From JAGLHV01 sp023132075 [NCBI: bacterium] (GTDB taxonomy: Bacteria > CBDUZB01 > JAGLHV01), in contig JAGLYT010000002.1 in NCBI GenBank assembly GCA_023132075.1, forward strand, positions 1-29,456: a stretch of 29,456 nucleotides of DNA. Reading direction: 5' to 3'. The notes under the pieces are model-generated. The model did no database searches and was not told the DNA's origin. It saw nothing but the letters and a program-made list of their open reading frames with translations. Positions 1-29,456 of the stretch are shown here, piece by piece (position 1 is the first letter of the stretch; the number at the start of each line of letters is the position of its first letter). Both the position numbers and the translations under genes were made by a program.

Positions 1-373
1 CCTGCTTACCCTGCCATTCGGCATAAATCATTCCTACATTGGCCGGGGTTTCATTAACCTTGATTTTACAGCGAATGGCACAGTCATCTCCGATCCCGGG
101 ATTGGGAAAGACTGCATAAGAAGTGTCGGATGTTTCAATTCCTTGATATTCAGCGGTGCTAATTTCAGTAGCGGGAATGGTATTACTGGTAGGATCTGCG
201 GTTACATCAATTTCATAACCATAGGCAATATGGGAAGAAGAGGGATTGGTAATACCCGTAAAATCATAAGTGGTGGCACCAAGAGCAGGTAAACAAAGAA
301 TAAGTAACAGAATAATAGAAAAAATAAAGAGTTGAATTTTCGGGAAAAGAAATTTTTTAATTAAGTTTATCAT
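1..373 (-). CDS. Secreted protein of unknown function, C-terminal part cut by window edge
   Basis: A reading frame opens with ATG at 373 and runs off the left edge, so about 124 N-terminal residues are visible. It begins with a Lys-rich n-region and a long hydrophobic stretch (roughly residues 8-30) ending in PALGA, a typical Sec signal peptide with a signal peptidase I site. The mature part is Thr/Ser/Pro-rich and beta-like with two cysteines near residue 100. An AAGGAGG ribosome-binding site lies 388-394, somewhat far (13 nt) from the ATG. It is the last visible member of the minus-strand series of secreted proteins. I do not recognise the family; a repetitive surface or Ig-like protein is likely. 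Confidence 0.75.
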   Translation of the reverse strand, partial: MINLIKKFLFPKIQLFIFSIILLLILCLPALGATTYDFTGITNPSSSHIAYGYEIDVTADPTSNTIPATEISTAEYQGIETSDTSYAVFPNPGIGDDCAIRCKIKVNETPANVGMIYAEWQGKQ

Positions 374-410
374 CAAAAATACAAAGCCTCCTTACCTTTA
401 CAAATAACTA

Positions 411-739
411 TTACCTGGCTACTACAATTGTCCCGTTTATTGCTTTTCCGTTAACTTTCAATTGATAGACATAAACACCGCTTCTTGCTTTTCTTCCGTC
501 ATTAAATTTTCCGTTCCAGCAAAGAGAATTAGTTATTTCTCCGGGAAGCATATCTGTCACATAAGAACCGGTTATTTAATGTATCATTAATGCCGTTTTT
601 AGTATAAATAGGAACCGGTGTAATGTCTGTATCAAATTGGCCAAGACAATTATACGCGTCCTGACCATTAATAAATGTATAACTTTTTATATGCAGGAAA
701 AAAATAAATATGAAAATAAAATAAAATAGGTTTTTTCAT
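411..739 (-). pseudogene. Decayed secreted-protein gene with FlgD/CHU-like C-terminus
   Basis: From an ATG at 737-739 a signal-peptide-like start (MKKPILFYF) reads into a stop after 23 codons. A neighbouring frame continues the protein (INGQDAYNCLGQF, then TPVPIYTKNGINDT). A third frame then carries a C-terminal module containing MLPGEITN, LCWNG, ARSGVYVYQL and a final VVAR followed by TAA at 411-413. That last part (411-573) is nearly identical at DNA level to the end of the intact FN3 gene (3465-3627). Normal length for this class is several hundred residues, so most of the gene is deleted and the remainder is frameshifted at least twice. One shift falls near a run of seven A/T (693-699). 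Either a true pseudogene or a deletion product of recombination between similar 3' ends. Confidence 0.75.
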
Positions 740-761
740 TTTTTAATTTTCCATTTTTAAA

Positions 762-796
762 TTACTTGTCTGGCTACTACAATTGTTCCGTTTAAG
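762..796 (-). repeat. Orphan 3'-end fragment of the FlgD/CHU-like C-terminal module
   Basis: About 33 bases match the last codons of the module found at 411-445 and 3465-3499 (encoding NGTIVVAR). They lie alone between the stop of the beta-helix gene (818) and the decayed gene (739). This looks like a footprint left when the C-terminal end of a surface-protein gene was exchanged or deleted. Confidence 0.65.
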
Positions 797-817
797 ATGA
801 GGAAAACAACTTTTTAT

Positions 818-3412
818 CTACGGTTGTTGTTCAGCCGTTATCGTTACTGTTATGGTCTGCTGCGTAGTTAAGCCTGTACTTGTCGGTGATTCAAACCTGA
901 ACCATAAATATCTTTCTTCACTGGGTGGAACATTGTATCCTTTAGCTGTTTCTCCTTCGTCGTCTTTGGCAAAATCTCCCGTAGAGCATACCCGCTGAGT
1001 AGTTCCGATAGCATCGGAAAAAGTTCCCCCAATATCAAAATGGCTGCTTTGTGCTGTGGCCGTCTGGAAATTACCGCACATACGGAATTCTTCCACCCCG
1101 GGAGCAGTATCAGTAACGCAGGTCCAGCCGGCAGGGGCAGCAAGATGAAGGGAATATCGTTCGTTGACATCTCCATTATTAGTAACGGTGATTGAGCTTG
1201 TAGCAGCATTAGTACTGTTTTTAAGTACCGTTCCAAAATCATAAGAAGAAGGATTAACAGAAATACTTAAAGTTACAATACCACTGCGTGAAGCTTGTTC
1301 GGTATTGGCGTAAGCACCCATATTGACCCTGTCTCCATTGTCTTCAGGTTCGTTATCATAATATGTATACTCTGTACCAGCTGAATAAGGAGCTCCGGCA
1401 TCAAGACAGGGACTGGATTCAGCGTCATTAACCCATCCGCCGGTTGTCCAATGGCCATAAATAGATTTAAGATGAAAATCACTGCCGGGAGTTACCAATT
1501 TTGGGTCTCCTGATATTGAATTTGCATCAGGAGATATATAGCAGCCTTGCCAATTAGCCAGGGTGGTGTAAGTTTCTGACGGTTCTGCCCAACTCCAGGC
1601 GTAGGCTAACCGGGTACCGGAGGCAACATAAAAAATATTATAGTCAGAATCCGGTGCGTTATTATCAAAACTATCATCTACCAAAAAAGCTTGCTCTATT
1701 TCAGTTGAGCAACAATTATTAACATAGAAAATATTGTTTCGAATAGTAACTCCTGATCTGTCTGCCTTGAAGATACCGCTGATAACATCATAAAATGTAT
1801 TATTGTATGCCTGGGAATTTATGCCTAATTGGTAGATTCCAGCGCTGTTATGGTTATAATTTCCTAGAGATTCAGTTAAATCATGAAAAATGCAGTTACG
1901 AATAATAGTAAAAGAAGCACCTGCTCCAACACCATGCGATTTTGTTCCGGTAAAATTTATTCCTTCAACTGTAACATAGGGAATATTAATCTTTAAGCAT
2001 CCATAGGAATTTATGCCATCATAATCACAAAACAGGACAGTACTTTTTTTATTTATCCATGTGGGCCTTTCTCCATTCTTAGAACGGATAGTTAATGTAT
2101 TATCAGAGGTTGTAGTAAGATTTTGTAGAGTAACTCCTTCTTCATAATCATCACTGTTTTGAATTTGAATAAAAAATCTACCTTTGCCGGTTAAATCATT
2201 GGATTCATTGGTACAAAGGTCGGAAAATGCCTGACCAACGGTTTTCCAGCAGTTATCCAGTATATCAGGGTTACCATCAGGCACACCGCTATCATCAGGG
2301 GCAGAAGAGTTGACATAATAAAATATGGAGGGCAACTTAATTAATACTGTACCTAATTGAACAGCATAAGTGCTAATATCATCACTTGCAGAGGAAATGG
2401 TAACATCACCCGAAGAAGTGATTTCTATTCCCACGGTAGTATCTTCTATCGCCGAAGGACTTACATTCAGGACCACGTGGATGTAGTTTGTTGTTGCATA
2501 TTCTGCTGTTACCGGTGTAGCAGAAAAATTAAAATCGGCATGGTTGCTGGTATTAAAAGTTGTGGTTATCGCCAGCTGACTTTCGGTTCCGCTATAGATA
2601 CCGTCTGTATCGGTAAACAACTTTACACTACTCAGGTCACTATCGGCATCACAAGTTCCGTATTCGGTGAGAGTAATAGTACTCAGGTCGCGGGGTTCGC
2701 TGGTATTATCAGCGTAATATTTAAAGGTCCCGACAAGTAAATTAACGCCGCCTTTGCATAGTGAATCAACTACACTATCTTTAGCAATAGTTACCTGCGT
2801 TTCTCCCGTAGGGGTATAATCAATTACTAATTTAGGTCTGTAATTATTGTATTCGGTATTTACCGTATAAAATCCGCAATGATTAGAAGGTTGTCCGCTT
2901 TCAATATCATTTTTAACCAATAGACCGTTATTATTAGTCGGTGTATTCCACCAGTCCTGGACTGTGCTGGTAGCCGGATAGCTTGCTTCTGCTCCGTCAG
3001 TATCCTGATAGGTGTAATTACCAAGTTCAGCGGGATTAAAGGTACCTCCTGTATTAGTCCAGGCGATTGCATTATCTCTATTATTCCAGCAGGCATATTG
3101 TGTAGTCCAGTTCTCGGTGAGTTGATAACATCTAAGGGTTAAACCACTAGTTCCGATGGCAGCTTCATATATATAGAAAGTAGCGGAGTTTATGGAAGCA
3201 CCGGGAGGAATAATGGAGAGAATGTCAAATTGGGCAATGTATCTAAACACAGTACTATTAGTGTGTCCTATTCCGTATGAAGAGGCTGAGGAGTTTATAA
3301 TAGTTGGATTGTCACTATCTATTCCGTTATCTGCTGCGGGGTATATGGTTACAATATCTGTTTGGGCATATCTAACCCAGAAATTAAGATGAAAAATAAT
3401 GAAAAACAACAA
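818..3412 (-). CDS. Secreted DNRLRE / beta-helix protein with C-terminal domain shared with the 190-aa secreted protein
   Basis: 864 residues as an open frame. Residues ~18-205 look like a DNRLRE/CBM96-type domain (RYIAQFDI, PPGASINSATFYIY, YRPKLVIDYTP). Residues ~360-705 look like a right-handed parallel beta-helix (YVTVEGINFTG, IIRNCIFHD, NNTFYDV, IRNNIFY, then DFHLKS and CLDAG as in pectate-lyase-like proteins). Residues ~715-864 match the 190-aa protein at 5650-6222 (SSYxFG, ITVTNxG, FRM, FAxDxEG, KGYxV, FRFExPT, TxQQxITVTIT). The frame itself starts at a TTG with no ribosome-binding site. A far better start, ATG at 3438 behind GGAGA, gives a perfect signal peptide but is out of frame by one base across a 10-A run (3421-3430). 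Stop is TAG. Likely a cell-surface, carbohydrate-related or adhesive protein; substrate unknown. Confidence 0.85.
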   Translation of the reverse strand: MLFFIIFHLNFWVRYAQTDIVTIYPAADNGIDSDNPTIINSSASSYGIGHTNSTVFRYIAQFDILSIIPPGASINSATFYIYEAAIGTSGLTLRCYQLTENWTTQYACWNNRDNAIAWTNTGGTFNPAELGNYTYQDTDGAEASYPATSTVQDWWNTPTNNNGLLVKNDIESGQPSNHCGFYTVNTEYNNYRPKLVIDYTPTGETQVTIAKDSVVDSLCKGGVNLLVGTFKYYADNTSEPRDLSTITLTEYGTCDADSDLSSVKLFTDTDGIYSGTESQLAITTTFNTSNHADFNFSATPVTAEYATTNYIHVVLNVSPSAIEDTTVGIEITSSGDVTISSASDDISTYAVQLGTVLIKLPSIFYYVNSSAPDDSGVPDGNPDILDNCWKTVGQAFSDLCTNESNDLTGKGRFFIQIQNSDDYEEGVTLQNLTTTSDNTLTIRSKNGERPTWINKKSTVLFCDYDGINSYGCLKINIPYVTVEGINFTGTKSHGVGAGASFTIIRNCIFHDLTESLGNYNHNSAGIYQLGINSQAYNNTFYDVISGIFKADRSGVTIRNNIFYVNNCCSTEIEQAFLVDDSFDNNAPDSDYNIFYVASGTRLAYAWSWAEPSETYTTLANWQGCYISPDANSISGDPKLVTPGSDFHLKSIYGHWTTGGWVNDAESSPCLDAGAPYSAGTEYTYYDNEPEDNGDRVNMGAYANTEQASRSGIVTLSISVNPSSYDFGTVLKNSTNAATSSITVTNNGDVNERYSLHLAAPAGWTCVTDTAPGVEEFRMCGNFQTATAQSSHFDIGGTFSDAIGTTQRVCSTGDFAKDDEGETAKGYNVPPSEERYLWFRFESPTSTGLTTQQTITVTITAEQQP

Positions 3413-3420
3413 TAAAAAAG

Positions 3421-3430
3421 TTTTTTTTTT
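3421..3430 (-). repeat. Homopolymer (A10 on coding strand) at the frameshift in the signal-peptide region
   Basis: Ten identical bases separate the ATG at 3438 (with ribosome-binding site GGAGA) from the long frame beginning at 3412. One extra base would join them into a signal peptide beginning MKLKKKTFLLLFF and ending before QTDIVT. The present length puts them out of frame. This may be a sequencing or assembly indel, a real inactivating mutation, or a slipped-strand phase-variation tract. Confidence 0.7.
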
Positions 3431-3464
3431 AATTTCATTTTTGCAATCTCCGCTTTTAAATTAT

Positions 3465-5207
3465 TTATCTGGCTACTACAACTGTTCCGTTTATTGCTTT
3501 TCCGTTAACTTTCAGTTGATAGACATAAACACCGCTTCTTGCTTTTCTTCCGTCTTTGAATCTTCCGTTCCAGCAAAGAGAATTAGTTATTTCTCCGGGA
3601 AGCATATCTGCTACAAAAGAGCCGCTTAAATCGTAGATCTTGCCGGTAACTGTTTCATTAGTGGGATTTTCAAAGACAAAGTTGGTTACATCATTTATTC
3701 CGTCATTGTTAGGGCTGAAAATACGCGGATAAACCTTAGTTAGAGTAAATTTTGTAAATATTAATTTCTGAATAATATTATAATAACCCAGGTATTTAGA
3801 TTTAATGCTGATAGTTTGATTGTCTGTATCGACAGTTCCTTCTATGTTTATCCATTCTACTCCGTTGTGCCAGGAAACAGCAAGCCTTTCATTAGCCTGA
3901 GCGGCAAAAATATCAGTTCCGCTAACGAATCCGTTGCTTGTCGGATAATGAAGAATAATGTCGGCTTCCGGACCTGGGAAAACACAATTAATTATTTGAT
4001 TGTCAGTATAGGTATTAGCCGCAAAGAGAAAAGAACAGATAGTATCATCATGGATAGTTATTTGAGGTTGAGTAATGGTAAGCACTAAATCATCATTGTA
4101 ACTATTAGTTTCCCGGAAGAGCGGGGAATTAATAGTTTGCGGCGTTAATATTCTGGTGTAAAAATCTGTTGCCAAAGCAATAATATTCGTATTCGGGGTG
4201 CTGTCGACGATCATTGTAGCATTAGTGCTTTCATTGTTTGAAGAATCTTCCGCTTTCACTGTGTAGTAAAATACCTGTCCGTTGATTGTTGTGTCTGTCC
4301 AGAATAAATCGGTAATCAATGAACCGTTGACCAATGTCCAGATATCCAGATGGATATTATCAGTGCGATAGATATTATATCCGGCTAAATCAGTACAGGG
4401 TGTTCCGTCAATATTTTGAGTTACCGCATGCCAGTTTAAAGTGATACTGCTTCTATCCGGGCTTAGAGTTCCTCTTAATCCCGATGGTTCTCTGGGTAAG
4501 AGGGTATCAATAAAAGGTAGTGTCGTTTGAGAAACGATATTACCGGCTGAAGTAATAATGCTGTCTCCGTTATACCCGCAGATTCGGTACCAATAAGTAG
4601 TGTCGTAATTTAAACCGTTATCAGTAAAAGTACTGGTAGTAATATTATCTGCCCATGTTCTAATAAATCCCCATGTTCCGGGAACACCGCTATTATCCGG
4701 TGCTCTCTCTACTGCATAGCGGGTGTTTCCACCTGTACCTGCTGTCCAGGAAAGTGAAATTGAAGTTTGGGTGCTGTTGGGTGAACTCAGACCGGTAGGG
4801 GAATTAGCTAAAGTATAGCGGGTATCCGGATTGGATGAAATACTTTCTCCAAAACCATTAAAAGATTTAACATATCGTCCATATAAGGTATTTGGATTTA
4901 AGCCGCCTTCCGACCAGATCGTTATATCAGTACTTACCTCTACTTTAAATCCATCGGTAGAGGTATAAATGCGATATCCGTCTTCATTAGCTACATCATC
5001 CCATGACCACTGAATAGTAGTTGTAGATAAGGCTGTTCCCAAAAAATTAGCCGGTGGAGAAGGTATTTGAGTGATAATCACAGTGCAGTAAATATCTTCG
5101 GATAGGGCAGCAACCAGGAAAGGGGTATAGAAAACCATTCCTATTAACAACAGGCTGATGGTAAAAACCACTATTCGGAAAATGGAGTTTTGTCTTTTAC
5201 TGTTCAT
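3465..5207 (-). CDS. Secreted triple fibronectin type III protein with FlgD/CHU-like C-terminal domain
   Basis: 580 residues from ATG 5207, preferred over an upstream TTG (5240) because AAGGGGCAGGG sits just ahead of it. A signal peptide/membrane segment covers ~11-35. It is followed by EDIYCTVII, a motif also present at the start of the 190-aa secreted protein. Three FN3 domains lie at ~48-134, 135-232 and 238-337 (SLSW, TTYWYRICGYN, SGLRG, LAGYNIYR, VFYYTVKAED). Residues ~345-490 are beta-rich and unrecognised. Residues ~492-580 are a FlgD-Ig/CHU_C-like end domain (RIFSPNNDGIND, KIYDLSG, WNGR, SGVYVYQLKV) ending in VVVAR. Such ends are associated with cell-surface proteins; in Bacteroidetes related domains are type IX sorting signals, but no sorting machinery is visible here. 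Probably an exposed adhesin or structural protein. Confidence 0.88.
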   Translation of the reverse strand: MNSKRQNSIFRIVVFTISLLLIGMVFYTPFLVAALSEDIYCTVIITQIPSPPANFLGTALSTTTIQWSWDDVANEDGYRIYTSTDGFKVEVSTDITIWSEGGLNPNTLYGRYVKSFNGFGESISSNPDTRYTLANSPTGLSSPNSTQTSISLSWTAGTGGNTRYAVERAPDNSGVPGTWGFIRTWADNITTSTFTDNGLNYDTTYWYRICGYNGDSIITSAGNIVSQTTLPFIDTLLPREPSGLRGTLSPDRSSITLNWHAVTQNIDGTPCTDLAGYNIYRTDNIHLDIWTLVNGSLITDLFWTDTTINGQVFYYTVKAEDSSNNESTNATMIVDSTPNTNIIALATDFYTRILTPQTINSPLFRETNSYNDDLVLTITQPQITIHDDTICSFLFAANTYTDNQIINCVFPGPEADIILHYPTSNGFVSGTDIFAAQANERLAVSWHNGVEWINIEGTVDTDNQTISIKSKYLGYYNIIQKLIFTKFTLTKVYPRIFSPNNDGINDVTNFVFENPTNETVTGKIYDLSGSFVADMLPGEITNSLCWNGRFKDGRKARSGVYVYQLKVNGKAINGTVVVAR

Positions 5208-5414
5208 TTTCCCTGCCCCTTTGACTTTGTTTAAATTCAATTATCACAAGAAACCTCTTTTTTGCTGATTTCAGGCTTATTACTGTTTTTCTTAATCTTC
5301 TTGACCAATTATGGACTACTATCTGGTTAAGCAGATTATGCCATTAATAAACTACCGATGAAGCAACAAATGGTGTAGTTCAAGGCGAAAATTTACTGTT
5401 TGGATTTTTTGTTT

Positions 5415-5530
5415 CAGAGTGGATAATCTTTATTACCGCAGAGTATTTTCAAGATTATTAATCTCTCTGTATTTATCGGTTTTAGCTAAAACGACTAATT
5501 TAGCTGATTAATTATTTGTCATCCACTCAG
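5415..5530 (-). ncRNA. Possible three-way-junction RNA structure
   Basis: Three nested complementarities fit one junction. The outer stem pairs 5417-5424 (GAGTGGAT) with 5521-5528 (ATCCACTC). One internal hairpin pairs 5423-5430 with 5451-5458, sharing two bases with the outer stem. The second pairs 5482-5490 with 5499-5507 (AGCTAAA/TTTAGCT core) around an 8-nt loop. It lies in the untranslated leader of the FN3 gene. The stems are short and AT-rich, so chance is possible; no known RNA family is recognised. Confidence 0.3.
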
Positions 5531-5587
5531 CAATCCAGCCCGTTTCAAAGAATTACACCTGTTCTTTTTTAGGACATAAGGAGTATG

Positions 5588-5647
5588 TTCTTAAAGGTTA
5601 AAATAAAATTTTTAACCCGAAGGTAAACCTTATATCCTTGTAAGAAC
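5588..5647 (-). terminator. Nested hairpins just downstream of the 190-aa gene (possible terminator or mRNA stabiliser)
   Basis: Immediately after the stop of the 190-aa gene, GTTCTTA (5588-5594) can pair with TAAGAAC (5641-5647). Inside that, AAGGTT can pair with AACCTT, or GGTTAAAA with TTTTAACC. A further small hairpin (GGACATA with TATGTTC, 5572-5590) overlaps. No clear U-run follows, so a role in mRNA 3'-end protection is as likely as termination. Confidence 0.4.
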
Positions 5648-5649
5648 TA

Positions 5650-6222
5650 TTAACTGGCAGTAGCGGTAATAGTAACCGTAATATACTGCTGTGCTGTTAC
5701 ATCCGTAGCTGTAGGTGCTTCAAAACGGAAATTCAAGTCTCTGGTAGCACTGGTGGCAACACTATATCCTTTTAAACCCACTCCTTCGAGATCTATGGCG
5801 AATTTAGTCGCAGAAGCAGTTTGAACGCCGGTAGTTAGTGCATCTGTGGGTCCATCGTAGCTGCCTGCTGCGTTAGCTGTTGTCGAAAACATAGCTGACA
5901 TTCTGAACTGATGAGCTGCCGGTGCTGCAGTTACCGGTGTCCAGGCAGTTCCGCCTCCGGTCAAACTATAAGCAATACTTAGATCATAGTCTTCGGTTAC
6001 ATTTCCATCGTTAGTAACGGTAATGGTTTGCGCGAGTGGTTCAGAACTTCCACTGGTAGCTAATGCTCCGAAAGGATAGCTCGAACTACTTAGAGATACG
6101 CTTAAATCCTGAATCAATACTGTACAATAAATGTTTTCGTTTAAACCGGCATAAACAGTACCGCCGGCGATACTCAACAAAAACACTATTCCGATGATGC
6201 TTAGAAATTTTGACGTTTTCAT
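5650..6222 (-). CDS. Small secreted beta-domain surface protein under riboswitch control
   Basis: 190 residues from ATG 6222 behind a GGGGG ribosome-binding site. Residues 1-25 are a signal peptide ending VYA, giving a mature 165-residue protein starting GLNENIYCTV. The mature part is Ser/Thr/Ala-rich and beta-like (SSSYPFG, ITVTNDGNV, HQFRMSAMF, GLKGYSV, RDLNFRFEAPT, QQYITVTITA). It is clearly homologous to the last 150 residues of the beta-helix protein at 818-3412, so this is the same domain as a stand-alone protein. The N-terminal IYCTV motif is shared with the FN3 protein. Expression is predicted to depend on the c-di-GMP-I riboswitch at 6491-6571. Function is unknown; a repeating surface-layer, fibre or matrix subunit is an inference from its size, secretion and regulation. 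Confidence 0.88.
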   Translation of the reverse strand: MKTSKFLSIIGIVFLLSIAGGTVYAGLNENIYCTVLIQDLSVSLSSSSYPFGALATSGSSEPLAQTITVTNDGNVTEDYDLSIAYSLTGGGTAWTPVTAAPAAHQFRMSAMFSTTANAAGSYDGPTDALTTGVQTASATKFAIDLEGVGLKGYSVATSATRDLNFRFEAPTATDVTAQQYITVTITATAS

Positions 6223-6256
6223 CTTCTAATCCCCCTTTTATTTTATATACTTAGAT

Positions 6257-6274
6257 TATAGGTAAAAACCTATA
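6257..6274. promoter_or_regulatory. Perfect 7-bp palindrome in the leader of the 190-aa gene
   Basis: TATAGGT, loop AAAA, ACCTATA. It lies 35 bases upstream of the ATG at 6222, within the transcribed leader. It could be an RNA hairpin affecting translation or stability, or a protein operator. Confidence 0.4.
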
Positions 6275-6306
6275 TTTGCATCTACATCTCTACATCTTTT
6301 TTTTTA

Positions 6307-6366
6307 GTTTATTTTTTCACCTCCTTTGGGATAGAATTTTGTGTTTATTTTTTCGTCACTTCCTTT
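6307..6366 (-). repeat. Two direct copies of a ribosome-binding-site-like leader element
   Basis: On the minus strand the motif AAAGGA(A/G)GTGA, then 5-7 A, then TAAAC occurs at 6343-6366 and again at 6307-6327. Each holds a near-perfect Shine-Dalgarno core but no useful start codon follows. They sit between the riboswitch terminator hairpin and the real start codon at 6222. They may be relics of duplicated leader sequence or ribosome stand-by sites. Confidence 0.4.
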
Positions 6367-6429
6367 CTCTTTAATTTTTAAATTGTTTTATTCAAACTTT
6401 CGCAATTCATTAGTTATACAATGAAAATA

Positions 6430-6465
6430 ACCGGATTCCCTGTTTTTAGCTACAGGCCACCCGGT
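6430..6465 (-). terminator. Terminator-like hairpin of the minus-strand riboswitch expression platform
   Basis: On the minus strand ACCGG, then CCTGT, loop, ACAGG and CCGGT form two 5-bp stems separated by a 4x4 internal loop, followed by the U-rich TATTTT. It begins 25 bases after the aptamer. The same ACCGG/CCGGT core recurs in the second terminator of the plus-strand riboswitch (16572-16618). Confidence 0.6.
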
Positions 6466-6490
6466 CTTTAAAAGTTTTTTTCCTCTTTTC

Positions 6491-6571
6491 TTGGGTAACC
6501 CAGCCTCCCTTGATTAAGTCCGGGACTGTAGCTTTGTGTCTCCGCCTCACGACGAATTTACCTTTTTCCAA
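6491..6571 (-). promoter_or_regulatory. c-di-GMP-I (GEMM-I) riboswitch aptamer upstream of the 190-aa gene
   Basis: Read on the minus strand: P1 TTGG pairs with CCAA at the end, then AAAAAGGTAAA, a short stem capped by a GUGA (GNRA) tetraloop, GACACAAAGCT, a second helical arm, and TGGGTTACC. These are the GEMM-I landmarks in order. Compared with the usual GGCAAA...GACGCAAAGCC, the C22-G45 pair is replaced by U22-A45, a compensatory change that supports true structure. The ligand-contacting G20 and A47 equivalents are kept, which favours c-di-GMP over cGAMP. A good promoter lies just upstream and a terminator-like hairpin downstream. Confidence 0.85.
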
Positions 6572-6602
6572 TGTAAAGATAATGTAACTATTATCTACCA
6601 TA

Positions 6603-6631
6603 AAAATAGCACCATTTTTAGTATTTGTCAA
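6603..6631 (-). promoter_or_regulatory. Sigma-70-type promoter for the riboswitch and 190-aa gene
   Basis: On the minus strand TTGACA (6631-6626), a 17-base spacer and TATTTT (6608-6603). The predicted start near 6597 lies about 25 bases before the aptamer, so the whole riboswitch is transcribed. Confidence 0.75.
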
Positions 6632-6703
6632 CCAATTATAAATTAAAATAGGACTGATATTTCTTCGGTTTTTCATGTCTTAAATATATCCTTTAAAAAT
6701 AAT

Positions 6704-6725
6704 GTTAAATTTTTTTGTATTTAAC
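6704..6725 (-). terminator. AT-rich terminator at the end of the six-gene minus-strand operon
   Basis: GTTAAAT, 8-base loop, ATTTAAC form a perfect 7-bp stem, followed on the minus strand by ATTATTTTT. It lies 64 bases after the stop of the last operon gene (6789). A weaker AT hairpin (6757-6780) lies between. Together they separate this operon from the riboswitch promoter. Confidence 0.55.
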
Positions 6726-6788
6726 CATAACTGTTATCTACTCCATGGGAAAACAATTAATATACTGATTGATATGTTAATATGGAGC

Positions 6789-7706
6789 TTATTTATGCAT
6801 AGTAACATAAAGCCTGGAAAGAACTTTTAAATGAACTTTTTCACCCATTATTTTTACTTGAATGATAAACACATATTTTTTACCTTTGTATTCTTTTTCC
6901 TTAGGAAAAGAAAGGTACATTTTTATTTCCTTTTCCTCTTTTGCCGGAACGAAAATTTTTGTTTTATTGAAAGTCAAAAATCCCGGATTAGGCGTATCTT
7001 TGTACCCTTCTTTTATTTTTCCCCCTACATCTTCTACACAAAGACTTTTTATTTCATAGGTAAAACCATATTTTTTATTGGGATTTATTATTTTAAGGGT
7101 TTGTTTAAGGTTATGTACTTTGCCCGGTTTAATATTTTTTACTACAATGTCATAAGGAAGAACGCTGAATTGGTAGTTTCCTTTTATTTTTCCCGTTTCA
7201 TCTTGAAAAGCACCGCCTTTAGGAAGAGGGGAATGTTTGGAGGCAATAGTAAATAAGAGTTTACTTTTTAGTCCTATAGCAATGGAACCTGTACCGGCGA
7301 TACTATGTGACCAAAAATAAACGATAAATTTTTTCCCTAAATATTTTTTGTTTTTAGGAATAGAAAGGAATAAATTTGTTTCCCCGGTTTGGTGAGCGGG
7401 GATGGTAAGTATTTCTTTTTCTATTTTTACCCAGGAAAGATCAGGAATAGATTCAAAGTCCATTTCTAATTGATTTTTAGTCGGATAAGCAGGTTCTAGT
7501 TCAAGTGTTAAGGTAATATCACTGGTGTTTTTTATTTTTAAAGGAAGATTAATTAAGTCTTTGGTGTTATAAGTTTCCCCGATTTGTAAATTTTCTATGA
7601 GTATTTTTCCGAAAGAAGTGGATAAACCGGCAGTATAGGAAGGTCTTACAGTTAAAGAGTGCAGGATAAAAAGTAAAAAAACAAAGAGAACGGCTTTTTT
7701 AAACAT
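6789..7706 (-). CDS. Secreted protein with two Ig-like beta-sandwich domains, function unknown
   Basis: 305 residues with a signal peptide (1-26, cut near YTA). Residues ~30-150 read as an Ig-like domain (LPLKIKNTSD, LTIPAHQTGETNLFLSIP, GKKFIVYFWSH). A second similar domain covers ~185-305 (LKQTLKIINPN, FVPAKEEKEIKMYLSFP, YVFIIQVKIMG). The pattern (conserved N-terminal strand, asparagine-rich turn, PA...T, L-IP/FP) recalls DUF916-type or COG1470-like extracellular Ig domains, but I cannot assign the family. It starts 3 bases after the O-antigen-ligase gene, whose last codons provide its AAAGGAGG ribosome-binding site, so the two are translationally linked. Last gene of the operon. A periplasmic or surface partner in envelope assembly is plausible but unproven. 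Confidence 0.85.
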   Translation of the reverse strand: MFKKAVLFVFLLFILHSLTVRPSYTAGLSTSFGKILIENLQIGETYNTKDLINLPLKIKNTSDITLTLELEPAYPTKNQLEMDFESIPDLSWVKIEKEILTIPAHQTGETNLFLSIPKNKKYLGKKFIVYFWSHSIAGTGSIAIGLKSKLLFTIASKHSPLPKGGAFQDETGKIKGNYQFSVLPYDIVVKNIKPGKVHNLKQTLKIINPNKKYGFTYEIKSLCVEDVGGKIKEGYKDTPNPGFLTFNKTKIFVPAKEEKEIKMYLSFPKEKEYKGKKYVFIIQVKIMGEKVHLKVLSRLYVTMHK

Positions 7707-7709
7707 AAC

Positions 7710-9869
7710 TTATTTTCCTCCTTTTTCAATTGTTTTTTTTAAAGTATCCAAATGTATTTTAGCGTCGGTAAAATTCGGATCAATCTTTAAAGTTTCTTGC
7801 CAGCAATTAATAGCTTTTTGGTTCTTTTTTTCTAAGGCATACATAATCCCTAAATTAAAGTGGGTGAGAGCCACCCGCGGATTTATATTTAATGAGTTCT
7901 CAAGAGTACTGATGGCTAATTTAGTATTTCCTTGTAAGTAATAGGTAGAACCCATATTAGTATAGGGTTCTATAAAATAAGGATCCAGCATAATTGCTTT
8001 TTGGAAATTAATTATAGCGGGATTAAAAAACTGTTCGTTTAGTTTTCCTAAATAGACATAAGTTACCCCCAGGCCGTTGTATCCCAGGGCATCCTGGGGG
8101 ATAAGTTTAATGTATTTTTTGTATTCTGTAATTGCTTGATTTAAAATTAATCTTTTTTCTTTATTATCACGGGTAAACAATGCTTTATCCTGGTAAGCTT
8201 TAGCAAAATTTTGGTGATAGATAGCTTGATAAGGATTTAATTGAACGGCCTTTTTATATTTTTCAATTGCCCGGTCATATATTTTTTTAGTGGAGAGAAA
8301 CATCCCGCTTTTAAAATAACGGTCAGCTTGATAAATTCTAAAAGCAAATAAGATAAGTATAAGGGTAGTAATACAAGTTACAGAATAGAGCGGATACTTA
8401 ACGGCTTTCAGATTTAAAAGGTAAGGCAATTTAATTCTAATAAGAGAAAACATAGGAGGTTCTTCATTTTGAGTAACGGGGTGAATAGATGTTTCTTTTT
8501 CAATAATAGAAATGAAACTGACTAATAACCAAAAAATGACCGATGTTGTTAAAATACTAAAACTAAATTGATTCTGGATTAAAAGAGCCGCAGCGGAACT
8601 CATTAGTCCGGCAGTTAAAAGTTTTATTTCTAAACCTGTATAGTACAAGCGACCGGGTTTTTGGTCACTATTTTTTACTGAATAGGTTAAGGATAAGTCT
8701 TTTTTGTTGATAATTTTTATTCCTGTTTTGAAAAAGGTAAACAACAAAAAGAGATATATTATTAATCCGATAATCCCTCTGGTGACAATGATTTGTAAAA
8801 ATTCGTTATGGGCATAACCGGCATTAACATTTCTTCGGGAAAATGTTTCATAGGCAGGAGACATATAGCGGCGAAAGTTTATGCCGAATGTGTCTTGCCC
8901 CATGCCCAAAATGGGGTTATTTTTAATCATTTTTAAACAACTTTTCCATCCGCTTAAGCGGGAAGCTATATCTCGTTCTTTTAGATTGGTGATGGAGTTA
9001 ATTCGTTCAATAACGGGAGAAAAAATATTTGAATGAAGATTTTTTCGGGGAGTTAATTTATAAAAAGATAAAAATACGATAATAAATAAAATAATAATTC
9101 CTGTTAAGTACAAAATTTTTTTAGGGACATAAAATAAAATGATTTTTCTGGTTAGGATTATCCACAATAAAATTGATCCGCTTAATCCCAACCATGCCGC
9201 ACGTGAATAAGTAAAGATAAGACAGGTAAAAAATAAGAGCAGAAGCAAAAGATAATATATTTTTACTTTTTTAATTATTCTGCTTAAGGTAAGAGGGACG
9301 AGCATAATCAGGTAAGCACCCAGAAAATTAGGATTACCTAAAGTTGAACAAACCCTTTCTTGGGGAGAAAAAGACCATTTAACGAAATCCAGGCCAAAAT
9401 GTTGAAATATTCCATATAAGGAAACCAATGCTCCGCCAATAAAAAGGAAAGAAATTATTTTTTCTATTTTATGAAATGATAAGTTGTTTATTACTAAAAA
9501 GTATAGGAATATACAACCGCTTATACAGATAAACCCTTCAAAATAAAACAGGTACATTCCCCATAGACTGATATAAATATTGGTAGAATATAATACAGCA
9601 GCAAGAATACTTATAAAATAAACGAGAATAGCGATATTTAGGGGCTTTTTTAAAGATATAATGGGGAGAATAATGGTAGCTGTTTCGGTTGTTTTTATTA
9701 ACCATGTCGTACCTAAAATTAAAAGAAAGCAAATAAACAAACAGGCTTTAGGTAGAGAGAAAACGTCATTTAAATAGGGGTTAAATACCAAGGGAAGAAA
9801 AAAAACAAGACCGATTAGCCCTTTTTCTATGATTTGGTCACAAATATCTAAATTTTTTTTATTTAACAT
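7710..9869 (-). CDS. O-antigen ligase/polymerase-like (Wzy_C) membrane protein with C-terminal TPRs
   Basis: 719 residues from ATG 9869 (a TTG three codons upstream is also possible; no clear ribosome-binding site for either). About a dozen hydrophobic segments span residues ~15-460. The Wzy/WaaL signature region is present: NPNFLGAYL in the middle and GMGQDTFGINF...YAHNEFLQIIVTRGIIGLIIY, the periplasmic loop with the conserved His-Asn-Glu. After a further membrane segment (~500-520), residues ~530-715 hold at least five TPR units (AIEKYKKAVQLNP, GYNGLGVTYVYLGKL, AISTLENSLNINP). The family transfers or polymerises lipid-linked glycans at the outer face of the inner membrane, for LPS, exopolysaccharide or protein O-glycosylation. 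Lone ligases next to pilin genes can be pilin O-oligosaccharyltransferases; nothing here decides between these roles. Confidence 0.88.
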   Translation of the reverse strand: MLNKKNLDICDQIIEKGLIGLVFFLPLVFNPYLNDVFSLPKACLFICFLLILGTTWLIKTTETATIILPIISLKKPLNIAILVYFISILAAVLYSTNIYISLWGMYLFYFEGFICISGCIFLYFLVINNLSFHKIEKIISFLFIGGALVSLYGIFQHFGLDFVKWSFSPQERVCSTLGNPNFLGAYLIMLVPLTLSRIIKKVKIYYLLLLLLFFTCLIFTYSRAAWLGLSGSILLWIILTRKIILFYVPKKILYLTGIIILFIIVFLSFYKLTPRKNLHSNIFSPVIERINSITNLKERDIASRLSGWKSCLKMIKNNPILGMGQDTFGINFRRYMSPAYETFSRRNVNAGYAHNEFLQIIVTRGIIGLIIYLFLLFTFFKTGIKIINKKDLSLTYSVKNSDQKPGRLYYTGLEIKLLTAGLMSSAAALLIQNQFSFSILTTSVIFWLLVSFISIIEKETSIHPVTQNEEPPMFSLIRIKLPYLLNLKAVKYPLYSVTCITTLILILFAFRIYQADRYFKSGMFLSTKKIYDRAIEKYKKAVQLNPYQAIYHQNFAKAYQDKALFTRDNKEKRLILNQAITEYKKYIKLIPQDALGYNGLGVTYVYLGKLNEQFFNPAIINFQKAIMLDPYFIEPYTNMGSTYYLQGNTKLAISTLENSLNINPRVALTHFNLGIMYALEKKNQKAINCWQETLKIDPNFTDAKIHLDTLKKTIEKGGK

Positions 9870-9924
9870 AAATGTCAACTTGGGTAAAAAATTGGCAAAA
9901 TTATTCTTTCTTTAAAAAGAGTTT

Positions 9925-9943
9925 AACAAAATTCTATTTTGTT
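9925..9943 (-). terminator. AT-rich hairpin over the stop codon of the phosphatase gene
   Basis: AACAAAA, TTCTA loop, TTTTGTT make a perfect 7-bp stem that includes the TAG stop of the upstream phosphatase gene (9934-9936). No strong U-run follows; an attenuating or mRNA-stability role within the operon is possible. Confidence 0.3.
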
Positions 9944-11430
9944 TTCAAGGATATTATAGTAATATCATCGTTTTGTTCGGCACCGGCGGTAAAAATTTCT
10001 ATTTCTTTTTTAATTTTTGTAATAATAGTTTCAGCATTATCATCTTTACAATTTAAAGCTGCTTTTTCCAAACGGGTTTCACCGAATTCTTCTTGTTTTC
10101 TATTCATTGCTTCTGTTATTCCATCGGTATAAAAAATTAGTAAAGAACCCTTATCTAGAGAAAGAGTTTCTTGTTTTATGTGTTGATTGAAGAGTGTTTT
10201 ATCTGCCATCCCCAAAGCTATGCCACTGGATTTAGTCCAGGATGGCTTGTTTTTGTGGATAAATAATAATGGATTATGTCCGGCACTGGCATATTGGAGT
10301 GTTTGGTTTTCTGTATCCAAAATAGCAAAAAGCATGGTTACAAAAAGTCCTTTTTTTATATCGCGGCAGACTAAAACATTGGTTTTGGCTAAAACTTCTG
10401 CCGGTTGGCTGTTTTCTGTTATTTGAGAACGGAATATACTGCGGGTAAGAGCCATTCCCAAAGAACCAGGAATTCCTTTTCCGGAAACGTCAGCAATGAC
10501 AATGCCCAGTTTTTTCGGGGTTATCCAGAAAAAATCATAATAATCACCCCCGACTTCTTTTGCTGCCTTATAAAAAGTGCTGACAGTAAAAGCTGGAATT
10601 TGAGGACATTTTTTGGGAAGAAGGGATTGTTGAATTTGTTGGGCAATTTGTAATTCTTTTTTTAAGCGTTCGCTTTCGATAAGTCTTATCTGTGCGTTTT
10701 TTAGTTTTTCGGTCATTTGATTAAAAGTTTCAGCGAGTTGTCCGATTTCATCCTTGGTTGGTATTATGATTTTGTGGTCCAGATTGCCGCTTCCGATTAT
10801 TTGTACCCCTTTAGTAAGAATTCCCACCGGTTTAGTAATAAAAGAAACCATTATCCATGAAAGGATTAATCCTAAAATAAACACAAAAATCGTAATGGCA
10901 AAAATAAGATTTTTTACTTGTTTTATGGCTGTGGCAATTTCTTTTCCCGAAAATCCTAAACGGATAGTGCCTAATTTAGTTCCATTGCTTAAAATAGGTA
11001 CGGCAATATCATAATAATCCTCCATAGAGGGATCAACGTTATGTTGAATAAGGGTTCCTTTTTCTAATTCGACTGCTTTTTGCCAAAAAGAGTCCTTAAA
11101 AGTTGTTCCTTTGATTATCCGGTGGTCGGAATGAGAGATGATTTTACCTGTTTTATCCAGTATCATTGCATATAATATGGATTTGTCCTCTGCAATTTTA
11201 TCCATATAAATACCCAACAATAATTCGTCTCCGCTTAATAAAGCTTCCCCGCTTGTTGCCGCCAGGTTTGAACCTAATGCTTCCCCTTTTTTCTGCATCT
11301 GGAGAATCAATGGTTTTTTCATTTCATTGGAAATAATCAATCCAACACTTAACATTGTTATGCAAATTAATCCGCTGATTATTAAACTAAATTTTTTTCT
11401 TAAACTTGTTTTTCTTTTCTTGTTTTTCAT
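9934..11430 (-). CDS. RsbU/SpoIIE-type PP2C serine phosphatase with extracytoplasmic sensor and HAMP domain
   Basis: About 498 residues from ATG 11430; a GTG at 11442 is an alternative, and neither has a strong ribosome-binding site. TM1 ~13-33, an extracytoplasmic sensor ~34-180 (SILYAMILDKTGKIISHSD, a dCache/sCache-like pattern), TM2 ~182-204, HAMP ~204-255 (KPVGILTKGVQIIGSGNLDHKI), coiled linker, then the SpoIIE phosphatase domain ~270-498. PP2C metal-binding landmarks are visible: GGDYYDF, VIADVSGKG and the final NDDITIISL. The family dephosphorylates anti-anti-sigma factors in partner-switching cascades; no STAS or anti-sigma gene is in the window. The sensor resembles that of the membrane protein at 26550-27722. 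It starts 23 bases after the propeller-OmpA gene, suggesting a functional pair. Stop is TAG. Confidence 0.92.
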   Translation of the reverse strand: MKNKKRKTSLRKKFSLIISGLICITMLSVGLIISNEMKKPLILQMQKKGEALGSNLAATSGEALLSGDELLLGIYMDKIAEDKSILYAMILDKTGKIISHSDHRIIKGTTFKDSFWQKAVELEKGTLIQHNVDPSMEDYYDIAVPILSNGTKLGTIRLGFSGKEIATAIKQVKNLIFAITIFVFILGLILSWIMVSFITKPVGILTKGVQIIGSGNLDHKIIIPTKDEIGQLAETFNQMTEKLKNAQIRLIESERLKKELQIAQQIQQSLLPKKCPQIPAFTVSTFYKAAKEVGGDYYDFFWITPKKLGIVIADVSGKGIPGSLGMALTRSIFRSQITENSQPAEVLAKTNVLVCRDIKKGLFVTMLFAILDTENQTLQYASAGHNPLLFIHKNKPSWTKSSGIALGMADKTLFNQHIKQETLSLDKGSLLIFYTDGITEAMNRKQEEFGETRLEKAALNCKDDNAETIITKIKKEIEIFTAGAEQNDDITIISLKTK

Positions 11431-11453
11431 ATTTATTTTCACAATCTCACAAT

Positions 11454-13454
11454 TTATTTTTTAGTTGTAATCTCAATTTCTACCCTTCGATTTTTAGCTC
11501 GCCCTTTTGTTGTCGTATTAGAAGTTTTAGGCCTTGTTTCTCCGTAACCTTTTACTGAAAAAGATTCCGCGGATAAAGTACTATTTCTTATTAAAGACTC
11601 AAAAACACTGTGTGCACGGGCTTCTGAAAGTTTTAAATTTGAAGAATAAAGACATTTTTGTATGGGAACATTGTCAGTATGTCCGTTTATCTTTATTTCC
11701 AGATGGGAATATTTTTCCGGGGAGTATCTTTTTAAGAAATTAGCAACCGTATTAATTATTTCTTCCCCTCCCTCTTTTATTTGTGCGCTTCCGGAGTCAA
11801 AAAGCAACGTTTCCTGAAGGGTAAGCCGGGTGGTATAATCTTCTTTTTTCTTTTTTGTAGAAGGAATGCTTTCTACTATGATTGTAGGAGCAGCTTTGGC
11901 TTTTGCATGGATAATGCTTTTTGTTGTCACTGTTCGGTCAAGCCAATCAGTTAAGGCTGCGGTAATAATGTTTTTTCCTTCTTCTAAATTGATTAAAGCT
12001 GTGAACGTTTGATTGGTCGGATTTAAGGTAGCTAATAAATTACCCGGTTGAACGATGATTTGTTTAATTTTGGTCTTATTGTATTTACCGGAAATGTTTT
12101 GCAGTCCTATATTCAAAGAGGCAGCAGGGTCGGAGTCAATGGTGATTTTCGGGACAATTGTGTCTATTTTGATAGTAGCTAAAGATGAGTTACTGTTTTT
12201 TTCTGTGTCTTCAGCAGTTAAACGGATATTGTAGGTGTCGCTTAAACAGGGTAAATTTCTCATTTGCCAGTCAATCTGAAAATGTTTGTTTCTTTTGGTA
12301 GGGGTGACGGTTATATCTTCGTTAATCCACACGTCCGGAAAAGATGCTGTGCTGTATTCTATTGTTGTCTGTTTAATTTTTTGATTGCTGGAAATTAAAC
12401 AATCTATTTTTAAGGGGGAAGAGATTTTTAATTTTGTAAGGTAACTGTTTTCCAAATGAATTTCTACTTGAGGAATTTGTTTGTTATATCGGCGAATTCC
12501 TTCATCCGTGCCAAACCAGACAAAGTTTCCGTCTACCAGTATTACACCTATCGATAGACCATTTTTTGAAGAAAATGTTTTCCATTTTTTAGCATCCAGA
12601 TTAAGAAGGCTTATTCCATCAAAGGTTCCTATCCATATATATTTTCCATCATTGGCAATTGATTGGACAAAGTTATCACACAATCCGTTAGAAGTTGTAT
12701 AGTTTTTCCATTTTTGAGAAGATTTACTAAAGCGTCGTATTCCGCCCCCATTAGTTCCGCACCAAATAAAACCTTTTTCTACGGCTAATACTATATTACT
12801 ATAAAGAGTACTCGATGGGGTTTGGATTTCCCATTTGCCCGTATGGAGATTGAAAATATTAATTACTGCCCCAACAGTGCCTACCAGAAGGTTAGATCCG
12901 TCCCGGATTAAAGTTTTAATTCTATTATCAAAAAGACCGTCTTTAGTGGTGTAAACCGCACCGAAATTGTTATTTGTCGTATTGAAAGATGTCAAACCTA
13001 TTTCCGTGCCTATCCAGAGATCATTTTCAATATTGAGAAGTGTATTTACCTGATTACTGGGCAGGCCATCTTTAACCGTATAGTTAGTCCATAACTTTTT
13101 CTTTTTATTGAACCGGGTTAATCCTTTTTTTGTGCCGAACCATATGTCAGTATTTTTTACAAGAATGGTATTGATATAATTGTCGGCAAGGCCGTTATGG
13201 GTAGTATAATTAGTCCAACGATTTTTTTTAGGGTTGAAATGACTGACCCCGTTATAGGTTCCAATCCATAAAGTATCTTTATCCATAGCTATGCAATTAA
13301 CCGAATCGTCTATTAAGCCGCAAGTTGACTTGTTGTAAAAGGTCCATTCCTTGGGTTTATTGCCTTTTGCTGTTTTTGCTATACCTTTTTCATGATAAAA
13401 TAAAAGACAACCTCCGATGATGAACAATGTAAGAAAAATATTTTTCTTTGACAT
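11454..13454 (-). CDS. Periplasmic two-component-regulator-type propeller fused to OmpA peptidoglycan-binding domain
   Basis: 666 residues with a signal peptide (1-26). Start ATG 13454 has GGGAGG nine bases upstream. Residues ~35-330 contain about seven propeller repeats of the pattern W..YT..NGL..N.V, then LWIGT..G(I/V)..FN, the type usually found in the sensor part of hybrid two-component systems. Residues ~335-520 are Ig-like (YNIRLTAEDTEK, NIITAALTDW). Residues ~545-666 are an OmpA-like domain (LLFDSGSAQIKEGG, INGHTDNVPI, LSEARAHSVFESL, GYGETRP, NRRVEI), which binds peptidoglycan. There is no kinase part. The gene just downstream encodes a membrane-bound phosphatase, so the propeller may sense envelope ligands or glycans for it; that link is inference. 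Confidence 0.9.
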   Translation of the reverse strand: MSKKNIFLTLFIIGGCLLFYHEKGIAKTAKGNKPKEWTFYNKSTCGLIDDSVNCIAMDKDTLWIGTYNGVSHFNPKKNRWTNYTTHNGLADNYINTILVKNTDIWFGTKKGLTRFNKKKKLWTNYTVKDGLPSNQVNTLLNIENDLWIGTEIGLTSFNTTNNNFGAVYTTKDGLFDNRIKTLIRDGSNLLVGTVGAVINIFNLHTGKWEIQTPSSTLYSNIVLAVEKGFIWCGTNGGGIRRFSKSSQKWKNYTTSNGLCDNFVQSIANDGKYIWIGTFDGISLLNLDAKKWKTFSSKNGLSIGVILVDGNFVWFGTDEGIRRYNKQIPQVEIHLENSYLTKLKISSPLKIDCLISSNQKIKQTTIEYSTASFPDVWINEDITVTPTKRNKHFQIDWQMRNLPCLSDTYNIRLTAEDTEKNSNSSLATIKIDTIVPKITIDSDPAASLNIGLQNISGKYNKTKIKQIIVQPGNLLATLNPTNQTFTALINLEEGKNIITAALTDWLDRTVTTKSIIHAKAKAAPTIIVESIPSTKKKKEDYTTRLTLQETLLFDSGSAQIKEGGEEIINTVANFLKRYSPEKYSHLEIKINGHTDNVPIQKCLYSSNLKLSEARAHSVFESLIRNSTLSAESFSVKGYGETRPKTSNTTTKGRAKNRRVEIEITTKK

Positions 13455-13530
13455 AATTATTGCCTCCCGATTGTAGAGTAATAGTTTTTTTGAAAGTGAT
13501 TAAATCACAAGTATGCTATTGGTACATGTT

Positions 13531-15567
13531 TTATTTTAATTGCTCAAGTTTTTTTATTTTAGTCTTTGCTCTTTTTAAATATTTTAATGCTTTTTCATGA
13601 TGAGTTTGAATAAGTAATGCTTTTTCCCACATATTTACCGCTTCTTTTAAATCGTTTTCCCGGTAGTAAAAAATTCCTTGAGCCAGATATGCTTCCATGC
13701 AAATCTCTTTGATTTTATGGTTTTCGGGAATAATTATTAAAGCTTTTTCCCATAAAGTAATGGCTTCTAAATATTTTCCCGCATTATATTCGTTAACTCC
13801 TTGCTGGTAAAGTTTATTAGTTTTTTCGATAAATTCTTTTCTGGTTTGTCCAATAGCGATTTTAGCTTCGGTATGAGAAGGGATAATTTCAAGCAGTTTA
13901 GTCCACAGGATAACTGCCTGGTTAAATTCCCCTTTTTGATAAAGCAACCTGCCGTCTTGAAAAAGTTTATTGCCCAACTCTTTGAATAAGCGGGAGGCTT
14001 CTTTTTGTCCCGGATCTAAATTTAATGCCTGTTTCCATTTTTTTATTGCAGCAGAATAATTTTTCTTATGATAAAAATTTTGACCTTCTTTTATGTATTT
14101 TTGGATAATATCTTTTTTTACCGCTATTTTTTCTTCTTTTAATTTAACTAGTGCTTTTTGAATATTTTCTTCTACCAGAGGATAGTTGGGATAAACTTTT
14201 GAAATTTTTTCCCATTCCCTGATTGCCTGGGAATATTTTCCCAGTTGATAGGATTTTGTTCCCAGCTGGAGAGATTTCTCTAATTTTTGCCTCATCGTTT
14301 TAATAAAGGTTTTAGCCTGTATTTCTGCCGGGTTTATAATTAAAATATTCTGCCATACTTTTTCGGCTTTTCTCCATAAGTTTTTTTTGTAGAAAGAAGA
14401 AGCTTTGTCGTAAAGTGTTTTTGTCTCTATGGTGATTCTGGTCTTGATGGTTGTAACATATTTATGAGCTAATTCGTGATGGGGATCAACAGAGAAAATG
14501 TTGTTAAAGGTGCTAAGTGCTTCCGATAATCTTTTTTTCTGGTATAAATCTATTCCCTTCCGCAAATGAGTAGTAAAGAATTTTTTCTCTTTTTTACTGA
14601 ATATACGTTGGATTTTTACTTCCTGGCCAAATCTCATAGTAAAAGATAGTTGATGTGAACCGTATGTTTCTTCGATTCCGCTAATAGGGTAAGCGAAAGC
14701 ATAGTCTACTTGAAACATAGGGGAAACCCAACTCATTCCGCAGGTTAAATTTCTATATGACTGGTCACCAATACCAAAACCTCCTCTTACGCCCAGTAAT
14801 TTCTGAAGGAACCATTTTTCTCCTCCGCCATAGAATTTTAGGTTATTGTCTCTGTAATATACATCCAAGCCTGCATTGAAACTTTTCTGTTTATAAACAG
14901 AGCCCAGTTTAAAGCCCGCAGGGATTTCATCTTTTTCTTTAAGCCCCAAATCAGGTTGATTGATATCAGTTAAGATGAGGCCAAAAGAAAAAAAATCGTT
15001 TAAATTGTACAGGCCGCTAATATCCAGACTGTAATTATAAACAAAGGTTCCTTTGCTGAAAAGAGGATCTATTCTGGTATAATCGTCTTTCCCGAACTTT
15101 TTTGCCAAATATTTGAAGTTTATTCCTCCGGCAAAATAGTTTTTGTACAATTTTTTACCATAAGAAAGGATAATGGTATCTTCCTGATAAAAATCAGCCA
15201 GGATAAAATTTAACCACCCTATGCCAATTGTTCCCCATGATGAACGTTCATCGGTTTCCTTATTGCCGAATTCTAAAGGGTGAGCATAGAGACAGAGACT
15301 ATTGATTAAGTTGCTGTCATCGTCTAATCCCCAATGAATTTTTCCGCAACTGGTAGTGAGTTCTTTTCTATTTAATTGTGATAGTCCGGCAGGGTTATAA
15401 TAAAGGCTGTAAACATCGTCACAAACCGCAACAAAATTTTTTCCCCGGCCAATACAACGGGCTCCCGCTCCCATTTCTTCGAAATGAGCACAGAGATGTG
15501 AATTACAAAACAAACAAATAATGGCGATAATAAGAGTTGAATAATAATTAATTTCTATTTTTGTCAT
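13531..15567 (-). CDS. Outer-membrane beta-barrel (PorV/UPF0164-like) protein with C-terminal TPR array
   Basis: 678 residues from ATG 15567, overlapping the upstream regulator stop by 4 bases (ATGA). Signal peptide 1-27. The next stretch (EEMGAGARCIGRGKNFVAVCDDVYSLYYNPAGLSQL, here split across two strands of the barrel) is the hallmark of PorV/UPF0164/FadL-like barrels. Alternating beta-strands continue to ~340 (GTIGIGWLNF, YKNYFAGGINFKYLAKKF, FKLGSVYKQKSFNAGLDVYY). Residues ~350-678 contain about seven TPR units (EALSTFNNIFSVDP, AIREWEKISKVYP, AIKKWKQALNLDP, AVILWTKLLEIIP, AITLWEKALIIIP, AVNMWEKALLIQ). The TPRs closely resemble those of the TadD-like protein at 25269-26528. Probable outer-membrane scaffold for export or surface attachment. 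Confidence 0.88.
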   Translation of the reverse strand: MTKIEINYYSTLIIAIICLFCNSHLCAHFEEMGAGARCIGRGKNFVAVCDDVYSLYYNPAGLSQLNRKELTTSCGKIHWGLDDDSNLINSLCLYAHPLEFGNKETDERSSWGTIGIGWLNFILADFYQEDTIILSYGKKLYKNYFAGGINFKYLAKKFGKDDYTRIDPLFSKGTFVYNYSLDISGLYNLNDFFSFGLILTDINQPDLGLKEKDEIPAGFKLGSVYKQKSFNAGLDVYYRDNNLKFYGGGEKWFLQKLLGVRGGFGIGDQSYRNLTCGMSWVSPMFQVDYAFAYPISGIEETYGSHQLSFTMRFGQEVKIQRIFSKKEKKFFTTHLRKGIDLYQKKRLSEALSTFNNIFSVDPHHELAHKYVTTIKTRITIETKTLYDKASSFYKKNLWRKAEKVWQNILIINPAEIQAKTFIKTMRQKLEKSLQLGTKSYQLGKYSQAIREWEKISKVYPNYPLVEENIQKALVKLKEEKIAVKKDIIQKYIKEGQNFYHKKNYSAAIKKWKQALNLDPGQKEASRLFKELGNKLFQDGRLLYQKGEFNQAVILWTKLLEIIPSHTEAKIAIGQTRKEFIEKTNKLYQQGVNEYNAGKYLEAITLWEKALIIIPENHKIKEICMEAYLAQGIFYYRENDLKEAVNMWEKALLIQTHHEKALKYLKRAKTKIKKLEQLK

Positions 15568-15893
15568 TTTTCTTTTCTTTCCTTAAAAATTTGGACAGGC
15601 TCTTTTTTTATAGTATGGATTTTCGCTGTATTTTCGTCAAAGAGTTTTTTATTTAAAGAATTTTTAATTTCTACTAAGGAACGGCGTCTTTCAGAAGAGG
15701 GTTTGATCAGATGAATTATTTTTAAACTTGCTTGTCCATTATATAATCGATAACCGGAGGTGGTTTTTGCTGTTACTTTAAGTAAACCGATGTCTGTGTA
15801 ATATCTAATAGTGGAAACCGGTAGACCGGCTGTTTTTGCCAATTCTCCAATGGTTGAAAGTCCCAATTTTAAACGATCCTTTTTACTAAACAA
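15564..15893 (-). CDS. MerR-family transcriptional regulator, short form
   Basis: 109 residues from TTG 15893, chosen because GGGAGG lies eight bases upstream. Residues ~12-80 form a MerR winged-helix domain: LSTIGELAKTAGLPVSTIRYYTDIGLL is the recognition helix region (split here by position), followed by GYRLYNGQASLKIIHLIK and a short tail. It lacks a long dimerisation coil and the C-terminal ligand-binding domain of classic metal or drug sensors; the length fits small MerR-like regulators. First gene of the operon, overlapping the beta-barrel gene by 4 bases. A 28-bp dyad at 15913-15940 directly upstream is the likely autoregulatory operator. Confidence 0.88.
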   Translation of the reverse strand: MFSKKDRLKLGLSTIGELAKTAGLPVSTIRYYTDIGLLKVTAKTTSGYRLYNGQASLKIIHLIKPSSERRRSLVEIKNSLNKKLFDENTAKIHTIKKEPVQIFKERKEK

Positions 15894-15912
15894 AGATTTT
15901 TCCTCCCAAACC

Positions 15913-15940
15913 GAAAGTGCACAGTATACTTCCTACTTTC
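15913..15940. promoter_or_regulatory. 28-bp symmetric operator candidate for the MerR-type regulator
   Basis: The arrangement GAAAGT-N4-AGTATACT-N4-ACTTTC is exactly symmetric about 15926/15927, with a self-complementary 8-bp centre and 6-bp outer arms. It lies between the regulator's ribosome-binding site and its likely promoter. Confidence 0.6.
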
Positions 15941-15946
15941 ATATAA

Positions 15947-15975
15947 AGCCTATCATAATTTTCGTTCTTTGTCAA
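15947..15975 (-). promoter_or_regulatory. Probable promoter of the MerR-headed operon
   Basis: On the minus strand TTGACA (15975-15970), a 17-base spacer, then TAGGCT (15952-15947). A second TTGACA occurs 10 bases upstream (15985-15980), forming a direct repeat of CTTGACAAA. The -10 is imperfect, as often in activator-dependent promoters. Confidence 0.5.
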
Positions 15976-16003
15976 GTTTTGTCAAGATTGAGGGTGGGAA
16001 TGA

Positions 16004-16321
16004 GATACCCCCTGGTAAATAAACAACATATTATGTATAAGAAAAAGAATGGTGTGAGATAGAAAAGATTTTATGGCAAAGCAATTGTATTTTAACTTAG
16101 GACGCATAAACATAAGCACTTATAAGTATAAAGAAAATAAAACACCCTGGCAATTGGCCTGTGAAAAGGTAAAAAACATTGATATCAGTGACTTTCCTCT
16201 GCTTCCAGTGGCTTTGCCACCAGGCGAGCGTGCCCAGGCGGGTAAGGGTTGCTATGATTTCACCAGTTGCCTTAAATGCTTTGCTTAAAGAAAGAACTAA
16301 ACAAATTTATTAGGGGGTGTC
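16004..16321. mobile_element. Decayed insertion element with imperfect terminal inverted repeats
   Basis: GATACCCCCTGGTAAATAAA at 16004-16023 is matched in inverted orientation by 16302-16321, whose complement reads GACACCCCCTAATAAATTTG (about 14 of 20 positions, including the CCCCCT core). Between them is a short frame resembling the end of a transposase. At ~320 bp this is an internally deleted copy. Confidence 0.5.
16073..16288 (+). pseudogene. Probable transposase/integrase C-terminal remnant
   Basis: A 71-codon frame starting MAKQLYFNLGRINIS. Its middle, NKTPWQLACEKV, is the pattern seen near the end of integrase-core transposases (K-T-P-W-x-L), followed by DISDFPLLPV. The rest of the protein is unrelated-looking. 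It lies wholly within the inverted-repeat pair, has no good ribosome-binding site and lacks the catalytic core, so it is treated as a remnant. A GTGGC/GCCAC hairpin lies inside it. Confidence 0.4.
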
Positions 16322-16360
16322 ACATGTCTTGACTAATCCCTTTATTCACAACTTTTATTC

Positions 16361-16388
16361 TTGACAAATGGAAATCTTGTGTTATACT
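16361..16388 (+). promoter_or_regulatory. Sigma-70-type promoter for the plus-strand riboswitch
   Basis: TTGACA (16361-16366), 16-base spacer, TATACT (16383-16388). The predicted start near 16395 precedes the aptamer by about 35 bases. Confidence 0.75.
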
Positions 16389-16430
16389 TATAGTGTTGGA
16401 TGATGGGTGTTGCAGGGGGCTTAGAATAGT

Positions 16431-16524
16431 CTTCGAAAAAGGCAAATCTATCTTAGAGATAGAGACGCAAAGCCACGAGGTCCATTACGTTATTATGCGG
16501 TATTGGATAGCCGGGCTACCGAAG
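16431..16524 (+). promoter_or_regulatory. c-di-GMP-I (GEMM-I) riboswitch aptamer upstream of the Tad pilin array
   Basis: Landmarks in order: P1 arm CTTCG, AAAAAGGCAAA, a 6-bp stem TCTATC/GATAGA with loop TTAGA, GACGCAAAGCC (exact consensus), a second arm (16471-16510), GGGCTACC and the P1 partner CGAAG. G20, C22-G45 and A47 equivalents of the known c-di-GMP-I fold are all present; G20 argues for c-di-GMP rather than cGAMP. The first hairpin loop is not the usual GNRA tetraloop. A promoter lies upstream and a terminator overlaps the 3' edge. Confidence 0.92.
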
Positions 16525-16551
16525 GGATGTCACGATTGTTCGGGTTTTTTT
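16519..16551 (+). terminator. Riboswitch terminator sharing bases with aptamer helix P1
   Basis: CCGAA (16519-16523) pairs with TTCGG (16539-16543), followed by G and seven T. The left arm is the same sequence that closes the aptamer (CGAAG, 16520-16524), so ligand-stabilised P1 and terminator are mutually exclusive. This predicts transcription on when c-di-GMP is bound. Confidence 0.7.
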
Positions 16552-16571
16552 GAGCAGAGGGGCGGGGATGG

Positions 16572-16618
16572 AAAACCGGTTCCTAAGTGATTACTCAAAA
16601 GGTGGTGCCGGTTTTTTT
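16572..16618 (+). terminator. Second intrinsic terminator after the riboswitch
   Basis: AAAACCGG (16572-16579) pairs with CCGG and the following T-run (16608-16615), with an inner CCT/AGG helix; seven T in all (16612-16618). It follows the first terminator by 20 bases. The ACCGG/CCGGT core matches the terminator-like hairpin of the minus-strand riboswitch. Confidence 0.7.
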
Positions 16619-16623
16619 ATGAC

Positions 16624-16652
16624 TTGACAGAAAGGGAAAAGAAGAGTATAAT
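16624..16652 (+). promoter_or_regulatory. Perfect-consensus promoter of the pilin array
   Basis: TTGACA (16624-16629), 17-base spacer, TATAAT (16647-16652): an exact sigma-70 consensus, starting five bases after the second terminator. It gives the Tad genes a strong start independent of the riboswitch. Confidence 0.8.
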
Positions 16653-16717
16653 CAATAGAAGTATATAAATTAGGTTAGGGGAAAAAGGTTGATTGTAAAA
16701 AATTCAGGAGAATAAAG

Positions 16718-16897
16718 ATGAAAAGGCGAGGAAGCAGGAAAAATAAAAAAGGGCAGGCGTAGTTGGAATATCTGGTGATTGTTGGTGTGGTATCTTTAGG
16801 GATGCTGTCTGTAGGTGTTAAGGTGAAAAGTTCTTTGGATGATTATTTTGACAAAATTTCTCAAAAGATGATAGATTGTGGTTGTGAGACAGATTAA
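16718..16897 (+). pseudogene. Flp-type pilin gene interrupted by an amber codon in the processing motif
   Basis: ATG 16718 behind AGGAG. The frame reads MKRRGSRKNKKGQA, then TAG (16760-16762), then LEYLVIVGVVSLGMLSV and continues to TAA at 16895. Without the TAG this is a normal 59-residue Flp prepilin: basic leader, G|Q cleavage site, glutamate at +5, EYL, hydrophobic helix, then a short polar tail ending CGCETD. The stop replaces the residue that is Leu in two sister pilins (GQSLVEY), so one T-to-A change (TTG to TAG) explains it. TAG ends several other genes here (pilin 4, the TPR protein, the phosphatase), so it is a real stop in this genome. Confidence 0.8.
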
Positions 16898-16915
16898 AGA
16901 GAAAGAAGATGCTAA

Positions 16916-17068
16916 ATGAAAAAAGCAAAAATGAAAGGACAGAGTTTGGTAGAGTACTTAGTTCTAATAGGAGTAGTGGTATTGGGTTCCATAGCGGGGC
17001 TAAGTTATTTTAAAAATCAGATAACAGATAGTTTTAATGCTATAATAAATGGGATGACCGAGAAATAA
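16916..17068 (+). CDS. Flp-type pilin (copy 2)
   Basis: 50 residues. Leader MKKAKMKG, predicted cleavage G|Q, then QSLVEYLVLIGVVVLG with Glu at +5 followed by Tyr, the Flp-family hallmark, a hydrophobic helix to ~residue 30 and a short tail SYFKNQITDSFNAI. It starts 18 bases after the amber-interrupted copy. It is a close paralogue of copy 6: 84 bases (16937-17020 versus 17867-17950) are highly similar and both encode GLSYFKNQ. Would be cut by a TadV/CpaA-type peptidase (not in window) and assembled into the Tad pilus. Too short for most gene finders. Confidence 0.85.
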   Translation: MKKAKMKGQSLVEYLVLIGVVVLGSIAGLSYFKNQITDSFNAIINGMTEK

Positions 17069-17117
17069 AAAAATAAGGAAGAAATAGTTTAAAATGAAAA
17101 AAGGGGGTGATCTTATA

Positions 17118-17270
17118 ATGAAGTTAAACAAAAAGGGACAGAATGTAATAGAGTATATCCTGATCATTGCAGTATTAGCCGCAGGAATAATAATTGCGGG
17201 AGGTGCATTAAAAAGTTATCTAACAAGTAAAGGGAGTCCGGCGCAATATGAAGGATCGACAGGAGAGTAA
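17118..17270 (+). CDS. Flp-type pilin (copy 3)
   Basis: 50 residues from ATG 17118, preferred over an in-frame ATG at 17094 because AAGGGGG lies directly upstream. Leader MKLNKKG, cleavage G|Q, QNVIEYILIIAVLAAG with Glu at +5 and Tyr next, a hydrophobic helix, and a distinct polar tail (SKGSPAQYEGSTGE). Together with copy 4 it forms a second subgroup (GQN-x-IEYILII). Confidence 0.83.
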   Translation: MKLNKKGQNVIEYILIIAVLAAGIIIAGGALKSYLTSKGSPAQYEGSTGE

Positions 17271-17310
17271 GGCAGGTATCCATAAAAATAAAAGGAAGGT
17301 GTTTTAAAAC

Positions 17311-17478
17311 TTGAATAAAAAAGGGCAAAATATGATAGAATATATATTGATCATTTCAGTAATTGCCGGTGCGGTGGTTGTTGCCGTAGGGAAGATAAAG
17401 GACTATATGAAAGAAAGGGCATCGGTTACTATACATGCTAATGAAGAAGGTTACTGGGGTAGCTGGAAAAAAAGGTAG
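17311..17478 (+). CDS. Flp-type pilin (copy 4), TTG start
   Basis: 55 residues. TTG at 17311 follows AAGGAAGGTG by about ten bases and gives the very short leader (M)NKKG, cleavage G|Q, then QNMIEYILIISVIAGAVVVAVG with the Glu+5/Tyr pair. The tail is longer and unusual (ASVTIHANEEGYWGSWKKR), aromatic and basic at the end. Stop is TAG. It may be a minor or tip subunit; that is inference from the divergent tail. Confidence 0.78.
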   Translation: MNKKGQNMIEYILIISVIAGAVVVAVGKIKDYMKERASVTIHANEEGYWGSWKKR

Positions 17479-17588
17479 GTTAGTTGGATTAAGTATATAA
17501 AGGGATGGAATATAATGTTTTGTTTGGGTGTTTTCGGCAGGGTTGGTTTGTAAAGAGCAAAAAATAAAAGATGAAGGGGGGGGTAGAA

Positions 17589-17768
17589 ATGTTTAAGATG
17601 TTAAGAAAGAGTAAAAAAGGGCAGTCAGCAATAGAATATGCGGTTATTTTAGGGGTAATGGCTGCTGCCGCTATTGTCATTATCAATATTATGAGAGCTG
17701 GTATAGAGAAAGGGTATACCGGTATTGCTAATAGTATTGGCAGTTTTGCAGGAGAAGAGGAGGAGTGA
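17589..17768 (+). CDS. Flp-type pilin (copy 5)
   Basis: 59 residues from ATG 17589, directly after a run of eight G that serves as ribosome-binding site. An in-frame ATG six codons earlier lacks one. Leader MFKMLRKSKKG, cleavage G|Q, then QSAIEYAVILGVMAAAAIVIINIM with Glu+5/Tyr, a longer helix and an acidic end (FAGEEEE). The alanine-rich helix sets it apart from the other copies. The 110 bases before it contain no clear gene. Confidence 0.85.
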   Translation: MFKMLRKSKKGQSAIEYAVILGVMAAAAIVIINIMRAGIEKGYTGIANSIGSFAGEEEE

Positions 17769-17842
17769 GAAGAGAAGATCGTTTGCTTACTATTATTAGA
17801 CAAATATTAAATAAATATTAAACAAAAGGGAAGGTGATCGAT

Positions 17843-18019
17843 ATGTGTAAACGCAGAAAAAACAGAGGACAGAGTTTGGTAGAGTACTTGGTTTTAATAG
17901 CAGTAGTGGTCTTGGGTGCTATTGCCGGACTGAGTTATTTTAAAAATCAGGTTTCTGATGGGTATAATAGTGCAGGAGATTCAATAAAAACTGAGATAAC
18001 AGGCACGATATTTAATTAA
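17843..18019 (+). CDS. Flp-type pilin (copy 6)
   Basis: 58 residues from ATG 17843 (AAGGTG upstream; a GTG three codons earlier overlaps that site). Leader MCKRRKNRG, cleavage G|Q, then QSLVEYLVLIAVVVLGAIAGLSYFKNQVSD (shown here as two adjoining parts of the helix and tail), ending ITGTIFN. Nearly identical in its first half to copy 2, so one is a recent duplicate of the other. The next 137 bases hold only a small hairpin (AGTTGT/ACAACT, 18111-18129). Confidence 0.85.
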   Translation: MCKRRKNRGQSLVEYLVLIAVVVLGAIAGLSYFKNQVSDGYNSAGDSIKTEITGTIFN

Positions 18020-18156
18020 TAACAACAATCAGAGCGGTGGGAATAGTGAAAAAAAATAGAATTGCGGTAGTGAAGAAGTAAACAGGGGGATTGAAAAATA
18101 TCTGATGATCAGTTGTGGAGCAGACAACTTAAAGAGCAATGGACTGGTGGTCGTGA

Positions 18157-18561
18157 TTGAGTAAAAAAGGGATGTCTGATTTTAAAAAAGTTTTGTTGTG
18201 GATATGTGTAATTGTTTTAATCAGGGAGGTGTTTATTTACACGGGTGTAGGGCAAATACTGGATGGGGAAGGGAAAGAATTTGTAAATTTTGCTACAGAG
18301 AAATTGAAAGGGATATTTAATTTTTCTACCCATGTTTCTAAGATAGATGTTCCCAGGATAGAAAAACCGGAAGTACCCCCGATAGATATTGTTCCCGTAG
18401 AGAGAGTGGATGTTTCTCAAATAGATATTTCTCATGACCAAAATCCGCAAATTCCAAGAGTAGATATTCCTAAGATAGAAAAGACTCGGGTTCCCAAAGT
18501 GAATATTCCTAAGCAGGAAAGGATCCGGGTTCCTAAAGTGAATATCCCCAAAATAAGGTAA
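18157..18561 (+). CDS. Membrane-anchored protein with 13-residue proline-rich repeats, in the Tad locus
   Basis: 134 residues from TTG 18157 (ATG 18172 is the alternative). The start SKKGMSDFKK followed by a single hydrophobic helix (~11-32) imitates a prepilin but lacks Gln and Glu+5. Residues 33-60 are amphipathic. Residues 61-134 consist of five full and one partial 13-residue repeat, consensus P-x-(I/V)-(D/N)-(I/V)-P-x-x-E-(K/R)-x-x-(V/I), with proline and alternating hydrophobic residues and no glycine. I do not recognise a family. The position between pilins and TadE suggests a pilus-associated or envelope-spanning part, the repeat perhaps forming an extended rod. Codon use is like its neighbours. 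Confidence 0.75.
   Translation: MSKKGMSDFKKVLLWICVIVLIREVFIYTGVGQILDGEGKEFVNFATEKLKGIFNFSTHVSKIDVPRIEKPEVPPIDIVPVERVDVSQIDISHDQNPQIPRVDIPKIEKTRVPKVNIPKQERIRVPKVNIPKIR
18337..18558 (+). repeat. 39-bp (13-codon) degenerate coding tandem repeat
   Basis: Units encode SKIDVPRIEKPEV, PPIDIVPVERVDV, SQIDISHDQNPQI, PRVDIPKIEKTRV, PKVNIPKQERIRV and PKVNIPKIR. The register is constant with no insertions. The last three units are the most alike, indicating growth at the 3' end. Confidence 0.8.
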
Positions 18562-18615
18562 AGTAATCATTTATTAGTGAAAAAATGAGAGTAAAATGGA
18601 AAAGAGGTGGATAGT

Positions 18616-19005
18616 ATGTGGAGAAAAATGAAAGAAAAAAAAGGCCAAAGTGTGATTGAATTTTTATTGGTTTCTCCTTTACTAATTTATTCTCTGTTTT
18701 TACTGTTAGTTGTTTGGGATGTCTGTAATTGTATTATTATTGCCAATCATGCTGCTTATTATTTTTGTCGGACTTTTGTAGTAGAAGAAAGTAAGGACAC
18801 AGTAGCTGCGGTAGCGATAGCAACAAATGCAGCAGCAGCGGTAATGCCTTCAGACTGGGATAGAAAGTTTACTTATCATGAAGGACAAGAGGACATAAGC
18901 GTAAGGATTGGGTATAAGTATGATTTTCCCGCTATATTAGATTTTTTTAGCGCCGATGGGAGTTCCTGGCAAGTTCGTGGGTATTGTTTGATGAGGAAGA
19001 TATAG
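18616..19005 (+). CDS. TadE-like pseudopilin
   Basis: 129 residues from ATG 18616 behind AGAGGTGG (a GTG three codons upstream lies in that site). Leader MWRKMKEKKG, cleavage G|Q, QSVIEFLLVSPLLIYSLFLLLVVWDV with Glu+5 and Phe instead of Tyr, as in TadE/TadF pseudopilins, which are longer than Flp. The mature part has a hydrophobic N-terminal helix, an Ala-rich middle and a C-terminal beta-like region with two cysteines. TadE proteins are processed by the same peptidase and are needed for Flp pilus assembly. Only one TadE-like gene is present; TadF and TadG are not seen. Confidence 0.85.
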   Translation: MWRKMKEKKGQSVIEFLLVSPLLIYSLFLLLVVWDVCNCIIIANHAAYYFCRTFVVEESKDTVAAVAIATNAAAAVMPSDWDRKFTYHEGQEDISVRIGYKYDFPAILDFFSADGSSWQVRGYCLMRKI

Positions 19006-19085
19006 AATAGTAATTATTTTTTACGGATAGATGTTTGTTGTTGGTTTTTTTTAAATTTAGACTTAAAAATTGGGTTGATATTTTT

Positions 19086-19111
19086 ACTCACCTTATTTAA
19101 GTAAGGTGAGT
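19086..19111 (+). promoter_or_regulatory. Perfect 10-bp hairpin between pilin genes and the assembly genes
   Basis: ACTCACCTTA, loop TTTAAG, TAAGGTGAGT. No T-run follows on the plus strand, so it is not a standard terminator. It stands in the 154-base gap between TadE and CpaB. It may be a processing or stabilising element that sets the ratio of pilin to assembly-machine mRNA. Confidence 0.55.
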
Positions 19112-19159
19112 ATTGCAATTATAATAAAAAACTAAGGTAATAGTTAAGGAGGAAAGTCA

Positions 19160-19939
19160 ATGGGTGGAAAAGCAGGGTTGATAATTGCTGCAATTGCAGG
19201 GATGTTGGCGGTAATGTTTAATGGGTTGTATTTGGCTAAGAAAGAAAAAGAATTGGAGCGAGGGTTAATTAAAAGCCGGGTGGTAGTTGCGGTGCGAGAC
19301 ATTCCTAAAAGAAGTGTAATTAAAACTAATGTATTAGGTTTTATGGAAATACCACAAAAGTATATTCAACCCAAGGCAATTCGTGATCCGAAAGCAGCGG
19401 AAGGGTTGGTTAATTTAGTTCCTATTTCCCGGGGGATGCAAGTATTACAATCCAGTTTGGTTCCATTAAGTAAAGGAACAGGTATATCGGTTAAAGTCCC
19501 AGCGGAAATGCGTGGAATTGTAACAAAAGCAGATACTAATCTGCTATCTTTAATTAATCCGGGAGATCACTTAGATATTTTGCTTACTTTGCCTGACCTT
19601 AATTATCCGGGGGATTGTGTTATTACCCGATTGCAAAATGTTATTGTTTTAAGTATAGGAGAAGATTTTGGTTCTGGAGGGGAAAAGGGAAATTTCTTAA
19701 CGTTTGCTTTAACCCCGAAACAATGTCAGCTGTTTACTCTGGCTAGGGGGCAAGGAAAAATCACTTACATTGTGCGTTCTTATAATGATGGTAAAATAAA
19801 TAATTTAACAAAGACTTCACAACCTGCTCTTTATGAAAGACAGAAAGCACCTATAACACCTAAAGTTGTAAGTGATGAGAAACATATTGGACAGGAGGAA
19901 AAGAAAGAGGCTGTAAGTGCAGGAAAGGAGGGAAAGTGA
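19160..19939 (+). CDS. cpaB: Tad pilus assembly protein CpaB/RcpC
   Basis: 259 residues, ATG preceded by AAGGAGG. N-terminal membrane anchor (~6-25), then a SAF domain (VVVAVRDIPKRSVIKTNVL, MEIPQKYIQPKAI) and the RcpC/CpaB region (ISVKVPAEMRGIV, INPGDHLDILLTL, VIVLSIGED, LTFALTPKQCQLFTLARGQGKI, here quoted as fragments). The charged, Lys/Glu-rich tail (~225-259) is probably disordered. CpaB sits in the periplasm, contacts the secretin and is thought to bind peptidoglycan or glycans through the SAF fold. It overlaps the secretin gene by 3-4 bases and provides its ribosome-binding site. Confidence 0.9.
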   Translation: MGGKAGLIIAAIAGMLAVMFNGLYLAKKEKELERGLIKSRVVVAVRDIPKRSVIKTNVLGFMEIPQKYIQPKAIRDPKAAEGLVNLVPISRGMQVLQSSLVPLSKGTGISVKVPAEMRGIVTKADTNLLSLINPGDHLDILLTLPDLNYPGDCVITRLQNVIVLSIGEDFGSGGEKGNFLTFALTPKQCQLFTLARGQGKITYIVRSYNDGKINNLTKTSQPALYERQKAPITPKVVSDEKHIGQEEKKEAVSAGKEGK

Positions 19940-20751
19940 AAAAGAGAATAATTGTAGTAGCTGGGAAATTTTTTTTAGGGGTTGTTCTCCTGCAGGGATA
20001 TGGGTTATTTGGAAAAGCAACTTTTGTTTATGGTCAGAGAAAAATGGTAGAAATAAGTGTTGATGCAATAGAAATAACGGAAACAAATCTTAAGAAATTA
20101 GGAATAGAATGGGTGGATGCTTTTAGTTTTGAAGAAGGGAGTATCCCTTCGATTTTAGGAGACAACACTCTTTCGGCAATAGGAGAGAGCGGTCTTCCAA
20201 TAATGCCTTATGATCTTTATAAAGTAGGGACGGTTTTTAGAACGACTCCTTTTACGAGTTCCCTCCATGCTTTAATTAATAATAACGAAGCCCGACTTTT
20301 AGCTAATCCTAAATTGGTTACTGAAAGTGGTTCAAAAGCTCATTTTTTAGTCGGAGGGGAGATCCCTTATGTCTATTATACGCAAGATGAGGTTATTATT
20401 GAATGGAAAGAGTACGGAGTATCTTTAAATGTTGAACCTGTTGTGGTTGATAATAGGAATATTTCAGCTAAGTTGAATCTGGGAGTTGTGGAATTGGGAG
20501 ATTGGTATTACTATGGAGCGTATCGCCTTCCTTCTTTTACCAAACGGGAAATGACTAATAAGGTAATGGTAAAAGACAAACAGACATTGGTTATTGCCGG
20601 GTTAAAAAAAGATTCAAAGGTAAGCAACAAAAGGAGAGTTCCTTTATTAGGATATATCCCCCTCATTGGGGATGCTTTTTTTACGTATGAAGATTCTATA
20701 AATATGAAAACATCGTTAGTTATGTTTGTAACTTTTAAGATAGTGAAATAA
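19936..20751 (+). CDS. cpaC: Short secretin of the Tad pilus (CpaC/RcpA-like)
   Basis: 271 residues starting at GTG 19936, which overlaps the CpaB stop (GTGA). Signal peptide ~1-33. Only the secretin core is present: an early strand (MVEISVDAIEITETNLKKLGI), LLANPKLVTESGSKAHFLVGGEIPY (quoted in part), and the end motif VPLLGYIPLIGDAFF that marks the family. CpaC/RcpA homologues are normally 450-600 residues with an N-terminal BON/N0-N1 region, which is missing here. The protein is intact and in its usual place between CpaB and the ATPases, so it is likely functional as a minimal outer-membrane channel; another protein may supply the periplasmic ring. Confidence 0.88.
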   Translation: MKKRIIVVAGKFFLGVVLLQGYGLFGKATFVYGQRKMVEISVDAIEITETNLKKLGIEWVDAFSFEEGSIPSILGDNTLSAIGESGLPIMPYDLYKVGTVFRTTPFTSSLHALINNNEARLLANPKLVTESGSKAHFLVGGEIPYVYYTQDEVIIEWKEYGVSLNVEPVVVDNRNISAKLNLGVVELGDWYYYGAYRLPSFTKREMTNKVMVKDKQTLVIAGLKKDSKVSNKRRVPLLGYIPLIGDAFFTYEDSINMKTSLVMFVTFKIVK

Positions 20752-20772
20752 TTAAAGGAAATAAATAAAAAA

Positions 20773-22965
20773 ATGGAAAATAGTAATAGGATAATTATTT
20801 TTACCGGTCCGCAAAAAGGAATGGGGAAAACAGTAATAGCTGTTAATTTAGCAATTGATTGGGCCATGAGGGCTAAAAAACAGGTAGTGATTGTTGATTT
20901 GGACTTCCTTTGTAAGGGAGAAATAGCACAAACATTAGATATTTCCGCCTCGTATATTTCAGAAATGTCGATAGTAATGCAGAGAGATACTTTGGACGGG
21001 GAATTCTTGAGAGGTAGGATAAGTTTTAATAAATGGGGAGTAGGCGTTTTAGCTTTAGCTCCGGACGAAAAAACAGCAGCAGAGGTTTCTTTAGGGCAAA
21101 TAGCCAGGACTTTAATTGGATTAAGTAAAATTTATTCGCTGGTAATAGATATGGATATTGATATTACGCGAAGAGGAATGTTAATATTTGATTTTGCGGA
21201 TGTAATTTTTTGGGCTTTTCTTCCTTCCAATGTTTTTCTCAAACAAACTATGGATAAAATGAAGCTTCTTGCTTCTTATAAGTTTAGTTTCAGCAAGTTT
21301 CATTTTATTTTAAACCAATCTAACATAAAGGGAGCGATGAGAAGTGCAGAGATTGATAATGCTTTAGGTAGTTTCGGAAAGAAAATTGAAGAGTTTATTC
21401 CGCAAGACAAATTAGTTCTCCAGTCAGGTAATAAGAAAAGACCTTTGGTTTTAAGTGAACCACATAGTGTTTTTTCAGAAAGCATTAGAAGAATAAGAGG
21501 AATGATGCTTAATATCCCGCCACGGGGCAGGAAAATAGAAGAAGTAAATGTTTTAGACGGGTTACTGGATAAATTTGAATTAGTGATTAAAAGAGAAAAA
21601 AAAGAAGGAAAAGAGTTTGTTATTGCTGATTTATCATCTGAGGAGCTTTTAATAAGGGAAAAAGAAGAAAAGAAACATACTGCATTAAAACAGAAGATAC
21701 ATCAACAGTTGATTAAACGGTTGGATGTAAGAAAGATAGATTTGATTTCAAGTGCTAAAAATCAACAAGTGAAGACAATTGTTGAAAAAACTGCTACTTT
21801 TATTTTAAGTACGGAAATAGATGTTGATACTATGTCCAGGCAAGAAAGAGAAGAAATAATTGCGGAGATAGTAGATGAAGCATTAGGTTTAGGCCCGTTG
21901 GAGGCTTTAATGTCAGAACCTTCTATTACTGAAATTATGGTGAATAAATCTGACCAAATTTATGTTGAACAAAATGGCAAGCTGCAGCTTACTGACCGGA
22001 AATTCATCAATAATGATCAGGTTGTTCAAGTGATTAGAAAGATAGTTGCTCCTTTAGGCCGGAGAATAGATGAAAGTATGCCTTTTGTAGATGCCCGGCT
22101 TAAAGATGGTTCTAGAATAAATGCGATTATTCCCCCTTTGGCTTTACAGGGGCCGATGCTCACTATTAGACGCTTTCCTCAGGAACCTTTGACCGGAGAA
22201 GATTTAATAGATATAGGTTCTTTTACCAAAGAAATGCTTCAATTTTTATCTGCATGTATTAAGATGAGAAAGAATGTGATTATTTCCGGAGGTACGGGAA
22301 CCGGTAAAACTACTCTGTTGAATGTTTTATCAGCTGCTATTCCCGAAAAAGAAAGAATTATTACGATAGAAGATACTGCTGAATTAAAGCTAAAACAAGA
22401 ACATGTAGGGCGGTTAGAATCACGGCCGCCTAATGTCGAAGGGAAAGGAGAAGTTACCATACGTGACTTAGTAAGAAATACTTTGCGTATGCGTCCGGAC
22501 CGTATTATTGTAGGAGAATGTCGGGGGGCTGAAGCATTAGATATGTTGCAGGCAATGAATACGGGGCATGAAGGTTCTATGTCGACTATACATGCGAATA
22601 CTCCCCGGGATATGCTGAGCAGATTAGAGACGATGATACTTATGGCCGGAACGGAATTACCTTTACGGGCAATTCGGGAACAAATTGCTTCTGCTATACA
22701 TATAGTAGTCCAACTATCTCGTTTTTCGGATGGAACAAGGAAAGTAATTAAAATAACCGAAGTAACCGGTCGAGAAAAAGACGTTATAACAGTGCATGAT
22801 ATTTTTGTTTTTCACCGGGCAGGGATAGAAGATAAAAAAATAACGGGATCTTTTCAAGCTACGGGAAATATTCCTCGATGTTATTCTGAGTTTAAATCAC
22901 AAGGAATTGATTTGTCTGTGGAAATATTTAGGATCAAAAAAAATGAAAAAGCTTTAAATCTGTGA
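20773..22965 (+). CDS. TadZ/CpaE-TadA/CpaF fusion: pilus localisation ATPase joined to assembly ATPase
   Basis: 730 residues, AAAGGA upstream of ATG. Residues ~1-265 are a MinD/ParA-like domain as in TadZ/CpaE: P-loop GPQKGMGKT (12-20), then VVIVDLDFLCKGE and LVIDMDID. The loop departs from the usual KGGxGKT. After a charged linker (~265-310), residues ~310-730 are a full CpaF/TadA secretion ATPase: Walker A GGTGTGKTT (~505-513), Asp box IEDTAELKL, Walker B region RPDRIIVGECRGAEALDM, His box STIHANTPRDMLSRLE, and the closing RFSDGTRKVIKITEV. TadA powers Flp pilus assembly; TadZ places the machine in the cell. These are normally two adjacent genes, so here they are fixed one-to-one on a hexamer. 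Confidence 0.93.
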   Translation: MENSNRIIIFTGPQKGMGKTVIAVNLAIDWAMRAKKQVVIVDLDFLCKGEIAQTLDISASYISEMSIVMQRDTLDGEFLRGRISFNKWGVGVLALAPDEKTAAEVSLGQIARTLIGLSKIYSLVIDMDIDITRRGMLIFDFADVIFWAFLPSNVFLKQTMDKMKLLASYKFSFSKFHFILNQSNIKGAMRSAEIDNALGSFGKKIEEFIPQDKLVLQSGNKKRPLVLSEPHSVFSESIRRIRGMMLNIPPRGRKIEEVNVLDGLLDKFELVIKREKKEGKEFVIADLSSEELLIREKEEKKHTALKQKIHQQLIKRLDVRKIDLISSAKNQQVKTIVEKTATFILSTEIDVDTMSRQEREEIIAEIVDEALGLGPLEALMSEPSITEIMVNKSDQIYVEQNGKLQLTDRKFINNDQVVQVIRKIVAPLGRRIDESMPFVDARLKDGSRINAIIPPLALQGPMLTIRRFPQEPLTGEDLIDIGSFTKEMLQFLSACIKMRKNVIISGGTGTGKTTLLNVLSAAIPEKERIITIEDTAELKLKQEHVGRLESRPPNVEGKGEVTIRDLVRNTLRMRPDRIIVGECRGAEALDMLQAMNTGHEGSMSTIHANTPRDMLSRLETMILMAGTELPLRAIREQIASAIHIVVQLSRFSDGTRKVIKITEVTGREKDVITVHDIFVFHRAGIEDKKITGSFQATGNIPRCYSEFKSQGIDLSVEIFRIKKNEKALNL

Positions 22966-23002
22966 AAAAGAGTACAATAAAATTTTAAGGAGTTTTAATA
23001 AT

Positions 23003-23866
23003 ATGGTTTTACTTAAAATGATACCAATGTTTTTATTTACTTTTGGTTTGTGGTTAATATTAACATTTATTTATCAGACAGTAACCCTATTTTATTTTCG
23101 GTATAAAGGGTATTATGAACGAATGGTAACTAAAACTACTTCTGAGCTGGGAGGGATGTTTATTAAAGTTAAAGAGAAACAAATGGGACTTTTTTTAATT
23201 TTAGGGATGCTAATGATCGGAGTATTCGTTTATTTTATGACAAAGAATATAGTGCTGGCTGTTTTTGCAGTAGCTGGGAGTGTGGTTTTACCTCGATTGT
23301 TCGTGAAGTTTGCCAAGGCAAAGCATTCTAAAAAATTTGATGAACAATTAGTAGAGGCCTTAATATTGCTTTCTAATTCGCTAAAAGCAGGTCTTGATTT
23401 AACTCAGGGAATGCAATTAATTGTTCGGGATATGCCCGCTCCTATTTCTGATGAATTTAAATTAGTACTGCAAGAAACGAATATCGGTTCGCCGTTAGAA
23501 GCTAGTTTAGAAAATTTAGCGAATCGCATTAATAGTGAATTGGTAAGGTTTATTGTAACAGCAATAGTTATTCAGCGGGAATCAGGGGGAGATATCACGA
23601 AAATTTTGGATCAGGTTGTTCGTTCCATTAGAGATAATCATTCGTTAATGAGGAAAGTCCAGGTTTTAACTGCACAGGGAATATTGGAATCTGGAGTATC
23701 TTTTGTTCTTCCCTGGGGGTTGGCCGTGGCTTTATCTATAATGAAACCGGGATTTCTGAATCCTTTATTTCATCATCCCATAGGTGTAATTATATTGTTA
23801 GCGGCTACGGGATGGCAAATAATAGGTGTTTTTATTGTTTTTAAGATGTCCAAAATAAAGGTTTAA
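23003..23866 (+). CDS. tadB: Tad pilus inner-membrane platform protein TadB
   Basis: 287 residues, ATG preceded by AAGGAG. Hydrophobic segments at ~8-30, ~65-100, ~230-250 and ~265-282. The cytoplasmic part contains the T2SSF/GspF signature region (LVEALILLSNSLKAGLDLTQGMQ, quoted in part; then RESGGDITKILDQVV). Shares with TadC the job of anchoring the ATPase and extracting pilins from the membrane. Order ATPase-TadB-TadC is the standard Tad order, 37 bases after the fusion ATPase. Confidence 0.9.
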   Translation: MVLLKMIPMFLFTFGLWLILTFIYQTVTLFYFRYKGYYERMVTKTTSELGGMFIKVKEKQMGLFLILGMLMIGVFVYFMTKNIVLAVFAVAGSVVLPRLFVKFAKAKHSKKFDEQLVEALILLSNSLKAGLDLTQGMQLIVRDMPAPISDEFKLVLQETNIGSPLEASLENLANRINSELVRFIVTAIVIQRESGGDITKILDQVVRSIRDNHSLMRKVQVLTAQGILESGVSFVLPWGLAVALSIMKPGFLNPLFHHPIGVIILLAATGWQIIGVFIVFKMSKIKV

Positions 23867-23959
23867 GATTTTTAATATGGATAAACATAACTTTATGGAT
23901 TAGTAAGTGAGTGTGCGGATTTTAATGAATAGAAATTGAATAATCGGGAAGGGGCAAAA

Positions 23960-24862
23960 ATGCCAATACTAAGTACGGTTTTATTTTTTATTGTTGTTTT
24001 TCAAGTAGTTTACTTTTTGTATTTAATGCGGGAAAAGAGGAATGCGATGGAGAGTTATATAATACAGGATTTGTATTCATTTGAAGAAGAAACAGTAACA
24101 AAAAAAGAGAAAGGTGCGTTTAATATTATTAAGAGGGTTTTGAAAAAATTTAATAAAAAATTTTTTGAACAGGGAAAAATAAAAAGAAGGATAGAAAAAC
24201 AATTGATAAAGTTAGGCGGCCAATCGCATCTTCGGCCCGGAGATATTTTAGTATTTAAAGAAATTGCAGTGGTTGGGGGTTGTATTGCAGCTTTTCTTTT
24301 GTATAAAAAAGGCATAACTAATCCGTTGATTTTAATTGGTGCTGTGATATTAAGTTTTTTTGTTCCGGATTATTTCCTTTCAAAAAAGATAAAAGACAGA
24401 GAGACCGATATTCGTATTTCTCTGCCCGGAGTGGTAGATCTTTTAACTTTATGTGTGGAGGCAGGAATGGATTTTATGTCAGCTTTTGAAAAAATAATTA
24501 CGAAACAAAAAGGCGCGAAGAAAGATCCTTTTGTTGAAGAGATTAATGTGATGTTAGGTGAAATAAGAATAGGTTTAACTAGAAGAGATGCCTTGAAAAA
24601 TATGGCTAAGAGGATAGAAATTCCGGAAATTAGTGCTTTTATTTCCGTGCTTCTTCAAACTGAGGAATTAGGAACTGATTTGGTAAATATTATGCGGGAT
24701 TATGCAGTTGAAATTAGAATAAAGCGTTTACAAATGGCTGAAAAAAGGGCAGCACAAATTGGAACGAAAATGATATTTCCAATGATACTTTTTATTTTTC
24801 CGATGACTTTTGTAATAATTTTGGTTCCTTTGATTTTAAATTATTTTATGGGGAAAACTTGA
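23960..24862 (+). CDS. tadC: Tad pilus inner-membrane platform protein TadC
   Basis: 300 residues from ATG 23960, chosen over a TTG at 23936 because GGGAAGGGG lies directly upstream. N-terminal membrane segment (~4-22), a pair at ~93-135, and a last one at ~272-295. T2SSF landmarks: LPGVVDLLTLCVEAGMDFMSA (in part), FVEEINVMLGEIRIG and LQTEELGTDLV. Ends overlapping the DUF192 gene by 4 bases (TTGA). Confidence 0.9.
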   Translation: MPILSTVLFFIVVFQVVYFLYLMREKRNAMESYIIQDLYSFEEETVTKKEKGAFNIIKRVLKKFNKKFFEQGKIKRRIEKQLIKLGGQSHLRPGDILVFKEIAVVGGCIAAFLLYKKGITNPLILIGAVILSFFVPDYFLSKKIKDRETDIRISLPGVVDLLTLCVEAGMDFMSAFEKIITKQKGAKKDPFVEEINVMLGEIRIGLTRRDALKNMAKRIEIPEISAFISVLLQTEELGTDLVNIMRDYAVEIRIKRLQMAEKRAAQIGTKMIFPMILFIFPMTFVIILVPLILNYFMGKT

Positions 24863-25209
24863 TAGCAAAAAAAGTTTTTAATCTTACTCGAAATTGTCTC
24901 TTGGCAGAAAAGGCAGGAGAAGCAAATTCGTTTGTTTCACGACTGATTGGTTTAATGGGAAGGAAAGGTTTAAATAAAAAAGAAGGTTTAATCATTTTAA
25001 AAACTTCATCTATCCATACATTTTTTATGCGTTTTTCAATTGATGTGGTTTTTTTTAATAAAAAAGGAGAAATTATAAAGATTATTTCAGAGTTGAAGCC
25101 TTGCAGAATGAGTCCATGGGTTTGGGGTGCTTATGGAGTGATTGAACTTCCTGCCGGCAAAGTTCTTGAAACTAAAACCCAAAAAGGGGACTGCATAGAG
25201 ATAAAATAA
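24859..25209 (+). CDS. DUF192 family protein
   Basis: 116 residues starting at TTG 24859, which overlaps the TadC stop. Family marks: ARSFVSRLIGLMGRKGL-like opening (here ANSFVSRLIGLMGRKGL), SIHTFFMRFSIDVVFFNKKG, then VIELPAGKVLE. DUF192 members are small beta proteins of unknown function, often exported; this one has no signal peptide and probably stays in the cytoplasm. Such genes are often seen beside Tad genes, and the 4-base overlap argues for shared expression. Confidence 0.88.
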   Translation: MIAKKVFNLTRNCLLAEKAGEANSFVSRLIGLMGRKGLNKKEGLIILKTSSIHTFFMRFSIDVVFFNKKGEIIKIISELKPCRMSPWVWGAYGVIELPAGKVLETKTQKGDCIEIK

Positions 25210-25268
25210 ATGTTGTTTGTAAATTTAGTATTTAAAGGGTTATAAATTGTAAAAGAGAGGTAAAGTTA

Positions 25269-26528
25269 GTGAAAATAAATGTTGCAGGTAAAGTGGTCGT
25301 TACAATACTGTGTTTTACAAATATTAGTATTTCGTGTTTATTTGCCAGTAAACAAAGTGACGAAATTGATAAACTGTTGAGGATAAAGCCTCTTGTAAGA
25401 GGGGATGACATAATTGTTTATCAAAAGATAGTTCAGGAAAAAGAAGATGAAATAATGAAAGGGATGCTTAGTTTTTTCTACAAAGATGCACTTTTAGCCT
25501 ATAAGGAAAACAGATTTGATGATGCCCTGATAATAGGAAGGGAAATGTTGCTCCTTGACCCGGGAAATAAAGAAATTTCAATTTTTAAAGAAGGTCTTAA
25601 AGAGATAATTAAGTATGGGGGAACAAGAAAAGCAAAGAAAAGAGTGATTGAGCTATATTATCAGCGGGGATTAGATTTTTATACCCAGGGTGATTTAGTG
25701 AATGCTGTTGAAATTTGGCAAAAAGCACTTGTTCTTAGTCCGGGATATAAGGATTGTAAGAATTTAATAAAAAGAGCAAGGAAACATTTAACAGAAGTGT
25801 ATTACCAGGAAGGATTGAATTTCTATAAAACGAGGAAATATGCCCTGGCTTTGGGGAAATGGTATATTGTAGCAAAAATTGATCCTAATTATGGGAATGT
25901 GCTTGCTCTTATTAAAATCGCTAAGGAGGAAGTTTTTAAACAAAAAGTAGATGGGTTATATAAAAGGGGGATTGCTCTTCGTAAAGCAGGAAAATTGGAA
26001 AAGGCTTTAGAGGTATTTAAGAAATTACTGGCATTGTCTCCCCGGCATAAGAGCGGATTAGCCGGAAAGAAGGAAATAAGAAAGAGTTTAACTGCTTATT
26101 ATTTTAATAAAGGGGAAAAATATTTTAAAGGTAAAAATTTTAAAAAAGCTATCCGGTTTTTTAAAAATGCATTGCGTTTTAGTCCGGGTTCCACCAGGAT
26201 CCTCGGTTATTTATCAAAAGCAAGGGAAGAACAGGCTCTTCTTGCTTTAAAACCAAAGCCGAAAAGAAAATCACAAGTAAAAGAAGTTATTCTCTCTTCT
26301 GAGAAAAAATCTACTGATTTGGCTAAAATAAAAAAACGGGAAATAACGCAAACAGACATAGAGGAAGCGGAAAAACATTATATTACAGGTTTATATTATT
26401 ACCAGAATGGATTTTTAGAAGAAGCGGTGGCTGAATGGGAAACGGTTTTAAGGATAAATCCAAGGCATGATAAAACAAAAACAAGTCTAAAAAAAGTTAA
26501 AGGGGAATTACGAAAATTAAGATATTAG
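25269..26528 (+). CDS. Secreted TPR protein, probable TadD-like pilus partner
   Basis: 419 residues from GTG 25269 (AGAGAGG upstream). Signal peptide 1-27. Residues ~60-330 hold at least six TPR-like units (AYKENRFDDALIIGREMLLLDP in part, DLVNAVEIWQKALVLSP, KYALALGKWYIVAKIDP, KLEKALEVFKKLLALSP, NFKKAIRFFKNALRFSP). A Lys-rich linker (~335-370) is followed by a last unit (FLEEAVAEWETVLRINP). TadD lipoproteins of other Tad loci are TPR proteins at the same position, but no lipobox is evident. Its TPRs are close to those of the beta-barrel protein at 13531-15567, suggesting common origin. Stop is TAG. Confidence 0.85.
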   Translation: MKINVAGKVVVTILCFTNISISCLFASKQSDEIDKLLRIKPLVRGDDIIVYQKIVQEKEDEIMKGMLSFFYKDALLAYKENRFDDALIIGREMLLLDPGNKEISIFKEGLKEIIKYGGTRKAKKRVIELYYQRGLDFYTQGDLVNAVEIWQKALVLSPGYKDCKNLIKRARKHLTEVYYQEGLNFYKTRKYALALGKWYIVAKIDPNYGNVLALIKIAKEEVFKQKVDGLYKRGIALRKAGKLEKALEVFKKLLALSPRHKSGLAGKKEIRKSLTAYYFNKGEKYFKGKNFKKAIRFFKNALRFSPGSTRILGYLSKAREEQALLALKPKPKRKSQVKEVILSSEKKSTDLAKIKKREITQTDIEEAEKHYITGLYYYQNGFLEEAVAEWETVLRINPRHDKTKTSLKKVKGELRKLRY

Positions 26529-26549
26529 ACAATAAAGGAAAAATAAAAA

Positions 26550-27722
26550 ATGGGTTTTAAAAAAATGTTCAGTAAAGGTCTTTCTCAAAAAGACAAAAGT
26601 TCAAAAGCTAAAAATTTTTTTCTTTCTAAATTTGCCGGTAAATTAGGTTTGGGTTTATTAAGTATTAAGATTACTATTTTATTTGTAATACTACTTTCGA
26701 TCATTTTATTTATGGGGAAAACAGCAATAATTGATTATAAAAAAACTGGTTTAGAGGAAGAACTTCAAAAAAGAGGGAAGGGTTTAGTTGAAATTTTTAC
26801 GCCCTGGTGTATAAAGGCGCTGGAAGAACAGGATGATATCCTCCTGTTAAATATATTGAACTCTTTACGGCAGCAAGAAGATGTAATGTACAATGTGATT
26901 TTAAATGAAAAAGGGATAGTTATCGGTCATACCAATGTTTATAAGTTAGGGAAAGAATATAATGATGATATTACCCGAAAAGCTTTAGGAGCCAGCAAGC
27001 TTTTAATACAATCGTATCGTAGGGGAAATAATAATTTGTACGATTATGGAATACCTCTGTTAAGTTTAGGTGAAAAATTAGGAGTTTTACGGTTTGGTTT
27101 ATCGAGGGATAAGTTGGATAATGAGTTGGATCATTTTGTTTCGAAAATAAAGTTTTTTATGTGGATGATCATTATCTTATTAGGGGCGGAAGTGTTTTTT
27201 TTAGTTAATTATAAAATATCCAGACCTTTAATTAAGATTAAAGAAGCGGTAAATTTATTAGGGGGGCAATATTTCGAATATAAGGTTCATGTGGAAACGA
27301 AAGATGAAATAGGTGGAATATCAAAAGGTATAGAAAATTTTATTGAGCAAATAAAAAGAGAGTTTGAGTTTCATGAGGAAAAGAATAAAAGGAGTTCCTT
27401 GTTGGAAGTAAAAAGATTAGGAGAAATGTTAGATGTTTTGCTGGAAAATAGCGATAGGAAGGTATTGGTTGCTGATGTAAATAATAATATAGTATTTTCT
27501 AATATGGAGACACAAGAAGGGAAAAAGGTGCAAGGTCATTTATTGGATATAATTAAGGAAAAAGATTTTGTTGCGTTATTAAATGATGCTTTTAGTAAAA
27601 GAGGAGAAATTGTAAAAGGGACTGTAAATTTTTTATGTAAAAAAAGAGTAAGTATATTAACTTTAGCTAATGAAGAAGAAAGAGGACCAAAAACAATTGT
27701 TGTTTTGGAAAACATATTATAA
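26550..27722 (+). CDS. Membrane sensor protein: extracytoplasmic domain, HAMP and PAS-like end, no output domain
   Basis: 390 residues, AAAGGA before ATG. TM1 ~36-56, extracytoplasmic domain ~57-202 (VMYNVILNEKGIVIGHTN, YDYGIPLLSLGEKLGVLRFGL in part), TM2 ~203-222, HAMP ~222-278 (SRPLIKIKEAVNLLGGQYFEY, in part), coiled linker and a PAS-like end domain ~300-390 (KVLVADVNNNIVFSN). The extracytoplasmic part aligns by pattern with that of the RsbU-type phosphatase (YAMILDKTGKIISHSD; YDIAVPILSNGTKLGTIRLGF). There is no kinase, methyl-accepting, cyclase or phosphatase domain, so it must act through a partner protein. Follows the TPR gene by 21 bases. Confidence 0.82.
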   Translation: MGFKKMFSKGLSQKDKSSKAKNFFLSKFAGKLGLGLLSIKITILFVILLSIILFMGKTAIIDYKKTGLEEELQKRGKGLVEIFTPWCIKALEEQDDILLLNILNSLRQQEDVMYNVILNEKGIVIGHTNVYKLGKEYNDDITRKALGASKLLIQSYRRGNNNLYDYGIPLLSLGEKLGVLRFGLSRDKLDNELDHFVSKIKFFMWMIIILLGAEVFFLVNYKISRPLIKIKEAVNLLGGQYFEYKVHVETKDEIGGISKGIENFIEQIKREFEFHEEKNKRSSLLEVKRLGEMLDVLLENSDRKVLVADVNNNIVFSNMETQEGKKVQGHLLDIIKEKDFVALLNDAFSKRGEIVKGTVNFLCKKRVSILTLANEEERGPKTIVVLENIL

Positions 27723-27759
27723 GGTAATAAAAAAAAGGAGGTTTTTAAATTTTCAAAAA

Positions 27760-28041
27760 ATGTTAATAGAACTAAAAAAAATAGAAAGCAGTTCAGTACT
27801 TAAATGTTGCAGTGTTGTTTTTTTTATGTTAGGGTTGGTAATCGGAATAGTCTCTTTTGTTTATGCGTTATTTACGCAAAACTTGACAACCGGCGGGATA
27901 TTAGTTGGGTTTTTGGCTATAATCCTTTACGCCGTAATTTTTAGTATAATTACTTCTATAGTGGTTGTTTTAATCAGTTTGTTTTATAATATAGTACTAA
28001 GTAAACTGGGTGGGATTAAAGTTGTAATTGAGTCGGAATAA
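27760..28041 (+). CDS. DUF3566-like small membrane protein
   Basis: 93 residues from ATG 27760; an AAAGGAGG lies rather far upstream (27735-27742). The order is as in DUF3566-type proteins: a short cytoplasmic start (ELKKIESSSVLK), TM1 ~16-40, TM2 ~46-75 and the closing FYNIVLSKLGGIKVVIE. Role unknown in the family. It lies 37 bases after the sensor gene and may be co-transcribed. Confidence 0.75.
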   Translation: MLIELKKIESSSVLKCCSVVFFMLGLVIGIVSFVYALFTQNLTTGGILVGFLAIILYAVIFSIITSIVVVLISLFYNIVLSKLGGIKVVIESE

Positions 28042-28099
28042 AAAAGAGAATTTAAATGTGGAGAAAAGAGAATTTAAATGTGGAGAAAAGAGAATTTTT
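28042..28099 (+). repeat. 22-bp tandem repeat, about 2.6 copies
   Basis: The unit AGAAAAGAGAATTTAAATGTG plus G is present as 28042-28061 (first two bases missing), 28062-28083 (complete) and 28084-28099 (partial). It begins at the stop codon of the DUF3566-like gene and ends 20 bases before the next start. Copies are identical, so the expansion is recent. Confidence 0.85.
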
Positions 28100-28119
28100 G
28101 AAAACTAAATTTTAAAATA

Positions 28120-29456
28120 ATGAAACATGGAAAAAGAGCGGGTATTTTTTATAAGTTCAAGACGAAGTATTTATTAATTAGTTATCTTTTCGGGTTTGTT
28201 GTTTATTTAAGTTTAAGAAAAATAGGATCTTTGGACATTTGGTGGCATTTACGCGCCGGACAATATATAGTCTCTCAAAAAGTTTTTCCCTGCCAGAATA
28301 TCTTTTCTCATAGTGCTCCGTCTCATTTTTGGATTGCTTATAGTTGGTTAACAGAAATAATTTTTTACTATGTAAGCATAATAGGTTTTAACTGGTTGAT
28401 TGTTTTAAGAACGTGTTTAATGCTAATTACTTTTGTAATAGTTTTTAAAACGACCTATGAGGCGTCATATAAAAATTTTAATCTTTCAATAGTGATTACT
28501 CTTTTAATGGCGTTTGTTTCTTCGTCTTCCTGGGTGATGCGACCTCAACTTTTTTCTTTTCTCTTTACTGCTTTTTTTGTCTATATCTTGTACAAATTTG
28601 AAAGTAACGGTGAAAAAAAAATAATTTGGTTTATTCCTCTAATAATGCTTTTTTGGGTAAACTTACATGTTTATTTTGTGGTGGGTTTCTTTTTAGTTCT
28701 GGTACATTTGTTAGGTAGTGCTTTTCGAAGTTGGTTTTTGTCCGGTGAGAATAAAGAAGAAGAAATAAAAAAGCGGAAAGTATTATTTAAAATAATAGCG
28801 GTTAGTTTGTTTGTTTGTCTTATTAATCCTTATACCTATCGTATATTTTGGGAAGTAATTCGACTTTTCGGTCAACACTGGGCGAGAGAAAATATTACTG
28901 AACTCCAGTCACCCAACTTTCATTCTATCATTCCTATGTTTTTTGAAATAATCTTATTTCTTTTGATATTTTCCCTTTCTGTAGCAAAGAAAAGGCCTTC
29001 TTTCGTTGATTTAGTTCTTTTTTCAGGGTTCACTTACCAGGCGTTATATTCTCTTCGTGATTTACCTTTTTGGGCTATTGTCATGGCTCCTATGCTGGGT
29101 CGCTATTTAGGGGAATTTCTTATATATCTTAAAAAAACTAAAAATTCGGTACAAAATAAAATTAAAATAGATGTACCTGAGAAAAATGTATTTTGTTTTA
29201 TAGATAAATTTTTAAAAAAAACATATTTTTTTATTAATTGGTTTCTATTAGTGATTTTGATTGGGGTAATTGGGTTTCGTTTTATAAAAGATAAAAAAAT
29301 AGAATCTTGTGTAGATATAAAATACTTTCCCCTGGGAGCAGTAGAATTTATTAAAGAAAACAATTTGCCCGGGAGAATGTTTAATTCTTTTAATTGGGGG
29401 GGGTATTTAATTTATTCTCTTTATCCGGAATGGAAAGTATCTATAGATGGAAGAAC
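28120..29456 (+). CDS. Large polytopic membrane protein, GT-C glycosyltransferase-like, cut by right edge
   Basis: An uninterrupted frame from ATG 28120 to the window end, about 445 residues. No good ribosome-binding site is seen; a start inside the repeat is possible. At least nine hydrophobic helices. The first periplasmic-loop motif DIWWHLRAGQYI, then FSHSAPSHFWIAYSWLTEI (in part) and a late FNSFNWGGYLIYSLYP followed by KVSIDGR, are typical of a family of GT-C-like membrane proteins of candidate phyla that often carry C-terminal TPRs. GT-C enzymes move sugars from polyprenyl carriers outside the membrane; the acidic residue near the first motif fits. It could decorate pilins or cell-wall glycans. 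Its C-terminal part is outside the window. Confidence 0.8.
   Translation, partial: MKHGKRAGIFYKFKTKYLLISYLFGFVVYLSLRKIGSLDIWWHLRAGQYIVSQKVFPCQNIFSHSAPSHFWIAYSWLTEIIFYYVSIIGFNWLIVLRTCLMLITFVIVFKTTYEASYKNFNLSIVITLLMAFVSSSSWVMRPQLFSFLFTAFFVYILYKFESNGEKKIIWFIPLIMLFWVNLHVYFVVGFFLVLVHLLGSAFRSWFLSGENKEEEIKKRKVLFKIIAVSLFVCLINPYTYRIFWEVIRLFGQHWARENITELQSPNFHSIIPMFFEIILFLLIFSLSVAKKRPSFVDLVLFSGFTYQALYSLRDLPFWAIVMAPMLGRYLGEFLIYLKKTKNSVQNKIKIDVPEKNVFCFIDKFLKKTYFFINWFLLVILIGVIGFRFIKDKKIESCVDIKYFPLGAVEFIKENNLPGRMFNSFNWGGYLIYSLYPEWKVSIDGR

Follow-up and report, generated by a model that had tools for sequence, protein, structure and literature searches.

What determines the expression of a pilus operon whose first gene is preceded by a riboswitch aptamer, two candidate terminators, and two candidate promoters in close succession? 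This question is raised by a locus in the window analyzed here, that is, the whole stretch of 29,456 nt, which is contig C112 of a draft genome that is 86.7% complete. All elements of the locus lie on the + strand. The first Tad/Flp-type pilin gene (16718..16897) has an AGGAG motif at 16706-16710, and the Tad pilus operon continues from 16916 to 24862 with more small pilins, RcpC/CpaB (19160-19939), a secretin (19936-20751), a MinD-CpaF-like ATPase (20773-22965), and two T2SSF proteins (23003-23866 and 23936-24862); the small pilins were named by eye via a KGQ..EY motif. In this assembly the first pilin gene contains an in-frame TAG at codon 15 (16760-16762), and the frame is uninterrupted in the congener G002. 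The TAG may be a real mutation or an assembly error.

The leader starts with promoter P1 (16361..16388, +), TTGACA-16-TATACT, which matches the consensus at 11 of 12 positions and is predicted to drive the riboswitch leader from a start at about 16395. It is followed by a c-di-GMP-I riboswitch aptamer (16431..16523, +; RF01051, 55.3 bits, gathering score 35, E 2e-8). The sister family RF03167 (c-di-GMP-I-GGC) scored 52.2 bits on this aptamer, under its cut-off of 59, yet with a better E-value. In the closing (P1) stem of the aptamer, CUUCG (16431-16435) pairs with CGAAG (16520-16524), and the closing arm is thus located where the initial annotation had placed it. Beyond the c-di-GMP-I clan, a permissive Rfam search of 16100-17100 returned just one snoRNA match with an E-value of 2.6.

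The phylum is represented in the searchable set by three genomes only, all of one genus: the genome of the window (G000), G001, and G002. Altogether, 43 c-di-GMP-I matches were found in the three genomes (12, 12, and 19, respectively), of which 42 were over the cut-off. Two positions that we take to be the ligand-contacting G20 and C92 of Vc2, namely the G ahead of CAAA and the initial C of ACCG, did not vary among the 37 aptamers that were aligned, that of the window included (the alignment took 37 of the 43; L033, L008, L048 hit 2822, L041, L012, and L039 hit 28281 were left out). The aptamer of the window was confirmed as real, beyond chance, and judging from its sequence it would bind c-di-GMP. 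A promoter site with at least 10 of 12 matches was present within 120 bases ahead of 36 of the 43 aptamers, which is a raw count. By eye, many of the aptamers in the three genomes precede pilin-like or signal-bearing proteins. The genus thus appears to have many riboswitch outputs for the c-di-GMP signal in small draft genomes.

An orthologous leader, followed by a Tad operon with a 78% identical TadA, was found in G002 (contig C169). The identities of the two leaders were 26/28 for P1, 20/34 for the leader just after P1 and ahead of the aptamer, 19/20 for the region of the aptamer 3' strand, 6/10 for the loop of the second terminator (T2), 18/18 for its right arm and U7, 32/34 for 16619-16652 (the downstream promoter P2 and the five bases ahead of it), and 46/64 between P2 and the pilin start. 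Conservation follows the elements (P1, the aptamer strand, the T2 arm, and P2) and is patchy elsewhere; for P1, the T2 right arm, and P2 it exceeds chance. The initial annotation had named relatives without both terminators as evidence against its proposal; in the sole relative with an orthologous leader, G002, both T2 and the promoter behind it are retained. A 24-mer from the end of T2 to the −35 box of P2 (16607-16630) occurs once, as an exact match, in G000 and once in G002; it was not found in G001 with up to three mismatches, and no orthologue of the Tad operon was found in G001. The best TadA match of G001 (C371) adjoins proteins that we take to be RodA-, penicillin-binding-, MreD-, MreC-, and MreB-like; as it sits in a cell-shape gene cluster, it was regarded as a paralogue and rejected as a third orthologue. 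A scripted scan of this locus revealed neither pilin motifs nor promoters with at least 11 of 12 matches on the strand of the TadA-like gene. Among the genomes compared there are, therefore, only two orthologues of the Tad leader. They do not differ in the T2 arm or in the aptamer strand, and the leader itself thus offers no covariation.

Which of the two terminators could be the switch? The initial annotation had assigned this role to the first one, T1 (16519..16551, +), a 5-bp hairpin (CCGAA/UUCGG) with U7, and had regarded T2 as a plain block behind it. The T1 left arm CCGAA (16519-16523) does overlap the closing arm of the aptamer, as had been claimed; the right arm TTCGG is at 16539-16543 and the U7 at 16545-16551. 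However, the hairpin is weak (−6.5 kcal/mol) and does not stand out from shuffles: 7.6% of 500 spacer shuffles paired as well, and the arm complementarity was matched by 29.8% of 1000 shuffles. Furthermore, it is absent from G002, where its position is a 30-column gap in the alignment. T1 is present in the minimum-energy fold of 16431-16545, and other pairings win in 16396-16545; its U7 also pairs within the spacer hairpin module that is described below. A consensus terminator scan of the window listed neither T1 nor T2, probably because it allowed only loops of 3–8 bases. Taken together, T1 is not clearly more than chance, and its function as a terminator is doubtful. On account of the alignment gap and the shuffle controls it was rejected as a conserved switch terminator; it is an extra of this species that would at best assist as a stop or pause.

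T2 ends with its right arm GGUGGUGCCGG and U7 (16601..16618, +; arm 16601-16611, U7 16612-16618), and this arm has two possible partners. One is the aptamer 3' strand CCGGGCUACC (16511..16520, +), which is thereby also the predicted upstream arm of T2 (T2-long). The other is a local left arm AAAACCGGUUCC (16572..16583, +), an alternative and ligand-independent partner. A hairpin module, GUCAC...GUGAU (16529..16591, +), sits within T2-long and sequesters the local left arm. In the ligand-free fold, 16511-16520 paired with 16601-16611 at 0.89–1.00 per base, save one bulged G, and at 0.71–0.80 in the congener; the module helix was present at 0.99–1.00 in the window and at 0.77–0.80 in the congener. 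The capacity for this pairing is a direct observation, as are the sequence elements and their conservation in one relative. In the ligand-free minimum-energy folds of both orthologues T2-long encloses the module, which is also the most favorable structure until the T2 right arm has been fully transcribed; its interior has 30 gapped columns in the alignment of the two orthologues. The complementarity between the T2 arm and the aptamer strand is limited, with a shuffle fraction of 0.037, that is, it beats only 96% of the shuffles, and with 8 of 10 pairs without a bulge it is below several switches of the genus that do not pair in this way, which speaks against T2-long as the basis of a switch.

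The other aptamers of the genus provide a wider frame of comparison. A terminator within 130 bases could be scored for 38 of the 43 (five were left out), and in 16 of these 38 the terminator right arm was on the aptamer 3' strand in the ligand-free state, at 0.71–1.00. This ON group comprises 14 other switches and the Tad pair (0.88 in the window and 0.71 in the congener), and the remaining 22 switches scored at most 0.06. Occupancy of the aptamer would remove the upstream arm of such a terminator, and this arrangement is, therefore, the plan of an ON-switch. In the helix of the ON group, changes on both sides were found at three positions (G-C/A-U, U-A/C-G, and A-U/G-C), and five of the ten also had cells that do not pair; several members are orthologous to each other, so that there were fewer compensatory events than sequences. 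The terminators of the 22 non-ON switches scored 0.67–1.00 in both ligand states. Since equilibrium folding alone does not discriminate between ON and OFF, polarity is argued here from which arm pairs. As an OFF signature, we asked whether the local left arm could pair with the aptamer 5' P3 strand (z ≤ −2.9); 13 of the 22 non-ON switches had this signature, and nine lacked it. None of the 13 testable ON-group members reached −2.9 (the lowest value was −2.3; three were too short). For the Tad pair the values were +1.1 (window) and +0.6 (congener), so that the local left arm is not complementary to the aptamer 5' strand and an OFF-switch reading of the Tad leader was not supported. The missing OFF signature does not single out the Tad pair, since the same is true of nine of the 22 non-ON switches. 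Neither does arm complementarity alone place it: the shuffle fractions of the 14 other ON members were at most 0.003, but values of up to 0.05 occurred in 11 of the 22 non-ON switches as well. The distance to the U-tract argues against the ON-type reading, as it is 88 and 58 for the Tad pair, 18–38 for the 14 other ON members, and 50–105 for the 22 non-ON switches. Nevertheless, membership in the ON group together with the missing OFF signature makes T2 the likelier switch arm, and the folding results indicate that T2, and not T1, is probably the switch terminator. The assignment of the initial annotation was thus not supported, because it is the T2 arm that pairs with the aptamer 3' strand, the plan of 14 other switches of the genus. 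The ON polarity that it had predicted for c-di-GMP was retained as a prediction, via the helix of T2 and the aptamer strand instead of the T1 helix. In six leaders (L009, L045, L048, L008, L033, and L041), the aptamer 3' strand seems, by eye, to be present twice, with the second copy feeding the terminator, which is possibly a decoy or strand-exchange design.

Does the ligand open T2? The local core of T2 has −14.1 kcal/mol, and 16 of the 19 bases of the region of the local left arm (16572-16590) are kept in the congener, although the local pairing is no better than in spacer shuffles (0.187 and 0.083). When the aptamer was enforced in the equilibrium fold, T2 still formed via the local left arm, at 0.76 in the window and 0.80 in the congener, the highest values with ligand among the 16 ON-group members, and the module helix dropped to 0.07–0.08 and 0.00, respectively. 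Whether the ligand opens T2 thus hinges on the order of folding, and a clean ON-switch would need kinetic control, because at equilibrium the local left arm rescues T2 even with the aptamer in place. The T2-long fold is favored over the aptamer-formed fold by 7.2 kcal/mol in the window (−59.4 versus −52.2 kcal/mol), but only by 0.5 kcal/mol in the congener (−50.4 versus −49.9 kcal/mol), and the latter value speaks against the ON-type reading. The refolding saddle of the congener was about 14 kcal/mol on the direct path (own conversion); this is an upper bound that enters no conclusion.

Five bases past the U7 of T2 the downstream promoter P2 begins (16624..16652, +), TTGACA-17-TATAAT, with 12 of 12 matches and a predicted start at about 16659; terminator, distance, and promoter are positioned as the initial annotation had described them. 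P2 is the sole perfect site in the window, and 0 of 100 shuffles contained one. A 12/12 promoter within 220 bases past the aptamer was found in two of the 43 leaders, which are this orthologous pair, with 0.02 expected. Sites with at least 10 of 12 matches were close to expectation in the same region (5 of 43 leaders versus 3.58 expected), and thus only the perfect site is informative. The three genomes contain 22 (G000), 24 (G001), and 60 (G002) perfect sites, and 0, 1, and 2 matches to the reversed control pattern, that is, 106 versus 3, although the 60 sites of G002 are partly copies of one repeated sequence. Because of this genome-wide excess over the reversed pattern, a perfect site is very probably a promoter here, and P2 is predicted to be of the sigma-70 type. 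The alternative that the consensus match is incidental and P2 is inactive, so that the operon relies on read-through from P1, is very improbable in view of this excess and of the conservation in the congener, where the 12/12 match and 15 of the 17 spacer positions are retained. The earlier proposal of two transcription inputs to the Tad operon was therefore supported as a prediction, with the P1 leader as one and the conserved P2 as the other.

The reading that we favor, with a little less than even confidence, is that the leader is a c-di-GMP-I transcription-termination riboswitch of the ON type fused to a second promoter. RNA polymerase would begin at P1, at about 16395. In the ligand-free state, the T2 right arm (16601-16611) would capture 16511-16520 and form a terminator that ends in U7, and the module (16529-16591) would fold inside the T2-long loop and span the long spacer. 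Once c-di-GMP is bound, P3/P1 of the aptamer would retain the 3' strand, T2-long could not form, and the module would keep the local left arm covered during the emergence of the right arm, so that a fraction of the polymerases would reach the pilin genes. P2, with its start just past the terminator, would provide ligand-independent transcription of this pilin operon. In this scheme we infer ligand binding, both start sites, termination, and the kinetic step that blocks local T2. A quite possible competitor is that T2 is a constitutive stop, whose right arm would merely change partners, from the aptamer strand in the ligand-free state to the local arm in the ligand-bound state. The P1 transcript would then end at 16618 regardless of c-di-GMP, the pilins would be transcribed from P2 alone, and the riboswitch RNA would be a relic, a short RNA, or a means of interference with P2. 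The strong pairing of T2 in the ligand-bound fold and the conservation of the local left arm agree with this explanation, as does the perfect promoter directly behind T2, which makes read-through unneeded, and T2 of the Bc1 riboswitch of Bacillus thuringiensis is a published precedent (PMC11218506). However, the aptamer, P1, and the arm complementary to the aptamer all stay conserved, which would not be necessary in a relic, and the local pairing is at the level of shuffles. The concern of the initial annotation that T2 would block simple read-through is fair in view of the local arm and Bc1, although T2 may be ligand-controlled itself.

That T1, which overlaps the closing stem of the aptamer, is the ligand-controlled terminator, with T2 as a second gate behind it, is unlikely. 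The overlap of CCGAA/UUCGG with the arm of the P1 stem, a U-tract distance of 21, which is inside the ON-group range, and the formation of T1 in the minimum-energy fold of the shorter segment would fit, and Bc1 has the same weak-strong order (PMC11218506), but the gap in the sole orthologue, the low stability without significance against shuffles, and the competing pairings in the whole-leader fold count against it. A further variant, which we regard as rather improbable, is that the riboswitch acts on P2 by transcriptional interference instead of read-through: polymerases stopped at 16612-16618 would cover P2 at its −35 box (16624), and their dwell or crossing would be altered by c-di-GMP. 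If so, an RNA sensor would tune a DNA promoter that is a few bases away.

How does the favored ON-type leader with its second promoter compare with known systems? In the Bc1 c-di-GMP-I riboswitch, a weak terminator is followed by a strong one; the ligand opens T1 only, and T2 masks T1 (PMC11218506). By analogy, T2 of the Tad leader may stay shut with ligand. Both leaders combine a c-di-GMP-I aptamer with a long expression platform and two successive intrinsic terminators, which are predicted here, with T1 doubtful. The genes downstream of Bc1 (mcpE, instead of Tad pilins) are described as unresponsive to c-di-GMP, and a reporter assay gave no indication of another promoter in the 5' UTR; in contrast, the Tad leader has the consensus promoter P2 behind T2, and its T2 arm can pair with the aptamer strand (PMC11218506). 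The initial annotation had called the logic not standard. It is indeed unusual, although Bc1 provides a precedent for the terminator half (PMC11218506). For the promoter half, the tandem of an adenine riboswitch and a tyrosine T-box, with a promoter in between, is a parallel: a second promoter behind the first riboswitch yields one transcript that skips it, although the ligands are others and a second RNA sensor follows the inner promoter (PMC9481103). A literature search on titles and the openings of abstracts, with subscription papers mostly outside its scope, found no description of a promoter directly behind the terminator of a c-di-GMP riboswitch. Within the genus, the 14 other ON-group switches share with the Tad pair the use of the aptamer 3' strand as the upstream arm of a U-tract terminator, but their U-tracts are closer (18–38 versus 88/58), and no promoter with at least 11 of 12 matches lies within 220 bases past their aptamers. 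All parts of the Tad leader are known; the stacking, with a perfect promoter immediately behind the terminator of a c-di-GMP-I leader, is unusual.

To look beyond the genus, a covariance model built from 37 of the 43 aptamers was run on the best 80 Tad loci of other groups, with best-segment identities of 37–60% and none named as this lineage (near records may be omitted). Strong scores for c-di-GMP-I aptamers were obtained in five of these 80 loci (L089, L082, L076, L115, and L113), all from Bacillota/Firmicutes; two further loci, with E-values of 0.06 and 0.1, were not counted. The leaders of these five loci are unrelated to that of the window, and c-di-GMP-I control of Tad genes is thus not unique to the genus. 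In Neobacillus muris (L082) and Fredinandcohnia onubensis (L076), the aptamer is, by eye, directly ahead of a Flp-type pilin, as it is here; by eye only, no perfect promoter was seen between aptamer and pilin in these two. In C. difficile, class I c-di-GMP switches are OFF-switches and class II are ON-switches, with one exception, and class II includes the type IV pilus operon, as is reported (PMC11477304).

Apparently, one aptamer family is wired in two ways in this genus, ON via the 3' strand, and OFF-type via a local arm that competes for the 5' strand. In the case of the Tad operon, a conserved consensus promoter right behind the terminator adds to the sensor, a caution that a gene behind a riboswitch may be controlled mainly by other means. 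The locus offers a testable case in which surface-attachment organelles would be kept at a basal level and the remainder would be adjusted by c-di-GMP. Divergent from the riboswitch leader is a gene for a small MerR-type regulator (109 aa, 15564-15893, − strand), and a similar stretch was seen by eye upstream of the congener leader; a further input of this regulator to P1 or P2 is possible. The window also contains a second c-di-GMP-I aptamer (6491-6572, − strand), ahead of a gene for a 190-aa protein with a signal-like start (5650-6222). This aptamer has the OFF-type plan (z −3.6), and its predicted response is opposite to that of the pilin leader.
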